A DNA stretch of 60,892 bases from IMG/VR virus record IMGVR_UViG_3300046777_001724, positions 1 to 60,892 of that record; one strand, 5' to 3'. This document shows positions 1 to 60,892 of the stretch, in pieces. The position numbers were made by a program, and so were the translations under genes. The first letter of the stretch is position 1. Each line of letters begins with the position of its first letter. A model generated the notes under the pieces. The model was not told the DNA's origin, did no database searches, and saw only the letters and a list, made by a program, of their open reading frames with translations. The stretch is from a virus.

Positions 1-1420
1 AAACAGATATATCTCCAGTGACAACTCCGCCATCTTTCAATAGATATTGTGGGTGATGATCTTCCTCTAATCCTGCTAGGCTAGCGTGATTAGATAGTAG
101 GTCGCTTTCATATTTAAGTTGATATTCTGAGTTTTTAAATACATTTACATAAGGATCACTTATTACATTAAGTACGACTTTTTGCTTTTGAGCCCCTTTG
201 AAAGATAACTGAAATATATAATTACAGTATTTCCTCTTGTTATTAATTAGTCTTAATAATGAATCTATTTTTGAATTTATTATATGATTTCGCTCAATCA
301 TGTCCGTTAATATCATTCCCATATTGGCATTGATTACATTGGTCGCTATGACTAATTCGGATGCCAAAGTTGGAACTACAGAAGATAAAGCTGTTGTATA
401 AAAATTAAGTTCCATTGGAGAACTTATATCTTTTCTAAAGGTCAAGGCCTGCTTTAGGTATCTCTTATAAAAGATCTCACAATGATCTGTATAATCTTTT
501 TTTAATACTTCTAAAAAGTTTTCTACTTCTTCATTAACTGCGTCTAATCGAATCGAGAAAAATGCTTGGAATTCAATGGCTTGCTTTTGAGTGACTTTAT
601 CCACTTCGGAAGGAGGGAGTTCCCCTGGTTTCGATATGATGATTTCGCTAATGCGTTTCGCGTTGTGTAATGCGACCTTTGCCCATGCATCGAATTGCAC
701 GCCAATTTGTTTCTGTGAATCGTCTTCATATTCCTCCCTAAATATACTATCTAACATGTTTTTTATTTCATATCCTTCATTTATAATGAAGCTAGAAAGA
801 TTTCTTAAATCTAAGAGATAAGAAAATACAGAGTGTGATGTGATTTTATTGTATTCTTTTATTAATCTTCTGGATACGTTTGATCCAGATCTAAGTGCGT
901 ATAAATATTCTTCAAAAGATATATGTATTGGATAATAATCTTCTACAGAAATATATTTACCAGTAGTCTCATCAAATGTTGGACTTCCTCCGGCATATAC
1001 TTTTTCTTCTTCAATTAAATCTTCAATTTCTACAGAATTAAACTTGCATACTTCTTTCCAAAGCATTCTATGAGTTTCTTCTAGCCTTGGAGATATAGAG
1101 TAGTCAATATTTATATTAGACATTAAATCTTCTATTTGACCTATAATATTTAGGTGTTGGAATATTGATTCATTAACTTCCATTCTAACCGATTCTAATG
1201 GAACATAATATTCATCTCTAAATGAAGTATCACCTTGGTTTGGAATAATTCCATTAAAAAGTTTTTTAGCTAATCTTTCTGGATTATCATCATAAAAGTA
1301 AGAAGAGCTGTCATCTATTCCTTCATATGTTCCAGTGTTTTCGTTAAAGAATTTTGATCCACCAGAATACATATTCTTATCCTGTCCAGGCATTTGGTTT
1401 TCAATGTTATTAATTGACAT
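1..1420 (-). CDS. Phage structural protein, fibre/appendage-like, C-terminus cut by window edge
   Basis: The frame opens at an ATG at 1420 behind a good GTTTTAGGAG ribosome binding site and stays open for 473 codons to the left edge, so the protein is incomplete. Most of it is an acidic, helix-rich sequence that I do not recognise. The last visible part reads HHPQYLLKDGG followed by VVTGDI, which is the HPQYL/GGxxTGxI signature common in phage tail-fibre and baseplate appendage proteins, where it often marks the entry into a fibre or collagen-like region. It lies directly downstream of the terminase gene in the same transcript (8-nt gap). The structural role is inferred from this motif and position; a portal or neck role for the N-terminal part cannot be excluded. 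Confidence 0.7.
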   Translation of the reverse strand, partial: MSINNIENQMPGQDKNMYSGGSKFFNENTGTYEGIDDSSSYFYDDNPERLAKKLFNGIIPNQGDTSFRDEYYVPLESVRMEVNESIFQHLNIIGQIEDLMSNINIDYSISPRLEETHRMLWKEVCKFNSVEIEDLIEEEKVYAGGSPTFDETTGKYISVEDYYPIHISFEEYLYALRSGSNVSRRLIKEYNKITSHSVFSYLLDLRNLSSFIINEGYEIKNMLDSIFREEYEDDSQKQIGVQFDAWAKVALHNAKRISEIIISKPGELPPSEVDKVTQKQAIEFQAFFSIRLDAVNEEVENFLEVLKKDYTDHCEIFYKRYLKQALTFRKDISSPMELNFYTTALSSVVPTLASELVIATNVINANMGMILTDMIERNHIINSKIDSLLRLINNKRKYCNYIFQLSFKGAQKQKVVLNVISDPYVNVFKNSEYQLKYESDLLSNHASLAGLEEDHHPQYLLKDGGVVTGDISV

Positions 1421-1428
1421 CTAAACTC

Positions 1429-3279
1429 CTAAAACATTCTTCTTGGTATTCTAGTAGAAGATCTATTCTTAGAAAATCCAGATGGCTTTATTGCAGAAGC
1501 TCTACCAGTAATTACCATTTTGGATTCACTTTCATCCTCTGTAACAGTTTTCTTGTTTGGCATAAAGAAAGAATTAGAGAAGGATTCTGTATTAGTGGCG
1601 TAAGACACCTTTGACAGTTCACCATAATTTTGTGTTATAGCGAGAAGAGCCAACATCAGTGCATCATGCGCATGATCCATTGCTGATCCTGCAGCTTCGA
1701 AAACAGGCCTACCTGTTTGAGTTGTTCTAACTACGACGTATGATATTAGTTGTAGATAAAGTTCTTCATCGTTTTCTGGAAAAAGTATATTTTCTCTTTC
1801 TAAAAACTGCCTTAAGTTATCTACCATAAAAGGTTTCATTTCTTTTTTTACAAACATTTTTGTATAAGGATCTCTTATGTCTAATGTTTCAGCAAAAGAA
1901 ACACCTTTTACTTTTTCTTTTAGACCGCTTCTTGGATCTTCTATTCCCTTTTTGTGTAATAGCTCTACTTGAACTTCTCCAAAGCCTCTGTCTACATATA
2001 TGTGTCTAGGATTAAAAATCGAATTAAGATCAACTATTCTGTCTACTGCTTTAGTTAAAGTGTATTCAGATCTTATTATTTCTTCTCTGTATATAACTCT
2101 TGTTTTATTTCTAAATCTTGCGTCTTCGTAATTTTCTGCACAAGCTTCAACTACAACAATGTTTGTTCCTGCACCATATTTGTCCCAGTCAACACCTATT
2201 GTAAAAAAGCTTCTAGCTGATGTTATTTCTGGTTCATAGTTCCATGATGGAGATACAAATGCTCTATCAACATACTTTCTTGGATAAACGCCTTCTGAAT
2301 CCTCTCCCCAGTCAGCCTCTATTTCATGTCTATATCCAGATTCTGAATATTGTTCCCTAAATTCATCTTCTTGATCTTTAGAAAAGTATGGGTTGCAATA
2401 AGATGGGAACCAAAACTCTCTAAACCTATTACTGTTGCACCATTCCCAAAAGCGTTCTCTTCTACCAGTTGGGGTTGATGCTCCCATTAACACTTTATCT
2501 GGTTGATCTTCTGCTGTTTTTTGAAGCATTGCATATAGTGCGTCTAGGTCGTCCGCATGCATGTAGTCCATTTCGTCAAGAATAATCAGATGTGCTTCCT
2601 GACCACGAGCTACGTCTGATTTTCCACCAGATCTCATACCTGACGTAAAGAATCTAATGGTTGATCCATTAGAGAATTGAATCATAAATTGTGGACTTGT
2701 TACTTTTCTCGTAATAGAATTCATGACTATATCATTTTTAGATGCAATTCTAATTATTTCTTGATATATCAATTCTACTTGAGTTTTCATAGGTGCAATA
2801 ACTAGACACCTGCCATCTTTATGTGTATAGCTATAATGCAAAAGATTAATAGCCATAGTAAATGTTTTACCTAAACGACGACCAGCTCTTAGAACTTTAC
2901 GAAGAGATGGGTGTCTAAGTATCATTATTTGATATACTCTTGGTTCTGCCCCAAGGAAATTCTTAGCCCATGTAACAGGGTCTTTAGCTATATGAATTTG
3001 CCTTTGTTGCTCTGCAGTTACGCCAAGACTTAATAGATCTTTATCTAGCTCAAATGGTTCATCTATTAGAAGGGCTAATTCTTCATTTGTAAAATCTCTA
3101 CTTAAAACAGGAGTGCCATCATTCCAGTTTAAGTGTTCAAGTTTATTTCTAAAAACCCATTCAATTCTATTTACTTGCTTTAATAATTCTGGGTCTTGAT
3201 CTTTTAATATATCTAATATGTCTTCCCTTGGAAGCTCAGATATTTTTTGTCTAAATTCTTTAGTTTTATCTATTATCAT
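1429..3279 (-). CDS. terL: Terminase large subunit (packaging ATPase/nuclease)
   Basis: 616 aa, a normal length for TerL. The N-terminal ATPase half shows the terminase Walker A variant RAGRRLGKT (about residues 131-139), Walker B LIILDEMD (about 232-239) and a following STPTGRR coupling motif. The C-terminal RNase H-like nuclease half shows the three acidic clusters: IGVDWDKYG, YVDRGFGE and DHAHDALMLAL. TerL drives DNA into the procapsid through the portal and cuts the concatemer. It is read in the same direction as the structural genes and ends 8 nt before the next gene. It lies 2 nt behind the upstream Gly/Ala-rich gene. Confident by motif content. Confidence 0.95.
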   Translation of the reverse strand: MIIDKTKEFRQKISELPREDILDILKDQDPELLKQVNRIEWVFRNKLEHLNWNDGTPVLSRDFTNEELALLIDEPFELDKDLLSLGVTAEQQRQIHIAKDPVTWAKNFLGAEPRVYQIMILRHPSLRKVLRAGRRLGKTFTMAINLLHYSYTHKDGRCLVIAPMKTQVELIYQEIIRIASKNDIVMNSITRKVTSPQFMIQFSNGSTIRFFTSGMRSGGKSDVARGQEAHLIILDEMDYMHADDLDALYAMLQKTAEDQPDKVLMGASTPTGRRERFWEWCNSNRFREFWFPSYCNPYFSKDQEDEFREQYSESGYRHEIEADWGEDSEGVYPRKYVDRAFVSPSWNYEPEITSARSFFTIGVDWDKYGAGTNIVVVEACAENYEDARFRNKTRVIYREEIIRSEYTLTKAVDRIVDLNSIFNPRHIYVDRGFGEVQVELLHKKGIEDPRSGLKEKVKGVSFAETLDIRDPYTKMFVKKEMKPFMVDNLRQFLERENILFPENDEELYLQLISYVVVRTTQTGRPVFEAAGSAMDHAHDALMLALLAITQNYGELSKVSYATNTESFSNSFFMPNKKTVTEDESESKMVITGRASAIKPSGFSKNRSSTRIPRRMF

Positions 3280-3281
3280 AA

Positions 3282-4691
3282 TTATCCAAAATGTGCAGCC
3301 ATCATACCAGCTTCAGATCCTAGCATAGATCTTGCATTTAATCTAGAGTTTTGAATGGCCATTACACCTCTAGCTCTTGAAGTAGCTGCTACTTCTGTAT
3401 CTTTATAGCCCATTCCAAATGTTGGTTTACTAAAAGATCCTTGTAGAGATTTTTCAGCGTCTCTTGCTAAATTGATACCACTCTTAATTACTTCCCCACC
3501 GATTTTACCTAGGTCATAGACTAAGGAAGCAGTAGCTAAAACATTTAAGCCAGGAATTGCAAGGGCTAAACCTCTTGCTCCAAGTGCTGTAGCCCCTGCT
3601 TTTGACATTAAGGCTTTTTTCATTCCTGCTTTTCCGATTGTCTTATAAACTCCGTCACCGCCTGCTTTTAGAGCTGCACGTGCAAGAACATCATCTCCAA
3701 GAGCTGCACCTAAGTGTGCTACTGCTTTCTCAGCACCCTTTGCTGCATAGGTATCTAAACCTGCAGCGTCGGCATAGCCCAATGCTCCTCTAAAGTATCC
3801 AGCTAAATATCTTGTTCCCTTACCACCCATTGAAGAGGCTAGTAAGTTTCCTCTTACTCCAACTTCTCCAATTCCTTTTCCAGTAACCGATCCAGCCATG
3901 CTTGATTCTATTAGACCTGGTGTAGAGGAAACAATTGATCCTGGTATTCTGCCACCATAAAGAGTAACATTAGGTTGTGCTATTGCAAAGTTATTCATTC
4001 CGGCTAATCTTTGAATAGTTCTATCCACTTTTGAAAGTTTATTAAGAGCTCTTTCACTTCCACCCAAAGCTCTTCTTTCTAAGATATCAGTTTTTCTACC
4101 TGCAGTAATTGCAGACAAAAGACCTGGTCCTAATATATTTTCTTCTGGGAGTGCATCTACTGTATCTGCTAATTTACCTAGTGGGCCAAATCTCATTTTT
4201 CCAGCACCTCTGACTCCACCAGCAAAAGAGTAAAGACCAGTTTCTGCTTGACTAAATACGCTAAGAGAACTCACTCTTCTTAAAGCTCTGGGCCTCATTG
4301 TTGCGTTGTTTACTCTTGCACCTTTATAAAAGGGGTCCCTCATTACTCTGCCAGCGCCAGTTACTCCGTTTGTTGTACCTCTGTATCTACCAAATCTAGT
4401 AAAAGCTCTATTGCTTACAGATGGTGTAAGTTGATTCGGTCCTGCTTTAGTAAAAGCTCCATACTTTGCAGCTCTTCTAGACCCTAGGGTTCTTCCACCT
4501 ATTTGTCTACCAGAGAACATTCTGTCATCCATGAAACCACCACCGGCCATCATGGTTCTAGAACCTCTTCCTGCGTTAAATAAGATTCCCGCAGATATTC
4601 CTGGTGCATGTTCCATAGCCCTTAGCGGCAATGGTGGCTGTGCTACCTCTCCTGCATAAACTTCTTGTCCTGTAAACGGATCTAATGGCAT
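3282..4691 (-). CDS. Gly/Ala/Arg-rich virion-type protein
   Basis: 469 aa with many GGG, AGG and RRA stretches, strongly basic in the N-terminal half and with a hydrophobic Ala/Gly/Leu segment near residues 375-400 that could span or insert in a membrane. Composition resembles the neighbouring small basic proteins at 10.0-10.7 kb. I do not recognise a family. It is packed between terminase (2-nt gap) and a similar Gly/Ala-rich gene (3-nt gap), so a packaged internal or head-associated role is likely but is inference. Confidence 0.7.
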   Translation of the reverse strand: MPLDPFTGQEVYAGEVAQPPLPLRAMEHAPGISAGILFNAGRGSRTMMAGGGFMDDRMFSGRQIGGRTLGSRRAAKYGAFTKAGPNQLTPSVSNRAFTRFGRYRGTTNGVTGAGRVMRDPFYKGARVNNATMRPRALRRVSSLSVFSQAETGLYSFAGGVRGAGKMRFGPLGKLADTVDALPEENILGPGLLSAITAGRKTDILERRALGGSERALNKLSKVDRTIQRLAGMNNFAIAQPNVTLYGGRIPGSIVSSTPGLIESSMAGSVTGKGIGEVGVRGNLLASSMGGKGTRYLAGYFRGALGYADAAGLDTYAAKGAEKAVAHLGAALGDDVLARAALKAGGDGVYKTIGKAGMKKALMSKAGATALGARGLALAIPGLNVLATASLVYDLGKIGGEVIKSGINLARDAEKSLQGSFSKPTFGMGYKDTEVAATSRARGVMAIQNSRLNARSMLGSEAGMMAAHFG

Positions 4692-4694
4692 TCG

Positions 4695-5295
4695 TTAGTA
4701 TCCATTTCTTGAATTATGCATACCTAGGACTATATTTCCAGATGCGTTAAGAGCTGCTGCTGTTGCTGAAGACTGATTACCATATGGTGATCTAGAATAA
4801 AAATCCCTATTGGCTGCAACATGTGCCACTGGTCCAGACATAGATGCTCCTAGGCCTAAACCTCCACCTATTGCTGCGCCTGCTACTGACGATAAGATCT
4901 TGCCTCTAACTCCACCACCAGCTCTACCAGATAACTTTGCTCCTGCAAATGCTCCACCAGCTACACCTGCTGAAGTCATTCCTATAATGCCACCAGTACT
5001 AACAGGTAACGGAGTCATCCTAGCTAAATCAGCTGGATTAGAATATCTCATAGCATTACCTAATAGTCCACCAGTTGCTTCTCCCATTAAGTATCTAGCT
5101 GACAAGCTTGAACCAAGAAAAGCTTGGTCTGCATTAGGATCTCCAAATGCTGCCTCTAGCATTGCATCTTTTGGGGCAGAGCCCATTCCTTTTGCTAAAC
5201 CAATTGTGCCAGCTGTTGCTGCTACTCCGTGCTAATACGCCTCTATTTCCAGCTAGTCTCCCTGTTACTGTGCTTATTTTATTTAAAAACGACAT
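4695..5295 (-). CDS. Gly/Ala-rich virion-type protein, split by a +1 frame change at CGGA
   Basis: Two reading frames make one sensible protein of about 199 aa. An ATG at 5295 opens MSFLNKISTVTG and continues to GVLA at the sequence GCA-CGGA-GTA (TCCG on the plus strand at 5226-5229). From there the next frame continues VAATAGTIGLAKG without a stop to 4695. A downstream ATG at 5186 would give a 163-aa protein, but it has no spaced ribosome binding site, and the sequence before it still looks coding. The protein is rich in Gly/Ala with hydrophobic stretches (IGGGLGLGAS) and resembles its downstream neighbour in composition. Function unknown; see the CGGA finding. Confidence 0.6.
5225..5232 (-). 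other. Apparent +1 frame-change site, GCA-CGGA-G
   Basis: On the minus strand the zero frame reads TTA GCA CGG AGT AGC and soon loses similarity to neighbouring protein sequence. If CGGA is counted as one unit, the frame becomes GCA CGGA GTA GCA GCA ACA, which joins two open frames into one protein. Confidence 0.55.
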
Positions 5296-5297
5296 AA

Positions 5298-8276
5298 TTA
5301 CGCCCCATATAAGTGATTATATTTATTTGGTCCCATTTGAGTATGACCTATTTTATTTCGATCTAGATTACCAACTACACCAGCTGTTACAAGTGGGTCT
5401 CTTCTAAATGATGCCATATCAGATTGTGTCAATCTAGGACTTGATCTTCTTTGTCCACCATATTCAATTGGCTGTTGTTCAAGTGTCTCATCATACATTT
5501 GGTTTTCTTTATATCTACGATAACCATAGTAACCTATTCCTGCTGCTATTAGACCTAATCCTGCATTTCTAATATTAGTTTTATTTCCTATATAAAAATC
5601 TAATATTTTGTTGGCACCTAAACCTAGTCTTGATCTACTTACTCTAGTTCTAGCTTCTGATTCAATTCCATTTTCCATTATAAAAGAAGCTGTTCTATTA
5701 AGTGCGCTTACTGCTTCTTCTCCTGAAGATCTTGTAGCGCCGGCTGCAGTCAAGGTATAATCATCTGCAAAAGCGCCAACTCTTACTATGTCACCTTCGC
5801 CCATTTGATCTATGAAATCTGCCTGCATCATAGACACTAGTTCGTCGTTAGTTGCATCATAACCCTGTCTTGCTAGATTTCTTAAAGTTCTAGTTGCCAT
5901 TTCAGTATCGTCGTAAGCAAAGCCTATTCCACCTTTAGCTTCTGCCTCCAGTAACATATCTACGACGCTACCTTTTCCTGCAGAATCTATTGCAGCTGCA
6001 GTTGTCACTAATCTCTTATTTTCTTCCATCAATCTTTCCGAACCAGAGAGCGCATCGTGTTTCAACATAATATTATCTACCAATGATTCCATCATGGATC
6101 TTTTTTCAGCTTGAGATACATCAGAACCCATTTTCCAGAAAAGATTAATTTTTTCTGTTCCATCTGCGTTTTTAGCAGCACTCAATGAAACTCTACCAGC
6201 TTTCATTCCACCTTTTGAAGCCAAAACGTCATCTGCTACTTCATTGAGCATTGTTACTGGAACAAAGATTCTATTCGTTGATCGAATATCTCCACCAATT
6301 CCTTCTAGTAATCTTATTTCTTGTTGCCCCTTGAAGTGAGATACTCCATATTCTGGTAATATATCTGCAACATCTGCATATGCCAAGCTTTCTATCTGGC
6401 TAGTTAATTTTGCTACTAAAGCATCATCCCCTGCTTCTTGTGCACTTATTAATCTTTGAGTTAATACTCCTCTTCCAGACTTAGCTGTTTCTGCAGTAGA
6501 CTCTGCCATTACCGTACTGAATACCCTGCTTCTAATATCTAAATTGGAATATGTATTTCCCATGGCTTGAGAAATGCCTGCAAACTGTTGTGCTACTCCA
6601 AAGATTTCATCTCCAGATGCAGTAGGAGCTAATCCATAATTATTAAGTCCTACACTAAAACCAGAATTTGATGGAAGTCTACCTCTGGCAATATCCACCA
6701 TATCTGCAAGACTTGCTTGCTTGCCAAACATTCTATATGTTGCACCTATATTGTCTAGCAGTGATTCTTTAGTTAGATCTACAGCTGCTCCTGGAACTAT
6801 CGATCCTGCCATTCTTGACATTTCATTAATCTGATGAGCCTGAAGTATATTTACTCCAAGACTACCAATTCTCTCTGCATACTTATTTGCTTTTTGAACT
6901 GCTGGATTCCATGGAGTACTTATTGTCTCCATTGGACCAGTTGCGCCTGTAAGAGTTTCTCTTATTATTCTTTCAGCTTCATCTGTAGCGACTCTTGTTA
7001 CATTGTCGGATGTAGAATAATAATATCCAGTATATTTACCAGTTGCTCCTGGGCTGAATATATCATTATCCAATGTTCCATATTGCAAGTTTCCACCAAG
7101 TGGGTCAAGAACACCTTTTTCTAAGGTTAGAGAAACTCTTTGTTTAGCTTTATCATCTCTCATAATAAAGTCAAAAATATCTGTAGATATATCTTCAACG
7201 CTAGAAATATTTGTAGTAACAGTCAATGCTGATGATCTAGCTATAGCTTTTTGTGCGGCTACGACTTGATTATTGTATCTTGTTCCCCTTGGGGTTACTT
7301 TTAACATTTTTCCAGATCCAGATGGATCATCTTCAATAAGATATTTAGACATATATGTCTGTAGTGCAGAGTCTGTATCTGCTACGTGAGTACCTTTAAA
7401 TATGTTATCGAATACTTCTTGTGCAAAAGTATCTCCACCTTCAGCATCTTTATACAAAAGATCAATAAGGTTTGTATTTAGAGAGATTGCTTCCATTGAT
7501 GCATACGGCGCTGATCCACCTGATCTTATTCTTGCTAAAAATTCTGGTGAATATATTAGTTCTCTAAATTTATCTAGTCTAGCAAACTCATCTGCACTCG
7601 ATGCTGTAGCTAATAACTCATTAACTTGATCTTGTAAATAAACCCTAGAAAACTCTAGGGTATCTACGACTCTTCCTTCTTCAGATACGGCTGCTAATAG
7701 TCTAGACACTGCTGACTTAGCTGCAGTATTAGAATCATAACCTTCCATTTGTTTCATTGTACTAGTTAAAGAACCTATGTCAAAAAATATATTATGACCA
7801 GCTATAACATTTGATTCTAATAAGTTATCTATAAATTTTACTGATTCATCTAAGAAAGTTGTTGGATCCTTTAAAGGAAGTCCTCCAGATTCTCTTGTTA
7901 AAAATTGATTTACCGTTAGACTTGTTGCTGCGTTTCTATTTACGACAGTTAATCCACCTAACTGTTCAGACGCAAAGTTCATGGTTGTTCCATCAACTTG
8001 TTTAATGACTCCATTGGTCATTTCAGTTATAGATTGAGACCTTGTCTGTGCCCCTCTAAAGATTCCAGTAGTTTCAACGTCGAATGTCTTAACTACTCTT
8101 GCTGTTCCATCTGGATTCGTTCCGCTTAATAAGCTAGATAAATCTTGTCCTGCAACTTGCTTTAATTGTTGGAAGCCCATTAAATTACTTGATCCAAAAT
8201 TAAAAGCTTCTATTCCAACTTTATCTGGATCTACGTTAAACATTGCCCTATTAAGCAGTACCATCAATGGGTGCAT
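5298..8276 (-). CDS. Large virion-region protein with DnaQ-like DEDDh 3'-5' exonuclease domain
   Basis: 992 aa from the ATG at 8276. Residues about 60-310 hold a complete DEDDh exonuclease: Exo I FDVETTG (D66, E68), Exo II AGHNIFFDIGS, a VVDTLEFSR segment, and Exo III HVADTDSAL (HxAxxD). This fold is that of the proofreading subunit of DNA polymerase III, so it should remove nucleotides from 3' ends. The remaining 650 residues are unrecognised, with a hydrophobic segment near the C-terminus (GLGLIAAGIGYYGYRRY). Its place among structural genes suggests a virion-associated or ejected nuclease rather than a replication factor; this is inference. The upstream 157-aa frame probably belongs to the same protein, joined across a double CGGA, which would give about 1150 aa. 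Confidence 0.8.
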   Translation of the reverse strand: MHPLMVLLNRAMFNVDPDKVGIEAFNFGSSNLMGFQQLKQVAGQDLSSLLSGTNPDGTARVVKTFDVETTGIFRGAQTRSQSITEMTNGVIKQVDGTTMNFASEQLGGLTVVNRNAATSLTVNQFLTRESGGLPLKDPTTFLDESVKFIDNLLESNVIAGHNIFFDIGSLTSTMKQMEGYDSNTAAKSAVSRLLAAVSEEGRVVDTLEFSRVYLQDQVNELLATASSADEFARLDKFRELIYSPEFLARIRSGGSAPYASMEAISLNTNLIDLLYKDAEGGDTFAQEVFDNIFKGTHVADTDSALQTYMSKYLIEDDPSGSGKMLKVTPRGTRYNNQVVAAQKAIARSSALTVTTNISSVEDISTDIFDFIMRDDKAKQRVSLTLEKGVLDPLGGNLQYGTLDNDIFSPGATGKYTGYYYSTSDNVTRVATDEAERIIRETLTGATGPMETISTPWNPAVQKANKYAERIGSLGVNILQAHQINEMSRMAGSIVPGAAVDLTKESLLDNIGATYRMFGKQASLADMVDIARGRLPSNSGFSVGLNNYGLAPTASGDEIFGVAQQFAGISQAMGNTYSNLDIRSRVFSTVMAESTAETAKSGRGVLTQRLISAQEAGDDALVAKLTSQIESLAYADVADILPEYGVSHFKGQQEIRLLEGIGGDIRSTNRIFVPVTMLNEVADDVLASKGGMKAGRVSLSAAKNADGTEKINLFWKMGSDVSQAEKRSMMESLVDNIMLKHDALSGSERLMEENKRLVTTAAAIDSAGKGSVVDMLLEAEAKGGIGFAYDDTEMATRTLRNLARQGYDATNDELVSMMQADFIDQMGEGDIVRVGAFADDYTLTAAGATRSSGEEAVSALNRTASFIMENGIESEARTRVSRSRLGLGANKILDFYIGNKTNIRNAGLGLIAAGIGYYGYRRYKENQMYDETLEQQPIEYGGQRRSSPRLTQSDMASFRRDPLVTAGVVGNLDRNKIGHTQMGPNKYNHLYGA

Positions 8277-8737
8277 TGCTCCGTCCGTGCACCTCTTGCT
8301 GTATCTACTTCATAACGAAATAATCTTCTATATATGTTTGCAGAAGGTAACTCTACATTTGGAAGACCATGCTTTCCCAATAGTGTTGGGAGCATTAGTA
8401 TTTCATCTCTGAATTTTTGTTCAAGTTGTTTTGCGACGTCTTTTCTTAAAATGCTTAGGTCTATTTTTCCACCAGCTTTAAGAAAATCTATATCTACACC
8501 AGCTGCTTTTGTTGGGTCTAGTCCAGTTTCTAGTGCATTTTTGTATAATGATTCAAAATTTTGATATCTAGTGAGAAACTCATCTGAAGTTCCAAAAACT
8601 CTTTGGAACTCTGTATCAGAAACTATCTTGCCAGATGCGTACTTACCAAAACCAGGAGCTGCTGCTGGATTAGATATTATCCTTCCTACAGCTGTTACAT
8701 GTGAGGGTAACGGTTTTCTACTGTTCGGATATACCAT
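8264..8737 (-). CDS. N-terminal part of the exonuclease-domain protein, or separate small protein
   Basis: 157 aa by the zero frame, ending at 8264. It starts MVYPNSRKPLPS and contains no domain I recognise. The last codons before the frame change read GGT GCA, then CGGA CGGA, then GCA ATG of the downstream frame. Two tetranucleotide units restore the frame of the following gene exactly, so the last seven triplet-read residues (RTEQCTH region) may be artefactual. Alternatively this is an independent gene overlapping the next by 13 nt, with GAGGTG as a weak ribosome binding site for the downstream ATG. Confidence 0.6.
   Translation of the reverse strand: MVYPNSRKPLPSHVTAVGRIISNPAAAPGFGKYASGKIVSDTEFQRVFGTSDEFLTRYQNFESLYKNALETGLDPTKAAGVDIDFLKAGGKIDLSILRKDVAKQLEQKFRDEILMLPTLLGKHGLPNVELPSANIYRRLFRYEVDTARGARTEQCTH
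8280..8289 (-). other. Apparent double frame-change site, CA-CGGA-CGGA
   Basis: The minus-strand sequence is GGT GCA CGGACGGA GCA ATG CAC. Reading CGGA twice as a four-base unit moves from the frame of the upstream gene into that of the downstream gene. It is the only site with two tandem units. Confidence 0.5.
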
Positions 8738-9467
8738 TTTCTATTTCTTCTATTTGTGGTTTTTCTTGTGCTTCTATATATTCGTCGACTTCATAAATGC
8801 CAAGCTTCTTCTTTAGCATTTTTTCTCTTTCTATTTCTATAGATTGAACTTTATATAAAATATCAGAAATAGCTTGTGCGCTATCTGCTTGCATTTGTCC
8901 AACTTTTGCTTTTGCTTCTCTAGTTGCTAAAAGTTGATTTCTTAAATCTTTTCTTCTCTTATGAAGTTTATCTTCTAATTCTACAGCTAAGTGAAGTTCT
9001 TTCTTCAAAATTGGTTCACCTGTATTAGAATCTATTCCAATAATATTCTCCTGAATGAAATGCTCTTTGGCTAATAGTTTTGTTTTTCTAAGATATTGAA
9101 CTTCTTGATCCACCAAGTCTCTCACCATAGAAACTTCCACTAAATTATCTGCTTGAACATCTAATTGATCCATGTACTCTGCTGTAAATTGAGAAACTAT
9201 AGACATCTCTATAGGACATGGATTTCCCTTTGGTGCTAGATTTTCTTTCATTAAAGGACATGTGTCTGCAAAGATGCACTTAGTAGCCTCGCATGACATT
9301 GGTATCGATGAGAACATTGTTGATCTTGTTCTTTGAGGCCTAACAAGGTCTACTACTTTTTGCTTATCTTGCTCTGACCATGATTCGGGCAAAAATAAAT
9401 CTGGTCTTAGTGATTCAAATTCTTTAAGAAAATTTGTTTTATCATTATATTTTTCTACATTAGACAT
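8718..9467 (-). CDS. Cys-containing coiled-coil protein, unknown
   Basis: 249 aa. A Cys cluster near residues 59-84 (SCEATKCIF, DTCP, NPCP) could hold a metal or an Fe-S cluster. Residues about 120-230 are charged and heptad-rich, predicting a long coiled coil. The position just upstream of the large exonuclease protein, with a 20-nt overlap, and the size would fit a terminase small subunit or a structural chaperone, but no sequence motif decides this. Confidence 0.75.
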   Translation of the reverse strand: MSNVEKYNDKTNFLKEFESLRPDLFLPESWSEQDKQKVVDLVRPQRTRSTMFSSIPMSCEATKCIFADTCPLMKENLAPKGNPCPIEMSIVSQFTAEYMDQLDVQADNLVEVSMVRDLVDQEVQYLRKTKLLAKEHFIQENIIGIDSNTGEPILKKELHLAVELEDKLHKRRKDLRNQLLATREAKAKVGQMQADSAQAISDILYKVQSIEIEREKMLKKKLGIYEVDEYIEAQEKPQIEEIENGISEQ

Positions 9468-9630
9468 TAAAATCTATCCATTCACTAGAGTATCTTCCAT
9501 TTTCTTGAAACTTTTCAAATATTCCGCTTTTACATATGGAACAATATAAATCTCTAAAAAATAGACTTTCTTCAAAATCATAATATTCAGATACGAGCGT
9601 CATTCTTGCATCGCATCTGGGGCAGTTCAT
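9460..9630 (-). CDS. Small zinc-ribbon protein
   Basis: 56 aa, starting MNCPRCDARM at 9630. Two CxxC pairs (CPRC at residues 3-6 and CSIC in the middle) form a probable zinc ribbon. The gene overlaps its upstream neighbour by 4 nt (ATGA-type) and its downstream neighbour by 8 nt, so all three are translationally coupled. Confidence 0.7.
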   Translation of the reverse strand: MNCPRCDARMTLVSEYYDFEESLFFRDLYCSICKSGIFEKFQENGRYSSEWIDFNV

Positions 9631-10040
9631 GATATTTCTTCGAGTAGTTTCATTAAACCTTTTTGAAGCTTTTCTTGAACATCTGCATCTTGTGCTGCCC
9701 CAACAAAAAGACTAACATCTCTAACCTCATCTGCTGAGAGATAGGATGTAATCTTGTATCTTGCACCTTTGCATATATCACAGTAATTTTCTTTTTGATC
9801 AGAAAAGCATATACACTTTTCTATAACGTCAAAATTTTCAAGACATCTTGCGATATCAAACCATCTATTTTTAAATAGCTTTTTTGTTTGTTCTTTATAT
9901 GCTCTTAATTTCTGCTGATCATTAGAAAGAAGCGTTCCCATATCTAGAGAATGCTTCATTAAATCGTTAATACTTTTATATAAAAAGTTTGCTAATTGAA
10001 AATCACCATTTTGATCTATATAACTTTTCCAGTCACTCAT
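9627..10040 (-). CDS. Small Cys-rich protein, unknown
   Basis: 137 aa. The middle holds five Cys residues (CLENF, CICF, CDIC) that could bind zinc; the N-terminal half is helical and charged. Unknown function. It lies upstream of and overlaps the 56-aa zinc-ribbon gene. Confidence 0.7.
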   Translation of the reverse strand: MSDWKSYIDQNGDFQLANFLYKSINDLMKHSLDMGTLLSNDQQKLRAYKEQTKKLFKNRWFDIARCLENFDVIEKCICFSDQKENYCDICKGARYKITSYLSADEVRDVSLFVGAAQDADVQEKLQKGLMKLLEEIS

Positions 10041-10070
10041 AATACATTATACATCTTTCTAAAAAAATAA

Positions 10071-10445
10071 TTAAGCGTATCTTCCGCTTCCCTTTGCAGT
10101 TCTCATTGAAGGAGGACTATATCCACCTCTAGATCCACTTCTATTTCGATACATACCCACACCACCCAAGGCTACGCCTCCTGCTGCATAACGCCTTCCA
10201 ACTTGGAATTGTCTGGATCTGATAGCTGCATTTCTTACTGTCTCTGCTCTTTGTTGAGCCATTATTGAAGGAATGCCTGAGGTTCTTATTGCGCCTGACG
10301 ATACACCTTTATCATAAGCAGCACCTGCTCTTGCTAGATACTTTGCAGATTTTCCTTTACCTGCATCAATATATGGTGCAGCTTTTGCTGATGACATTCC
10401 TAAAAAATCTAGAACTGTACCAACAGCCTTGCCTCTAACTGCCAT
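10071..10445 (-). CDS. Small basic Gly/Ala/Arg-rich protein
   Basis: 124 aa, beginning MAVRGKAVG, with about 20 Arg/Lys, Gly-rich and a C-terminal GSRGGYSPP/GSGRYA tail. It shares the MAVR start and overall composition with the 85-aa protein just upstream, so the two may be paralogues. A packaged DNA-binding or internal head protein is likely but unproven. Confidence 0.65.
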   Translation of the reverse strand: MAVRGKAVGTVLDFLGMSSAKAAPYIDAGKGKSAKYLARAGAAYDKGVSSGAIRTSGIPSIMAQQRAETVRNAAIRSRQFQVGRRYAAGGVALGGVGMYRNRSGSRGGYSPPSMRTAKGSGRYA

Positions 10446-10456
10446 AGCCTATCTTC

Positions 10457-10714
10457 CTAGTATCCGTACATTCCAGTTGGTCTACCTGAGCTCTTAGAAA
10501 CTCCGGGACCTCTTCTGCTTCTCATTGCGCCAACACCCATAACACCACCAGCTACTGCTGCTGATCTTACCTTCCCTGATCTTGCCAACATCTTAGGATC
10601 CATGGTGCTTACGTTTTTTCTTCCTATAGCACCAACTTTACCAAAGAACCCTTTGGCATCTTTGGCTTGAGAAAACATGCCTCTAGCTGCACCTGCAACT
10701 GATCTTACTGCCAT
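10457..10714 (-). CDS. Small basic Gly/Ala/Arg-rich protein
   Basis: 85 aa, beginning MAVRSVAGAARG, ending RPTGMYGY. Very basic, with GGVMGVGAMRSRRG in the C-terminal half. Start supported by TTTTGGAGGTCTAA just upstream. Resembles the 124-aa protein downstream (11-nt gap). Function unknown; probably virion-associated. Confidence 0.65.
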   Translation of the reverse strand: MAVRSVAGAARGMFSQAKDAKGFFGKVGAIGRKNVSTMDPKMLARSGKVRSAAVAGGVMGVGAMRSRRGPGVSKSSGRPTGMYGY

Positions 10715-10754
10715 TTAGACCTCCAAAATAACATTTCATACTACAATAGTAATA

Positions 10755-11939
10755 TTAATCTTCAACTACCTTAAGTTTTCTTGCTGGTTTTGACACTTTT
10801 AGATTAAATATATTATCTTTATAAGTAAAAATAAACACTGTACCTTTAGGCATGTGAGACATAACTATTGATTTTGCAATCTTTGTTTCTATCTGCTCTC
10901 TTCTAATTTGAGAAAGGCCTCTTGCACCTTTGATCGTATCTATACCATTGTCAATTAAGCCATTGATAACGCTTTCATCGTATTCTATAGAATAACCTTT
11001 TTTGATCATCTTTTCAGAAATGATGTCCATTTCTAATTCTGCTATTTTTTCGCAGTCTTGTCTATTCAAATGGTTAAATACAACAATTTTATCGAGTCTA
11101 TTGATCAACTCTGGTTTAAAGTATTTTCTTATAGCATCGAGTGTATTTTTTTCCACCATTTGTCTTGGAGGTGTAATCGTGGTTGATGTTGAGTAATTAA
11201 CATTTCTATTAAAGCCTGCACCAGTTCCTATGAGATTGTCTACTGTCTTATCGTTTCCTAAATTCGTAGTCATAACTATTACAGTATCCCTAAAGTCAAT
11301 TTTGTCACCCTTGCCATCAGTTACAAAACCCTCGTCAAAAATAGACAAGAATGTATTCCATATGTCAGGATGAGCTTTTTCCACTTCGTCGATCAATACT
11401 ACTGAGTGCGGATGCTTTTTAATTTGATTAACTAGCTGACCACCCTCATCGTGACCCACATACCCTGGAGGAGAACCTATTAATTTTTGGTTTTCATGTT
11501 TATGTTGAAACTCTCCACAGTCTATGCGAACCATTGGATAATCTTCAGCAAAAAGGTAGTTGTGTAAGGTTGAAGCAAGATGTGTTTTTCCGACGCCAGA
11601 AGAGCCTGCAAAAAGAAATACGCCTAATGGTCGCCCATCGTCATTTAAACCCGCCTGAGAGCGTAGGAGAGCTGCACAGATAGAATCTACTGCCTCATCC
11701 TGACCTATAATATTTGATTTCAAATGATGTTCAAGGCCCAGATACTTTTGCTTGGATATTTTTTTAGTATTAGGCTTCTTCTTTTGGTTCTTGTCTGAAG
11801 CTGATGCTCTATCCTTTGCTTTTGATATAAGCTTTTGTATCTCACTAAAATTTAAATCATCATCCATGTCTTGATTGCCAGGAGCTGATGCATATGCAAT
11901 TGCTACCCAGTAATCTATGTCCAATCCAGGATTCAACAT
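10755..11939 (-). CDS. Clp-type AAA+ ATPase (single ClpA/ClpB D2-like module)
   Basis: 394 aa as drawn. From about residue 70 the protein matches the class I Clp second ATPase module: GQDEAV, Walker A GSSGVGKT, pore loop GYVGHDEGG, Walker B VVLIDEVEK, sensor 1 VMTTNLG, and the C-terminal GARGL sensor 2. It lacks the N domain, the first ATPase module and the ClpB coiled-coil M domain, so it is not a host ClpB copy. The residues before the AAA+ core are Lys-rich linker. It probably remodels or disassembles a protein complex during morphogenesis. The first 30 residues overlap the upstream frame; the two frames join across CGGA (11946-11949), giving a likely fusion of about 470 aa. Confidence 0.85.
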   Translation of the reverse strand: MLNPGLDIDYWVAIAYASAPGNQDMDDDLNFSEIQKLISKAKDRASASDKNQKKKPNTKKISKQKYLGLEHHLKSNIIGQDEAVDSICAALLRSQAGLNDDGRPLGVFLFAGSSGVGKTHLASTLHNYLFAEDYPMVRIDCGEFQHKHENQKLIGSPPGYVGHDEGGQLVNQIKKHPHSVVLIDEVEKAHPDIWNTFLSIFDEGFVTDGKGDKIDFRDTVIVMTTNLGNDKTVDNLIGTGAGFNRNVNYSTSTTITPPRQMVEKNTLDAIRKYFKPELINRLDKIVVFNHLNRQDCEKIAELEMDIISEKMIKKGYSIEYDESVINGLIDNGIDTIKGARGLSQIRREQIETKIAKSIVMSHMPKGTVFIFTYKDNIFNLKVSKPARKLKVVED

Positions 11940-12186
11940 TACGCATCCGTGTGTACAATGCTTCTATGCATCTTTCTGCATCAGGTCTTGTCATTAAACT
12001 TAGTGCCGATGAGATCTCAGACTTAAGATTGAATATTACATACTGCAGAATCTTTCTTTTTCTGTCTTTCTCATTCTTTGTATTTATTTGAGAAATAAAC
12101 GATTCTATTTCTTCTGGTTCTAAAACTTTGTATTTAACATACACATTTAGGTCCGGAACATATATTTGATATAACTTCATTCTCAT
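11860..12186 (-). CDS. N-terminal portion of the Clp-type protein, or small upstream protein
   Basis: 108 aa in the zero frame, start ATG 12186, first visible gene of the minus-strand transcript. MKLYQIYVPDLNVYVKYK is the recognisable beginning. The frame reads CIEALYT and then CGG ATG; the +1 frame at the same place reads TGC GTA ATG, giving CVMLNPGLDIDYW, which flows into the Clp-type protein without a stop. I therefore regard residues after CIEALYT in the zero frame as probably not real. Confidence 0.6.
   Translation of the reverse strand: MRMKLYQIYVPDLNVYVKYKVLEPEEIESFISQINTKNEKDRKRKILQYVIFNLKSEISSALSLMTRPDAERCIEALYTRMRNVESWIGHRLLGSNCICISSWQSRHG
11945..11952 (-). other. Apparent +1 frame-change site, ACA-CGGA-T
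   Basis: Minus strand: TAC ACA CGGA TGC GTA ATG. Treating CGGA as a unit connects the 108-aa frame to the Clp-type ATPase frame. Same tetranucleotide and same preceding NCA codon as at 5225 and 8280. Confidence 0.5.
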
Positions 12187-12577
12187 CCGGCTTTCTCTAA
12201 TCTTACTTTAAAATAAGGATATATACTATATAGAGTAATATTAATATATATTAATATATTAGTATATATTAACATATATGTATATAGTAAAGGGGGTAGG
12301 GGGTAGGGGGTCACGTTCAAGCTTACTATATTTCGTCACCCTATGCAAATGGATCTTCCATATTTTTTGGAATATCTTCTATGCTAGGATGTGGTTCGAG
12401 ACAAGGCCCGAGAGAATGCCCAATATCTTAAAAGATCCACTGGATAGTGAAATCTATTCTTGAGTAAAAATATTGCTCTGTAAAAATCTTCATCTAGTTC
12501 TATTTTGCGTTGCATTGTTGCACCTTTCGTGTATACTGTGACCTACCAATTATACCATCAACCAGAAGGAATAAAAA
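12187..12577. promoter_or_regulatory. Divergent control region between minus-strand late block and recA block
   Basis: 391 bp without a convincing gene. It contains a very AT-rich TATA/TTAATATAT tract (about 12215-12285), then three runs of five Gs separated by TA (12292-12312) in front of TCACG, and a sigma70-like promoter for the plus strand: TTGCAT at 12510-12515, 16-bp spacer, TATACT at 12532-12537. The AT tract is a plausible site for melting or for the minus-strand promoter; that is inference. Confidence 0.5.
12510..12537 (+). promoter_or_regulatory. Sigma70-like promoter for the recA transcript
   Basis: TTGCAT and TATACT separated by 16 bp, about 40 bp upstream of the ATG at 12578. 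Both hexamers match the consensus in five of six or four of six positions. Confidence 0.5.
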
Positions 12578-12772
12578 ATGCCAAAAGAAATTAAACCATC
12601 ATATGCCTACCTCAAACAACTGTTTGATCTACGTGACAAGACACGTGAAGCAATGCTGGGTAATGATCCAGAGTCTCAGGCAGAACTCCGTTTTGTAGAA
12701 ACAAGAATTGTAGACAAGATTAGAGAAGTTCAGGCTGCGCTTGGATATAAGAACCCAAAGGTGATAAACTAA
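12578..12772 (+). CDS. Small helical protein upstream of recA
   Basis: 64 aa, lysine- and glutamate-rich, predicted all-helical (DLRDKTREAMLGND; FVETRIVDKIREVQAALGY). Start has the ribosome binding site CAGAAGGAAT. It precedes recA by 4 nt and should be co-transcribed. Function unknown; a recombination accessory role is only suggested by position. Confidence 0.7.
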   Translation: MPKEIKPSYAYLKQLFDLRDKTREAMLGNDPESQAELRFVETRIVDKIREVQAALGYKNPKVIN

Positions 12773-12776
12773 TCAC

Positions 12777-13757
12777 ATGGAAGATTCAAAAGCATTAGAA
12801 GTTGCTATCGCTCAACTAGAGCGACAGTTTGGTGCGGGTTCAGTTATGAAGCTGGGTTCGTCAGAAGTTCAACCCTGGCCAGCAGTACCAACAGGTGCTA
12901 TGACGCTAGACAATATTTTAGGAATTGGTGGTTTGCCAAGAGGTCGCATTGTCGAAATCTATGGTCCAGAATCATCAGGTAAATCAACAATTGCATTGAC
13001 TGTTGTAACAGAAGCTCAGAAGATGGGACTCAAGTGTGCATACATTGACGCAGAGCATGCATTGGACCCAGTATACATGCAAGCACTTGGTGTGAATCTT
13101 GATGAATTAATTTTCTCCCAGCCAGACTACGGCGAACAAGCTCTAGAAATTGTAGACCGCCTTGTTCGTACGGGCGAACTGGGTGTTATCGTTATTGACT
13201 CAGTAGCTGCACTTATTCCTAAGGCTGAGCTTGAAGGCGAGATGGAAGCAGCTCAGATGGGCTTGCAAGCACGTCTTATGGCTAAAGCTATGCGTAAGTT
13301 AACTGGTCTTGCCTCTGAGAATAAAACACTATTACTTTTCATCAACCAGCTTCGTAATAAGATTGGCATTATGTTTGGTAATCCTGAGACGACACCTGGT
13401 GGTATGGCACTCAAGTACGCATCATCTGTTCGTATCGATTTGCGCAAGAAAGAAGACCTCAAGTCCAAAGACGGAGAAGTCATTGGAGTAAAGGTTAAAG
13501 GTAAGATTATTAAGAATAAGATGTCTCCTCCGCTAAAGATAGCTGAGTTCGATATCATGTATGGAAAAGGTATAGATCAATATGGATGTCTTTTTGATGT
13601 TGCACTGGATAAGGGAATCCTTAGCCAAAAAGGTGCGTGGGTTCAATACAATGGTGAGTCGTTTGCTCAAGGTCGTGACAATGCGATCGAAAAGCTAAAG
13701 ACAATGCCAGAGCTTATTGACATGATCAAAAACCATAATGGAAAGAAAAATGACTAA
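12777..13757 (+). CDS. recA: RecA recombinase
   Basis: 326 aa, slightly shorter than bacterial RecA (about 350), lacking the acidic C-terminal tail. The start region QLERQFGAGSVMKLG, Walker A GPESSGKST, Walker B VIVIDSVAALIP, the loop 1 EGEMEAAQMGLQARLMAKAMRKL and loop 2 region FINQLRNKIGIMFGNPETTPGG are all clearly bacterial RecA, not the T4 UvsX type. It should form filaments on single-stranded DNA and drive strand exchange in phage recombination-dependent replication and repair. Confidence 0.97.
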   Translation: MEDSKALEVAIAQLERQFGAGSVMKLGSSEVQPWPAVPTGAMTLDNILGIGGLPRGRIVEIYGPESSGKSTIALTVVTEAQKMGLKCAYIDAEHALDPVYMQALGVNLDELIFSQPDYGEQALEIVDRLVRTGELGVIVIDSVAALIPKAELEGEMEAAQMGLQARLMAKAMRKLTGLASENKTLLLFINQLRNKIGIMFGNPETTPGGMALKYASSVRIDLRKKEDLKSKDGEVIGVKVKGKIIKNKMSPPLKIAEFDIMYGKGIDQYGCLFDVALDKGILSQKGAWVQYNGESFAQGRDNAIEKLKTMPELIDMIKNHNGKKND

Positions 13758-13911
13758 GTTTGTTTCAAACAGTTGTGAAGATTGTTCATATCCTCCCAAT
13801 CATATAGTCTCTTCACTTCCCTCTAAGGAGGATGGAACTCTAAGATTTTCAGTGAAGTGTAGAGATTGTAATGATTCTTGGGAGGAGGACTTCACAGATG
13901 AAAACTCTTAA
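13750..13911 (+). CDS. Small zinc-ribbon protein
   Basis: 53 aa, start ATG overlapping the recA end by 8 nt. Two Cys pairs (CEDC near the N-terminus, CRDC near the C-terminus) about 35 residues apart form a probable zinc ribbon; the tail is acidic (DSWEEDFTDENS). Too short to be obvious in an ORF scan but the overlap and Cys pattern support it. Confidence 0.6.
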   Translation: MTKFVSNSCEDCSYPPNHIVSSLPSKEDGTLRFSVKCRDCNDSWEEDFTDENS

Positions 13912-14005
13912 TCGAACCTGCTTTTCGCCGGACAAAATTTTTTAGATTTTTTACCATTTACAAAGTTACTATAGAAGTAATATTTAATATGTAATTGGAG
14001 ATTAT

Positions 14006-14767
14006 ATGTCCTTTCGAGGAAGAACATTTGCCAGTTTATTTACACAGGCAGCTGAAAACGCAACGTCAAGTGTAAGAACGGTAAAAGGTGTTAATCATGC
14101 CTCCACTCAAGTTGCTAGAGCTGTCTCTTCTGGTAGAGGGGTTGGAACATCTAGTGGAGTAAGAGCTGTTCTAGAAAAGCCTAAGATGGTCACAGAAATG
14201 TTTGACGATATTCCTGGTATCAGAACAGACTTATTCTCAAGAACTAGAGACAGTTGGGATGAGATCTTAGAAGATCTTGACTATGCTCTAGGTCCTCGTG
14301 TTATCCATGCCTCCAACCAAGAAGGTTTGTCTACTATTTCTCCCATGAAGGGATCTGCTCACGCAATACAAGGACAATATGGACTTGACGCAGAATCTAG
14401 CGTAGCTTTTGCCTATAATCCTGAGAGTATTTTCTATAATGATAATGCTGCCCAATTAGCTGGTAAACTTGCTGCAACAGCTGGAGAGGCTTCTACTAAA
14501 ACTGGTTCTCCAACAGTTTATATGGCTAAGGCTCCTCTTAGTGGATTAAGTAACCATCCCGATCTTGCAGACAAAGGGTGGTATATGTCTTTTAAACCAT
14601 TGAGAACTTTAGATTCTGAACCCTTACAACCAGGTAATACTAGAAGAATAGAAGATATGATTAGAAGGGTAACTGGAGAAGCCTCACCTGAAGAGAAGCT
14701 AGCTGAACTACAAGCTTATAACGCAGCTCGTGCAGCTGAACGAGCCAATAAACCATCAGTTGCTTAA
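14006..14767 (+). CDS. Unknown protein, possible ADP-ribosyltransferase-like fold
   Basis: 253 aa. The N-terminal 50 residues are Ser/Thr/Ala-rich and basic. From residue 95 the sequence RVIHASNQEGLSTISPMKG, then a VYMAKAPLSGL strand, resembles the H-x-S/T and following Gly-Leu-x-x-I pattern of ADP-ribosyltransferase-fold proteins found in phage and polyvalent proteins. No clear catalytic glutamate motif is visible, so this assignment is weak. Preceded by GGAGATTAT. It is followed after 5 nt by a small acidic gene. Confidence 0.7.
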   Translation: MSFRGRTFASLFTQAAENATSSVRTVKGVNHASTQVARAVSSGRGVGTSSGVRAVLEKPKMVTEMFDDIPGIRTDLFSRTRDSWDEILEDLDYALGPRVIHASNQEGLSTISPMKGSAHAIQGQYGLDAESSVAFAYNPESIFYNDNAAQLAGKLAATAGEASTKTGSPTVYMAKAPLSGLSNHPDLADKGWYMSFKPLRTLDSEPLQPGNTRRIEDMIRRVTGEASPEEKLAELQAYNAARAAERANKPSVA

Positions 14768-14772
14768 AGTAT

Positions 14773-15054
14773 ATGGACTTTATAAAGAAAATATTAGACC
14801 TATTCAATGAAGCTGGTGTAGAGTTTCCTTTTGATCGTTTTGATCTTCCTGAAGATGAGATCAATGAAATGATAGTGACCATTCACACTAAAGAAGATGG
14901 AAAAATAGTTTTCAATCTCTTTGATAAAGATGAGTGGGCTATGGTAGAAGATATCTGCCAACTGACAGAACAGATGCCCTCAGAAGTTGTTCCTAGCTTA
15001 GACTTGGATAATAATACTCGTACAATAGTCATAGATCCAAAAGATTACGAGTAA
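14773..15054 (+). CDS. Small acidic protein, unknown
   Basis: 93 aa, strongly acidic (many D/E, few K/R) with alternating strand-like segments (EMIVTIHTKEDGKIVFNLF; TRTIVIDPKDYE). The composition recalls small phage inhibitor or DNA-mimic proteins, but there is no specific motif. Ends just before a bidirectional terminator. Confidence 0.65.
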   Translation: MDFIKKILDLFNEAGVEFPFDRFDLPEDEINEMIVTIHTKEDGKIVFNLFDKDEWAMVEDICQLTEQMPSEVVPSLDLDNNTRTIVIDPKDYE

Positions 15055-15092
15055 ATCCGCGGTTAAAAAATTTTAAATATATACATTAATAA

Positions 15093-15128
15093 AAAGACCC
15101 CCAAGGAAAACTCCAAGGGGGTCTTTTG
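15093..15128. terminator. Bidirectional intrinsic terminator
   Basis: AAAAAGACCCCC and GGGGGTCTTTT enclose AAGGAAAACTCCAA. The stem has U-tracts on both strands and separates two convergent genes. Confidence 0.9.
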
Positions 15129-15145
15129 ACATATAAGGCTACAGA

Positions 15146-15352
15146 TTAATAATCGTATCCATAGTTTTCTGAATCGTAGTCTTCGTATCTATGATCGTCT
15201 TGTATTGTACTACCGTAGTAAGCCTTAGCGTAGCTAGATGCATCCATTTCTGATTCTAACCACTGTAGACAGTCTGGACAACGTAACACGCTAGCTACCT
15301 GGTCGTCTTTCACTACAAACTCTGTACCACATTTTGGACAGTCCATAAACAT
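15146..15352 (-). CDS. Small zinc-finger protein with acidic Tyr/Asp tail
   Basis: 68 aa (or 66 from the internal ATG). The N-terminal MDCPKCGTEF and the later CPDC form a zinc ribbon of the zinc-ribbon-domain type. The C-terminal third is Asp/Tyr-rich (DDHRYEDYDSENYGYDY). It is the only minus-strand gene between 12.2 and 61 kb, convergent with the recA block. Confidence 0.75.
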   Translation of the reverse strand: MFMDCPKCGTEFVVKDDQVASVLRCPDCLQWLESEMDASSYAKAYYGSTIQDDHRYEDYDSENYGYDY

Positions 15353-15723
15353 AACTTAAATTCTCCTTGATGAATTTAGCATTAGTAATAATACTTCAGA
15401 TGGTGTTATCTGGAGTGACGATAACTATACACATAATCTCTAGCATCTGTCTAGTCATATTGGAATATTTCTGGATTATTTGTTTTTTCGCCGGCCATCT
15501 TGTATAGACATGTATAGAGCTATATAGATTCTTACACACTGAAAATGTAGGGAAAAATTTTTGAGGCCAAACCTGTATGTAGATATATAGACCTATATAA
15601 ATTCTTATACCTATGAAATAGGGGGAAAATTTATAAGCGGGTAATAGTGAGTATATGTCATGCTCAAGACCTTTAACGTGCCCACGGGGGTATGGGGTCT
15701 ATTGAAAATAGAAAGATAAAGAA
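15353..15723. promoter_or_regulatory. AT-rich intergenic region with two imperfect 50-bp repeats
   Basis: 371 bp without a gene. Two imperfect direct repeats lie at about 15511-15560 and 15579-15632; both contain TATATAGA-TTCTTA followed by GAAAATGTAGGG or GAAATAGGGGG and then AAAATTT. A TTTTTTCGCCGGCCA motif is at 15484-15498. Near the end comes CAAGACCTTTAA, half of the palindrome found in the downstream cassettes. Probably the leftmost promoter/operator of the plus-strand early region; an origin is also possible. Confidence 0.45.
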
Positions 15724-16227
15724 ATGAATAAGTTAAACATAGTAGTAAGTGAAATGTGGAATACATTGTTGATGGGTATTGGTATTGTAATTGATGGTCG
15801 TATCATTACAGTAGGTGATAATAGTGCAATGTTGTTTTATGTAAAAGAAGATACTTATGTAGATAAGTATGAATATACAAAGATTCAATTATTAGTTGCA
15901 TATGGAGAATGTGGTGTTATATGGTATGAACTAGACGCATATAACAATGGTAATAATTGGGAATTGATTAATACAGTAGTAGATACACGATATGTGTATG
16001 GAATCCATGTAGGTAATTTAATTAAGTCTATTGATGGTAAGGAATGCATATCATCAAATGGTGACTATGTTGGTTATGGTATTGACCATGCAGAGTTGCT
16101 AGAGGCAATTAAGGCTAATAATGATATGGGTAACTATAGCGATTTTCATGTTTCGTGGGATGAATATCTTACGCAAACATGGATCCAAGCAGAGTCATTC
16201 TTTGCAGATCCAATCTTTGATATATAA
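15724..16227 (+). CDS. Unknown protein
   Basis: 167 aa, acidic, strand-rich with many Tyr/Asn/Gly (VGYGIDHAELLE, WDEYLTQTWIQAESFF). No motif recognised. First of the single-gene cassettes, followed by an intrinsic terminator at 16251-16280. Confidence 0.7.
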   Translation: MNKLNIVVSEMWNTLLMGIGIVIDGRIITVGDNSAMLFYVKEDTYVDKYEYTKIQLLVAYGECGVIWYELDAYNNGNNWELINTVVDTRYVYGIHVGNLIKSIDGKECISSNGDYVGYGIDHAELLEAIKANNDMGNYSDFHVSWDEYLTQTWIQAESFFADPIFDI

Positions 16228-16250
16228 ATAATGTAATCAAAGTAAAGAGA

Positions 16251-16300
16251 AAGGTGTATGTAATGTACACCTTTTTCTTTTATGGGTAGGTCTAAGACCT
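16251..16300 (+). terminator. Terminator plus cassette junction element 1
   Basis: AAGGTGTA/TACACCTT hairpin with TTTCTTT tail, then TTATGGGTAG (16280-16289) and the perfect palindrome AGGTCTAAGACCT (16288-16300). Confidence 0.85.
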
Positions 16301-16377
16301 TTAATTACTGTAGCTGTACATACAGTAGCCTGCGTAGATGAGCGCATCTCATCACTAACCATACTCTAGGAGGAGTC

Positions 16378-16707
16378 ATGGCACAATTCACCATCTTCGC
16401 GTTGATCATTCAGATGATCAGCTCGAATCCAAAAGCATACAGCGAAGCTTGTTCAGACGCATTGGTCTGGAATGACCTTCTCTGTGCAGACAACTTGCAG
16501 AATGGTATCTACCATCTCTACATGTGTCATCCAGCAATTCTTCGTGAGGTTCCATACCTCGTAGAAGAAGTGACCATTGCTGAGATTAAGAAGGCGTTGA
16601 ACATGCCTGATAATCATTGGCATTCATACAACCGTGCATCTCTTGAAGAGATTGCTGCTGCTACCCGCATTGATTTGTCGGGTCGCCCAGTAATTAGCTG
16701 GAGATAA
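16378..16707 (+). CDS. Unknown early-type protein
   Basis: 109 aa. Start ATG directly behind AGGAGGAGTC, a very strong ribosome binding site. The sequence is helical and contains no known motif (AEIKKALNMPDNHWHSY; LEEIAAATRIDLSGRPV, which may be a short DNA-binding or structural helix pair). Monocistronic cassette ending in a terminator at 16722-16753. Confidence 0.7.
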   Translation: MAQFTIFALIIQMISSNPKAYSEACSDALVWNDLLCADNLQNGIYHLYMCHPAILREVPYLVEEVTIAEIKKALNMPDNHWHSYNRASLEEIAAATRIDLSGRPVISWR

Positions 16708-16721
16708 TCAACACAAAGAAG

Positions 16722-16774
16722 AACCTCAGTCGTACAGGACTGGGGTTTTTCTTTTATGGGTAGGTTAAAGACCT
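16722..16774 (+). terminator. Terminator plus cassette junction element 2
   Basis: AACCTCAGTC/GACTGGGGTT stem with TTTTTCTTTT, followed by ATGGGTAG and AGGTTAAAGACCT (16762-16774). Confidence 0.85.
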
Positions 16775-16777
16775 TCT

Positions 16778-16926
16778 AGTCCTGGTTATTGGGGACTATA
16801 AATAAACTGTAAGTCCGATACTTACGTAATAACAGGAACCATGCGAATGATACTTATCATGCTTAATCGTGAGATTAAGAATAACTATGTATTAGGAAAT
16901 GCACGAGCCTTACGACAACAGTGCAT
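16778..16926 (+). ncRNA. Repeated structured leader RNA, copy A
   Basis: Hairpins in order: AGTCC/GGACT, GTAAG/CTTAC, CATG/CATG with loop CGAATGAT, a variable hairpin CTTAATC/GATTAAG, and ATGCAC/GTGCAT with loop GAGCCTTA. Copies B (17722) and C (23090) share the loops with compensating stem changes. Located between a promoter-like junction and the next gene, so a cis-acting leader or riboswitch-like element is likely. Confidence 0.6.
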
Positions 16927-16967
16927 AATAAAGGGGAATTAACATTTCCACAACACATAACACACCA

Positions 16968-17318
16968 TTGTTCCCTTACTCAAAGGGATTCAATCCAGCA
17001 TACCCAAATCGCAGGTATGAGTCACAGTATCCTGGCGTCCAACAAGCACCATTGGGATTCTGGGGTAATGACTTCGGTGGCAATATGCGTCGTCCTGTAC
17101 TGACAAATTATACCATTGTTGGTCGTGACACTGGCATCTTGTACCTGCGTTCAAAGACAGGCGATTCCAATGACATCTTTGTAATCAACTTCCATACAGA
17201 TCCTCATTACTTTGAGTATCATTTTCTTGGCAAGAAGGCAAGTTTTGTAGGAAGCCTTGAATGGGACAACATTGCACAAGGCCATTATTTTACATGGTCT
17301 TGCAAGCTTGAGGGTTAA
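16968..17318 (+). CDS. Unknown protein, non-ATG start
   Basis: 116 aa from a TTG at 16968; no in-frame ATG exists near the start. The ribosome binding site AAAGGGGAA at 16930-16937 is too far for this TTG and would better serve an ATT at 16944, so the true start is uncertain. The N-terminus is Tyr/Pro/Asn-rich (NPAYPNRRYESQYPG), the C-terminal half strand-rich (FVINFHTDPHYFEYHFLG). Unknown function. Follows structured leader copy A, which could control its unusual start. Confidence 0.55.
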   Translation: MFPYSKGFNPAYPNRRYESQYPGVQQAPLGFWGNDFGGNMRRPVLTNYTIVGRDTGILYLRSKTGDSNDIFVINFHTDPHYFEYHFLGKKASFVGSLEWDNIAQGHYFTWSCKLEG

Positions 17319-17334
17319 TAACTCTTAAAAAAGA

Positions 17335-17394
17335 ATCCCCTGCTACACATCCAGTGTAGTGGGGGTTTTCTTTTTATGGGTAGATCCAAGACTT
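17335..17394 (+). terminator. Terminator plus cassette junction element 3
   Basis: CCCCTGCTACAC paired with GTGTAGTGGGGG, U-rich tail TTTTCTTTTT, followed by ATGGGTAGATCCAAGACTTT. Confidence 0.8.
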
Positions 17395-17426
17395 TGTAGG
17401 TCATCTATTCAGAAAGGAGGGTGAAC

Positions 17427-17594
17427 ATGTTTGAAGTTCACAGTCCAGACTTTGGCACATACATTCTTTGCGAGCACTGCTACAAAGAAGAAAAAGCCAA
17501 GTTTGCAAATGCTGAGTTTCTCAGCGTTGCAAAACTTAAAGAAGCAGATCACCTTAACTGCCATAAGTGCAGTCTTGGTACTCTTCTTTATTAA
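17427..17594 (+). CDS. Small zinc-ribbon protein
   Basis: 55 aa starting MFEVHSPDFGTY behind AAAGGAGGGTG. Two CxxC pairs (CEHC, CHKC) spaced by about 30 residues form a zinc ribbon. Own cassette with downstream structured RNA and terminator. Unknown role; such small Cys-pair proteins recur throughout this phage. Confidence 0.75.
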   Translation: MFEVHSPDFGTYILCEHCYKEEKAKFANAEFLSVAKLKEADHLNCHKCSLGTLLY

Positions 17595-17597
17595 AGT

Positions 17598-17672
17598 CTG
17601 GTAATTCCGAATAAGATTCGGGGCTAGCACATAGCCTGGCAACAGAAGTGTGCAAAAAGAATTACCCCTGGG
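17598..17672 (+). ncRNA. Three-way-junction RNA after a small gene
   Basis: An outer stem GGTAATTC/GAATTACC encloses CCGAATAAGATTCGG and GGCTAGCACATAGCC hairpins and a third, weaker arm. It lies between the stop codon and the terminator of the 55-aa gene. Could be a 3'-UTR-derived small RNA or a processing/stability element. Confidence 0.5.
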
Positions 17673-17722
17673 GAGAAATCCCTGGGGGTTTTCTTTTTAC
17701 GGTTAGGTTTACAACCCTACCA
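17663..17722 (+). terminator. Terminator plus cassette junction element 4
   Basis: ACCCC/GGGGGT stem with inner GGG/CCC, tail TTTTCTTTTT, then a divergent junction ACGGTTAGGTTTACAACCCT. Confidence 0.75.
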
Positions 17723-17850
17723 GTCCGAGCTATTGAGGACTTTAAATAAACTGTAAGCTGGATGCTTACGTGATAGTAAGAACCATGCGAATGACGCTGG
17801 CATGTAAAACAACTTGCATTAGGAAACACATGAGCCTTAACAGTGTGTTA
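17722..17850 (+). ncRNA. Repeated structured leader RNA, copy B
   Basis: AGTCC/GGACT, GTAAGC/GCTTAC, CATGC/GCATG with loop GAATGACGCTG, then ATTAGGAAACACA with GAGCCTTA loop closing on TGTG. Lacks the variable hairpin of copies A and C. Ends directly at the ribosome binding site AAAGGAGGTG of the next gene, so structure could control its accessibility. Confidence 0.6.
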
Positions 17851-17865
17851 AAAGGAGGTGTCCAA

Positions 17866-18135
17866 ATGGACGCAATCGTAAACTGGTTTCGTGGACTTCC
17901 ACGGAACATTCAGATCATCATGTTGCTGGCAACATTTATCTTCATCTTGGATGAGATCGTTATTGGTCTTTTCTTTGGTGCATGGGATGTGACCGGCTTC
18001 ATTATTCGTAATGTCAACTGGGGAGCAGTTCTGCTTGCTCTCTTGGCATTTGGTGGATATGCAGTCTACCGCTGGTTCACCAGTGACGAAGAAGATGAAG
18101 AAGAAGAGTACGACAGCTGGGATCTCTACCGCTAG
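17866..18135 (+). CDS. Small membrane protein with acidic C-terminus
   Basis: 89 aa. The start ATG at 17866 lies behind AAAGGAGGTG with 8-nt spacing; a longer frame from 17770 has no such site. Two hydrophobic segments (IQIIMLLATFIFILDEIVIGLFF and WGAVLLALLAFGGYAVY) predict two membrane helices, then an acidic cytoplasmic tail (DEEDEEEEYDSWD). Early-expressed inner-membrane protein; perhaps superinfection exclusion or host takeover, but this is speculation from topology. Confidence 0.8.
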   Translation: MDAIVNWFRGLPRNIQIIMLLATFIFILDEIVIGLFFGAWDVTGFIIRNVNWGAVLLALLAFGGYAVYRWFTSDEEDEEEEYDSWDLYR

Positions 18136-18151
18136 TCATACGCAAGAAGAT

Positions 18152-18213
18152 GTTCCCCTGGGGCTTTGGCTCTGGGGAACTCTTTTTATGGGTAGTAACC
18201 AGGTCATAAGACC
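18152..18213 (+). terminator. Terminator plus cassette junction element 5
   Basis: GTTCCCC/GGGGAAC stem with TCTTTTT tail, then ATGGGTAGTAACC and AGGTCATAAGACCT. Confidence 0.8.
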
Positions 18214-18237
18214 TAACCCAAACCACGGAGGTAAAAC

Positions 18238-18378
18238 GTGGCTTACAAGAAGAACACCCCGGTGCTGCCGTTCCAGCAGCCCATCCACCCCAGGTTCAAG
18301 GAGCAGGACTGCTTCGAGACCCGCCGCCACTGGAGGCACATCCCCAACCACAACGTCAAGCCGAAGACGCACAAGTAG
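18238..18378 (+). CDS. Small basic protein, GTG start, GC-rich codons
   Basis: 46 aa from GTG at 18238 behind CACGGAGGTAAAAC. Sequence MAYKKNTPVLPFQQPIHPRF continues with many Arg, His and Lys, ending VKPKTHK. GC content is far above the window average with nearly all third positions G or C, unlike neighbours. This could reflect recent transfer or adaptation to host codon usage for strong early expression. Function unknown. Confidence 0.65.
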   Translation: MAYKKNTPVLPFQQPIHPRFKEQDCFETRRHWRHIPNHNVKPKTHK

Positions 18379-18390
18379 GCAACAAAGAAA

Positions 18391-18442
18391 GCCCCAGGGT
18401 GAGTTCCTGGGGTTTTTCTTTTATGGGTAGGGCTAAGGCCCC
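18391..18442 (+). terminator. Terminator plus cassette junction element 6
   Basis: GCCCCAGG/CCTGGGGT stem, TTTTCTTTT tail, then ATGGGTAG and AGGGCTAAGGCCCCT. Confidence 0.85.
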
Positions 18443-18462
18443 TAAAACAAAAGGAGAAACCC

Positions 18463-18999
18463 ATGTCGTCATCAGACAACAACAAGAAAGGTGGTATCAT
18501 GAAGAAGTTCATTTTCTTCACTTGCCATAACTCATATGTCACCATAACGGTAGACAAAGCTGGGGACATCGTTAAGATGTTCTGGTTCCAACCAGGCACA
18601 TCGTGTCGTCGTCTCGAGTTGATCAATCCAAAGATCATGCTCGATGGTGCCACATTCGATGGCCCCTTCTTGCCATTCAGTGAAGCACACTGGAACATTG
18701 GTGGAAACTTCAGGATTGCTGCTCAAGACATTTTCTGTCTGAGCATTAAGCCAAAGTATATCCCTACATGTAAGGAATGTGGTACATTCCCAGTGTTTGA
18801 ATGGCGATGCTTGTCACACGATGGTATTCGTGAGTACAGCCAGGGATACAACCCTAAGTGCATTATGTGCGAAGGAATGGAAGAAGAACCACTTCCATTC
18901 GTCTCACGCGCATCTGACATCGGTAAAATGATGAAAGATGCACTCGATGCAATCCTCAACTTTACAACAGATGAGGAGGACGGAGGAGACTTCGTCTAG
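18463..18999 (+). CDS. Unknown protein with zinc-finger-like Cys pairs
   Basis: 178 aa; an internal ATG at 18499 (MKKFIFFTCHNS) behind AAAGGTGGTATC may be the true start, giving 166 aa. Residues 100-145 carry CKEC and CIMC pairs that could bind zinc. The N-terminal half is strand-rich. The C-terminus is helical and acidic. Own cassette; not recognised. Confidence 0.7.
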   Translation: MSSSDNNKKGGIMKKFIFFTCHNSYVTITVDKAGDIVKMFWFQPGTSCRRLELINPKIMLDGATFDGPFLPFSEAHWNIGGNFRIAAQDIFCLSIKPKYIPTCKECGTFPVFEWRCLSHDGIREYSQGYNPKCIMCEGMEEEPLPFVSRASDIGKMMKDALDAILNFTTDEEDGGDFV

Positions 19000-19019
19000 A
19001 ACAACCAAATAAAGATAGA

Positions 19020-19082
19020 GCCCCGGTGCAGTACCCCCCGCTGCACTGGGGTTCTTCTTTTATGGGTAGATTTAAGATCCCT
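19020..19082 (+). terminator. Terminator plus cassette junction element 7
   Basis: CCCCGGTGCAG/CTGCACTGGGG perfect long stem (one wobble), tail TTCTTCTTTT, then ATGGGTAGATTTAAGATCCC. Confidence 0.85.
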
Positions 19083-19113
19083 ATTCTGGGACACCCAACA
19101 GAAAGGAGATGCG

Positions 19114-19422
19114 ATGAGCATCTATTGGAAGAGGAGAATAGCAGTTTTGCTTATTCTCATGATGACATTGTTTGTCATTAAGAAGGCAGATAATACTGTC
19201 AAGGAATACCTGGATAATGACTGGGCTTGTAAGCATCTGATGGTGATCACTGTTCAGAAGGACATGACTCTATCTGAAATTGTGGAGCAGCAGATTACCA
19301 ATGGAAACTGTCAGGGATACGAGGGGCTTCTTGCTTATCTCGTTGAAAAGAACAGTGACTACGGTTCGATCATCTATCCAGGTGAAACAATTACCATCGA
19401 TTCCTACGGAAGCGATAAGTAA
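19114..19422 (+). CDS. Membrane-anchored protein with LysM-like domain
   Basis: 102 aa. Residues 8-23 (IAVLLILMMTLFVIKK) form one N-terminal membrane helix or uncleaved signal. The rest (VITVQKDMTLSEIVEQQI ... IIYPGETITI) follows the LysM-like pattern of a short strand, TLxxIA-type helix, and PGxxI strand. This suggests an envelope-facing, peptidoglycan-binding protein. Start behind AAAGGAGATGCG. Two small genes share this cassette. Confidence 0.7.
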   Translation: MSIYWKRRIAVLLILMMTLFVIKKADNTVKEYLDNDWACKHLMVITVQKDMTLSEIVEQQITNGNCQGYEGLLAYLVEKNSDYGSIIYPGETITIDSYGSDK

Positions 19423-19461
19423 TAAAGGTCTCATGAAAACTGAGAAAAGAAAGGAGGAGCC

Positions 19462-19548
19462 ATGTTGGCAACATTCATCGTGTTCTACGGACTCATGATT
19501 GTCACCATCAAGGTGATGCGGAAGGCGTTCCGCGCAGAACTGGGTTAA
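19462..19548 (+). CDS. 28-aa membrane microprotein
   Basis: MLATFIVFYGLMIVTIKVMR, then a short basic tail. A perfect ribosome binding site AAAGGAGGAGCC precedes it. One membrane helix followed by positive charges, predicting N-out/C-in topology. Forms a two-gene unit with the LysM-like protein (39-nt gap). Confidence 0.6.
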   Translation: MLATFIVFYGLMIVTIKVMRKAFRAELG

Positions 19549-19562
19549 ATCCCAGAAAAGAG

Positions 19563-19616
19563 TACCCCAGGGTCAGTTCCTGGGGTTTCTCTTTTATGAG
19601 TAGGCCATAGACCCCT
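19563..19616 (+). terminator. Terminator plus cassette junction element 8
   Basis: ACCCCAGG/CCTGGGGT stem, TTTCTCTTTT, then ATGAGTAG and AGGCCATAGACCCCT. Confidence 0.85.
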
Positions 19617-19620
19617 ACGA

Positions 19621-19759
19621 GGAAAGGACAATCTCAAATGAGATGTCTATGTTACATATTAATGAAACGGCACACGTGTTTGTGTGCTGTTGTCCGTATT
19701 GCTGCTACCGGGACCTCTCGTGATGGGTGTAAGTGATTAGTTATCTTAATCTTTTTTTA
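19621..19759 (+). ncRNA. Candidate non-coding cassette (small RNA) 1
   Basis: Outer GGACAA/TTGTCC stem encloses TCTC-AAAT-GAGA and GCACAC/GTGTGC hairpins. The unit ends in GATTA-GTTATCT-TAATC plus seven Ts. It lies between two junction elements exactly as the protein cassettes do. A 26-32 aa reading frame exists (start 19638 or 19643), but the base-pairing makes a small RNA more likely. Confidence 0.5.
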
Positions 19760-19790
19760 TGAGTAGATCCCAGACTTTAGAATAAAGTCG
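19758..19790 (+). promoter_or_regulatory. Cassette junction element 9
   Basis: ATGAGTAG followed by ATCCCAGACTTTAG directly after the U-tract of the candidate small RNA. Confidence 0.65.
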
Positions 19791-19830
19791 TCTACCCAAA
19801 CAGAGCGGTCTGCATTGGAAAGGGCAGATC

Positions 19831-20109
19831 ATGAACATCAAAGAAGAGAAAGACTTCTTAATCAGTCAGATTGAGGTTTATAAGGCGATATTAAAGTCAC
19901 CTCACGCTACTGATAAATATAAGGCAGCTATAAGCACAAAGCTTCAATCTTTTGAGGCACGATATGTGTTAATAACAACACCACGCAACTACATGGTTGA
20001 TTCCACGCCTCACTACAAAGAGGTTTGGATTGACGGGGAATTATTCCTTGAATGCACATCATGTGGTGCAGACGGTCCCGGCAACTGTGGATGCTGGGTA
20101 ACCGACTAA
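19831..20109 (+). CDS. Unknown small protein with Cys-rich C-terminus
   Basis: 92 aa. N-terminal 50 residues form a charged helix (IKEEKDFLISQIEVYKAILK). The C-terminal ECTSCGADGPGNCGCW has four Cys and could bind zinc. Start behind GGAAAGGGCAGATC. Own cassette with a strong terminator at 20127-20169. Confidence 0.7.
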   Translation: MNIKEEKDFLISQIEVYKAILKSPHATDKYKAAISTKLQSFEARYVLITTPRNYMVDSTPHYKEVWIDGELFLECTSCGADGPGNCGCWVTD

Positions 20110-20126
20110 ATAAAAACAAGAAAGAA

Positions 20127-20190
20127 AACCCTCTATTGGTCGTCCGCTCGGACCAGTAGGGGGTTTTTCTTTTATGGGTAGGACCCAAAC
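20127..20190 (+). terminator. Terminator plus cassette junction element 10
   Basis: AACCCTCTATTGGTC pairs with GACCAGTAGGGGGTT, tail TTTCTTTT, then ATGGGTAGGACCCAAAC. Confidence 0.85.
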
Positions 20191-20297
20191 TACATAAGGA
20201 GCACACGTGTGTTTAAAAGACATTGACAAATTACATAGACAGATGACGAGTAGAACTATTTAACTAGGTCAGTATGATTAGTTACTTTAATCTTTTT
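20191..20297 (+). ncRNA. Candidate non-coding cassette (small RNA) 2
   Basis: About 105 bp between two junction elements with no gene. It includes AAGGAGCACACGTGTGT (an ACACGTGT palindrome) and ends in GATTA-GTTACTT-TAATC plus seven Ts, nearly the same terminator as candidate small RNA 1. Confidence 0.45.
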
Positions 20298-20325
20298 TTA
20301 TGGGTAGATCTCAGGCCTCAGGTCT
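20297..20325 (+). promoter_or_regulatory. Cassette junction element 11
   Basis: TTATGGGTAG followed by ATCTCAGGCCTCAGG, upstream of the 859-aa gene. Confidence 0.65.
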
Positions 20326-20382
20326 GGTAAACCCAACCGCCGATGGTCGGCCACCATCAACACTGCATCATGGAGGTGCAAA

Positions 20383-22962
20383 ATGAAGCTCAATCGAGCC
20401 TCAGACCATCCCGGGGCAAATCAGCCACCGGGCAACCCAGAGGGTAACAACCCTCGCAACGGAAAGGGGGAAGCGATGAAGATCATCACATTCCTTCGCA
20501 GTCAATTCCGTGTCGTAACCAATTCGGTAACGGCTGAGGAAAAGGCTGCATACGACGAGTCCATCAAGACACGTCGTCCACAAACCATCAACGGCAACAC
20601 CGTGATGGCAGTCCAGACAGGTGAGTGGATCTACTCACTCCTGGAGAACAAGCTCAACACACGGGGCATCAAGTTCCGTTTGGGCATGATCAGCATTCAA
20701 GACTTGCAGAACGGCATCAGGCACAACTGGTGGACCGTTGACTCGCTCGTCGACGACTGCACTCATGCATGGGCAAACGCAAGCTATGCCTTCTTCTTGA
20801 AGGTTGAGAACATGCGCAGCAATACCAGTGAGATCATTAAGGACTTCGGTCTGGAAGAACTCGGCTTGTTGGCTCTCGACTCAAAGAAGACGAGCAAGCG
20901 TTCACAGGAAATCACACGCATCACACAGGTACGTGCATCTGGAAAGATGGAAATGCTTGATTACGAGGTCTTTGACTCTGGTGATCAGCAGGAAATCTTC
21001 TTCGATGGACCAATCATGGTGCGTGAAAGCTTCCTGCTCAAGGCAGCATTCCGTATCCGTGATGAGCGTGTTCGCAAGCATCACATTTGGATGATCAAGT
21101 CCGGTGAAATCGGACCAATGATCGCTCGTATCCAGATGGATAAGGGTCTCATCAAGGGACTTTTGCGAGCCGTACCGGACGACCAGATCAACAGCGACAT
21201 TGTGTTCCATAAGAGCGCATTGAAGCCTGAGATCAAGTCTACGGACGGATACTGGCATTTCACTGCCTTCCGTTTGAATGTCCTCGGCAAGAAGCTGTGG
21301 GACATGCAGACTGCTGTCAACAACCACAACTGGCTGTACACAGAAGAGCGTTTCTATGAGGATCTTGGGACAATTGTTCCTGAGCTTCAGGCAACGCTTG
21401 ACAGTGGTGAGCTTCCTTCCTGGATTCTTCATCAGCACGACGAAAAGCATGATGATGATGGCATTCCCGTCATCGAGCATGCAACGGCGTACTGGTCAGA
21501 TCAGGCACGTAAGTTCTCTCACGTCAGATGGCAGAACAATGGTCTTCCGATTAGCGCATCGGCAAACATCATTCGCATGGCTTTCGGGTCAGTTGTGAAT
21601 CAGATGACTGCTGCTCGCAAGCGTAAGTCCATGTGGGTTCCGAAGTCACATGCATTTGCTGCACCGTGTATCACTGCTGAGGCATTGACACAAATGGGTG
21701 GCTACCAGCATGAGGACTGGATGAACTACTACGTCTGGTACATGCCTAACGTGGGACTCGTTGTTCCTGGTTCACGTTTTGCGGAGACTGTGTCTTTGCA
21801 CGACGGAATGGACTCGGACGGTGACGTTCTGAGCGTCGAACACATCATGCTGTGGTCTTCTGATGAAGAAGTGACTGAGCGTCGTAAGGAACAGGGTATT
21901 GTCCCTGCTTTCATGACGGTGCCAAGCACTCCTGAAGAAGCAATTCATGCAGGTGTAATGATGCGCAGTCCGAACGGTCCGGGTGGATACTCGATCCAGT
22001 TGATTGACCACGAGAACATGCCATTCATGCATACTTCGACAAAGCTGCAGGTCATTGACCTTGCTAGCACACCGGAGTCGCTGGATGACTTGCTCTACGA
22101 AGTGGGAGCTCAGCCAATCGATGGTTTCCAGACCTACACGAATCAGCCAATGAGCCGTGACAATGCCAAGGAGATGATCAAAGCACAACTTGCCAACCCT
22201 GGTGTTGGTTCGTATGCAAATGCGATCATGTTCTGGGCTGCAGCAAACGGTCCGAGCTATCCCGACTTCCTCCTTACGGACAACAACTCAATCGTTGATA
22301 TCTGTCAGCAAACGGCAGATCTTGACGCATTCGAGATGATTGCTGAAGGCGTGAAGTCCATGTGGGACGAAATGGCAGCATGTGACATGGAGGTTGATGA
22401 ATTCATCCTTCATACTCGTGTTCCCAAGAAGTTCCGGGAGAATCCGGATGAAACGGCATGGACCATTGTTGATGGATCATGGAGCAGAATGAATCGTCGT
22501 TACCTTGCGACGATCAAAGAGCTCAACGACATCATCTCTGAAGGATCTTTCAAGATTCGTCAGCAGAGCTGGTTGGTTGAATCTCTCATCAACAAGATTC
22601 CGACACTTTCACCTGAGACTGTTCAGTGGGCTCGTACCTTCCGCATGAAGTATGAGAACATGTTGACCAGCGTCGATGCAAAGTACAACGAATTCGATGG
22701 AGACAACATTGACCGCTTCATCAAGATGATGGCAGCTGCAAATCGTTCCGACGAAGTTGCTGTCATTGTTCAGATGATGGTGGATGAAATCATGGAAACC
22801 TCCTACCCGGAGAAGTATGCGGTGGCTCTCTACCGTTACATGATCGATCCAAAGTACTCCACTTACAAGTGGGGCGTCTCGGACCGTGTCATCTTCCAAG
22901 GCGGAAAGCCTGGTCAAACGACAGTGATGGACCTGTTCATCGAGGGAATCACCTCCCTCTAG
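20383..22962 (+). CDS. 859-aa protein, possible two-barrel (YonO/QDE-1-like) RNA polymerase
   Basis: 859 aa from ATG 20383 (GGAGGTGCAAA upstream); an equally good start is at 20476 behind AAAGGGGGAAGCG (828 aa). It is paralogous to the 859-aa product at 35.4 kb. Shared blocks: GLIKGLLRAVPDDQINSDIV ending HKSALKPEIK; a PC...EALTQMGGY block; then HDGMDSDGDVL; then RSPNGPGGYSI. The DSDGD motif matches the DxDGD metal-binding loop of two-barrel RNA polymerases, and the KG...DI...K block could belong to the other barrel. No other family motif is visible, so polymerase activity is a hypothesis. High G/C at third positions suggests strong early expression. It is followed by a terminator at 23011-23043. 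Confidence 0.6.
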   Translation: MKLNRASDHPGANQPPGNPEGNNPRNGKGEAMKIITFLRSQFRVVTNSVTAEEKAAYDESIKTRRPQTINGNTVMAVQTGEWIYSLLENKLNTRGIKFRLGMISIQDLQNGIRHNWWTVDSLVDDCTHAWANASYAFFLKVENMRSNTSEIIKDFGLEELGLLALDSKKTSKRSQEITRITQVRASGKMEMLDYEVFDSGDQQEIFFDGPIMVRESFLLKAAFRIRDERVRKHHIWMIKSGEIGPMIARIQMDKGLIKGLLRAVPDDQINSDIVFHKSALKPEIKSTDGYWHFTAFRLNVLGKKLWDMQTAVNNHNWLYTEERFYEDLGTIVPELQATLDSGELPSWILHQHDEKHDDDGIPVIEHATAYWSDQARKFSHVRWQNNGLPISASANIIRMAFGSVVNQMTAARKRKSMWVPKSHAFAAPCITAEALTQMGGYQHEDWMNYYVWYMPNVGLVVPGSRFAETVSLHDGMDSDGDVLSVEHIMLWSSDEEVTERRKEQGIVPAFMTVPSTPEEAIHAGVMMRSPNGPGGYSIQLIDHENMPFMHTSTKLQVIDLASTPESLDDLLYEVGAQPIDGFQTYTNQPMSRDNAKEMIKAQLANPGVGSYANAIMFWAAANGPSYPDFLLTDNNSIVDICQQTADLDAFEMIAEGVKSMWDEMAACDMEVDEFILHTRVPKKFRENPDETAWTIVDGSWSRMNRRYLATIKELNDIISEGSFKIRQQSWLVESLINKIPTLSPETVQWARTFRMKYENMLTSVDAKYNEFDGDNIDRFIKMMAAANRSDEVAVIVQMMVDEIMETSYPEKYAVALYRYMIDPKYSTYKWGVSDRVIFQGGKPGQTTVMDLFIEGITSL

Positions 22963-23010
22963 ACAAACCGCAAAAAGGCGGAAAATGATCCTACGGGATC
23001 CTGAGACTGG

Positions 23011-23066
23011 AGTGCCCCTGGGGAAACCTGGGGGCATTCCTTTTATGAGTAGGTCTATGACCTCAC
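23011..23066 (+). terminator. Terminator plus cassette junction element 12
   Basis: GTGCCCC/GGGGGCAT stem, TTCCTTTT tail, then ATGAGTAG and AGGTCTATGACCT. A separate GATCC-TACG-GGATC hairpin lies just upstream at 22987-23000. Confidence 0.85.
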
Positions 23067-23089
23067 TCTAGGGGCCTGAGCCGAAGCTA

Positions 23090-23180
23090 CAGGAGGAACC
23101 ATGCAATGATGCAAGCATGAACAGTCGGGAGACTGTAGTACAAAAGCGCATTAGGTAACACGTGGAACCTTAACCATGTG
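23090..23180 (+). ncRNA. Repeated structured leader RNA, copy C
   Basis: CATGC/GCATG with loop AATGATGCAA, variable hairpin ACAGTC-GGGA-GACTGT, then GCATTAGGTAACACGTGG with ACCTTAA loop closing on CCATGTG. Stems differ from copies A and B while pairing is kept. Confidence 0.6.
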
Positions 23181-23201
23181 CAACAAAGAAAGGGGCCAGA
23201 A

Positions 23202-23843
23202 ATGGCACTCACAATCCTGCAGGCGATCCTCGCGGTCGTCTTGCACAACAACCAGTCCATGGAGGAGGCATTTGCCTTCTTCGCCGTCAACACCCGGGAT
23301 GGGTTCACCTACCAGAATGGTAGCGTCCACAAGATCGACTGGATCCGTGGCGAGAACACTGCTCCGTACTACCGCATCGACAAGAAGGGTCGCCTCTTCG
23401 TCGCTCGCAAGTTCGAGAACATTTCATCTTGGGCAATCGACACCAACAAGGTCAAGAACAACCTGCGTGTCAAGCCTGCAATGATCCAGATGAACGTGCT
23501 TCGTGCGTCTGGAAAGCGTGGTGGATACCTCATTCGCCTGCACGTGCAGACTCCGATCTTGGCTCGCACCAAGAAGTTCCAGTTCCACGGCAAGTGGGTT
23601 GGATACTGGGCAAGCGAAACCATGTTGCAGAGCGGCATCTGGACCAAGTCAGCCAACGGAAAGTTTGGTAAGGCGACTTTGATCAACGACGTCATCAGCT
23701 ACGAAACTGTCATGAAGTCCGTGGAGATGCTGAACCATGCCCTGGATAAGGACCGAAACACCAATCTGGTAATCGGTGCCAACAGCATGTTCGGCAAGTC
23801 GTACACCGCAGAAGAATGGATGAACAAGTCCGACCTCTTCTGA
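23202..23843 (+). CDS. Unknown early-type protein
   Basis: 213 aa from ATG 23202 behind AAAGGGGCCAGAA. Strand-rich and basic in the middle (VKNNLRVKPAMIQMNVLRASG; TKKFQFHGKWVGYW). No known motif. GC-rich third positions as in the upstream 859-aa gene. Monocistronic; leader copy C precedes it. Confidence 0.75.
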   Translation: MALTILQAILAVVLHNNQSMEEAFAFFAVNTRDGFTYQNGSVHKIDWIRGENTAPYYRIDKKGRLFVARKFENISSWAIDTNKVKNNLRVKPAMIQMNVLRASGKRGGYLIRLHVQTPILARTKKFQFHGKWVGYWASETMLQSGIWTKSANGKFGKATLINDVISYETVMKSVEMLNHALDKDRNTNLVIGANSMFGKSYTAEEWMNKSDLF

Positions 23844-23865
23844 TCCGAAAATCAGACAACAAGGA

Positions 23866-23920
23866 GATGCCCTGGGGAAACCTGGGGCATTTTCTTTATG
23901 GGTAGATTTTAGACCTCAAG
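23866..23920 (+). terminator. Terminator plus cassette junction element 13
   Basis: ATGCCCTGGGGAAACCTGGGGCAT stem-loop (positions 23867-23890 approximately), U-rich TTTTCTTT, then ATGGGTAGATTTTAGACCT. Confidence 0.8.
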
Positions 23921-23989
23921 TCGACCCAACTGTTAAAGAATGATGCAGTTATTAAATTATCATTCACTAACATGTCTCTAGGAGGAGCC

Positions 23990-24241
23990 ATGACACCAGT
24001 AAAGAAGTGCTACGCCTGCAAGGGTGTACACACCAACCACAACGAGCAGATCAATTGCTACCGCATCCACGGTCTGCTCATCGAAGCCAACGAGATGGGT
24101 AAGCCCGTCGCAAAGAAGGCTGTCATCACTGACCCTGACCGCATCGTCATCGTGACCTGCGGTTGGGGTAACGCTGCACACAAGTGGGAGACCACTAAGG
24201 CAGAAGCCATCGAACACAAGGCGTGCCCAGAGCACCGCTAA
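23990..24241 (+). CDS. Small Cys/His-rich protein
   Basis: 83 aa, start ATG 23990 behind AGGAGGAGCC. N-terminal CYACKGVHTNHNEQINC and later CGWGNAAHKW and CPEH provide several possible zinc ligands. Followed by another zinc-type protein in the same cassette (70-nt gap). Confidence 0.75.
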   Translation: MTPVKKCYACKGVHTNHNEQINCYRIHGLLIEANEMGKPVAKKAVITDPDRIVIVTCGWGNAAHKWETTKAEAIEHKACPEHR

Positions 24242-24311
24242 AGGTTCACATTTGACATCGGTGGGGGTGAGAGGTCCACTTCCACCACGTCACAACAGAA
24301 AGGAGCCAGAA

Positions 24312-24605
24312 ATGGCTTTATACTCAACACACTGCACCAATCCAGGCTGTAAGTGTGGCAATCCACCACTTCCTAAATACCCATCGGGTAACAGAAGTAA
24401 AATGTGGGCCTACTGTAATGACTGTTACGCTCGGATCTTTCCAAAAGCAGCAGCCAAGAAAGGCATCACAACCACAACAAAGGTGATCAAGCAGACTACT
24501 GACACCAAGATCATGGAGCGTTGCTCACGCTGTTGCGGGGTTTATGACCCTCAGACCGTGTTCAATCCGGACATGTTCTTGTGTTGGTTCTGCTACCAAC
24601 ACTGA
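24312..24605 (+). CDS. Small zinc-finger protein, two Cys clusters
   Basis: 97 aa, start ATG 24312 behind AAAGGAGCCAGAA. CTNPGCKCG plus CNDC near the N-terminus, and CSRCCGVYD plus CWFC near the C-terminus, giving two probable zinc sites separated by a Lys/Thr-rich linker. Role unknown. Confidence 0.75.
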   Translation: MALYSTHCTNPGCKCGNPPLPKYPSGNRSKMWAYCNDCYARIFPKAAAKKGITTTTKVIKQTTDTKIMERCSRCCGVYDPQTVFNPDMFLCWFCYQH

Positions 24606-24629
24606 CAAACAATAAAAAAGAAATTCTTT

Positions 24630-24675
24630 CCCCTGGGGACTTCTGTCCCTGGGGGTTTTCTTTTATGGGTAATTC
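24630..24675 (+). terminator. Terminator plus degenerate junction element 14
   Basis: CCCC/GGGGG stem with inner GGGAC/GTCCC, TTTTCTTTT, then ATGGGTAATTCC. The last member of the junction series. Confidence 0.8.
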
Positions 24676-25071
24676 CTAAGTCGCTTCAGTGTACTTAGTC
24701 TGAGTAGTATTTAAAGTATCTAGTTAGTCTCATATGTCTGATTAGTTATTCTAAATCCCCCTTCGGGGTTTGCGTAGTCTTCAGGCTGCGTCGCTCTTCT
24801 AAAGTTTCGTCTGGAGATTTACCTTTCCACAAACTCAAGAAAAATAGGGGCTCACATGCCCACAAGTCTACCACTCGGAAGAGAGAGAAAAATAGGGGCT
24901 CATATGCCTCTTCCTCTCACTCCGTGTGGGGAAAAATAGGGGACACTCCCTACGCCGCGACTGGCCTGCCTTCACTGGTGGTAATGCGTACTGTGTCACC
25001 AAAAATAGGGGTAATCCCCTGCGCCGATGGACGCCCTCCATCAACCAGAGCATCTACTACAAGGAGTAACC
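24676..25071 (+). promoter_or_regulatory. Non-coding region with four AAAAATAGGGG elements
   Basis: About 400 bp without a gene. Hairpins CTAAGT/ACTTAG (24676-24700) and a CCCC-TTCG-GGG terminator-like loop (24757-24768) come first. Then AAAAATAGGGG occurs at 24840-24850, 24888-24898, 24932-24942 and 25001-25011. The elements are spaced 48, 44 and 69 bp, with unlike sequences between them. Interpreted as stacked phage promoters upstream of the gene at 25072. Confidence 0.6.
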
Positions 25072-25572
25072 ATGCTGCTCGCAACACGAGTTGGTCAACC
25101 TACGACCAACACCCACAACCGCAAGGACGGTTCGGGTTCGTTCACCTCAGAGTCCACACCCATCGAGTTCCACGGGTTCGATGTCGATCCAGCCACAGGT
25201 TTCATCACCGTCGACTGGGGCATCAAGCACACCCTCTGGACCAGCGATGCTGAAGTCATTGCTACGGCAATCGAGTCAAACTGGAACGCATCCACCTCTG
25301 GATTCGTTCTCTGCCTCGACGCAGCTCGCACCAAGATTGGTGACAACGGACTCCACAAGGTTGAGTTCAAGACCCGCAACGGTGAAGACAAGTCCATTCT
25401 CCAGCGGTCCATCTGGATCGTCGGAGACGCAACTTGGGACTTCATCGCCCGTCCTGTGTCGAGCGACCGTGGCAACCTCGCTGCTGCCCGTGCTAAGGCT
25501 GGCTTGTCCGCCACTGCACCTCGCATCGAGACCACCGTCACCGTGGACACCTCGGTCAAGCCTTTCGGCTGA
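25072..25572 (+). CDS. Unknown protein, GC-rich codons
   Basis: 166 aa from ATG 25072 behind AAGGAGTAACC. Thr/Ser/Asp-rich, strand-rich (GFDVDPATGFITVDWGIKHTL). The C-terminus has an Ala/Arg helix (GNLAAARAKAGLSA). Not recognised. Almost all third positions are G or C. The four stacked promoter-like elements upstream suggest very strong expression; an ssDNA-binding or other stoichiometric protein would fit, but this is guesswork. Confidence 0.75.
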   Translation: MLLATRVGQPTTNTHNRKDGSGSFTSESTPIEFHGFDVDPATGFITVDWGIKHTLWTSDAEVIATAIESNWNASTSGFVLCLDAARTKIGDNGLHKVEFKTRNGEDKSILQRSIWIVGDATWDFIARPVSSDRGNLAAARAKAGLSATAPRIETTVTVDTSVKPFG

Positions 25573-25589
25573 CCACTAACCCATCCATC

Positions 25590-25790
25590 CCTGAAGGGGT
25601 GTCGGGTCCTGCAATATGGACTCGGCACTCCTTCTAAAAAAAATATCCGTAGTTCCTTCGCCATGTAGAACTTAGATATCTTACTACCCAGATCGCTGCA
25701 TGGCACCTCCCGGCTGACGTGGGAGTGATCAGTTCTTTACCCCTTTCTGACTGGTCACTCTCACTGACGCTGAGTAAAAAAATTTAAAAT
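25590..25790 (+). ncRNA. Structured non-coding stretch after the 166-aa gene
   Basis: GGGTGTCGGGTCC pairs with GGACTCGGCACTCC (25597-25633), a probable terminator. A second structured part, CACCTCCC to GGGAGTG, lies near 25703-25725. No reading frame is convincing here. Confidence 0.45.
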
Positions 25791-25815
25791 AGTTTCCATA
25801 TCGGACACTTAGATT

Positions 25816-25826
25816 AAAAATAGGGG
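25816..25826 (+). promoter_or_regulatory. AAAAATAGGGG promoter-like element
   Basis: Element lies 19 nt upstream of the ATG at 25845, with AAAGGAGATTACC between. Such a short leader means transcription would start at or next to the G run. Confidence 0.6.
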
Positions 25827-25844
25827 ACAATAAAGGAGATTACC

Positions 25845-26078
25845 ATGGCCCTGTTCAACTTTAGCAATGAAAGTCGTAACACCTATGTTCAAACGAACAT
25901 GTGCCGGCATTGCAAAGAAATCAATTCAATCATCGTTGACATGGACGCATTCACTCAATGGCGTACAGGAAAGCTCTTTATCCAAGATGCATTTCCCCAT
26001 TTGTCTGCAGATGATCGTGAAATTATGATATCTGGCACGCATATTGCTTGCTGGAATAAAATGTTCCCAGAAGAATAA
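25845..26078 (+). CDS. Small protein with CxxC motif
   Basis: 77 aa, start behind AAAGGAGATTACC. One CRHC pair near residue 20 and a later Cys/His (GTHIACW) could bind zinc. First gene of an operon of very small genes to 27872. Confidence 0.7.
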   Translation: MALFNFSNESRNTYVQTNMCRHCKEINSIIVDMDAFTQWRTGKLFIQDAFPHLSADDREIMISGTHIACWNKMFPEE

Positions 26079-26088
26079 GGAGGATCCA

Positions 26089-26205
26089 ATGTGGACATGT
26101 AATTGCTGCGGTTCTGACAATGAACCAAAGTATGATTATTGCCCGTACTGTGAAGAATGTGGTTGTACAAAAAACAACCCTCGTTGTGAAGAAGTAAACA
26201 AATGA
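26089..26205 (+). CDS. 38-aa Cys-rich zinc-knuckle protein
   Basis: MWTCNCCGSDNEPK, then CPYCEECGC and a final C: nine Cys in 38 residues, fitting one or two zinc sites. Start behind AAGGAGGATCCA. Overlaps the next gene by 4 nt (ATGA). Confidence 0.7.
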   Translation: MWTCNCCGSDNEPKYDYCPYCEECGCTKNNPRCEEVNK

Positions 26206-26387
26206 CTTCTTGTACAGATTGTAAAAAATATTATTGCTACAACAAAAACTGTAAATACTTTCAAGAAAGACGAAAGAAAGACAGAGATTTAGCATTGACT
26301 CGTCCAGACCCTGAATATACTCAATGGGTACTTAGTCAAATTTTTAATTCACTTATTAAACAAATCAAAGAAGGAAAGGAAAAATAA
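26202..26387 (+). CDS. Small Cys-containing basic protein
   Basis: 61 aa. N-terminal CTDCKKYYCYNKNCKYF has four Cys, followed by a Lys/Arg helix. Coupled to the upstream 38-aa gene by ATGA overlap. Possibly nucleic-acid binding. Confidence 0.65.
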   Translation: MTSCTDCKKYYCYNKNCKYFQERRKKDRDLALTRPDPEYTQWVLSQIFNSLIKQIKEGKEK

Positions 26388-26391
26388 CAAC

Positions 26392-26631
26392 ATGTCAGAA
26401 ATAAGAGTTGAAAACGGACTTCGTTTTCTTGCAGCCATTTCACGTGATCACTTACGTGAATTCATTGACCTAGTTCATACACACATGGGACCTGCAGCAG
26501 AACCTCAATTGCTTATCCACAGTGATGAAACACCTGTTGAAGGAATCTTCCTTAATCAGTTTCATATGAACAACTTGTCACCACTACAAAATAGAATTTA
26601 TAATTCTAAACTCGACAGAGGAGAATTGTAA
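26392..26631 (+). CDS. Unknown small protein
   Basis: 79 aa, start behind GGAAAGGAAAAATAACAAC. Helical N-terminus (FLAAISRDHLREFIDLVHTHMG). No motif recognised. Confidence 0.65.
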   Translation: MSEIRVENGLRFLAAISRDHLREFIDLVHTHMGPAAEPQLLIHSDETPVEGIFLNQFHMNNLSPLQNRIYNSKLDRGEL

Positions 26632-26632
26632 G

Positions 26633-26710
26633 ATGATACTTAACATTTTACTTTTAATCAACTTAGTTGGTCTTGCTTTCATCTACAACATCAACAAGAA
26701 AGTTAAATAA
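26633..26710 (+). CDS. 25-aa membrane microprotein
   Basis: MILNILLLINLVGLAFIYNI followed by NKKVK. A single hydrophobic helix with a basic tail, start behind GAGGAGAATTGTAAG. Similar in design to the 28-aa product at 19462. Confidence 0.55.
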   Translation: MILNILLLINLVGLAFIYNINKKVK

Positions 26711-26720
26711 AAAATAGGGG
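26710..26720 (+). promoter_or_regulatory. AAAAATAGGGG promoter-like element
   Basis: Lies between the 25-aa gene and the ATG at 26756, preceding AAGTTC-AAAA-GAACTT, a small hairpin, and the ribosome binding site ATAGGAG. Confidence 0.55.
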
Positions 26721-26755
26721 AAGTTCAAAAGAACTTATCTATCAATAGGAGAAAA

Positions 26756-26974
26756 ATGAAGTCACTTGTGAAAACATTTCGAATTCTAAACGTTGGATTC
26801 ATGCTTGGCGTAGCTTTCATGGCCTGGCTGTACAACGATGAAATCGAAGCAGGCAAAAAGACAACTAAAGAAGATTCCAATCCCGGAAAACTTCTTGGTG
26901 ACAAAGAATATGCAGCATCACTCGATGATCTGTATAACCACTACCTAGCAAAGGAAAAACTCAAAAATGCGTAA
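26756..26974 (+). CDS. Small membrane protein
   Basis: 72 aa with one helix near the N-terminus (ILNVGFMLGVAFMAWLY) and an extended, charged C-terminal part. Start behind ATAGGAGAAAA. Overlaps the next gene by 8 nt. Confidence 0.65.
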   Translation: MKSLVKTFRILNVGFMLGVAFMAWLYNDEIEAGKKTTKEDSNPGKLLGDKEYAASLDDLYNHYLAKEKLKNA

Positions 26975-27068
26975 GCACATCACTGTAGCTTTCACTACCA
27001 TCTGCTTCGTCATCGGCATCTACGCCGGCGACAAAGCACGAACACTTTACACCTCAAGGAGTAAATAA
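26967..27068 (+). CDS. 33-aa membrane or secreted microprotein
   Basis: MRKHITVAFTTICFVIGIYA then GDKARTLYTSRSK. Could be a membrane anchor or a signal peptide ending at YAG. Overlaps both neighbours (8 nt and 1 nt), which supports translation by coupling. Confidence 0.55.
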   Translation: MRKHITVAFTTICFVIGIYAGDKARTLYTSRSK

Positions 27069-27361
27069 TGAACACCATTACCCACGTACAAGCCCTCGAG
27101 TTGATTGATGTGGCGGCTCAAGAAAACCGCCTCTATCATCACAATGGGGGACAAGCTTACATTCGTGTAAGCATGTCGCTCAATGTCTTGATGATTATCG
27201 ACCACACAAGAGCTCACCATCCAGAAATCACATTCCACGACGGCACTAAGTATTTCATTGATTGTGTTAACTACAACTTTGAACATTCACACCGTTTGCG
27301 TGAGCATGGTTCTCTCGCAGAATGGTTTAAGAATACTTATCCAGAAAAGGCAGCAGTCTAA
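27068..27361 (+). CDS. Unknown small protein
   Basis: 97 aa starting at the TAATG junction, preceded by CAAGGAGTAA. His-rich in the middle (HHNGG, HTRAHH in part). Not recognised. Followed at TAATG by the next gene. Confidence 0.65.
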   Translation: MNTITHVQALELIDVAAQENRLYHHNGGQAYIRVSMSLNVLMIIDHTRAHHPEITFHDGTKYFIDCVNYNFEHSHRLREHGSLAEWFKNTYPEKAAV

Positions 27362-27537
27362 TGGAATGGTACTGGTATATTTCCGGTATTGTAACCACAC
27401 TCTTCGTGCAGTCTCTACTTTTAAACGTAGGACTTGCACGTGGGTGGGTTAAGATTTTCAATCGCCGGCCTCAACAGCAGAAAGCTACACTTTATAATTG
27501 GGAAGATCATTCCGGACCAATTTCTAAAGTATCGTAA
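27361..27537 (+). CDS. 58-aa membrane protein
   Basis: MEWYWYISGIVTTLFVQSLL then a basic stretch. One membrane helix and a polar C-terminal tail of 30 residues. TAATG overlap with the upstream gene supports translation. Confidence 0.6.
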   Translation: MEWYWYISGIVTTLFVQSLLLNVGLARGWVKIFNRRPQQQKATLYNWEDHSGPISKVS

Positions 27538-27557
27538 CAAGCTAATACTCACCTTCT

Positions 27558-27567
27558 AAAATAGGGG
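27558..27567 (+). promoter_or_regulatory. AAAATAGGGG promoter-like element
   Basis: One A shorter than the consensus; followed by AAAGGAGACTAG and the next start codon within 14 nt. Confidence 0.5.
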
Positions 27568-27580
27568 AAAGGAGACTAGT

Positions 27581-27640
27581 TTGTTCGAATGGCTATTTGA
27601 CCTAATCGCAGAACTAATCGATTCAATATTTGGAGAATAA
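27581..27640 (+). CDS. 19-aa microprotein, TTG start
   Basis: MFEWLFDLIAELIDSIFGE: an amphipathic helix of hydrophobic and acidic residues behind AAAGGAGACTAG. The strong ribosome binding site and clean helix periodicity argue that it is translated; it could be a membrane-surface peptide. Low certainty because of size. Confidence 0.4.
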   Translation: MFEWLFDLIAELIDSIFGE

Positions 27641-27641
27641 A

Positions 27642-27872
27642 ATGACCCAAGTTGCAAGGTCTGTGGGAAAACTCACAGGCAAAACTCTTACTGGACTCAA
27701 GAAAGTTAGTAAGAAAACAACAGACATGGCTAAAGAAGCCCCAAAAAAGACCTCTGAAACCGTAACAAAGATCAAAAATGATCTGGTTCAAGGGTTTGTC
27801 CAAGAGACAAATACAAAAATAGGGGTCGTAGAAGATGAAATCATCGATACGACTTCTTCAAATCCACAATAA
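27642..27872 (+). CDS. Small Lys/Thr-rich helical protein
   Basis: 76 aa from ATG 27642, preceded by TTTGGAGAATAAA. Highly basic with heptad-like repeats (LTGLKKVSKKTTDMAKEAPKK), then acidic at the C-terminus. An AAAAATAGGGG element lies inside its coding region at 27825-27835, perhaps a promoter for the following gene. Confidence 0.65.
   Translation: MTQVARSVGKLTGKTLTGLKKVSKKTTDMAKEAPKKTSETVTKIKNDLVQGFVQETNTKIGVVEDEIIDTTSSNPQ
27825..27835 (+). promoter_or_regulatory. AAAAATAGGGG promoter-like element inside a gene
   Basis: Lies 85 nt upstream of the 342-aa gene at 27920. The gene has only the weak site AGGAAAACTCC before its ATG. Confidence 0.45.
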
Positions 27873-27919
27873 CCACTATCCATCCACTATCATACAATAA
27901 CAAGAATAGGAAAACTCCA

Positions 27920-28948
27920 ATGTCACTCCTGAATAAATTCGGCATCGAAGCCGACAAGTACAAGGTTGAGGTAGATAACCTCGACTCCTTCGCACGTAAG
28001 TCTAATACAACGACTCTCGTGCTCGACCAGCGTGTAAAGGTTCCTGGCTCGCTCAACGGAATTGCTATCCCAACTTGGGCTACACTCCGTAACGCAGAAT
28101 GGCACCGCATCACTGTCCGTGACCACGAAATCAACCGTGCAGGCGAAGGAACTCGCATCAGCCAGGTAGTCGGACTCTCTTTCCGTAATGTAAAGATTGA
28201 CATCGAAGTTGAAATTGAAGGCCAGCTTATGAGCCTTCAAGACTTCGTTCGCTCCATTGCATCAAGCTTCATCAACGGTGAGACCGACAACGAAGTTCTC
28301 GACAAGGTCATCGCAGACTGTGGCTTGAACTTTGACAACATGCCAATGTTCCTCCAGCAAATGGGAGCTAGCACCAACGGATTTGCCCACGCAATCGAAC
28401 TCTTCAAGAGCGCAGGCGGATACGACGATATGCAGTCTGTCAAGAACAACTCACTGTTCCATACAGCATATGCAATCAACAAGTCAGCTCCTGGCTTGAA
28501 GGTCGTTTCATTCGAAATGGGCTCAGCAGACCGTACACAGTCAGCAACTGGACAGGGTTTCGTAGACCTTATCGACGCTGTTGTTGGAAACTTCATGCGT
28601 ATGTGGGAGCACAAGAGCACAATCACAGCATTGAAGGCTAAGCTTGAACAGCCTGGTCTTTCTCAGGCTCAGACTAAGGACATCAACTCACAGATTGAAG
28701 ACCACGAAAAGATGGTCAAGAACTATGGTTCGTCCTGGTCAGGTGCTGCCCGTCAAATCGACAAGGCAACAAAGCTCCCAATGGCAAAGTACAACCCAAT
28801 GAACATCCTCTGTGGTCGTTGGAACGCACTTGTTGGTGAAACAAACACCGAGTTCGATGTATGGTCAACCTCTGAGAAGGCTCCTTCGGGTGACGTCTCC
28901 AACTTGGTCAAGACACCTGTCATCGACACCACTCAGAAGCCATTCTGA
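27920..28948 (+). CDS. Unknown, probably abundant protein
   Basis: 342 aa. Residues 80-110 are strand-rich (ISQVVGLSFRNVKIDIEVEIEGQ); residues 225-275 are a charged helix (ALKAKLEQPGLSQAQTKDIN). The C-terminal tail is Asp/Thr-rich (TPVIDTTQKPF). The codons are strongly G/C-ending, unlike those of the AT-rich late genes. This suggests a highly expressed protein; ssDNA-binding or a filament/shell-forming role would fit but no motif supports either. It directly precedes the giant structured RNA. Confidence 0.75.
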   Translation: MSLLNKFGIEADKYKVEVDNLDSFARKSNTTTLVLDQRVKVPGSLNGIAIPTWATLRNAEWHRITVRDHEINRAGEGTRISQVVGLSFRNVKIDIEVEIEGQLMSLQDFVRSIASSFINGETDNEVLDKVIADCGLNFDNMPMFLQQMGASTNGFAHAIELFKSAGGYDDMQSVKNNSLFHTAYAINKSAPGLKVVSFEMGSADRTQSATGQGFVDLIDAVVGNFMRMWEHKSTITALKAKLEQPGLSQAQTKDINSQIEDHEKMVKNYGSSWSGAARQIDKATKLPMAKYNPMNILCGRWNALVGETNTEFDVWSTSEKAPSGDVSNLVKTPVIDTTQKPF

Positions 28949-28953
28949 TTTGG

Positions 28954-28965
28954 AAAAATAGGGGG
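28954..28965 (+). promoter_or_regulatory. AAAAATAGGGGG element at the 5' end of the large RNA
   Basis: Six nt after the stop codon of the 342-aa gene and directly before the GCTGCGTGACTAACGC start of the structured RNA, consistent with a dedicated promoter. Confidence 0.6.
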
Positions 28966-29612
28966 CTGCGTGACTAACGCGTCTTAAACGACACTGTGGT
29001 GTGCCCTATTATTCCACAACCCGCATGGTTAGCGGGGAAAATCCTCTCACTGGTATATTGAGAATGTTCTAACCAAATATACCACCCACGGGTGCCTGGA
29101 AGGTAACGAGCTCTACATAAGCCCCCCAGTAGAGACCACATGAATAGGTTCGAATCCTATCACACCCACCGAGTACCTTGGATAAGACAAACGCTGTGCT
29201 GCGTTGTGAATGCGAAGCGGGATCATCCGATAAGCAGTCGTGCGGTTAAGATAAGCTTCACATATCTTAACCTACCTGTGAAGCAGGTAGTCCAAGGGAA
29301 AGTCTGCGGGCTGCACGTGTCCGAAACACCTAGTCGCGATAGGTGGCTACAACTAATGTTGGTGATAGGAGATATCCTATTATAGAATGCATCGTAGTAA
29401 GTGAAGTAGACGTGTCGAGATTGATAGAAGACTCGCTTATAATGTCCATGTCTGGTATAAACATGACGCATGTTCTATCATTATACCTTTTAACTCGGTT
29501 GCGAGAGTATAAACAGCGTAATCCTCGGGGTCTGGTACGAGCCCGACATAATCATAGTTGCCTGGCATATGCATCTAAAGCGTCGTACATATATGCCAAA
29601 GATCTCTTTTTT
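28960..29612 (+). ncRNA. Giant structured non-coding RNA, GOLLD/ROOL-type candidate
   Basis: About 650 nt with no plausible gene on either strand but dense local pairing: GCGTGACTAACGC; CCCGC/GCGGG; GGTATATT/AATATACC; CACCC/GGGTG; CTCTAC/GTAGAG; ATAGGTTCGAATCCTAT (a perfect tRNA T-arm); GTTAAGATA/TATCTTAAC; CTACCTG/CAGGTAG; GTGTCCGAAACAC; TTATAC/GTATAA enclosing CTCGGTTGCGAG; TCGGG/CCCGA; GGCATATG/CATATATGCC followed by TTTTTT. An ACTGTGGTGTG to CACACCCACCGAGT pairing (29004-29175) closes the domain holding the T-arm. Size, phage location, promoter-like element and tRNA-like part recall GOLLD and ROOL RNAs; sequence homology could not be tested. Confidence 0.6.
29144..29170 (+). other. tRNA T-arm-like element inside the large RNA
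   Basis: ATAGG-TTCGAAT-CCTAT followed by CACACCCACC resembles the 3' half of a tRNA, but no matching D-arm or anticodon arm lies at normal distance; GGTGTG at 29009 could pair with the CACACC. Best read as a tRNA-like domain of the large RNA rather than a functional tRNA. Confidence 0.45.
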
Positions 29613-29645
29613 GACTAATTCAATATAATACCAGGAGCAATAACT

Positions 29646-29867
29646 ATGAAGTTTCACGGCGAAATCCAATACGAAACCAACAACGGCAATGTTCACTCTG
29701 ACATCTGCTTCAACTGCAACCCTGATGCTGAAACCAAAGAATACTCAGTGGAACACCGTAAGTTTCTTCACGCCTGCTTGGACGAATGGTTGAACCAGTC
29801 CAACGGCACAGGTGCCTTCTGGGTTGGTGACCCTGAATACTTCGCTTCATGGGAGAATGACTACTAA
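29646..29867 (+). CDS. Unknown small acidic protein
   Basis: 73 aa, start behind CCAGGAGCAATAACT. Contains SDICFNCN, a single CxxC; acidic C-terminus. Shares one nucleotide with the next gene's start region (TAATG). Confidence 0.65.
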   Translation: MKFHGEIQYETNNGNVHSDICFNCNPDAETKEYSVEHRKFLHACLDEWLNQSNGTGAFWVGDPEYFASWENDY

Positions 29868-30115
29868 TGAGAGAAAACTTAACTCCATGCCTTATATGTG
29901 AAAAGGCTGTTGTCTATCTCTGGCGTGAAGACATCATTGAAGGTGAACCTCCTACCAATCTCGATGGTGCTTCATACTTAAGAATCATTGCTAGCTATGG
30001 ATCTATCTTTGACTGCAATGAATACCAAGCCATCATCTGTGACGATTGTCTCGAACAAGCTGTTCAACGCCGGCGAGTCAACTTCATAAAAGAACATTCA
30101 CCCTTTGGAGACTGA
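29867..30115 (+). CDS. Small zinc-ribbon-like protein
   Basis: 82 aa. CLIC near the N-terminus and CDDC after about 45 residues form a plausible zinc site. Coupled by TAATG to the 73-aa gene. Unknown role. Confidence 0.65.
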   Translation: MRENLTPCLICEKAVVYLWREDIIEGEPPTNLDGASYLRIIASYGSIFDCNEYQAIICDDCLEQAVQRRRVNFIKEHSPFGD

Positions 30116-30420
30116 TCTTGTATTCCCTATCTATGGTTATCATACTGTAGATAGGGATACAAAAAATTTTTTATTAGGCTTACGATCACCGAAAAATTTC
30201 GAGTGTTTTGGCCGTATTAAAATTAAATATTTATATTTTTATTTTAGGCCTCAGAACACCGAAATTTAGGTGATCTGCCGGCATAATCAATGAATCATGA
30301 TTTGATCGCCGGCACAACTATAAAATTTTATACTTTTTTGTATCTGGAGTTGATTTCGAGTTCCGACATCTGTTATACTTTCCTTGTCGGATATAGGAAT
30401 CTATATAAAGGAGATAACAG
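30116..30420. promoter_or_regulatory. AT-rich intergenic region with paired repeats and GCCGGC sites
   Basis: A hairpin-like TATCCCTATCTA...TAGATAGGGATA (30121-30160) is a terminator candidate. Two similar blocks, TTAGGCTTACGATCACCGAAAAATTT near 30175 (given here in parts) and TTAGGCCTCAGAACACCGAA near 30243, follow. GCCGGC occurs at 30277 and 30309, bracketing AATCATGATTTGATC. TTTTGTATCTGG then TATACT may serve as a promoter for the next gene. Confidence 0.4.
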
Positions 30421-30636
30421 ATGCCCAAGCAGCATCAATCCAAAGCTATAAAAAGTGTATTCGCAGAATTGCGGAGACTAGGTTTTGTAGTTGAACAACG
30501 TAAATCAGGAAGCTATCGGATAGTCCCTCCTTCAACTATAGCAGGTCCTATTTACACGACTCACGGCACGGAATCAGCCCTTCATCCAATACGCCGTGAT
30601 TTCAAAAAATACTATAACATAGAACTTCATATATAG
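30421..30636 (+). CDS. HicA-like double-stranded-RNA-binding-fold protein
   Basis: 71 aa. The layout FAELRRLGFVVEQRKSGSYRI, HGTESALHPIRRDFKKYYNI matches the HicA/YcfA fold (L-x-GF, x-GSH-x, late helix of two turns). The catalytic His of HicA toxins (GSH) is Tyr here (GSY), and no HicB antitoxin follows, so it may be an RNA-binding derivative without nuclease activity. Start behind AAAGGAGATAACAG. Confidence 0.7.
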   Translation: MPKQHQSKAIKSVFAELRRLGFVVEQRKSGSYRIVPPSTIAGPIYTTHGTESALHPIRRDFKKYYNIELHI

Positions 30637-31239
30637 ATCTTGTATCCTGTAGGAGCATCCAGAACTCACTTTGGTGGTGTGTGAGTTACTAGGGTGCTCC
30701 TACCTTTATGTATGGATACTTTCGCCGGCACCACCAATTAGAATCTTTATTCTTAATTCGCCGGCATCAAACAATCTCTATATATACAAATCCCTATATA
30801 GAACTAACACACAGAATAGATAGGAATAATACAGACTAACTATAACAAATGCTATATACATAACAATAAACAAATACCAACTGTGTACTCCACAGTAGTA
30901 TAATTGTTGTTAAAAATAAAAATAGGGGACCTCTCAGGTGGGGACCCATTATAAACACAGTATAGACGTAGTATAGACCTAATATATAATCCTCATAAAC
31001 TGTATACAACCCTACCTATATCTCTAAACAAATAGCACTAATATGCCAAACACTTCTTGGAACAAAAGTGGGGCAAAGTGGGGAACAATGGGGTATCCCC
31101 CCATCCCACGATATCTATCTCCTCTAACTCTATATTAACCTATGATATAATCTATGTATATATTCTAATAACTTCAAAGTTTTTGCCGGCGATTTCCCAA
31201 AATCACGAAAAAACTATAAAAAAAATTTCAATCCGAATT
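30637..31239. other. Gene-poor region before tRNA-Arg
   Basis: A strong hairpin GTAGGAGCA/TGCTCCTAC with inner AACTCAC/GTGAGTT lies at 30648-30702, probably terminating the HicA-like gene. TTCGCCGGC occurs at 30730 and 30761 and TTGCCGGCG at 31182. AAAAATAGGGG is at 30918-30928. The rest is AT-rich with repeated TATATA and ATATAGAC words and no convincing gene. Confidence 0.5.
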
Positions 31240-31312
31240 GCCCTGGTAGCTCAGTGGATAGAGCAACGGACTTCTAATCCGCAGGTCGTAGGTTCAAGTC
31301 CTACTCAGGGCG
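31240..31312 (+). tRNA. tRNA-Arg (UCU)
   Basis: Acceptor GCCCTGG/TCAGGGC, D-arm GCTC/GAGC, anticodon stem ACGGA/TCCGC with loop CTTCTAA (anticodon TCT), T-arm GTAGG/CCTAC. All helices pair. No encoded CCA. Confidence 0.93.
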
Positions 31313-31367
31313 CAAATAAACAATCCTCACAATAACCCAAAAACATGACATTCAAGGAGACATCACC

Positions 31368-31739
31368 ATGACAATCCCTAAAGACTATACAGACTGTTAT
31401 CTCGCTCTCTACAAGATCAATGAAGATGGCACTATTGATTCTACCTATATTAAGCCTATCGTGCGGGCGACCAGAACTTCTGGTGAACAGCTAGACTTCT
31501 ACGGTGTTCGAGCCAGCAAGTACGGAATCAAGGTTCCTACAGGCTCTCAAGAGTGGGGCATCTTTCACTATGACGGTTCTGAATTTAAGCTATTGGTTTC
31601 CGGCCAGATTCCTGAGCCATCAACCAAGCGTATTCATGAACTGTCAGATGGTCGAATCATCTATGTTCGACGTGCAAAGAGCAACCTGTCCATCTCCATG
31701 TCTATGTACCCAAAGAGCTTTAAGTCCATAACAATTTAA
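31368..31739 (+). CDS. Unknown protein
   Basis: 123 aa, start behind CAAGGAGACATCACC. Beta-rich pattern (YLALYKINEDGTIDSTYIK; GRIIYVRRAKSNLSISM). Not recognised. Confidence 0.7.
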   Translation: MTIPKDYTDCYLALYKINEDGTIDSTYIKPIVRATRTSGEQLDFYGVRASKYGIKVPTGSQEWGIFHYDGSEFKLLVSGQIPEPSTKRIHELSDGRIIYVRRAKSNLSISMSMYPKSFKSITI

Positions 31740-31801
31740 AAACTCGCAAATTTCATACTATCTTATAAACCAATATAACTATTACCCCAGAAGGAAGTAT
31801 A

Positions 31802-32314
31802 ATGATTCTTTCATTTACTCTCAACAATATTGCTTTCCAGGCACAAGGTGATATCTTTGATATTGCAGAACTGGTAGCTGCCCTTGACAAAAAGGCTGCA
31901 AACGTCAAGATTTTGGCTGAGAAGACCAAGTCTTCTGAGACCAAATTCGACAAGCCAGTTTCTGCCAACCTTAGCCAAGAGCAACGTGACTATATCTCAG
32001 CTCTGTTTCCTTACCCAATCAGCAATAGAACCAACACAGGTAAGCCTGCTTACATGATGGCTCTTATGCTTGATGGTAAGCCACACACAGTAGCTGAACT
32101 CTGCAAGCTTGGCAATTGCACCCAGTCCACTATCAGAACAGTAATCACACGCCTTCAGGCAAGTGGTTCAACTGTCGAAGTGAACAGCAATCGCCTAGCC
32201 AAGAACACCATTGTTCAAGTCACAAGCATCACTTCACAAAAGCTTGCTCCAGCAAAGCGTAAGAATCCTGTGAAAGTTAACCCTTCACAAGGGTTTCAGA
32301 ACCTCTCAATTTGA
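31802..32314 (+). CDS. Putative winged-helix protein
   Basis: 170 aa. Residues 85-135 (YMMALMLDGKPHTVAELCKL, CTQSTIRTVITRLQASG, TVEVNSNRL) have the helix-turn-helix plus wing layout of a winged-helix domain. Lys/Pro-rich C-terminus. Probably binds DNA or RNA. Start behind AGAAGGAAGTATA. Directly upstream of the candidate anti-SD small RNA. Confidence 0.65.
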   Translation: MILSFTLNNIAFQAQGDIFDIAELVAALDKKAANVKILAEKTKSSETKFDKPVSANLSQEQRDYISALFPYPISNRTNTGKPAYMMALMLDGKPHTVAELCKLGNCTQSTIRTVITRLQASGSTVEVNSNRLAKNTIVQVTSITSQKLAPAKRKNPVKVNPSQGFQNLSI

Positions 32315-32319
32315 GACAC

Positions 32320-32451
32320 GGTCTGATGTATCCCGGGTGCTGATTTACCTCCTTAATCAGCATGATCTTTTAACCAAATCTGTACCCACACATTCCTAAA
32401 GATCCGCTTGTCTAACAGCAACAAGCGTCCGGGGTAACATCGGTTCTTTTT
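32320..32451 (+). ncRNA. Candidate small RNA with anti-Shine-Dalgarno loop
   Basis: Outer stem GATGT-TCCCGG (32325-32336) pairs with CCGGGG-ACATC (32429-32441). Inside are three arms: TGCTGATT/AATCAGCA with loop TACCTCCTT (32338-32362), GATCTTT/AAAGATC with a C-rich loop (32364-32404), and CGCTTGT/ACAAGCG (32405-32427). The RNA ends in GGTTCTTTTTT, an intrinsic terminator. The first loop is identical to the 16S rRNA anti-SD core ACCTCCTT and could pair with mRNA ribosome binding sites. Confidence 0.7.
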
Positions 32452-32474
32452 TAAAAAGGCACCAGAAACTTTCA

Positions 32475-32951
32475 ATGAAAACAACTAACGTATATGCGAA
32501 TGATTCAGATAAGAATCTCGATAATAATACTCCTCCAATGGACCAAGGAATTCTTGAAGTCCTGTCAGTCCATAATTCCCTCTGGGATAAGGAGGAAAAA
32601 TTAAATTATCGTGGCAAAACTTACGACATATATAATCCATCTCATGGAGGATATTCATCCGTAATCTTGCCTAATGAGAATGGCTATAACTTCCTGTGGA
32701 TTACCCAAAATTTAAATAAATCCACCTATGGATCCATGGCCATTCTTCAAGCAAGAACTCAAGGAGACGACAAGAGAAATACTTGGATAGTCGACAACAA
32801 CAATGGTACCTTCAAGTACGTCGGTATAATTGCTACATGTAATTATTTCGACGGCAAGAAAACTCAGCTCATCGAAAGATACACTGAGCATGGCACCATT
32901 GTGGTATACTCAAGTGATCCTATGATCGTCTCTGAACGATCTAGATACTAA
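32475..32951 (+). CDS. Unknown protein
   Basis: 158 aa, polar and Asn/Tyr/Gly-rich, strand-rich, no motif recognised. Start follows AAAAAGGCACCAGAAACTTTC, which contains a weak AAAGG site. The word AAAGGCACYAG also occurs upstream of other features at 33450 and 58037. Confidence 0.65.
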   Translation: MKTTNVYANDSDKNLDNNTPPMDQGILEVLSVHNSLWDKEEKLNYRGKTYDIYNPSHGGYSSVILPNENGYNFLWITQNLNKSTYGSMAILQARTQGDDKRNTWIVDNNNGTFKYVGIIATCNYFDGKKTQLIERYTEHGTIVVYSSDPMIVSERSRY

Positions 32952-33126
32952 TTCAAAAATGTTGACATTGCCAAATTATATACCTTTGGCATGTCTTGTA
33001 CATATATAATATATGATTTGTAATCGATATATTTGATATGTTAACAAAACTACTATAAAATACCATTTTTTACATCAATACTTATACAACTTTATATATC
33101 TTTTTTACACTCAAAAAGGAAATAAA

Positions 33127-33378
33127 ATGCCTAAGCCAAGCAAAACTCCAGCTATTGAAGCCTTCGTAAACGCTAACGTTGGTAAGACATTTACTACTAA
33201 GGAAATGTGCGAACAGATAGGTTGTTCACTACCTACTCTGTTGAGCTATCTTAAGAACAACGTCATGAAGTTTACAATGGTTTCATACGGATCCTACCTC
33301 ATCAACTCAGATGTAACATCTACCACAACACTCAATTCAGCTGATTCCATCACTGATGAAGAGTGGGAAAATAATTAA
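33127..33378 (+). CDS. Small helix-turn-helix protein
   Basis: 83 aa. FTTKEMCEQIGCSLPTLLSY is a good helix-turn-helix (short loop after IGC, recognition helix LPTLLSYLKNN), followed by a wing-like strand pair. Acidic tail. Start behind AAAAAGGAAATAAA. Probable transcription regulator. Confidence 0.7.
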   Translation: MPKPSKTPAIEAFVNANVGKTFTTKEMCEQIGCSLPTLLSYLKNNVMKFTMVSYGSYLINSDVTSTTTLNSADSITDEEWENN

Positions 33379-33399
33379 TTTTAATTAATTATCTGGTAC

Positions 33400-33450
33400 T
33401 ATATTCTCTATCGTTTTAAAAATAAACGATAGCGCAGAGAGTTTATTCAA
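33400..33450 (+). terminator. Hairpin after the HTH gene
   Basis: CTATCGTTT/AAACGATAG with an outer TCTCT/AGAGA. No long U-tract, so terminator or processing hairpin. Confidence 0.45.
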
Positions 33451-33511
33451 AGGCACTAGCCTATTGAGTAGACAATTCTAAATTAACTAATCTATGCGGG
33501 AGGTGTGCTAA

Positions 33512-33673
33512 ATGCGTAAGAAAAATTCTGAGCAACCAAGCACCTATTCAAATGAGATCTACCTTAAGGTTCTCATTTTAATAGCCAACCGACTCGAAGA
33601 TATTTCGAAAGAAATTAAATTACTTCGTGAGCAGAATGCTATAGATTCCGTCAAGGAGAACTACTCTGAGTAA
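33512..33673 (+). CDS. 53-aa coiled-coil-like protein
   Basis: MRKKNSEQPSTYSNEIYLKV followed by a heptad-like helix (LIANRLEDISKEIKLLREQN). Start behind GCGGGAGGTGTGCTAA. Unknown function. Confidence 0.6.
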   Translation: MRKKNSEQPSTYSNEIYLKVLILIANRLEDISKEIKLLREQNAIDSVKENYSE

Positions 33674-33689
33674 ACACTTGTTACATCAC

Positions 33690-33892
33690 CTACAACATGA
33701 TACAATATCAACCATGCCCGAACAGCTCGGGCAGGGGGTCCAATCCCCTACGTAACAGAGAAATACTGTGAAGTCGGAGAGGCAACCTACTGCCATACTG
33801 TGACGGGCATATCGTATTTGTCCGCACATCTTCGGTTTCGCAACCTGCGCGTTTGCTAATGAGACGTAAGTCTCAAACCCACACGAAAGGAG
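33690..33892 (+). promoter_or_regulatory. Structured leader of the lysin gene, riboswitch-like
   Basis: GCCCGA-ACAGC-TCGGGC hairpin, AGGGG-GTCCAAT-CCCCT hairpin, an ACTGTGAAGTCGGAGAGGCAA segment, CGGTTTCG and GAGAC-GTAA-GTCTC elements precede the ribosome binding site GAAAGGAGC. A structured leader before an Rpf-type gene recalls the c-di-AMP riboswitch of actinobacterial rpf genes. Not all hallmarks of that class are visible, so only a structured cis-element is claimed. Confidence 0.4.
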
Positions 33893-33899
33893 CGATACC

Positions 33900-34772
33900 A
33901 TGCGCAACATACGAATACTATTATTATCATTAATAACGGTCATATCAGGTCTCATCGAGACCTCAGTAGCTTCAGCTGCTACTGTCACAGGAGGTGTCTC
34001 GGAAACACAATCCGAGCCCCGAAGTACCAACCTGCCCAGTAATCCAACTAGATGGAAAACAGTCACATTTAAAATGGGACCATCCATCAAGTACTGGAAA
34101 AAAGTTGCACAATGTGAGACTGGTCAAGACTGGCAAGACGGTGGCAATTGGGGTGGCGGTCTAGGAATAGCCACATCCACATGGAAGGCTTATGGAGGCA
34201 AACAATTTGCTTCTCATCCTTCTAAAGCCACTGTGCTACAACAAATAGTTGTAGCTAACCGTATTGCTATCTTTGGTTGGCAAACCAATGAATTCATAAC
34301 ATTAGACGATAGACTTAATGGTAAGACATTCTTTAGACCAGCCGTTGGCTTCTACGGATGGGGATGTATTAAAAATAATAAATACCTCCATCCAACAAAT
34401 GATAGTATATATACAGCTAAATTACCTGTAGGCAAAGAATTCTATTGTCCTCAGTATGAAGATGTATTCAAGAAATATGCTCTTCCAGCAAAAGTCTTTT
34501 CCTACATTGCTTGGCGTGAATCCAGATGTAATCCTGGAGCCGTCAATGCAACTTGGGAAAATGGACAAATTGTCTGGACCTTAAATAGGAACGGAACATA
34601 TGACTCAGGTCTACTTCAAATTAACTCTTCATGGTTTAAAACATTAAGAGAACAATTTGGGTATGAACCTAATGATTTATTTAATCCAGCAGTCAATGCT
34701 CTATTTGCTAGCTGGATCTTACATTTTTCTAGTGGAAGATTGTCCAACTGGAACGTCAAAGCTAAAATGTAA
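33900..34772 (+). CDS. Secreted double-domain transglycosylase (Rpf-like plus SLT/lysozyme-like), probable endolysin
   Basis: 290 aa. An N-terminal signal peptide (LLLSLITVISGLIETSVASA) is followed by a short linker. Residues about 62-125 match the Rpf/transglycosylase domain (WKKVAQCETGQDW, GLGIATSTWKAYGG, QQIVVANRI) with the catalytic Glu in QCETG. Residues about 195-280 match a second lysozyme-like lytic transglycosylase (YIAWRESRCNPGAVN, SGLLQINSSWF) with Glu in WRES. Both would cut the glycan strands of peptidoglycan. Signal peptide suggests Sec export. Together with the downstream membrane gene it forms the probable lysis cassette. Confidence 0.85.
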   Translation: MRNIRILLLSLITVISGLIETSVASAATVTGGVSETQSEPRSTNLPSNPTRWKTVTFKMGPSIKYWKKVAQCETGQDWQDGGNWGGGLGIATSTWKAYGGKQFASHPSKATVLQQIVVANRIAIFGWQTNEFITLDDRLNGKTFFRPAVGFYGWGCIKNNKYLHPTNDSIYTAKLPVGKEFYCPQYEDVFKKYALPAKVFSYIAWRESRCNPGAVNATWENGQIVWTLNRNGTYDSGLLQINSSWFKTLREQFGYEPNDLFNPAVNALFASWILHFSSGRLSNWNVKAKM

Positions 34773-34796
34773 ATAATTCATAATAATTCAAAACTT

Positions 34797-34807
34797 AAAA
34801 ATAGGGG
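34797..34807 (+). promoter_or_regulatory. AAAAATAGGGG promoter-like element
   Basis: Between the lysin gene and the membrane protein gene. Followed by a TTCGTTTTTT/AAAAAAACGAA hairpin at 34846-34875. Confidence 0.5.
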
Positions 34808-34914
34808 TCTCATTTACTTATGGGATCCCTATTTCTAATTCAAGATTCGTTTTTTATCTAATTCAAAAAAACGAACTTAATATGTATTCAATACAAATAT
34901 AAGGAACACACTAA

Positions 34915-35349
34915 ATGCTGTTAACAATGATGCTAATTTTGGCCGTCACTTCATCAGTTCTCGAATTGATGATAGCTGCCAAAGTTCCAGCTTGGCGTAG
35001 ACTATCTGCCAAAAGTCCACTGTTCAACTTGTTGAACTCTTTGTTCATCTCATTTCTTATGGGTGTTGCTTTTGGAGCAGGCGGTCTTATCGCCATGGGT
35101 GCAGGTGTTATATCAACTGTAATATCTGTACCCGGTTATAAGTTCCTTTACTGGAATTATGACAGCGAACAAGCATTGGCCCATGGTGGTAATATGATGA
35201 GACACATTAAAAACAAGTGGTCTCAAGCACTTAAGGATCTAGCCAAAGTTATCTACTCTATTATTAGAGTAATTACATTCCCCGTTTGGGGAACTCGGCT
35301 TGCTGTACAAAAGTATAATAACTTGAAGCTACGTCTTTCTCGCTCTTAA
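34915..35349 (+). CDS. Membrane protein, holin candidate
   Basis: 144 aa with three hydrophobic segments (MLLTMMLILAVTSSVLELMI; LFISFLMGVAFGAGGLIAMG; AGVISTVISV) then a basic amphipathic C-terminal third (WSQALKDLAKVIYSIIRVITF). Length, helices and position directly after the secreted transglycosylase suit a holin, but no family signature confirms it. Confidence 0.7.
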   Translation: MLLTMMLILAVTSSVLELMIAAKVPAWRRLSAKSPLFNLLNSLFISFLMGVAFGAGGLIAMGAGVISTVISVPGYKFLYWNYDSEQALAHGGNMMRHIKNKWSQALKDLAKVIYSIIRVITFPVWGTRLAVQKYNNLKLRLSRS

Positions 35350-35384
35350 AATATAATTCAATAAACATTCCATAAGGAGGAATA

Positions 35385-37964
35385 ATGACATCATCATACT
35401 CACCTGTGGTCCGGTTGCATTCTATGCACAATGGACCACTCCGTTCAATGAACGATTATCAATATGGATTCTACGACTGTGGAATCCTTCGGACTGCTTT
35501 GCAGTACGTTGATGGCTCTAGTTTCCGTATGGCAACTTTGCCAATTCCAACAACTCCATATGAAGCTCAACTAGCTGAAGCAATCATTCGTCATCCTGAC
35601 ATCTGCTATGCTGTGGTAGATAAGAATAAGATTGCCCTTGTTATCGTAGAAGACAACCCTGGTTGGCTTGATATCTTCACAAAGATGGGCTATGAAGTGT
35701 TCTCTGGTGAGAAGACTGGCAAGCGTCTCAAGACCTTCCATCGAGCCGCACTTCTTAACGCACACTTTGAGAAGGACGAAATTAACATTAAAGTTGTTGA
35801 TCCTCGTGCATACACCCGTCATGACTTCACTAATTCTAATGATGAAGATTACATCATTGAATCTCTTTGTACCGAAGAAGTAACAGACAGACTTCTTGAT
35901 GGCGGTCTTGTTATTTCTCATCGTCTTATTCAGAAGGCTGTTAATAACATTCCTGTTTATCAGCCACAAAATACTGACGACAACAAAGAATACTATTACG
36001 ACTGGCGTATCCGCAATAAGATGATTGATAATCTTCTTAATCAGCGAGTATACAACGTTCGCATTATCTACAAAGACGGTTTCATCAAGGGCAATGCAAT
36101 TGTCCGATATGATCTTCCTGAAGGTGTGGACGTTATCACCGCTCCACAAAATATCAAGAATGAAATTAAATATCACAATGGATACCAATTCTTAGCAGAA
36201 CCACAATCTTCTCACGAACGAGTAATTACTGACGATCAGACTGTCATCAATCTTCCTAAACTCTTCCGTAAAGCAGACATGACTATGTGGCTTGAAGAAG
36301 AATACAAGAAGATGTTTGATGCAGCTACTAACTCTCAGCTTCTTAATAACTGGAAGGAACTCTACAAACGTGAGTTCCGTAACATTCACAGTTCAGAAGA
36401 TGAAGAAGCAAACTCTCGCATGAGCTATGTTGGCTACCGTTGGGTTGCATCTGGAATGAAAATTACAGATTCACCTTGGCTGTTTGAAACTCTTGCAGTT
36501 TCTCACGCCAAACCCTTTAGACCCAACAAAAATCGTTCAGGTCGTATTCCCATTCCATGTTCAGTCTATGAGCAGGTGATTCCTGAATCTCTTGCTCGTA
36601 TGGCAGGATACGATATCGAAGTAGAGAATGACACCATTCAAAGAATCGATGAACTTGGAGTTCATGTCGTTAACGACATTGATTGGCTAGAAATGTACGC
36701 CAGCCATGGCGGACATGACGAAGACGATTACTTCAAGTGCTTCTATCGTGAGATGGAAGGCGGATTCTGGGACGGAGAAAAGGTTGTCATTGTCGTTCGT
36801 TCACCAAATGGTTATGGCGAATATACAATCTTCAAGTATGTAGAAGGTCAATGGGCACCAAAGTGGCACAAAGCTGATGGCACAGAAGTAACATTCCCGA
36901 AGGTGAATGGACGTAACTGGCCTAAGCGACTTAGCCACGCTGTCAACATAGGCGATGTTAAGTATGGAAAGTTTCCATCAGAACTTCGTCCTAAAACTAA
37001 AATGACCGGACTATATACTGCAGACAATGTTATCCACGACATGCGCATTGCTATGTCTGGTGGTAACGTTGGCGGATATGTAAACGCAGTCATGGCTCAC
37101 TCTCTTGTACTTCATCGTCATCGTTCTTATCAGCTCTGCTCTCTTGAGAAGGCTATCGATAAGTGCATCAACCCTGATGACATGGATGACGTTCGAGCTA
37201 TCGACCAAGAAGCTGAAAATATTGTCAGAGAAATTATTGATTCCAAGAAACCAATTGATATTGAATTCTGGGAACGTCGTGGATTTTCTCGTTATCTAAA
37301 GAAGGATGACGAGATTACATTCCACGAAGGAAAGATTTCTCAACTCAATAAACTTTCAGGTACATTCTTCATGGATTATTCAAAGAAGGTGAGAGACTGG
37401 GCTCAGGAAAATGCTAGACCTGATGAGATCATTACTCAACTAGGTCAACGCATGTACTTCCGTGCACTACCAATTCTCAAATCCTTTAGAAGTAATATTT
37501 ACAGAGTCAACTCTTCTGAAGCAACTTCTGCTTCTGGAAGTATTGTTCGTCAGTCTTGGGAATCAATGTATGATTCTATTGTTCAAGCAATTGAATCTCA
37601 CGAACGCATTGAAGATCAACACGATTTCGTGCTTGGTCTTTATGCTGTTTCATTGAACGTCCCAACTAGTGACGGTAAATTTACTGATCAGATTGTACTC
37701 AACAGATTCGTTTATCCTTATTTGGAAGCAGCTTTGCATTTCTATGGGATTACTCGTAATCCTGTTTGCACAGCTACTCCAGATGGAGATGTAAAAATCT
37801 CGTATCTTAAGATGGTCGAATGGCATTACCAAGATGCTTACGGCAATCTTAATAAGTATACAGATCCTCTTGAATTCCAGAAAGCCCACGCTCAGGATTC
37901 ACCTGTTCAGTTTACATCTGTAACCAAACAATCATCCAATCCTAGAACTACATCAATGTACTAG
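35385..37964 (+). CDS. 859-aa paralogue of the 20.4-kb protein, possible two-barrel RNA polymerase with altered motif
   Basis: 859 aa, the same length as its paralogue. Shared blocks: GFIKGNAIVRYDLPEGVDVI then QNIKNEIK; IPIPCSVYEQVIPESLARMAGYD; GHDEDDYF; RSPNGYGEYTIF. At the place of the first copy's DSDGD this copy has DEDDY, so the third Asp of a DxDGD triad would be missing. It may be an inactive partner or use another acid. Codons are more A/T-ending than in the 20.4-kb copy, so the two are probably expressed in different phases. Start behind ATAAGGAGGAATA. Confidence 0.6.
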   Translation: MTSSYSPVVRLHSMHNGPLRSMNDYQYGFYDCGILRTALQYVDGSSFRMATLPIPTTPYEAQLAEAIIRHPDICYAVVDKNKIALVIVEDNPGWLDIFTKMGYEVFSGEKTGKRLKTFHRAALLNAHFEKDEINIKVVDPRAYTRHDFTNSNDEDYIIESLCTEEVTDRLLDGGLVISHRLIQKAVNNIPVYQPQNTDDNKEYYYDWRIRNKMIDNLLNQRVYNVRIIYKDGFIKGNAIVRYDLPEGVDVITAPQNIKNEIKYHNGYQFLAEPQSSHERVITDDQTVINLPKLFRKADMTMWLEEEYKKMFDAATNSQLLNNWKELYKREFRNIHSSEDEEANSRMSYVGYRWVASGMKITDSPWLFETLAVSHAKPFRPNKNRSGRIPIPCSVYEQVIPESLARMAGYDIEVENDTIQRIDELGVHVVNDIDWLEMYASHGGHDEDDYFKCFYREMEGGFWDGEKVVIVVRSPNGYGEYTIFKYVEGQWAPKWHKADGTEVTFPKVNGRNWPKRLSHAVNIGDVKYGKFPSELRPKTKMTGLYTADNVIHDMRIAMSGGNVGGYVNAVMAHSLVLHRHRSYQLCSLEKAIDKCINPDDMDDVRAIDQEAENIVREIIDSKKPIDIEFWERRGFSRYLKKDDEITFHEGKISQLNKLSGTFFMDYSKKVRDWAQENARPDEIITQLGQRMYFRALPILKSFRSNIYRVNSSEATSASGSIVRQSWESMYDSIVQAIESHERIEDQHDFVLGLYAVSLNVPTSDGKFTDQIVLNRFVYPYLEAALHFYGITRNPVCTATPDGDVKISYLKMVEWHYQDAYGNLNKYTDPLEFQKAHAQDSPVQFTSVTKQSSNPRTTSMY

Positions 37965-37974
37965 GATAAATCCT

Positions 37975-38075
37975 CAAGGCCGGTTTAGTCATATACCGGA
38001 AAAGAACCAGCGCCAGCCTGGCTTCAGAAATATGACAGCTGGCACTCTATACTACTTTAAAAGGAGATATTTATG
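37975..38075 (+). other. Hairpin region after the 859-aa gene
   Basis: CCGGT-TTAGTCATAT-ACCGG (37980-37999) and GCCAGC-CTGGCTTC...-GCTGGC (38013-38044 region) are stable hairpins without clean U-tracts. Followed by AAAAGGAGATATTT, an orphan ribosome binding site. Possible processing signals. Confidence 0.4.
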
Positions 38076-38112
38076 TGTTGATAAATTTATAATTTAACAT
38101 GAAAGGTAAGTT

Positions 38113-38556
38113 ATGAATTTTCTACATGAATTCAACCAACCCAACTGTGGTCTTCACACTTGTACAAAGTGTTCCACAACTCCCATCAATGAACATTATC
38201 GAGAAGAGCTCAACGAGGATTACTTGACACAGTCATTTCCTACTCTCATTACTCCTCAGAATGCTCTTCAATCTATCAAGTTTGCACTTGAAGATGTCAT
38301 GGAATCTATGAACTGTACTCAAACAGCTCATGTTCATGACGATGGAAGTATTACTGTTGTCGACGGACCCAATGTTAGAGGTGCTCTTTACCACCTCTTT
38401 AATTCTATTAAAAACACTTTAACTAAAGCTGGCATTAACCTTTGGGAATACAGTGATGCACTTTTCCTAGAAAATGCCAACATTGATCCTGATTCAATTT
38501 CCTTTGAAGACTTTCTTGATCGCTTTCTTGAAAGCAACAAACCTGACGAAGAATAG
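38113..38556 (+). CDS. Unknown acidic protein
   Basis: 147 aa, N-terminal NCGLHTCTKCSTT gives three Cys and a His. The rest is acidic and helical. No family recognised. Start behind GAAAGGTAAGTT. Confidence 0.7.
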   Translation: MNFLHEFNQPNCGLHTCTKCSTTPINEHYREELNEDYLTQSFPTLITPQNALQSIKFALEDVMESMNCTQTAHVHDDGSITVVDGPNVRGALYHLFNSIKNTLTKAGINLWEYSDALFLENANIDPDSISFEDFLDRFLESNKPDEE

Positions 38557-38605
38557 TTCTTCATCATAAATAAAACAATTTAATTTTATTCTTTTAGGAG
38601 AACCT

Positions 38606-38983
38606 ATGAATACTATGCAACTATCCTTTGATGAATATAATTCTATAAACACATTTGAAGAATTTAAAAATTCACAATTCGCTAAAAACATTATTGATGC
38701 TTACCAAGATTTGGCTAGACAAATTCTTGACACTTCCTCTAAAGCTAAGAAATCATACTCTTATAAATTTGGAAAGCTTGCTGGAAAAACTTATAACTTC
38801 ATTACAAGAAAAGAAACAAAAACTTCTTTCCTAATATCTGCTTGGGCAGTAGAAACAGTTGTTGTTGCTATTTCAATTAATCTAATGATTCTTACTGGCT
38901 CAATAATCTCAGCTATGCTGCTTGCAGCATTTCATCTGTACACTACCTATGCTTTGTTTACAATCATAGCTAATCAGAAATAA
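38606..38983 (+). CDS. Membrane protein, unknown
   Basis: 125 aa. N-terminal half soluble and helical; C-terminal half has two membrane helices (FLISAWAVETVVVAISINLM; SIISAMLLAAFHLYTTYALF). Start behind TTTAGGAGAACCT. Unknown role. Confidence 0.7.
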   Translation: MNTMQLSFDEYNSINTFEEFKNSQFAKNIIDAYQDLARQILDTSSKAKKSYSYKFGKLAGKTYNFITRKETKTSFLISAWAVETVVVAISINLMILTGSIISAMLLAAFHLYTTYALFTIIANQK

Positions 38984-38990
38984 CGATATT

Positions 38991-39599
38991 ATGATTATTA
39001 AACTAGATGAACTTGAACATTATTGTTCTTCACCCGAAGAACAACTTAGAAATATACAACTTGCATTTGAACAAATTGTATCTTTGACTCCAGAAGATCC
39101 TACTTATAGACCAAGACTTGCTCTATTTGACTCTTCCAAAGAACTTCAAATTGCTATATCAGCTAAATCATACAAGGGCTTAACTGAATACAAATCTGCT
39201 ATTGCAGAAATGCTATATGCATTCTCTGCATTTCAAGCTCATGCTTGTATTCTTGTCCTTGACAGCCATGTAAAAGATAATGATAAAGTTATTGGCGAAT
39301 GCCTTAATCTTTATTTCATTTCATCTGAACAATGTCACATTGTCCAGTTGATGTACTCTATAAATAACACTGATGTTATTTGGCTAGATTCTGATCATCG
39401 CTTTTCTCAAATCGATCTTAAAGATCATTCTTCAGTTTCAAATGAAATGGTAGAAATGCTGTTTGTCTTCACTCACCTTGATGACTCCCCATTCAAATCA
39501 GCAGAGCTTCTATCATTTTATTCTCATGAAGGATATCAGTTCAGATCATTCAAAGAACTTGGAATCTCTTATGTTGATTTCATTTCAACCTCCCCCTAA
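38991..39599 (+). CDS. Unknown protein
   Basis: 202 aa, mixed helix/strand. No motif. Its start has no strong ribosome binding site; the stop of the membrane gene is 7 nt upstream, so coupling is likely. Confidence 0.65.
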   Translation: MIIKLDELEHYCSSPEEQLRNIQLAFEQIVSLTPEDPTYRPRLALFDSSKELQIAISAKSYKGLTEYKSAIAEMLYAFSAFQAHACILVLDSHVKDNDKVIGECLNLYFISSEQCHIVQLMYSINNTDVIWLDSDHRFSQIDLKDHSSVSNEMVEMLFVFTHLDDSPFKSAELLSFYSHEGYQFRSFKELGISYVDFISTSP

Positions 39600-39608
39600 T
39601 GATATACT

Positions 39609-39803
39609 ATGAGTGATAAACTAAATAAAACAAAAATTAATTTTAAACCTGTTTTCTCAGATGTTTCTCTTAAAAAGAAATACTGTGAAATATCAGGACA
39701 GATTCTTACTGTTCAAGAAGAATGTGAAAACATTACCGATGAACAAATCCAAGATATGATGATTCAATCTTCATATTACGGATACACTGAATCTTACGCT
39801 TAA
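39609..39803 (+). CDS. Small unknown protein
   Basis: 64 aa with a Lys-rich start (DKLNKTKINFKPVF) and KYCEISGQILTVQEEC, which could be a zinc or disulfide pair. Immediately upstream of the helicase. Confidence 0.6.
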   Translation: MSDKLNKTKINFKPVFSDVSLKKKYCEISGQILTVQEECENITDEQIQDMMIQSSYYGYTESYA

Positions 39804-39862
39804 ATTTCTTAAGTTTATAAAATAAATTTTCTATCATTAATTCAACAGTATAAGGAGTAAAC

Positions 39863-41542
39863 ATGTCTTTTTCTTTACGTTCATATCAACAAGAAGCTTT
39901 GTCTTCTGTTGTTGATAACTTAAATAAAGGCATCAACAAGCAACTTGTTGTACTTCCTACTGGTGCTGGTAAAACAGTAATATTCAGTAACCTTCCTAAC
40001 TACGTAGACTCTCCTCTTCCTATGCTAGTTCTAGCACATAGAGGAGAACTATTAACTCAAGCTAGGGAAAAGATTCTTTGGTCTAATCCACAACTTGATG
40101 TTCAAATAGAAAAAGCAGAACAACACGCAGACCTATGCGATGTTGTTGTAGCTTCAGTTCCTACATTAGGAAGAATTGAATCAGAACGAATCCTTAAATA
40201 TCCAAAAGATTATTTTAAAACAATAGTTATAGATGAGGCCCATCATGCTGCTGCTGCTTCTTATAGAAGAATTATTGATTACTTTAGTCCTGCTCTTCTT
40301 TTGGGGGTTACTGCTACTCCACAAAGATCAGACTCGGTAAGACTTACCGATGTCTTTCAAGAGATAGTATACTATAAAACAATTCAGGACCTTATTAAAG
40401 AAGGTTATCTATGCCGACTTGTTGGCTATAGAGTTAAAACAGATACAGATATCTCAGAAGTGGAGACTAATAATGGTGACTATGTTGCTTCGCAATTGGA
40501 AGAAGCTATCAATACTCCTGCTCGTAACGCCTCTGTCGTTGCTGCTTATTTACAAATTGCTTCCGAAAAGAAAGCAATCGTATTCGCCTCAGGTGTACAG
40601 CACGCAAACGACTTGGCCCTATCCTTTCAACAGAAGGTAACTACTGAAGTACTACTAGGAACTACATCTGAAGATGATCGTTTTGCGATACTTCAAAGAT
40701 TTAAATCTGGTCAGACTAAAGTACTTGTTAACGTAGGTGTTCTCACCGAAGGCTTTGACGAGCCTTCTGTAGAAGCTATCATATTAGCTAGACCAACTAG
40801 ATCATCTCTGCTTTATACGCAGATTGTTGGTCGAGGTACTAGATTATTCGAAGGAAAAGAACATTGTATAATTATCGATATTGCAGACACAACAAAAGGC
40901 AAGAAACCATTAGGTCTTCCTACTCTTCTTGGCCTTCCTGCAGATTTCGATTTACAAGGTAAGGACCTTATTGATACAGCTGAAGAATATAAGAAGCTAG
41001 AACAATTCTGCCCTGGCGAAGCTGTTCGTGTTCTCAATCCAGAAGACATAGAATTAGCATACAAACGTATCGATCTATTTATGCCTCCTCCACCAAATGA
41101 AATTGTTCTACAATATTCAGCATTTGTGTGGGCAGAAGTAGGAGAAAATGATTTCCATCTCGGCATTAACAATGGAGAATCTCTCCGTATTTATGTTGAT
41201 GCTCTAGGTAGATGGACTGTCGAACTAACTCAAGCTAACTCTTCATCTACACGTACCACAATACTTGGTCACGTAGATGATATGCGTGAAGCTTTTGTAA
41301 GGTCAGATCGATGGGTTATGAACAATCGTTCTTCATCAATGACTCTTATTGACAGCAATGCTGCCTGGAGATCTGATGGACCCACTGATGCTCAGAAAAA
41401 ACTTTTAAAGAGAATTGGCGTTCCAGTTACTTCTGATATGACAAAGGGTACCGCTTCTCAGATTATATCTAAATATTATGAAACCAATCCTCGTCCTAAA
41501 TGGTTAGAGAATAAGATTCAAAATAAGCGTAGCAATTGGTAA
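39863..41542 (+). CDS. Superfamily 2 DNA helicase (DEAH, type III restriction/XPB-like)
   Basis: 559 aa. Q-motif-like RSYQQEAL at residues 6-13, motif I LPTGAGKTVIF, motif Ia LAHRGELL, motif II DEAH, motif III TATPQRSD, motif IV/V region VLVNVGVLTEGFDEPS and motif VI QIVGRGTRLF are all present. The C-terminal 150 residues are an unrecognised extension. Such phage helicases (UvsW-like) work in replication fork remodelling and recombination. Start behind AAGGAGTAAAC. Confidence 0.92.
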   Translation: MSFSLRSYQQEALSSVVDNLNKGINKQLVVLPTGAGKTVIFSNLPNYVDSPLPMLVLAHRGELLTQAREKILWSNPQLDVQIEKAEQHADLCDVVVASVPTLGRIESERILKYPKDYFKTIVIDEAHHAAAASYRRIIDYFSPALLLGVTATPQRSDSVRLTDVFQEIVYYKTIQDLIKEGYLCRLVGYRVKTDTDISEVETNNGDYVASQLEEAINTPARNASVVAAYLQIASEKKAIVFASGVQHANDLALSFQQKVTTEVLLGTTSEDDRFAILQRFKSGQTKVLVNVGVLTEGFDEPSVEAIILARPTRSSLLYTQIVGRGTRLFEGKEHCIIIDIADTTKGKKPLGLPTLLGLPADFDLQGKDLIDTAEEYKKLEQFCPGEAVRVLNPEDIELAYKRIDLFMPPPPNEIVLQYSAFVWAEVGENDFHLGINNGESLRIYVDALGRWTVELTQANSSSTRTTILGHVDDMREAFVRSDRWVMNNRSSSMTLIDSNAAWRSDGPTDAQKKLLKRIGVPVTSDMTKGTASQIISKYYETNPRPKWLENKIQNKRSNW

Positions 41543-41546
41543 TCTA

Positions 41547-42017
41547 ATGTATAATGATTCAATGAATGCTTCATATTATACTAGGTCAGTTAATGAACCT
41601 TATCTAGACTATGACTTCATAGATGCTCCTGTATCTAAGAATGAAATATCATTTCTTTCTGCAGCTGCTAAAATTGCTGCTACTTCTCCCAATCGATTTA
41701 GAATGGGAGCTATGGTGGTCAAATCTGGAAGAGTCTTGGGTGGTGCTGTTAACCTAACTAAAAAATCACCCAGTACTCCTCCTAATAGATTTTCCACTCA
41801 TGCAGAAATCTCAGCTATGCGTCTTGCATCCGATACTACAGGATCTACTTTATATATAGCTAGACTAGATAAATATGAAAACACTGTGCTTGCAAAACCT
41901 TGCGCATGGTGTATTCAAAAGATATTACAAGCTAATGTTTATAGAGTTGTCTTTACAACCAATGAAGCTCCTATGAGCTTCTATACCGATATGGTTACTT
42001 GGGTTGACAATGTTTAA
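41547..42017 (+). CDS. Cytidine/deoxycytidylate deaminase-fold enzyme
   Basis: 156 aa. Zinc-binding deaminase signature HAEISAMRLA followed by PCAWCIQKIL: His and the catalytic Glu, then two Cys. It could deaminate dCMP, cytidine or a modified base, contributing to nucleotide metabolism. Lacks the allosteric-site insertions of classical dCMP deaminases as far as I can see, so the substrate is open. Four nt after the helicase stop. Confidence 0.85.
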   Translation: MYNDSMNASYYTRSVNEPYLDYDFIDAPVSKNEISFLSAAAKIAATSPNRFRMGAMVVKSGRVLGGAVNLTKKSPSTPPNRFSTHAEISAMRLASDTTGSTLYIARLDKYENTVLAKPCAWCIQKILQANVYRVVFTTNEAPMSFYTDMVTWVDNV

Positions 42018-42474
42018 ACAAATAGATAAATATTCTATATCTCACCCACTTATTACTCCAGAATTTTTTATTCCAGAACTTACTTCTACTCATAAAGTAA
42101 AGTCACTTGCTATCTATGACAATAAATCTTTGTCTCCAGATATACTTTATGATAAGCCTATTAATGCTATTGATTACGTTATAGGTTCAAATAATTTTTT
42201 TAATGCTCTTATACTTCATCCTAATTATCATATGTACATTAATGATTATCCTTCTGTATCTAACTTACCAGCTAACTTATTGGCCACACAGTTATACAGA
42301 ATGTCATTATTAAGTAGCTTAGGAATTACAAGTTATCGTATAATATACGGACCTGTTATTTTGTTCGGTTCTGTTTCTGCTTATACTAAGCAAAACGATG
42401 GTGAAGATTACTCTGTACCATATGAACTTATAGAACAAGTAATTAGATTATATAAGGTTTTTAATGAACATTAA
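42010..42474 (+). CDS. Unknown protein
   Basis: 154 aa from the ATG at 42010, overlapping the deaminase by 8 nt. Hydrophobic/aromatic with YHMYINDYP and SVSNLPANLL. Not recognised. Overlaps the following small gene by 11 nt. Confidence 0.65.
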   Translation: MFKQIDKYSISHPLITPEFFIPELTSTHKVKSLAIYDNKSLSPDILYDKPINAIDYVIGSNNFFNALILHPNYHMYINDYPSVSNLPANLLATQLYRMSLLSSLGITSYRIIYGPVILFGSVSAYTKQNDGEDYSVPYELIEQVIRLYKVFNEH

Positions 42475-42601
42475 TATTCCACAACCTCTTACTTGTAAAG
42501 ACTGTGGAATTAAATCTTTGCAAGTAAGTAAAAACAAATTATATAAAGTCAATTTATGTGTCCCTTGTTTTGTCCAAAGACAAATTCAAAATAAAGGGTA
42601 A
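42464..42601 (+). CDS. Small zinc-ribbon protein
   Basis: 45 aa: MNINIPQPLTCKDCGIKSL, then CVPC near the end; two CxxC pairs. Overlap with the preceding gene supports translation. Confidence 0.65.
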   Translation: MNINIPQPLTCKDCGIKSLQVSKNKLYKVNLCVPCFVQRQIQNKG

Positions 42602-42631
42602 GGCAAAAAACTTTTATTGAAAGGACAAATT

Positions 42632-42856
42632 ATGTCTATCAACATTATTGTTGGTTCTGACGAAGAAGACATTTCCAAAATTAAAACAACTATTAATATT
42701 TTAAACTTTATTAACAAGATCATTACAGACGACAATGTCGTTATTGCTCTTCATAAGTTTGATATTGATAAGGGTACTGTCGATGAATTAATTGATTGGT
42801 ATTCTAGTATGGATCACATTCTTACCAATCCATCATTTGCAGTAGAGACTGTATAA
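42632..42856 (+). CDS. Small unknown protein
   Basis: 74 aa from ATG 42632, behind GAAAGGACAAATT. Acidic/helical. Ends 6 nt before tRNA-Leu. Confidence 0.65.
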   Translation: MSINIIVGSDEEDISKIKTTINILNFINKIITDDNVVIALHKFDIDKGTVDELIDWYSSMDHILTNPSFAVETV

Positions 42857-42862
42857 TCATCT

Positions 42863-42948
42863 GCCCGAGTGGCGGAATGGCAGACGCAGGGGGCTTAAAC
42901 CCCCCGGAGGGCAACCTCTTACCGGTTCAAGTCCGGTCTCGGGTACCA
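42863..42948 (+). tRNA. tRNA-Leu (UAA), CCA encoded
   Basis: Acceptor GCCCGAG/CTCGGGT, anticodon stem GGGGG/CCCCC with loop CTTAAAC (anticodon TAA), long variable arm GGAGGGCAACCTCTT, T-arm ACCGG/CCGGT. The long variable arm is typical of Leu. CCA at 42946-42948. Confidence 0.92.
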
Positions 42949-42994
42949 TTATTTATGGTATAATATAATCTAAACTAATCACAAAGGAAACATT

Positions 42995-43459
42995 ATGAAC
43001 GACGTACTATTTGATCCACCATCACCAACACCGCAACCTAAGAAGAACTTTGAAATTAATCCTAAGTTTGCACTCGCATTCTTCTTTGCTGCAATCGCAA
43101 TTCTTATTGTGGTATTGGCTATTCCTGGGGATAAAAAAGAAACAGTTACAACTACTCCAGCTCCAGTTCAAACTTATGCACCTGCTCCTGCAGTTAATAA
43201 GTATGACTCATATTTGGAGCACGTATATAATAACTCAGGTCAAGCTAACACCATGACAAAAGCTAAGCTTATTGAATATGGCGACATTATTTGCGAAGCA
43301 TTAGATAATGGCCGAAGCATTGCTTGGATTACTAGCTACCTTTCAACTTATTCCGAAGGTCAGTCAGATGTAGAGCTTTATGCCTCTATCATCTATGGCT
43401 CAATCACATACATCTGTGATGAGTATAAAGGTGATCTTAACCTTTATCTTAATAACTAA
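42995..43459 (+). CDS. Membrane-anchored DUF732-like protein
   Basis: 154 aa. One N-terminal membrane helix (LAFFFAAIAILIVVLAI), a Pro/Ala/Thr-rich linker, then YDSYLEHVYNN, LIEYGDIICEALDNGRSIAW and ASIIYGSITYICDEY. The spaced G-x-x-IC pattern with two Cys is that of DUF732 secreted proteins of actinobacteria, in which the Cys pair forms a disulfide. Faces the outside of the membrane. Supports an actinobacterial host. Confidence 0.7.
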   Translation: MNDVLFDPPSPTPQPKKNFEINPKFALAFFFAAIAILIVVLAIPGDKKETVTTTPAPVQTYAPAPAVNKYDSYLEHVYNNSGQANTMTKAKLIEYGDIICEALDNGRSIAWITSYLSTYSEGQSDVELYASIIYGSITYICDEYKGDLNLYLNN

Positions 43460-43461
43460 TT

Positions 43462-43698
43462 ATGAAAAGAAAATTTAAAGCTTTTCTTCAAGGCTTTGAC
43501 TATGGAGTAAAGCACTATCTCACTATAGAAGATCGTCATTTTCATTCATATCCAGACGCTAACTGGCATGAAAAAGACATCAATAAGATTTATCGTAAAG
43601 GCATTTATGCTGCTCGCAGATACATGCATTATCGATATGAAATATTGACTCTTACTGTTTTAATCTTTACATCTCTACTATTCATGTTTACTTGGTAA
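43462..43698 (+). CDS. Small C-tail-anchored membrane protein
   Basis: 78 aa; soluble basic N-terminal 55 residues with several His and a C-terminal helix (ILTLTVLIFTSLLFMFTW). Two nt after the DUF732-like gene. Confidence 0.65.
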   Translation: MKRKFKAFLQGFDYGVKHYLTIEDRHFHSYPDANWHEKDINKIYRKGIYAARRYMHYRYEILTLTVLIFTSLLFMFTW

Positions 43699-43700
43699 TT

Positions 43701-43961
43701 ATGCCCACTGTTCATAACAAATATAAATCTACTGCTCCCGCAGATGCCGTATATATTGGCAGACCTACTAAATGGGGTAACCCATTTGTAATAGGAACTC
43801 ATGGCACTCGGGAACAAGTAGTTCAAAAGTATAGAGATTATATTTTATCTAATCAATCTCTTCTATCTCAAATAGAAGAACTCCGTGGCAAAGACGTTGT
43901 ATGCTTTTGTGCGCCGCAACAATGCCATGGAGATATTTTAATTGAATTAGCTAATCAATAA
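43701..43961 (+). CDS. DUF4326 family protein
   Basis: 86 aa. VYIGRPTKWGNPFVIG and CFCAPQQCHGDIL are the two hallmark blocks of DUF4326, a small family common in actinobacteriophages with unknown function; the Cys/His residues suggest a metal site. ATG 43701 is the only ATG with the full conserved N-terminus. Ends 5 nt before tRNA-Asn. Confidence 0.85.
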   Translation: MPTVHNKYKSTAPADAVYIGRPTKWGNPFVIGTHGTREQVVQKYRDYILSNQSLLSQIEELRGKDVVCFCAPQQCHGDILIELANQ

Positions 43962-43966
43962 ATCTT

Positions 43967-44039
43967 TCCCAGATAGCTCAGTTGGCAGAGCTACGGACTG
44001 TTAATCCGTTGGTCGTAGGTTCGAGCCCTACTCTGGGAG
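43967..44039 (+). tRNA. tRNA-Asn (GUU)
   Basis: Acceptor TCCCAGA/TCTGGGA, D-arm GCTC/GAGC, anticodon loop CTGTTAA (GTT), T-arm GTAGG/CCTAC. CTATG follows the discriminator G; the next gene starts at that ATG. Confidence 0.93.
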
Positions 44040-44041
44040 CT

Positions 44042-44245
44042 ATGGCTAAAATTAATATGGATCATCTAATTGGTAGAAAGGTTCAACTTATTTATACCAA
44101 TGATGAATATACTAAGCTTGTTCCTGGAGATACAGGTACCGTATCTCTTATAGATGATACCGGTACAGTATTCGTTAACTGGGATAATGGATCTAGATTA
44201 GGTCTTATTCCCGGTGTTGATAAATGGAGATACCTTTTTGATTAA
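44042..44245 (+). CDS. DUF4314 family protein
   Basis: 67 aa. VQLIYTNDEYTKLVPGDTGT and VFVNWDNGSRLGLIPGVDKW match the DUF4314 consensus (small SH3-like barrel, actinobacteria and their phages). The start codon lies 2 nt after the tRNA-Asn discriminator base, so a transcript cut at the tRNA 3' end would be almost leaderless. Confidence 0.85.
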   Translation: MAKINMDHLIGRKVQLIYTNDEYTKLVPGDTGTVSLIDDTGTVFVNWDNGSRLGLIPGVDKWRYLFD

Positions 44246-45683
44246 GCGTATTATAATATTATTTTCTATTATTACCTCTACTCTTGTTTATTCAGATAAT
44301 GCAATAGCATTACAATATACTATTGATGTACAGCCCGCTACCACTAGAGTTAAATATAAATTTACTCTTACCAATACTGACACTAGAATTGGTGTATCAA
44401 TACCTTATAACAATAACTATCAAGGTCAAGATTCTTACGTTGTAGTTATTGATACTGGAGTTCAAGTTGATCACCCATTTCTTCAGGGTAGAGTAGCTTT
44501 AGAAGCTTGCTTTGCTACCAGTTGCCCCAATAGACAATCCAGTATGGTTGGTCCTGGTGCAGCTGCCCCTGTTCATTGGCATGGTACTCATGTTGCTGGA
44601 ATCATAGCCGGAAGCAATTCATCTATGCATGGTGTTGCCCCTAAGGCAAATATCATTGCAGTCAATGTCTTTGATCCAGATGGTGCTTCCTATGATGACT
44701 CTATCATTAGGGCTCTTCAATGGGTAAGCTCTATAGCTTCATCTTATAATATTGCAGCAGTAAATATGTCTCTTGGTTCTCAGATGGTATTTACTTCTAG
44801 CTGCAATTCCTTTATTCCAGAGATGACATCTATTATTGCTGAACTCAAAACTAAAGATATTGCTACAGTCGTTTCCGCAGGAAACGGTTACTCTTATGGA
44901 ATGAGCAGTCCTGCTTGTATTACCGATACAGTTAGCGTAGCTGCTACTTATTACTTTGCAGATGAAGTCACTCCATTTTCTAATGTTAGTGAACTTACAA
45001 CTTTATCTGCTCCTGGTTATGTAGTCAGCTCATCTGCTACAGGATCTACTTACAGAACTGCTTCAGGAACATCTATGTCTGCTCCAACTGTAGCTGGTTC
45101 TTTTGCTGTATACAGATCTAAGTTTGGTAGGCAATCTGTTAATTCTGTTGTCTCTAACTTTAGATCTACTGCTGTAAATGCTATTGATAAATCTACCAAT
45201 ATCAATACTAAAAGAATTGATTTAAGATCTTTATTTACTACAGATCAGACAACAACAACCACCACCACCACTACATCCACTACTACAACTACTACTACCA
45301 CTCTCCCTATTATTACAACAACAACAATTCCAACTACTACTTCTACTACATCAACTTCTACTACTACAACTACCATAGATGAAGATGATGATTATCCAGA
45401 AGATACTTTAAATATTCCCTACATTGTTTCTTTGAAGAAACATAATTCAACTCATGTATATATATCTTTTGTATATAGACATAACTCTTTACCTGTAAAT
45501 AGATATTCTTTACAGTGCAGTTATACTAACAATACTTCTGTAACTAAAATTATTTTTAATGCTCAGAATGATTATAATAAATTTTACATTAGATTAAATA
45601 ACAATAGACTGAGTAAATGCAGAATAGCAGCTATTTCAATGAATACTGTAGGAATATACTCTAAATATCTTAAGGTTAGGTAA
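44214..45683 (+). CDS. Secreted subtilisin-like serine protease (S8)
   Basis: 489 aa from GTG 44214, overlapping the upstream gene; a TTG at 44238 is an alternative start just before the signal peptide (IIILFSIITSTLVYSDNAIA). Catalytic triad: Asp80 in VVVIDTG, His123 in HGTHVAG, Ser in SGTSMSAPTVAG (near 290). A Thr-rich linker of more than 60 residues follows, then a C-terminal beta domain of about 90 residues with three Cys. Exported protease; may process surface or secreted proteins, or act in virion entry if virion-bound. The poly-Thr linker resembles cell-surface proteins. Confidence 0.92.
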   Translation: MLINGDTFLIKRIIILFSIITSTLVYSDNAIALQYTIDVQPATTRVKYKFTLTNTDTRIGVSIPYNNNYQGQDSYVVVIDTGVQVDHPFLQGRVALEACFATSCPNRQSSMVGPGAAAPVHWHGTHVAGIIAGSNSSMHGVAPKANIIAVNVFDPDGASYDDSIIRALQWVSSIASSYNIAAVNMSLGSQMVFTSSCNSFIPEMTSIIAELKTKDIATVVSAGNGYSYGMSSPACITDTVSVAATYYFADEVTPFSNVSELTTLSAPGYVVSSSATGSTYRTASGTSMSAPTVAGSFAVYRSKFGRQSVNSVVSNFRSTAVNAIDKSTNINTKRIDLRSLFTTDQTTTTTTTTTSTTTTTTTTLPIITTTTIPTTTSTTSTSTTTTTIDEDDDYPEDTLNIPYIVSLKKHNSTHVYISFVYRHNSLPVNRYSLQCSYTNNTSVTKIIFNAQNDYNKFYIRLNNNRLSKCRIAAISMNTVGIYSKYLKVR

Positions 45684-45688
45684 TAACG

Positions 45689-45928
45689 ATGGATTCACCT
45701 CTTCACTCTAATCATAAGCTTGATATAATTGCGCATACTCTTACTCGCTCTGGCATAACTATTTGGAAGGGTATTCCTGAACAGATTGTTAAAGATCTCC
45801 ACACTGCAGGATATAAGATTAAAAAGCGTAAGGGTTTTAAACACGTTGCTCAACAATTAGATCCTCGCAGAGTTCCTAAAGCTAAGCTAGAATCACAACA
45901 CGAAAAGAATGACGAGATTTATTTATAA
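45689..45928 (+). CDS. Small basic protein
   Basis: 79 aa, basic C-terminal half (YKIKKRKGFKHVAQQLD, RVPKAKLESQ). Possibly nucleic-acid binding. TAATG overlap with the next gene. Confidence 0.65.
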   Translation: MDSPLHSNHKLDIIAHTLTRSGITIWKGIPEQIVKDLHTAGYKIKKRKGFKHVAQQLDPRRVPKAKLESQHEKNDEIYL

Positions 45929-46068
45929 TGTTAATATATGTAATTACAGCTATCGGTGCACTATGGGGTATACTCACCCTTATTGGTATTCGTGAAGAAG
46001 ACAAAGAGATTCAGGAATTACTTGAATCTGCACGTAATGCAACTCGTAAATCACACGGATCTGAATAA
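45928..46068 (+). CDS. 46-aa single-helix membrane protein
   Basis: MLIYVITAIGALWGILTLIG followed by a charged helical tail. Coupled to the upstream gene by TAATG. Confidence 0.6.
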   Translation: MLIYVITAIGALWGILTLIGIREEDKEIQELLESARNATRKSHGSE

Positions 46069-46069
46069 T

Positions 46070-46141
46070 ATGGAAATGTTTTTTATTATTATTGCTGCTT
46101 TTGGAACTTACACTTTATGTGAATGGATTAAAACCAAATAA
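46070..46141 (+). CDS. 23-aa membrane microprotein
   Basis: MEMFFIIIAAFGTYTLCEWI then KTK. A single hydrophobic helix; starts 1 nt after the previous stop (TAATATG). Plausible by coupling and composition. Confidence 0.5.
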   Translation: MEMFFIIIAAFGTYTLCEWIKTK

Positions 46142-46147
46142 CAATAA

Positions 46148-46220
46148 GCGCCTTTAGCTCAGTTGGTAGAGCAGTAGACTTTTAATCTATTGGTCCCGGG
46201 TTCGAGCCCCGGAGGGCGTA
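46148..46220 (+). tRNA. tRNA-Lys (UUU)
   Basis: Acceptor GCGCCTT/AGGGCGT with two wobbles, D-arm GCTC/GAGC, anticodon loop CTTTTAA (TTT), T-arm CCGGG/CCCGG. CTATG follows the discriminator A. Confidence 0.9.
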
Positions 46221-46222
46221 CT

Positions 46223-46429
46223 ATGACAACATATAATGTTACAGTAGCTATTGGTAAAACTTACATTTCAGAATCAATTACTGTTGATACAGATCTTTCT
46301 CCAGAAGACGAAATCAACTTTGCTGAAAATTCTCTTTTAGATAAATGGACTGATTTATTTAAATGCGATATTGTCGAACTCGCAGATGAAGTAACTTCTT
46401 TCACCGTTAAGGATACCGATGAACAATGA
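46223..46429 (+). CDS. Small acidic protein after tRNA-Lys
   Basis: 68 aa from ATG 46223, 2 nt after the tRNA discriminator base. The frame continues upstream into the tRNA but that part cannot be coding. GGAGGG inside the tRNA T-stem/acceptor lies about 9 nt before the ATG and could act as ribosome binding site in an unprocessed transcript. Unknown function; overlaps the next gene by 11 nt. Confidence 0.7.
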   Translation: MTTYNVTVAIGKTYISESITVDTDLSPEDEINFAENSLLDKWTDLFKCDIVELADEVTSFTVKDTDEQ

Positions 46430-46697
46430 ACTAAACACAATCAATGAACTCCATATTGGAGATATCGTTGGAACAACCAATCGTATGGTTATTGCGTTAA
46501 CTAAAAGATCTGAAAGAATCCCTGGAGATTCATACGCTACTTGGGTAGCTATTTGTTATAAAGATCAAGAGCGTGACCCATACGTAGTATGGACTGTTAT
46601 TGCTCGTCCTGAAGGTTTTGCAGCTGAGAATGGAGACTATTGCTCTACATTCCAACAAGCAGTTACTATGTATAAAAAACGTGGAGGAGAAGCATAA
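46419..46697 (+). CDS. Unknown small protein
   Basis: 92 aa, strand-rich (IGDIVGTTNRMVIALTKRSE; YATWVAICYKDQERDPYVV), perhaps a small beta barrel. Overlaps neighbours on both sides. Confidence 0.65.
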   Translation: MNNELNTINELHIGDIVGTTNRMVIALTKRSERIPGDSYATWVAICYKDQERDPYVVWTVIARPEGFAAENGDYCSTFQQAVTMYKKRGGEA

Positions 46698-46861
46698 TGT
46701 CATTAGATCCTAAATCAAATGCCGTTCAACTTGTAGATAAAGCAATCAAAGATATCTCTGGTCAACAGTTAGTTTCAACTAGTGAAATGACTGATTTACT
46801 TTTAGATATTCGTCTTTACCTTTTAACTATTGAAGAGTCAACTCCTTCATATGAAAGCTAA
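46697..46861 (+). CDS. 54-aa helical protein
   Basis: MSLDPKSNAVQLVDKAIKDI followed by a second helix. TAATG coupling upstream; overlaps the next start by 11 nt. Confidence 0.6.
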   Translation: MSLDPKSNAVQLVDKAIKDISGQQLVSTSEMTDLLLDIRLYLLTIEESTPSYES

Positions 46862-47060
46862 GCTTTTATTGGAAGTAGTAGTTGATATTCAAGAAGGTTT
46901 ATCTAAACCTGATTCTATAAAGATAATTACTCAGGACTTACATGATCGTCTACATACGAACGGTTATGACCCACTTAATACAATTCAATATGATGACTGT
47001 TTCATAAGACTATATGTTCCTAATTCATCTTATATTAAACACAACGAGGATAATTCTTAA
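46851..47060 (+). CDS. Unknown small protein
   Basis: 69 aa from ATG 46851. Ferredoxin-like alternation of strand and helix (MKAKLLLEVVVDIQEG; SIKIITQDLHDRLHTNG). Shape resembles the next protein, so they may be paralogues. Confidence 0.65.
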   Translation: MKAKLLLEVVVDIQEGLSKPDSIKIITQDLHDRLHTNGYDPLNTIQYDDCFIRLYVPNSSYIKHNEDNS

Positions 47061-47062
47061 TT

Positions 47063-47263
47063 ATGAAAGTAAAAATTATTACAGAGATTGAAGCTTCCAT
47101 TCCTGGAGAGTTTCAAAACGACGCAGAAGCTGTTGCTTTATTGCGGGATGAATTGAATGAACTATTAGATATTGGCGCTGAATACGATAAGTATGATCAG
47201 CCAACTGTAATGTTTACAACATTAAACATTACTCAGTACATTCCCGGAGCAGGAAAGTTATAA
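47063..47263 (+). CDS. Unknown small protein
   Basis: 66 aa (MKVKIITEIEASIPGEFQ, ALLRDELNELLDIGAEYDKY, FTTLNITQYI): strand-helix-strand, similar in layout to the upstream 69-aa product. Confidence 0.65.
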   Translation: MKVKIITEIEASIPGEFQNDAEAVALLRDELNELLDIGAEYDKYDQPTVMFTTLNITQYIPGAGKL

Positions 47264-47265
47264 CT

Positions 47266-47751
47266 ATGATTAATCCAGATTATGGCGTATCTTACACCGC
47301 TGTACAAGATACTCAAACTGTTTTAAAAGCAGAAGAGTATGCACAAAAATTCTTAACTCAACACATTTCTGACCCTAATTATACTCATGAACTTTCTGCT
47401 GCACAACTTTGGGCAGTTAAAAAAGATGATACTTTTCATTTTCTAACTGCGCATCCAGATGTTTATGACCTTTTAGAAACTAACTTTGATCTTTCTCCAT
47501 ATAACGGAGTCATTATCCATACTACTGGATGGGCTGCTCCTCTTGATGAAAATGGAGAACCAGAAGGTGCACCAAGTAAGCACTCTCTACGTCGTAGAGT
47601 TGCACTTGCTGCCTGCGTCACTTCTTCTTCAGTCGGTAGTGCTCTGTCATTTGCAGATGATTCAGAAATGATTCTAGACCCTGGCTCTGCTACTGGCTCA
47701 CTTGCTGAAGCCCTTTTAGGCTTTTGGGAAAAGAACTCTTTAGGACTTTAA
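47266..47751 (+). CDS. Unknown protein
   Basis: 161 aa. Soluble; contains LRRRVALAACVTSSSVGSAL, a possible amphipathic helix, and a GSATGSLAEALLGFW tail. No family recognised. Confidence 0.7.
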   Translation: MINPDYGVSYTAVQDTQTVLKAEEYAQKFLTQHISDPNYTHELSAAQLWAVKKDDTFHFLTAHPDVYDLLETNFDLSPYNGVIIHTTGWAAPLDENGEPEGAPSKHSLRRRVALAACVTSSSVGSALSFADDSEMILDPGSATGSLAEALLGFWEKNSLGL

Positions 47752-47784
47752 TTAAAATTATTGATTAATGTTTTACTGAGATAA

Positions 47785-47950
47785 ACAATCAGTACGGGAG
47801 TTAACAGTCCCCTATAAGCGTGTTACCAATCTATCTGTCCCAGACCAGATAGGCGCAACTGTTAATTCTAAATACTGGGAGTTGACAGTCCCCATAAGCA
47901 AACATAACCGAGGTGTGACACGGCAAATGACGCACCATTTGCAACTGTTA
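47785..47950 (+). ncRNA. Tandem structured RNA element (two copies)
   Basis: Copy 1 (47789-47868 approx.) and copy 2 (47876-47952 approx.) both read GGGAGTTRACAGTCCCC, a variable hairpin region with TAAGC, then GC-AACTGTTA. TTAACAGT pairs with AACTGTTAA in copy 1 and TGACAGT with ACTGTTA in copy 2. The hairpin just before the closing strand differs but still pairs: CTATCTG/CAGATAG versus CAAATG/CATTTG. Directly upstream of tRNA-Met. Confidence 0.6.
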
Positions 47951-47953
47951 TAC

Positions 47954-48027
47954 GGGCCTATAGCTCAGCTGGTTAGAGCATCGGACTCATAATCCGCCGG
48001 TCGCAGGTTCAAGTCCTGCTGGGCCCA
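47954..48027 (+). tRNA. tRNA with CAU anticodon (Met, or Ile if modified)
   Basis: Acceptor GGGCCTA/TGGGCCC, D-arm GCTC/GAGC, anticodon loop CTCATAA (CAT), T-arm GCAGG/CCTGC. Elongator-Met-like; the Ile-CAU alternative needs lysidine modification and cannot be excluded. CTATG follows the discriminator A. Confidence 0.9.
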
Positions 48028-48029
48028 CT

Positions 48030-48188
48030 ATGATTAACTTATTATTTGATATTCTATATTTGTTTTATATTGCTATAACTCAATCTGCTTTTATGCAGGT
48101 CTTCACTATTTTAGTTTTTTATATCTTATCTAAATTTTATTATACTCCTAGAAAGAATTGGTATTACCCAGAGGATAACGATGCCTAG
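48030..48188 (+). CDS. 52-aa membrane protein after tRNA-Met
   Basis: MINLLFDILYLFYIAITQSA then FMQVFTILVFYILSKFYY: two membrane helices, short polar tail. Starts 2 nt after the tRNA discriminator base without a Shine-Dalgarno site. Overlaps the next gene by 8 nt. Confidence 0.6.
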   Translation: MINLLFDILYLFYIAITQSAFMQVFTILVFYILSKFYYTPRKNWYYPEDNDA

Positions 48189-48369
48189 ATATAATTTAAA
48201 TCATCAAGATGTAGAAACCTTGGTTTCTGGATTATTTCATCTTTCTTTAAATGCTGAATCAACTAAAGAACACACTAGAATTACCAATCTTAGAGATAGG
48301 CTTTTAAATAAATTAAACTCTGAAGACTCCAACCCAGATGATCTTGACGTTTGGGATGCTTTTAAGTAG
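48181..48369 (+). CDS. Small helical protein
   Basis: 62 aa, charged, two probable helices. Coupled by overlap to the 52-aa membrane gene. Unknown. Confidence 0.6.
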   Translation: MPRYNLNHQDVETLVSGLFHLSLNAESTKEHTRITNLRDRLLNKLNSEDSNPDDLDVWDAFK

Positions 48370-48378
48370 GAAGCAAAA

Positions 48379-48630
48379 ATGCCATATATTAAACCAGAAC
48401 TCCGTTCTTCTATACTCTTAGACCCTGAATCTATATCTAATGCCGGCGAACTCAACTATTACATTAGCACTCTTGTAAATCATTTCATTAATGAAAAAGG
48501 TAAATCTTACGCTGTTGTTAATGAAGTAATTGGTGCATTAGAATGTGCTAAATTAGAATTGTATCGTCGCATTATTGCACCATATGAAGATATTAAAATA
48601 CAAGAAAACGGAGACGTTTACTCAGTATGA
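48379..48630 (+). CDS. Small helical protein
   Basis: 83 aa ([38 protein letters not shown]). No motif. Preceded by TAGGAAGCAAAA. ATGA overlap with the next gene. Confidence 0.65.
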
Positions 48631-48851
48631 CTACAGCTGGAGTTAGAAAGCAGCCTGGTGTTGTTAACATTCAGGCACTTCAGGGATATGATCATCCCGC
48701 TAAACTTGAACGTATTGTAAGAAAACAAAAATTAGTACCTGTAAGATTTTGTTCCCATCAGGATTGTGCAGTTAAGTTATCTGTTTATAATACAGGCACT
48801 TACTGCTCACAACACGAAAGAGGAACAATTCCTACTGTTAAACTTATCTAA
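48627..48851 (+). CDS. Small Cys/His protein
   Basis: 74 aa. [23 protein letters not shown] (split here) offers Cys and His ligands for a zinc finger. Basic middle ([11 protein letters not shown]). Possibly nucleic-acid binding. Confidence 0.65.
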
Positions 48852-48860
48852 GGATTTATT

Positions 48861-49322
48861 ATGGGAATGGATGTCTACGGAAGAAAACCAAAAACCAAAC
48901 AAGGTGAATACTTCCGTGCTAATGTTTGGTATTGGCACCCTTTATGGCAGTACTGTGAAGTTAAACATCCTACCATAGCTAATGAGAATAAAGTTCCTTA
49001 TGCTCATTCTAATGATGGTTCTGGATTAAATTCTATTGATGCAACAACTTTAGGAAGACTTATTCTTAAAGACATTGAAAATGGTCAGGCTCAAAAATAT
49101 ATTGATGAACGTAATGAATATCTAAATTCTATTCCTTTAGAAGATTGTATTTATTGTGAAACTACTGGCGTTCGTCAATGGGACGACGGAGAAAAGATTT
49201 GCAATGGTTGCAATGGTTCTGGTAAGACTGAATCATTTCAAAAACACTATCATCTTAACATTGATGTTTTAAAAGAGTTTGCTGACTTTTTAATTAATTC
49301 AGGTGGATTTAATATATGGTAG
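48861..49322 (+). CDS. Conserved-type phage protein with DnaJ-like zinc module
   Basis: 153 aa. The start GMDVYGRKPKTKQGEYFRAN is of a type frequent in phage hypothetical proteins. CIYCETTGVRQ and CNGCNGSGKT form a DnaJ-style double CxxC zinc module near residues 95-120. Unknown function. Confidence 0.75.
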   Translation: MGMDVYGRKPKTKQGEYFRANVWYWHPLWQYCEVKHPTIANENKVPYAHSNDGSGLNSIDATTLGRLILKDIENGQAQKYIDERNEYLNSIPLEDCIYCETTGVRQWDDGEKICNGCNGSGKTESFQKHYHLNIDVLKEFADFLINSGGFNIW

Positions 49323-49612
49323 AACGTAGATCTATTGAATATCCTCCAATTCAACGCAGACAAGAAATACTAAATCAGTATTACAGAAATCTTGAAGTGA
49401 TGGATTACATAGATGCACATGTTGCATACGAACATGCTATGCATAGATTATATGTAATATACAATCCCTGGTTAGCAAGAACTCCTGATGGTCGTCCACG
49501 TAGGACTAGAACCAGAGAAAGTTTTATGCCTAAAACTGATAAGTTTGGTATGCCTTTAGCTTTATCTAAAATGACGGATGAGGAGATTGAAAATTATGTT
49601 AATAACAATTAG
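49316..49612 (+). CDS. Small basic protein
   Basis: 98 aa, Arg/Tyr-rich N-terminus and middle (RPRRTRTRESF), acidic end. Overlaps neighbours on both sides. Unknown. Confidence 0.65.
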   Translation: MVERRSIEYPPIQRRQEILNQYYRNLEVMDYIDAHVAYEHAMHRLYVIYNPWLARTPDGRPRRTRTRESFMPKTDKFGMPLALSKMTDEEIENYVNNN

Positions 49613-49883
49613 GTCTCATTCTGGAGAAGTTTTAGAATATGATTCTATAGATACTGCTATTCAATCATTTATTACAGATGATGGATATAGACTTAGCTTT
49701 TTTATGAATGATGGTACTGAGTTACATATTCGCAAAGCAGAATATACTCAGGATCATCCAGCTACAAATGATAAAAATCATTTTATGCATAATTATATTT
49801 CTAGAGTGTTTGATGCTGAAGCCAGAGTGACATTAATTCTTCCTCAGCAGAAAGATGCAGAGATTATAAATCTCTTTGATTAA
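49596..49883 (+). CDS. Unknown small protein
   Basis: 95 aa from ATG 49596 (MLITIRSHSGEVLEYDSIDT). Strand-rich; ends immediately before a structured RNA. Unknown. Confidence 0.65.
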   Translation: MLITIRSHSGEVLEYDSIDTAIQSFITDDGYRLSFFMNDGTELHIRKAEYTQDHPATNDKNHFMHNYISRVFDAEARVTLILPQQKDAEIINLFD

Positions 49884-49885
49884 GG

Positions 49886-50227
49886 TTTAACCAGTAGCGT
49901 GTACGAAAAACTATTTGGATTTCGGAACGGATATTAATAACTACACCAAGCACGTGGGCCTATATTCCTCGTAGTTACTACTGGTTAATTAATTTGGTAG
50001 TGTCACTTTTCTTAAGTCGTCTGCAAGTGACACTACCTTTAGTTTGATGGCGTGAGCTAACGAAGGGACGCGGGATGCTCCGCCATCAATTGATTTAATA
50101 GCAGCTAGCAGATTAGATAAACTTACTACGCCGATAAGGCAGAAATAAGCCAGTCGAATCGCTAACGGCAAAGCAATGATGCTAGTAGTCCCCATATTGA
50201 CTCCATTGCCTGCTATTAATTTTTTAT
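49886..50227 (+). ncRNA. Large structured RNA of about 340 nt
   Basis: Four consecutive domains: TTAACCAGTAG/CTACTGGTTAA (49887-49988) enclosing CGAAA/TTTCG and TAACTAC/GTAGTTA; a perfect 13-bp hairpin GGTAGTGTCACTT/AAGTGACACTACC (49996-50037); TTGATGGCG/CGCCATCAA (50044-50089) enclosing GAGC/GCTC; and TTAATAGCAG/CTGCTATTAA (50095-50219) enclosing CTAGCA/TGCTAG and GCC/GGC. It ends in TTTTTT after the last stem, as a terminator would. No gene fits on either strand. Not recognised as RNase P, tmRNA or 6S RNA. Confidence 0.7.
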
Positions 50228-50236
50228 AAGGAAAGA

Positions 50237-50503
50237 ATGTTAGTTAATATTAAACCCTCTTCTTCAACTCATCTTGTTTTAAAATATCTTAAGATGAAGA
50301 AAGATTGTTTAGTAACCTCTAAGGATATCTATAATTTTTCTCCTATCAAATTCCAAAGACCGTCTAAAGTCGATAGATCTTTATCTATTTTGGTTAGAAT
50401 GGGTTTTGCAATTCAGCTTCAAAACTGTTATACTATAACTCAATCAGGCGTACAAGCTTTGTATGAAATTGTTAAACAACAACCAATTAAGGAAAATCTG
50501 TAA
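50237..50503 (+). CDS. Winged-helix DNA-binding protein
   Basis: 88 aa. LVLKYLKMKKDCLVTSKDIY, SKVDRSLSILVRMGFAIQLQ and NCYTITQSG give helix, recognition helix and wing. Probable transcription regulator. Start behind ATAAGGAAAGA. Confidence 0.75.
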   Translation: MLVNIKPSSSTHLVLKYLKMKKDCLVTSKDIYNFSPIKFQRPSKVDRSLSILVRMGFAIQLQNCYTITQSGVQALYEIVKQQPIKENL

Positions 50504-50550
50504 TGATTCTAGACTTTCGAATATGTAGGGATACATCTCCGCTAACTCAA

Positions 50551-50627
50551 GCGGGCGTATCCCCTCACTCTTATAAAGTGTAGAAAGGGTAGCTGGTGGC
50601 ACGCGGGTTCAAATCCCGTCGCCCGCA
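50551..50627 (+). tRNA. Unusual tRNA-like element, D-arm not recognisable
   Basis: Acceptor GCGGGCG/CGCCCGC and T-arm GCGGG-TTCAAAT-CCCGT pair perfectly. A CACT-CTTATAA-AGTG hairpin could be an anticodon arm (anticodon TAT, Ile), but it starts only 6 nt after the acceptor strand, leaving no normal D-arm, and 20 nt separate it from the T-arm. The 5' acceptor strand also pairs with an upstream hairpin (CCGC...GCGG, GGGATAC...GTATCCC from 50528). A decayed or non-canonical tRNA. Confidence 0.4.
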
Positions 50628-50631
50628 CAAT

Positions 50632-50916
50632 ATGAACATTGAACAAATCTTCCAAGAAGAATTACAATCCTATAATAATATTCAATCTAATTTAGATTCA
50701 TTAGTATTAGAATTTAAAGATACTTATGCTAAGTATGAAGATATAAAGAATACCTTTAGGTCTACTGTTTCTTCTCGTACTTTTTCTCATAAAGATTTAA
50801 CTACTCTTTTAGAAAAGCATATTGCTGTTGTTACTCAGATTAATGACATTAATAGATCTATTGCTGATGTTTTTAAGTTAATTCAAAATCGCATAGATAC
50901 AGAAGGTTCCAATTGA
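50632..50916 (+). CDS. Coiled-coil protein
   Basis: 94 aa from ATG 50632, 5 nt after the tRNA-like element. Heptad-rich throughout (IFQEELQSYNNIQSNLDSLV; ITQINDIN-type C-terminal helix). Overlaps the WhiB-like start by 4 nt. Confidence 0.7.
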   Translation: MNIEQIFQEELQSYNNIQSNLDSLVLEFKDTYAKYEDIKNTFRSTVSSRTFSHKDLTTLLEKHIAVVTQINDINRSIADVFKLIQNRIDTEGSN

Positions 50917-51260
50917 GACTTACTCCAAAGACAGAAGATTGGCGTGCAGACGCAGCTTGTTTCCAAGAAGATCCTAATATATTCTTTCCACTAAAAACTA
51001 CTTATCAATCTGTTCAGGCAGCTTTTGCATTTTGTAAAACTTGTCCTGTTAAAATAGATTGTCTTCATTTGTCTGTAGTTTATGGTTATGAAGGTATATG
51101 GGGTCACTCTACTTTTGGTCAGAGACTTCATGTTTTAAAAGAACATTTTAATAACGATAATACTAACTTTACAATACAGGACGCTAAAAGAATGTATGCT
51201 GAAATAAATAATGTTTCAGTTAAGATTCGTCCAAATAGACGCAGAAAAAAAGAGTCTTAA
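50913..51260 (+). CDS. WhiB-family transcription regulator
   Basis: 115 aa from TTG 50913 (overlapping the preceding TGA). WhiB pattern: first Cys in DAACFQED, then CKTCPVKIDC, giving four Cys for a [4Fe-4S] cluster, followed by GIWGHSTFGQR (WhiB G-x-W-G turn) and a basic C-terminal tail (RPNRRRKKES). WhiB proteins are confined to actinobacteria and their phages, and bind sigma factor region 4. It probably redirects host transcription. Confidence 0.92.
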   Translation: MRLTPKTEDWRADAACFQEDPNIFFPLKTTYQSVQAAFAFCKTCPVKIDCLHLSVVYGYEGIWGHSTFGQRLHVLKEHFNNDNTNFTIQDAKRMYAEINNVSVKIRPNRRRKKES

Positions 51261-51278
51261 TTACAAATAGGATATAAT

Positions 51279-52049
51279 ATGACAACTCAGCCATACAGAA
51301 ATGATGATGATGATCTCTTTGATTATGATCCATCTAAAGAACAAACTTCAAACTATAGTCAAGACTATTTAACTTCTTCTACACAAAATAATAACTCTAA
51401 AGATAATTCTCTTCTTGATGATATCTATCGTCAGATGGATAATCTAGTTCATTCTGATGGAGAGGAAGCTGTCAATGAATTCCGGATTCGTCTTTCTGAT
51501 TCATTAAATGAAGCTTACTCTCAGTACTTATCTAAGTCTTCTGTAGTCTCTCATGTTCAGGCTGTTACAATTACTTTAGATGAAGTCACTAATGGTAGAT
51601 TTTCTGAACTTTATCTTCTCAAAAATCTTGAACAAAATATTTTTCGTAGAATAAATATACACTTTTTATTGAACGCTATCATTGATGATGGTGGCGAAAA
51701 CAATATTAGTTTTAAAGATTTCTTGGCTAAAGTAAATATATCTATTTCTGATGATTTTATTCCTGTTTACTTTTTGACTTTACTAAATATTTCTAGTCAT
51801 ACATTAGATCTTGAAAGAGCTATGTATATGGATCTTTCTCAGAGACTAGGTATTACTCCTAATCCTTTAGCTATTCATTCTGATCCAACACCAAAAGAAA
51901 TTTCTAATGCAGTACCACTTACTGCTAGTCAGTTTAGAGATTCTATTTATAATTCTGTTTATGAAAAGATTTCTTCTACTCAGGAATACACTGATTCTAT
52001 AAAGAATATTTTTGTTGCAGACAGCGTTATAAAAATATCTAAGATATGA
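51279..52049 (+). CDS. Unknown acidic protein
   Basis: 256 aa. N-terminal 45 residues are low-complexity acidic/Ser/Asn-rich; the rest is helical with no motif. ATGA overlap with the following membrane protease gene. Confidence 0.7.
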   Translation: MTTQPYRNDDDDLFDYDPSKEQTSNYSQDYLTSSTQNNNSKDNSLLDDIYRQMDNLVHSDGEEAVNEFRIRLSDSLNEAYSQYLSKSSVVSHVQAVTITLDEVTNGRFSELYLLKNLEQNIFRRINIHFLLNAIIDDGGENNISFKDFLAKVNISISDDFIPVYFLTLLNISSHTLDLERAMYMDLSQRLGITPNPLAIHSDPTPKEISNAVPLTASQFRDSIYNSVYEKISSTQEYTDSIKNIFVADSVIKISKI

Positions 52050-52498
52050 AAAATAAACTTACAGAGTTTATAATTCTGTCTGGTACAGTTCTTGCATTAG
52101 CAGCTATAAACTATAGTATTATTCATACTCCTTTTATATTTATAGTTCTTTTGATTATGTTAGTACATGAGTTCGGTCACTATTTTGCTGCTAAGTTTCA
52201 AAATGGAGATCCTCAACTTCCATATTTCATACCTATTCCTTTTGTACCTATAGGTATTACAAGAGTTAGAAGAATGAAGTTTCTTTCTTTTAAATCAAAA
52301 AAAAATATAGTTCTATTTGGTCCCATTCTTGCATCTTTTACTTCTTTTATTCTTTATCTTTTTTCTTTATCTTTTTATCCACATTACTCTCTCTCTCTTT
52401 TACTTTTAACAATTGGCGAACTTCTTTTTAACTTTATTGGTTTTGACGGTAAAAAGTATAGACATTATTCTAAGCAGGAAAAAGTATCATGCATTTAA
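52046..52498 (+). CDS. Membrane metalloprotease, M50-like (site-2 protease type)
   Basis: 150 aa. Membrane helices surround the zinc-binding HEFGH (LVHEFGHYFAAKF) and a later NFIGFDGKKY that could provide the third zinc ligand Asp, as in M50 proteases. FGPILASF is typical of the fold too. It is shorter than usual for M50 (about 200-350 aa), with four predicted helices. May cleave membrane-bound regulators or signal peptides. Confidence 0.7.
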   Translation: MKNKLTEFIILSGTVLALAAINYSIIHTPFIFIVLLIMLVHEFGHYFAAKFQNGDPQLPYFIPIPFVPIGITRVRRMKFLSFKSKKNIVLFGPILASFTSFILYLFSLSFYPHYSLSLLLLTIGELLFNFIGFDGKKYRHYSKQEKVSCI

Positions 52499-52689
52499 TC
52501 ATAGCTCCGTTTCTATGTACAGGTTTGTTTCTAAAGTTATATAATAATTCAAAAAAGAACCTTTTAAATCAAAAGGCTTCTAATCAAAAACCCATACATT
52601 ATAATTCATTTTTTCATAATTTTAACACGGGAAAAGAAACTCAATGCACAACAAAGAACAAGAACAAAGAGAGCTTATGCATCGATTAA
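52489..52689 (+). CDS. Doubtful small protein
   Basis: 66 aa, overlapping both neighbours (10 and 46 nt). N-terminal hydrophobic, rest Asn/Lys-rich and low in information. Included only because the ATG overlaps the upstream stop; may not be real. Confidence 0.35.
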   Translation: MHLIIAPFLCTGLFLKLYNNSKKNLLNQKASNQKPIHYNSFFHNFNTGKETQCTTKNKNKESLCID

Positions 52690-52871
52690 ACAATTATTTA
52701 GATGATTGTTGTTTAGATGTACAAGGGTTCTCTAATCCTGGCATGTCTTCTATTGCAGAAACACAGTTAGCTCGGATCTTAACCAAAATTGCGATAGGGT
52801 CTGCGACAGTCTGGTGGTCACTGCTTGAGCTCAAAGACTTCGTCAATATACGAAAGACTTTAAAGGAATAA
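52644..52871 (+). CDS. Small helical protein
   Basis: 75 aa (HNKEQEQRELMHRLNNYLDD; LARILTKIAIGSATVWWSLL). Start behind GGGAAAAGAAACTCA, weak. Unknown. Confidence 0.65.
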   Translation: MHNKEQEQRELMHRLNNYLDDCCLDVQGFSNPGMSSIAETQLARILTKIAIGSATVWWSLLELKDFVNIRKTLKE

Positions 52872-52873
52872 AT

Positions 52874-53245
52874 ATGACCGACTCTGACGGAATTAAATCT
52901 TTTAGATTTTCTTTTGATATGGCTTCTAAAAGCAAGTCAAACATTCAGAACGAAGTTCAAAATTTAAAAGATAGAATTGATAAGATTATCGATCACTTTA
53001 CAGTGAATGATATGCCCATTCTTAGACTCATACTAAATGTTACTGAAGAACATGATGACTTGAAAAAATTATCTAAAGCCCTAGATCGCTTGGCTGATTT
53101 GACTGGTCACTACAATAGTTTAGTAAGAAAACTAAATGTTATAGAACAAGCTGAATCAGATCCAAATTGGTTTGCTTTGGCTTTTGGCGATTTTCAACAG
53201 GATGTTGAAGACGGCATAAATAAATTTTTTACAACAGACAATTAA
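52874..53245 (+). CDS. Helical protein, unknown
   Basis: 123 aa, strongly helical and charged (NEVQNLKDRIDKIIDHFTV; LKKLSKALDRLADLTGHYN). Probably coiled coil. Two nt after the previous gene; 17 nt upstream of the ubiquitin-like operon. Confidence 0.7.
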   Translation: MTDSDGIKSFRFSFDMASKSKSNIQNEVQNLKDRIDKIIDHFTVNDMPILRLILNVTEEHDDLKKLSKALDRLADLTGHYNSLVRKLNVIEQAESDPNWFALAFGDFQQDVEDGINKFFTTDN

Positions 53246-53262
53246 TATAATATAGAGGAAAT

Positions 53263-55227
53263 ATGTCTACCGATAAAGTAACTTATACTTTTGTTAAAGA
53301 GGAAGGCAATATTTTATTTCGGTCTAAAGTAAATTCATTTAACTTAGACCACGTAACAGATAAGAATATTGTATCTTTCTATCAGAACTTTTCAAACTAT
53401 GCTGCCATGGACACTGGTTTACTACCTGTCGATGGTACTGGTTTGTTGGCCATAAGATCAGCTGGCAATCACACTCAAGTAGCATATCAGTATAAGCCTG
53501 GTATGTACTACGTTAACTGGGGTGCTTCAGAAGGTGATCCTAACGCAGTAAGTTACTTGGTCGCTCAGCCATATAGAATTGTTATTATTGATTTTGTTGA
53601 TAATAATTTACTTGGTGCTAGAACATTTTATTCTCCTATTCCAGCTACTCATCCAGGTATTCAGCTTTACCATGTAAACCTCCCTAACATTAACTGTAGA
53701 GGTTATCGTGGAAATGGTGTTGGTTGGATTTGTTTGTATCATAATCAAGATTGGTCTAAGATGCCGTTTAATGAACGGTTGGCTAGAGCTCTTGAACGTT
53801 GTTCTGGCATTGAAGTTTACAACGATGCAAACATGTCTGAAACAGATGGACCTCGTTTCTATGCTTCTAAGTCTAAGCCTTCTTATATTACTAATCCTCG
53901 TGAGTGGGAAGATAAATCTCAAGCCGAAGGATTTGAGTGGACCATTGATGAAAATCTTTGGATACCAATTATGGTCAAGAGTAGAGACGAACAAGGTCAG
54001 CACTACGATGGAGAAGGTTCAGTTCCACTGACACTTGGCGATGCTATTGTAGGTAAGTACAACGCATACTATAATGATTCATATCATCCAAAGCCTATTA
54101 ATGCACTGACTAATCCTGATCTTGAACTTGATCCTAAGACAGTTACTTCTTGGTTTGTTAAGTCTTATAATGATTCTTCTACATCATTTGTTGGTATTGA
54201 TCCATTTTTACAGTCTCAACAGACTAGACAAAATATAGCTAATACTCAGCTTACTCCTCAGAGTTTAAAAACTTCTTCTGATGTTCCTGATAGTGAAAAC
54301 ACTGTACAATGTACTTCTTGTGAAGATCTTTATGATGAAGATGATGTAGTGGAACATTCAGATGAATACTGGTGTACTGATTGTTTCAATGAAACATTTG
54401 TTCATTGTGAAAATACTGATGAGTACTTACATCAAAGTGATGATAACCTTTATTATAATGAGCACGATTCAGAATATTATGACCTCGGTGGCTTTAAGAA
54501 CTACAGCACCTGTTCAAACTGTAGTGCTTTACATTACGTAAGTCATACTGACTTTATTCTCTATCATTCAAAAACATCTCATTGGGATCCTAATATTTGG
54601 ATGGTTCAAGCTGAAGATGGTACTAAGATTGAACTCTGTTCAGAATGTATAGCTGATGAAGATATAGCAGGTGTTTCTACTATGAATTGTGAAACTTGTT
54701 CTTGTACCATTCCTCAGTCTTCTATTAATCATTCTTTCTCTATACCTACTTTGGCTGACGAATACAATATTATTGGTTCTAATAATATTTGTTCTACCTG
54801 TTCCTCTAAACAGTATTCTAAGAAGATGTCCATTACTGGTACAGCTTTTTATGAGTACGATATAGTTAAAGTTTTAAATCCTAAATCTTATATCGTAGAT
54901 GAATCTAATTTTTCTGCAGCTTATATTGCTATAACAGATTATATGAAATCTAACGATATGGATATACATGATCAGTATTATGTTCAAATTACTGATGCTC
55001 CATCAGTAGCATGTGATCTTGTACCCGCTTGGGAAATACAAGATCAGTATAATAATGATGATTCTTTTAATCCTCCTATTACACCAAATGGCGATGGCTA
55101 TTATAGATTAATCAAAACATCGGTGTCTTCTGCACTTGACGATAACCTTCAACATAATGGAGTGTTATTCGGTAAGCTTATAGAAAATCACGCTGTCACA
55201 CTTACACCATACAATGAACCATTCTAA
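53263..55227 (+). CDS. E2-like (PRTRC-B-like) protein with zinc-ribbon C-terminal region
   Basis: 654 aa. Residues about 100-165 (PYRIVIIDF, GARTFYSPIP, GIQLYHVNLPNINCRG, GVGWICLYHNQ) follow the order of the E2-like proteins of bacterial ubiquitin-like systems, in which PxLY-x-x-PLPN precedes a G-x-x-C; Cys157 would be the active-site residue. From residue 345 on there are at least four zinc-ribbon-like Cys pairs (CTSCEDL, CTDC, CSNC, CSEC, CETC, CSTC), an architecture that could bind targets. First gene of the conjugation operon, start behind GAGGAAAT. E2 function is inferred from order and context. Confidence 0.6.
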   Translation: MSTDKVTYTFVKEEGNILFRSKVNSFNLDHVTDKNIVSFYQNFSNYAAMDTGLLPVDGTGLLAIRSAGNHTQVAYQYKPGMYYVNWGASEGDPNAVSYLVAQPYRIVIIDFVDNNLLGARTFYSPIPATHPGIQLYHVNLPNINCRGYRGNGVGWICLYHNQDWSKMPFNERLARALERCSGIEVYNDANMSETDGPRFYASKSKPSYITNPREWEDKSQAEGFEWTIDENLWIPIMVKSRDEQGQHYDGEGSVPLTLGDAIVGKYNAYYNDSYHPKPINALTNPDLELDPKTVTSWFVKSYNDSSTSFVGIDPFLQSQQTRQNIANTQLTPQSLKTSSDVPDSENTVQCTSCEDLYDEDDVVEHSDEYWCTDCFNETFVHCENTDEYLHQSDDNLYYNEHDSEYYDLGGFKNYSTCSNCSALHYVSHTDFILYHSKTSHWDPNIWMVQAEDGTKIELCSECIADEDIAGVSTMNCETCSCTIPQSSINHSFSIPTLADEYNIIGSNNICSTCSSKQYSKKMSITGTAFYEYDIVKVLNPKSYIVDESNFSAAYIAITDYMKSNDMDIHDQYYVQITDAPSVACDLVPAWEIQDQYNNDDSFNPPITPNGDGYYRLIKTSVSSALDDNLQHNGVLFGKLIENHAVTLTPYNEPF

Positions 55228-55235
55228 GGAAACAT

Positions 55236-56936
55236 ATGTCACAAGATAATATAACATTGGACGACTTGAATTATTTTTGGATGCCTAACGGTGCTCCATG
55301 CTTTATTGCAGATAATGATTCTATATTTGAAATAGTTGAATCTATTGGTTTTGGTATTTATTATTTGTTTAGCAATGAACAAAAAATAACAACAAGCACT
55401 GCAACCAGCTACAAGCCTACTACTCCTGGGGCTGTAACATCCACACCTACCACTACTACAACTCAAACTATTAAGAATACTCCTAAATTGTTTAAAGTTG
55501 TTTCTAACTTTGTTGGTAGAAGTGTTACCATTTCTGAAGATCCGCTTCCTGATAATTTTGTTCCACTTGAAGAAAGCTGCGAATACGCACTTCCTTTTAT
55601 TCCATATTCTATGGTTGAAAAGCTTGATCAATTCTTTAGACTTGTTCACGCTAAGCATGGCACCGAGTCAATCGTATTACTTACTTTTGATCAGACCAAA
55701 GAAGGCTCTGATGGTTGGGGCATCTTAGTCCCAAGTCAAGTGAATACAGCTGCACATTGTCACTATGATGCCGAAAGCATTTTGGACATTAAACCAGAAG
55801 ATGCTATTATTGTTGGTTCTGTTCACAGCCATCCTGATATGCCAGCTTATGCTTCTGGTACTGACCATGCGGACCAGGCTGATTTTGATGGTATCCATAT
55901 TACTTTTGGATGGCAGAAATCAGTAAACAATGGAGCAACCCAGTATCATATGGAGCTTCAGATGTCTGGAAAGAATTATAAACTCGATCCAGAAGATGTT
56001 TTTGAAAGTTTTACTATTGACAAGGACCCTGATCCAGAAGTTGTACAATGGAGTGAACAAGTAAAAAAAGCATTCCCCCCAGTACAGGGGGGACATACGG
56101 CACATACTCCAGCTACCGATCAAACAGCGTATCAGATGACAAATGGTACGGCGGATACAACGCTTGGCTTTAGAAATTCTTTCTACAAAGAAAACATTAC
56201 TCTACTTCATGTAGAACCAGACGCTGTTGTCATAGCTGAAGTATATCAGCAAAGTGACGGCACTGCCGTATGTCCTTCTTGTAATTTCGATCTTGATTCT
56301 GCAGACTTCTATAGTGGATATTGTCAGATCTGTGATATACCTATTGCACTTGAATCTACGTCAATTAACATGATAGGTTCTGCTGTTCAGAAATATCGCA
56401 AAGTTCGCAATCTTCCAACAGACACAAATGTTTATCTTTGGGCTAGAGATAATCAGGGTGAAGAGTTCTTGATAAATATTAATATGGACAAAGCTTTATC
56501 TGGAACTTTTTATGAAGACGATGATTTTGATAAAGGTAAAATACCAGTAAATCACACTGGTTATGATGATACTTATCCTTTAGAAGATAATTATGATTTT
56601 GATCCTAATAGACTTGTATGCTGTGGTGAACTAGCTCAAGAATATGTTGATCGTTGTATGTGCCCTACAACAATATTCTACACAGACTTTAAAGCCTTTG
56701 ATGAAGAAACAACTAGAGTCAGTCTTTACGAAGCTGGATCTAAATGCCAAGAGTGCCTGCACTATTGGACACCTCAGTGTCCTGGATTAAAATCTATGAT
56801 AGGCGAGTATATTGATTCTGGCTATGATTCTAAGATTATTGAAACTATGGTTCAAATGTCCAGCTGTGATGAATACGTTCCGTATGAATCCATAAGTTCG
56901 GATTATTTGTATGAGAACGAAAGATATTATAACTAA
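55236..56936 (+). CDS. JAMM/MPN-domain isopeptidase (ubiquitin-like deconjugation/processing)
   Basis: 566 aa. The central domain carries a full JAMM zinc motif: E144, then HSHPDMPAYASGTD with H197, H199, S207 and D210. In bacterial ubiquitin-like systems such JAB proteases trim the modifier or remove it from targets. N-terminal 80 residues include a Thr-rich linker. The C-terminal part has two Cys-pair motifs (CPSCNFD, CQICD) and CQECLHYW, probably zinc ribbons. Ends at TAATG, coupled to the E1-like gene. Confidence 0.88.
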   Translation: MSQDNITLDDLNYFWMPNGAPCFIADNDSIFEIVESIGFGIYYLFSNEQKITTSTATSYKPTTPGAVTSTPTTTTTQTIKNTPKLFKVVSNFVGRSVTISEDPLPDNFVPLEESCEYALPFIPYSMVEKLDQFFRLVHAKHGTESIVLLTFDQTKEGSDGWGILVPSQVNTAAHCHYDAESILDIKPEDAIIVGSVHSHPDMPAYASGTDHADQADFDGIHITFGWQKSVNNGATQYHMELQMSGKNYKLDPEDVFESFTIDKDPDPEVVQWSEQVKKAFPPVQGGHTAHTPATDQTAYQMTNGTADTTLGFRNSFYKENITLLHVEPDAVVIAEVYQQSDGTAVCPSCNFDLDSADFYSGYCQICDIPIALESTSINMIGSAVQKYRKVRNLPTDTNVYLWARDNQGEEFLININMDKALSGTFYEDDDFDKGKIPVNHTGYDDTYPLEDNYDFDPNRLVCCGELAQEYVDRCMCPTTIFYTDFKAFDEETTRVSLYEAGSKCQECLHYWTPQCPGLKSMIGEYIDSGYDSKIIETMVQMSSCDEYVPYESISSDYLYENERYYN

Positions 56937-57700
56937 TGACTACAGAGACTAAAAGATTTGTACTGGTTGGCGCTGGCGGAATTGGAAACTGGCTTGCAGC
57001 TGGTTTAGTTAGACTTCTTGAATGGAAGTTTCCTGGTTCTGGTTTAATTATTGTCGATGGCGATAATTATGAAGAAAAGAATCGGGAACGTCAAGAGTTT
57101 ACTAAGATTGGAAATAAAGCAGTAGTCAAGGCTCATGAACTGATTCCTCAGTTCCCCAACACTGTTATTATTCCACTCGCTAAGTGGGTTGTATCTGACG
57201 ATTTTTCTGGAGTTTCTTCTGATGAAGATGCTCCAAAAATTCCAGCATCTCAACTTATTAATGAAAACGATGTTGTCTTTGCAGTAGTTGATAACTTTGC
57301 TGCTCGTAAAATTATCTTTGATGCTGCATCTAAACTTAACAACGTTGATGTTTTTACCGGTGGTAATGATGATGAACTCTTCGGATCAATCTATCATTAT
57401 CAGCGTCGTGAAGGAAAGGATGTTACTGAACATCCAGTTCACTTCCACCCAGAGTATGATAATCCACCAGACAAAAATCCCGGTGAACTATCATGTCAAG
57501 AACGTTCTGAAATAGAAGGTGGCACTCAGCTACTAGCTACCAATATGGCTGTTGCAGCTTTTATTTTGGGACGTGTTCAGAAAACAATAGTGCTAGGTCA
57601 AAATCCCGACGAGACGGAGATATACTTTGACTTAGGTCTTGGCAAATCTGAACCGTATAACAGAACAGTATCTGAAAACAATCACTACACTACAGTATAA
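56936..57700 (+). CDS. ThiF/E1-like ubiquitin-activating enzyme
   Basis: 254 aa. Rossmann GAGGIGNWL at residues 12-20, the E1 catalytic block DGDNYEEKNRERQEF (nucleotide and magnesium binding, Arg finger), AVVDNFAARKII, and a candidate thioester Cys187 in GELSCQER, followed by a helix typical of ThiF-family C-termini. It lacks the second Rossmann module of eukaryotic E1, as do ThiF and PRTRC-ThiF. It should adenylate the C-terminal Gly of the ubiquitin-like protein encoded next. Confidence 0.92.
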   Translation: MTTETKRFVLVGAGGIGNWLAAGLVRLLEWKFPGSGLIIVDGDNYEEKNRERQEFTKIGNKAVVKAHELIPQFPNTVIIPLAKWVVSDDFSGVSSDEDAPKIPASQLINENDVVFAVVDNFAARKIIFDAASKLNNVDVFTGGNDDELFGSIYHYQRREGKDVTEHPVHFHPEYDNPPDKNPGELSCQERSEIEGGTQLLATNMAVAAFILGRVQKTIVLGQNPDETEIYFDLGLGKSEPYNRTVSENNHYTTV

Positions 57701-57708
57701 GGATAATC

Positions 57709-57960
57709 ATGGAAACTAATATGAATTCATCTTCATCTGCTCAATCGAGCGGTATGGCTAATGTTCGCTTTGGTGTTTATAACCAGCCAAGCAACATCGG
57801 AGGAAAGAGCATCAAAGACGCTCGTGAGCAGTTCAGCAAACTGTGGGGAATTCCTACAGACGCAGTTGCTTACAAGGGTAAAGAAAAGCTCGACGAGAAT
57901 TATGTTATTCAGCCAGGCGACAACGTGGAGTTCCACCGTCGTGCCGGCGAAAAGGGCTGA
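57709..57960 (+). CDS. Ubiquitin-like beta-grasp protein (PRTRC-C/MoaD-like)
   Basis: 83 aa. A Ser-rich N-terminal extension precedes a beta-grasp domain (NVRFGVYNQPSNIGGKSIKD, AVAYKGKEKLDENYVIQPGD, NVEFHRRAGEKG). The VxPGDxVEF strand and C-terminal GEKG with terminal Gly fit ubiquitin-like proteins of bacterial E1/JAB operons. If the terminal Gly is used directly, no trimming is needed; the JAMM protein might then only deconjugate. Start behind ATAAGGATAATC. Higher GC than its neighbours. Confidence 0.85.
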   Translation: METNMNSSSSAQSSGMANVRFGVYNQPSNIGGKSIKDAREQFSKLWGIPTDAVAYKGKEKLDENYVIQPGDNVEFHRRAGEKG

Positions 57961-57979
57961 GCACCTGAATGACTAAGGT

Positions 57980-58022
57980 CGTGGGGGAGCATTACTCTAT
58001 ATAGGGTGTGCTCCCCCACACT
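57980..58022 (+). terminator. Strong hairpin between the ubiquitin-like gene and the AAA+ gene
   Basis: GTGGGGGAGCA/TGTGCTCCCCCAC with an AT-rich loop. It is followed by ACTAAC and an A-run rather than a U-run on the plus strand, so it may attenuate, or block minus-strand transcription. Confidence 0.6.
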
Positions 58023-58070
58023 AACAAAAAAAAATTTACAAAGGCACCAGCCTATATACGGAGTATTATA

Positions 58071-59669
58071 ATGCTATTCAATTATTTAAAGTTGGGTTAT
58101 CCATCTTTATGGCTTAAGACCAAAGAACCTTATCGATCAGTAGAGTCTGTTCTTAATTATGATTTTAGAACATATTTTACAATTACTCCGGATACAGGTT
58201 TTTCACAGTATATTGATGGTACTTGGAAATCTGTTCTCGTAGATATTCCATTGCCAGAGGGTGGAACTAAATTATCAGTTATCTATGATGTTAGTGTTGC
58301 ATGGCACTGGTTGACAACAAATAAATTTGATAATCCAATTACTTTCATAGTTTCTATTTTGGGTAAGCCTGATCAGATTATTCCAGTCTATGCCCCCATT
58401 GCTTCTTCTCTAAACGCTAAGTACAGAGATGTATTTTGGTCTGATAATATAGATAGTTCTTTAATTCAACTTCTTTTTGTTTCTTCTTTTGATGCTCCAG
58501 AAGAATTTGCCGGCTTGTTTAAGCATGTTGAATTTTCTATACCTGATTCAAAAGAATTATCAACCATTGTTTCTCATATATCTGATTCTTCTGATGGAAG
58601 ATTTGTTCAGGAAGATGAAGTTAAAGATATAGTTCGTGCAGGCATTGGTCTTACTGAGTCTGACTTTATAGATCTTTGTCTTCAATCAATTGTTACTTCT
58701 AATAAAATAGATCATAAGTTTATTTATGATTCTAAGATGAAGCACATCAAGGATTCTGGTATCCTTGAAATTATTAAACCAAATATTACTTTTGATGATA
58801 TTGGTGGTTTGGATAATATCAAAGACCTAATCAAGCGCACTGCTTTTCTTTGGCAGAATAAAGAACAAGCAAAAGAATTTGGTATTACACCAATTCGTAG
58901 AGTTCTGATGGTTGGTATTCCTGGTACTGGCAAGTCAGCAATCTGTCAAGCTACTGCAGCTGAACTTGGTCTTGACCTTGCACGCACTGGTGTAAGTCAA
59001 GTTATGAATTCTTTTATTGGTCAATCAGAGCAGAACATGCGAGCTGTTTTTCAACAGATTAAAATGATGACTCCGCTTTGTGTTTGGATTGACGAATTTG
59101 GTAGAGACATGTCTGGTGGTCAATCTTCTGGACATGTTGATGGTGGCACTACTGATCGTGTCCATGGTGAGTTTCTTACTGGCCTACAAGAGCTTCCTGA
59201 GGACACCTTCCTTATGTGTGCTGCCAATCAGCTTGATCACCTAAAGCCAGAAATGCTACGTGCTGATCGCTTTGATAAGATTGTCTTTGTTGGTATGCCT
59301 TCTTTTGAAGAGCGTATGGATATCTTTAGAATTTACCTTGAGCCAATTAAAACAGATCATAAGTTTAATTACGAAGCACTAGCTCGTGCAACAGAATGTT
59401 TTACTGGTGCAGAAATTTCTTCTCTTATTAAAGAAGTAAAATTCTATGTTGTCAGCTCTGACTTTAGAGCTATAACAACTGAAGACCTTGTTTCTTATGC
59501 TCCAATGATGCGTAATACTATTTGGAACAAACACAGAGACATGGTAAAATCAATGTATCAGTTTGCATTGGAACAATGGGATTGGGCTTCTTCTTCTCAG
59601 CTTGAAGAAGCTAAATTAGTTATTACCGGAAAAGCTGCAGTATCAGAACAAGTTTCATTTAAAATATAG
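58071..59669 (+). CDS. AAA+ ATPase, Cdc48/Ycf46-like
   Basis: 532 aa from ATG 58071 (CGGAGTATTATA upstream; longer frame from 58008 lacks a site). N-terminal region LGYPSLWLKTKEPYRSVESV resembles Ycf46-type ATPases. AAA+ core: FDDIGGLDNIKDLIK, Walker A GIPGTGKS (282-289), Walker B CVWIDEFGR, sensor/SRH CAANQLDHLKPEMLRADRFD with the arginine finger. It probably remodels or unfolds proteins. Its place directly after the ubiquitin-like gene suggests that it handles tagged substrates, by analogy with Cdc48 and proteasomal ATPases; that link is inference. Confidence 0.9.
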   Translation: MLFNYLKLGYPSLWLKTKEPYRSVESVLNYDFRTYFTITPDTGFSQYIDGTWKSVLVDIPLPEGGTKLSVIYDVSVAWHWLTTNKFDNPITFIVSILGKPDQIIPVYAPIASSLNAKYRDVFWSDNIDSSLIQLLFVSSFDAPEEFAGLFKHVEFSIPDSKELSTIVSHISDSSDGRFVQEDEVKDIVRAGIGLTESDFIDLCLQSIVTSNKIDHKFIYDSKMKHIKDSGILEIIKPNITFDDIGGLDNIKDLIKRTAFLWQNKEQAKEFGITPIRRVLMVGIPGTGKSAICQATAAELGLDLARTGVSQVMNSFIGQSEQNMRAVFQQIKMMTPLCVWIDEFGRDMSGGQSSGHVDGGTTDRVHGEFLTGLQELPEDTFLMCAANQLDHLKPEMLRADRFDKIVFVGMPSFEERMDIFRIYLEPIKTDHKFNYEALARATECFTGAEISSLIKEVKFYVVSSDFRAITTEDLVSYAPMMRNTIWNKHRDMVKSMYQFALEQWDWASSSQLEEAKLVITGKAAVSEQVSFKI

Positions 59670-59678
59670 GAGAATGTA

Positions 59679-60311
59679 ATGTCAGAAGAGTTTCCAGACG
59701 TAGAAGATTTCATCGAAGCTTTTACCAATAGTTCAGAACCTAAAGTCACAACTGAAGAAAAACAGTATGATCAAGATCTTTATAAGAAGTGGTTCAGATC
59801 TAAAACACAAAGCGGATTTTTATCTATTAAGCCATGGTATCAAGGTCTTAAATTTAAGATTGATATTGGTAAGACATCTCCAGATGGCAAGCTATTAAGC
59901 AGCACAATGATATTCGTTGATGCAATAGACTTTGCTGCTTATCTTCAGTCTATTTCCAATGGTACTGGAGCAGTGAATTACCCTGCGAATGATAAGTCAG
60001 GCGTACCAACAGCAGAAGGTTTTGTATCTTATGGTGGTGGAATCATAGAATCCAAGCCTGTCTCTAGAATCTTTAAAGCACACTACTGGCAGAACTCAGA
60101 TAATACATTTGATTCATCTGCTTTTGCTTGGAAGTGCGGTCACTTTGCTGCTAGAAAAACAGAGAGTGGAGCTTTCATTCCTGATATGAAGTCACCACTT
60201 TCTGTTGACTCTATTAAAGTAACTAGACAGGATGTACTAAGTATTTCTTATATGCTAAACTTATCATTAGTTTCTCATGTAACAAATAATTCAGATTGGT
60301 ATAATATATGA
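59679..60311 (+). CDS. Unknown protein downstream of AAA+ ATPase
   Basis: 210 aa, mixed; N-terminal 30 residues acidic and disordered, then a strand-rich domain (GLKFKIDIGKTSPDGKLLSS). Could be a client or partner of the AAA+ ATPase. Start behind ATAGGAGAATGTA. ATGA overlap with the next gene. Confidence 0.7.
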   Translation: MSEEFPDVEDFIEAFTNSSEPKVTTEEKQYDQDLYKKWFRSKTQSGFLSIKPWYQGLKFKIDIGKTSPDGKLLSSTMIFVDAIDFAAYLQSISNGTGAVNYPANDKSGVPTAEGFVSYGGGIIESKPVSRIFKAHYWQNSDNTFDSSAFAWKCGHFAARKTESGAFIPDMKSPLSVDSIKVTRQDVLSISYMLNLSLVSHVTNNSDWYNI

Positions 60312-60667
60312 CAGATAAAGAAGTTGACTTTAAAGATATTCTAGAATCTATTTTAGTATCTATCAATGCTCAGACAAATATTAGGTTTTCTGAACTTGAA
60401 GAAAAAATAGAAAAAATAGAACAACAAATAGCAACTCTTACATTAGCATATGGCGAAACAGCAATATTCTTAGAAGCTCTTGTGGGCCAGCTTGCTTTTG
60501 CTTCAGATGATGCTCAAAAAAACTTTCATTCTACTTTATCTGAAAGTAGAAAATCTATGTTAGAGGTAATGCAGAGTGCAGCACAAGGATTCGTGGGTGA
60601 CGATAGTCCAGTCGTTGGAGCAACCCTTAGCGACTTGGCTCAGCAAAAGCTTGCTGAGACAGATTAA
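60308..60667 (+). CDS. Coiled-coil protein, unknown
   Basis: 119 aa. Residues 30-50 form heptads (FSELEEKIEKIEQQIATLTL). The C-terminal part is Ala/Ser/Asp-rich. Coupled by ATGA to the preceding gene. Confidence 0.7.
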   Translation: MTDKEVDFKDILESILVSINAQTNIRFSELEEKIEKIEQQIATLTLAYGETAIFLEALVGQLAFASDDAQKNFHSTLSESRKSMLEVMQSAAQGFVGDDSPVVGATLSDLAQQKLAETD

Positions 60668-60860
60668 TCAGTTTGATTCTGTTTTATTTTTAGATAAAGC
60701 AAACTATCTGTTACTTAACGATTTACAATATTTAAATAAAATCTATCCTATTGTAAAAAGTTACTATCCTACAACTAGATCTTTATTCTTAGTTCAAACA
60801 CATTTCTTAGAATTTATTAAAAATGATGAGATAGAACTATATTCAATTGAGGTAATGTAA
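60651..60860 (+). CDS. Small unknown protein, start uncertain
   Basis: The frame ending at 60860 is open from 60576, but the part before 60651 lies inside the preceding gene. A TTG at 60651 gives 69 aa (LRQINQFDSVLFLDKANYLL). Followed at TAATG by the next start. Confidence 0.5.
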   Translation: MLRQINQFDSVLFLDKANYLLLNDLQYLNKIYPIVKSYYPTTRSLFLVQTHFLEFIKNDEIELYSIEVM

Positions 60861-60892
60861 TGTTTAAATTTAGATTTGATTCTTCTGAAGAA
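60860..60892 (+). CDS. Gene start truncated by the right window edge
   Basis: ATG at 60860 overlapping the previous stop (TAATG); reads MFKFRFDSSEE to the edge. Too short to identify. Confidence 0.45.
   Translation, partial: MFKFRFDSSEE

Follow-up and report, generated by a model that had tools for sequence, protein, structure and literature searches.

Does a block of adjoining genes in a phage genome encode a protein tagging system of its own, and is the AAA ATPase gene within this block part of that system? In bacteria, the chemistry of E1, E2 and JAMM enzymes together with a ubiquitin-like protein (Ubl) is mainly found in plasmid cassettes and anti-phage defence, and a tagging kit beside an ATP-driven unfolding machine is otherwise best known from eukaryotic cells. 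A whole set that is kept across diverse large phages, by the attacker rather than the defender and next to an AAA ATPase, would represent a new arena for ubiquitin-like signalling, and it would offer a tractable setting for how tagging became coupled to unfolding. In our literature search, which covered open-licence papers, we saw no description of a phage system of this kind.

The phage record and the conserved gene block

The window, i.e. the whole stretch of DNA that was analysed, is a virus record of 60,892 bases from IMG/VR (IMGVR_UViG_3300046777_001724), classed as linear and possibly a fragment. The following features are referred to below (E-values are for the models named):

1429-3279: terminase, which supports phage identity
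52046..52498, + strand: M50-like metalloprotease, a small membrane protein with an HEFGH motif (Pfam M50 3.6e-4, below cut-off)
52874..53245, + strand: 123-aa helical protein, the first gene of the block; in every complete locus a homologue directly precedes the E2-like gene
53263..55227, + strand: 654-aa E2-like protein; N-terminal domain (residues ~1-300) with an LPN-x14-C157 motif, C-terminal zinc-ribbon region
55236..56936, + strand: 566-aa JAMM/JAB metalloprotease with a cysteine-rich C-terminal region (Prok-JAB 3e-5, PRTRC_A 5e-4)
56936..57700, + strand: 254-aa E1/ThiF-like adenylating enzyme with a single Cys187 (ThiF 5e-11, above cut-off)
57709..57960, + strand: 83-aa putative ubiquitin-like modifier, ending ...EFHRRAGEKG
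58071..59669, + strand: single-domain AAA ATPase of 532 aa that has an N-terminal region of its own (AAA 7e-23, CDC48 2e-40, phrog_8638 1e-71)
59679..60311, + strand: 210-aa conserved protein, directly 3' of the AAA gene in every complete locus
60308..60667, + strand: 119-aa helical protein, the last conserved gene before the end of the record (from the block order in relatives)

The terminase gene and the presence of the record in the IMG/VR virus set agree with the phage origin assumed in the first-pass annotation; other genes in the window encode RecA, a helicase, a transglycosylase-domain protein and WhiB. A Clp-like ATPase is also encoded, and tRNA genes are present. WhiB was found in all 10 related virus records that were checked and, among 14 control genomes, in Corynebacterium only; hence the actinobacterial host that had been suggested is likely for this phage family.

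The open reading frames of the E2-like, JAMM, E1, Ubl and AAA genes, which had been proposed to form an operon, are all real and lie on the + strand where they had been placed, with the start of the last gene revised (see below). Together with the 123-aa gene in front and the 210-aa and 119-aa genes behind, they constitute a block of eight genes (123-aa, E2-like, JAMM, E1, Ubl, AAA, 210-aa, 119-aa), the order of which is the same in every complete locus of the family, and the arrangement is therefore far from chance. The same-order block is present in dozens of IMG/VR phage contigs, the largest being 268 kb, and the proteins of the five families in these relatives are 42-82% identical to the window versions. 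Searches of viral contigs returned 45 E2-type, 39 E1-type, 42 AAA-type and 44 Ubl-type loci, mostly on shared contigs. The linkage is strict: E1 and Ubl genes are present in 42/42 AAA loci and the AAA gene in 43 of the 44 Ubl loci, the remaining one running off its contig. Moreover, in alignments of 33-41 sequences per family all expected catalytic residues are invariant. The E2-to-Ubl portion was also found on one 10-kb bacterial MAG contig, which could be of phage origin and have been binned with a bacterial genome, and at our search thresholds 50,697 phage records contained no detectable E1 or E2 relative. In each locus that was checked, a homologue of the M50-like gene is located just 5' of the block, which is an association only.

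The putative modifier and its enzymes

We compared the block proteins with those of PRTRC cassettes, using a set of 13 annotated plasmid loci that were inspected and one without annotation. Profile comparison paired the families correctly (E1 with ThiF, JAMM with PRTRC_A, Ubl with PRTRC_C), while unrelated pairings gave E 0.019 or worse; these hhalign E-values, and those given below, are from single comparisons and are uncalibrated against a database. The PRTRC_B and PRTRC_C models had no HMM match in the block proteins, and when the E2-like and Ubl profiles were ranked by HMM against the PRTRC loci, or PRTRC_C against phages, the outcome was uninformative.

For the E1/ThiF-like enzyme the initial assignment is upheld by the ThiF match and by the nucleotide-loop glycines, D41, R52, K61, D119, R124 and C187, which are kept in 33/33 sequences, most of which have no other Cys. 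Its best NCBIfam model is PRTRC_ThiF (E 1.5e-6), ahead of ThiF or MoeB, with a score of 27.8 bits that is below the curated cut-off (TIGR03736, 144.75 bits); the profile comparison with PRTRC_ThiF gave 8e-15, with C187 aligned to the PRTRC_ThiF Cys. The JAMM peptidase with H197, H199 and D210, as first annotated, is likewise supported by its Prok-JAB and PRTRC_A matches and by E144, H197, S198, H199, S207 and D210 in 38/38 sequences, forming an active-looking motif (ExnHSHx7Sx2D). Its Prok-JAB score falls just short of the curated cut-off, its PRTRC_A score is 19.8 bits (TIGR03735, cut-off 101.8 bits) and the profile match to PRTRC_A is 4.7e-5.

The 83-aa putative modifier had no significant HMM match and matched no curated model, while its profile matched that of PRTRC_C (Pfam Prok_Ub) at 4.8e-4, and at 1.4e-4 with more sequences; the latter match spans 72 columns including the RAxGxKG end, and PRTRC_C proteins also end RAxGxKG, some with short tails. 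Loss of the C-terminal Gly among relatives would have spoken against a modifier, and the GEKG end is kept in 33/33 sequences. Five of these have two residues past the Gly (SL twice, NI, SK and LA), as some PRTRC_C proteins have tails, and this fits processing of the Ubl by the JAMM peptidase.

The 654-aa protein had no significant match to Pfam, NCBIfam, phrog or PADLOC models. Iyer, Burroughs and Aravind (2006, PMC1779556) predicted thioester relays for bacterial operons of class 6d and noted that in the E2 of this class a His on the C-terminal side of the Cys is absolutely conserved. In the phage family H137, N142, C145 and C157 are kept in 41/41 sequences; H160, just past the Cys, is present in 30/41 and so is not invariant, while another His further along the chain, H247, is invariant. 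Direct profile comparison with PRTRC_B was not significant (E 0.06). However, a PRTRC_B profile search of 8,198 ORFs picked out, at 5e-5, genes downstream of the block in relatives, and these E2-like paralogues match both PRTRC_B (7e-7) and the domain of the 654-aa protein (4e-9). They form a tandem pair 2.4-3.2 kb past the AAA gene in loci with enough flank, and have an invariant Asn and an invariant Cys where PRTRC_B has its own Cys. No match to them was found in the window, in which only 1.2 kb of sequence follow the AAA gene, too little to show the pair. An E2 role of the 654-aa protein is thus suggested through a link to PRTRC_B that is transitive via the paralogues.

An AF2 model of residues 1-297 built from 33 sequences is confident (pLDDT 85.3, pTM 0.80), and supersedes an earlier, poor model from 7 sequences (pLDDT 51.5). 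Foldseek gave no match to this model in PDB at E ≤ 0.001; among viral models (BFVD) it returned a close homologue (58% identity), a nameless 241-aa viral protein (1.8e-10) and a 438-aa protein (7e-7). At the sequence level, neither the 654-aa protein nor profiles for E2, E1, Ubl, JAMM and the 210-aa protein had a useful match in PDB. For the PRTRC_B and PRTRC_C proteins that we queried, no PDB relative was found by sequence either, and the negative fold search is therefore weak evidence against an E2 fold, although it is the main weakness of the case. The order of elements in the model (helix, strands, Cys loop, helix) is compatible with an E2; given a confident N-terminal model that lacks a PDB match, we infer an E2 fold rather than recognise one. 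Of the proposed E2 with Cys157, the motif and the tie to PRTRC_B through paralogues hold, whereas structure prediction around Cys157, which had been put forward as a check, gave a confident model and no PDB match. The zinc ribbons hold in part: CxxC pairs occur from residue 350 on in a variable C-terminal region and are missing from two versions (L006 and L022). A RING E3 in this zinc part was considered and is unsupported, only CxxC-type ribbons being seen.

The AAA ATPase and genes beyond it

The AAA gene itself is well supported by its Pfam and phrog_8638 matches, and its start has been moved from GTG at 58008 to the likelier ATG at 58071, where most relatives begin and which is preceded by GGAG. 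Walker A, Walker B, sensor 1 and Arg fingers are kept in 35/35 sequences, an HbYX-like C-terminus is absent from all 35, and domain searches found no protease domain in the protein. Matches to it occur in 144 INPHARED phage records, in which no E1 relatives were found at E ≤ 0.01. The phrog_8638 proteins of Rhizobium, Rhodobacter and Mycobacterium phages belong to the same family (~26-34% identity over at most 87% of the length) but differ in setting, with no E1 relative and with other neighbours (DUF1257, DUF2997 and more); in the six such neighbourhoods that we inspected, relatives of E1, JAMM and Ubl are all absent. A relation of the DUF1257 or DUF2997 neighbours to the block was tested and dropped, and comparison of the 210-aa protein with the protein that follows the AAA gene in other phages showed no relation. 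The likeness to Cdc48 or proteasome coupling drawn in the first-pass annotation was thus overstated, the protein being a single-domain AAA without an HbYX-like end and of a phage family that elsewhere has no detectable E1.

In 12 of 18 large relatives we found an HslV/proteasome-family protease of ~203-209 aa (PF00227 up to 4e-9; phrog_1040, 'peptidase HslV family', ~1e-22). Its initial Met is followed by Thr, and Asp18 and Lys42 are invariant in seven aligned sequences; PDB profile matches included BPH and HslV, with some spurious others. Where worked out, its gene is 8-9.5 kb past the AAA gene. No copy was detectable in the other six relatives, phages with no detectable E1, for example Actinomycetia phage DSL-LC01, have such a protease (51% identity), and the idea that the gene tracks the Clp-like ATPase of the window was refuted by several records that have one without the other. 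Together with WhiB, the DSL-LC01 relative makes freshwater actinobacteria a guess for the host. On these grounds we regard the HslV-like protease as a lead that lies outside the system described here.

Proposed pathway, alternatives and related systems

Judging from the sequences, the block probably encodes reversible Ubl tagging of proteins, of the bacterial E1-E2-JAMM-Ubl kind, with a common ancestry with PRTRC systems and reshaped in this phage family. The JAMM peptidase would trim the Ubl to its terminal Gly where needed, and the ThiF-like enzyme would adenylate this Gly and may hold the Ubl on Cys187. The 654-aa protein would then take over the Ubl on its Cys157, or in relatives one of the two downstream paralogues would do so, before the Ubl moves on to amines of targets, from which JAMM would remove it. 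Finally, tagged proteins may be substrates of the AAA ATPase, for unfolding or extraction.

This last step is debatable, since the wider AAA family also occurs in phages that have no detectable E1; the ATPase may have been recruited, or it may merely be a neighbour of the Ubl genes. Coupling to tagging is plausible, at somewhat under an even chance. That the ATPase acts outside the tagging pathway, in a phage module of its own with the two following genes, is a serious contender whose chance also falls a little short of even: the E1-free records and neighbourhoods above favour it, as does a divergent group (L053, L055, L057 and L058; JAMM gene split in two) in which ~2 kb of other genes separate Ubl from AAA and the AAA and 210-aa genes remain adjacent. 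Yet within the family AAA and Ubl genes were never found apart, even with AAA identity down to 44%, and what follows the AAA gene in other phages is unrelated to the 210-aa protein. A larger scheme, in which the Ubl, E1, up to three E2-like proteins, JAMM, AAA and, mostly, the HslV-like protease make up a near-complete, phage-owned ubiquitin-proteasome-like pathway that remodels or destroys proteins during infection, is speculative with respect to degradation and we consider it rather improbable.

Other readings concern the tagging reaction itself. The 654-aa protein might be a binding or scaffold relative with no E2 activity, the Ubl being passed on by E1 directly or by the paralogues; the missing PDB fold match, the large divergent zinc part and the two other E2-like genes in relatives are in keeping with this, but invariant C157 and N142 are typical of a catalytic site and make it unlikely. 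A sulphur-carrier pathway (ThiS, MoaD or TtuB-like) that thiolates tRNA or a cofactor would account for an E1 of the ThiF superfamily, a modifier with a single terminal Gly and the phage tRNA genes. It would leave without a part a JAMM protease and the E2-like proteins, as many as three, whose Cys is invariant; the model closest to the E1 is PRTRC_ThiF rather than ThiF or MoeB, and we noticed neither a sulphurtransferase nor a biosynthetic enzyme among the genes of the block. We hold it to be improbable. Bil is a bacterial host-defence conjugation system with E1, E2 and JAMM chemistry. With CBASS Cap2/Cap3 as a further example of host Ubl-type immunity (PMC10097602), a phage could use decoys to jam or reverse such systems. 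Such a counter-defence device is very improbable, given that the phage brings a Ubl of its own and a pathway that is complete and self-consistent in both the forward and the reverse direction, and that PADLOC gave only weak E1 matches.

Bil and CBASS Cap2/Cap3 resemble the block in E1, E2 and JAMM chemistry and in a setting of phage-host conflict; they differ in being host defence genes, and the PADLOC E1-E2 models match the block weakly. Burkholderia phage BgVeeders33 (OK665841) also has a PRTRC_B homologue (2e-20) near a ThiF-like gene, but this 33-kb phage, judged from annotation alone, has an ordinary PRTRC-like order and no annotated AAA gene.

PRTRC, which is class 6d of Iyer, Burroughs and Aravind (2006), is the closest relative. 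The correspondence to its core parts that had been proposed for the first four genes stands for E1, JAMM and Ubl by profile match, and for the E2-like protein (PRTRC_B being Prok-E2_D in Pfam) via paralogues only, with scores far below the cut-offs. No ParB (PF02195) was found in 10 virus records, whereas it was detected in 11 of 14 control genomes, and no protein of the conserved block matched the PRTRC E and F profiles; with scores under the curated cut-offs, and with ParB, E and F missing, the block is not a PRTRC member. Both have stand-alone Ubl, E2-like, JAMM and ThiF-like genes, the order E2-JAMM-E1 equals PRTRC B-A-ThiF, and the Ubl ends RAxGxKG. Unlike the plasmid cassettes, the block is phage-borne, its Ubl gene has moved behind E1, its E2-like and JAMM proteins are enlarged by zinc-rich regions, an AAA gene is always adjacent and its relatives have two extra E2-like paralogues. 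Our best reading of these comparisons is that the block would represent a new phage variant of the bacterial E1-E2-JAMM-Ubl systems, kin to PRTRC yet outside PRTRC as curated.

Protease-related and WhiB genes outside the block

Three genes outside the conserved eight-gene block were recorded, two in the window and one in a related phage contig:

50913-51260 of the window: WhiB-family gene (Pfam, 1.5e-12), a short way upstream of the block
10755-11939 of the window, minus strand: Clp/HslU-type AAA ATPase (AAA_2, 1e-51; phrog_4871, 'ATP-dependent protease')
3077-3688 of locus L212 (102976-103584 of genome G275): gene for a protease of the HslV/proteasome family, located downstream of the block

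Twelve of the 18 large relatives carry this protease gene on the downstream side of the block; it is also present in Actinomycetia phage DSL-LC01, in which no E1 was detectable. The Clp/HslU-type gene is kept in most relatives, and the WhiB-family gene is retained among them.

Tandem E2-like genes beyond the AAA gene

Two E2-like genes, kin of PRTRC_B with an invariant Cys, stand in tandem 2.4-3.2 kb past the AAA gene in relatives (13519-16188 of locus L065; equivalent positions are occupied in others); the window stops short of this position.

Related genes in other phages

A distinct virus group (locus L096, 1178-7737) has, adjoining multi-subunit RNA polymerase genes, genes for an 879-aa protein with a weak Prok-E2_D match, a JAMM, an E1, a second E1-like protein, and a Ubl-like protein whose N-terminus is Rho_N/SAP-like and whose C-terminal end is GRKGC. 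In Rhizobium phage RHph_I4 (L011, 5983-9305) an AAA of the block's family occurs together with DUF1257 and DUF2997 genes, a grouping that appears to recur in other phages. Finally, the small Burkholderia phage BgVeeders33 carries an unannotated PRTRC_B homologue near a ThiF-like gene (L204, 4959-7238).
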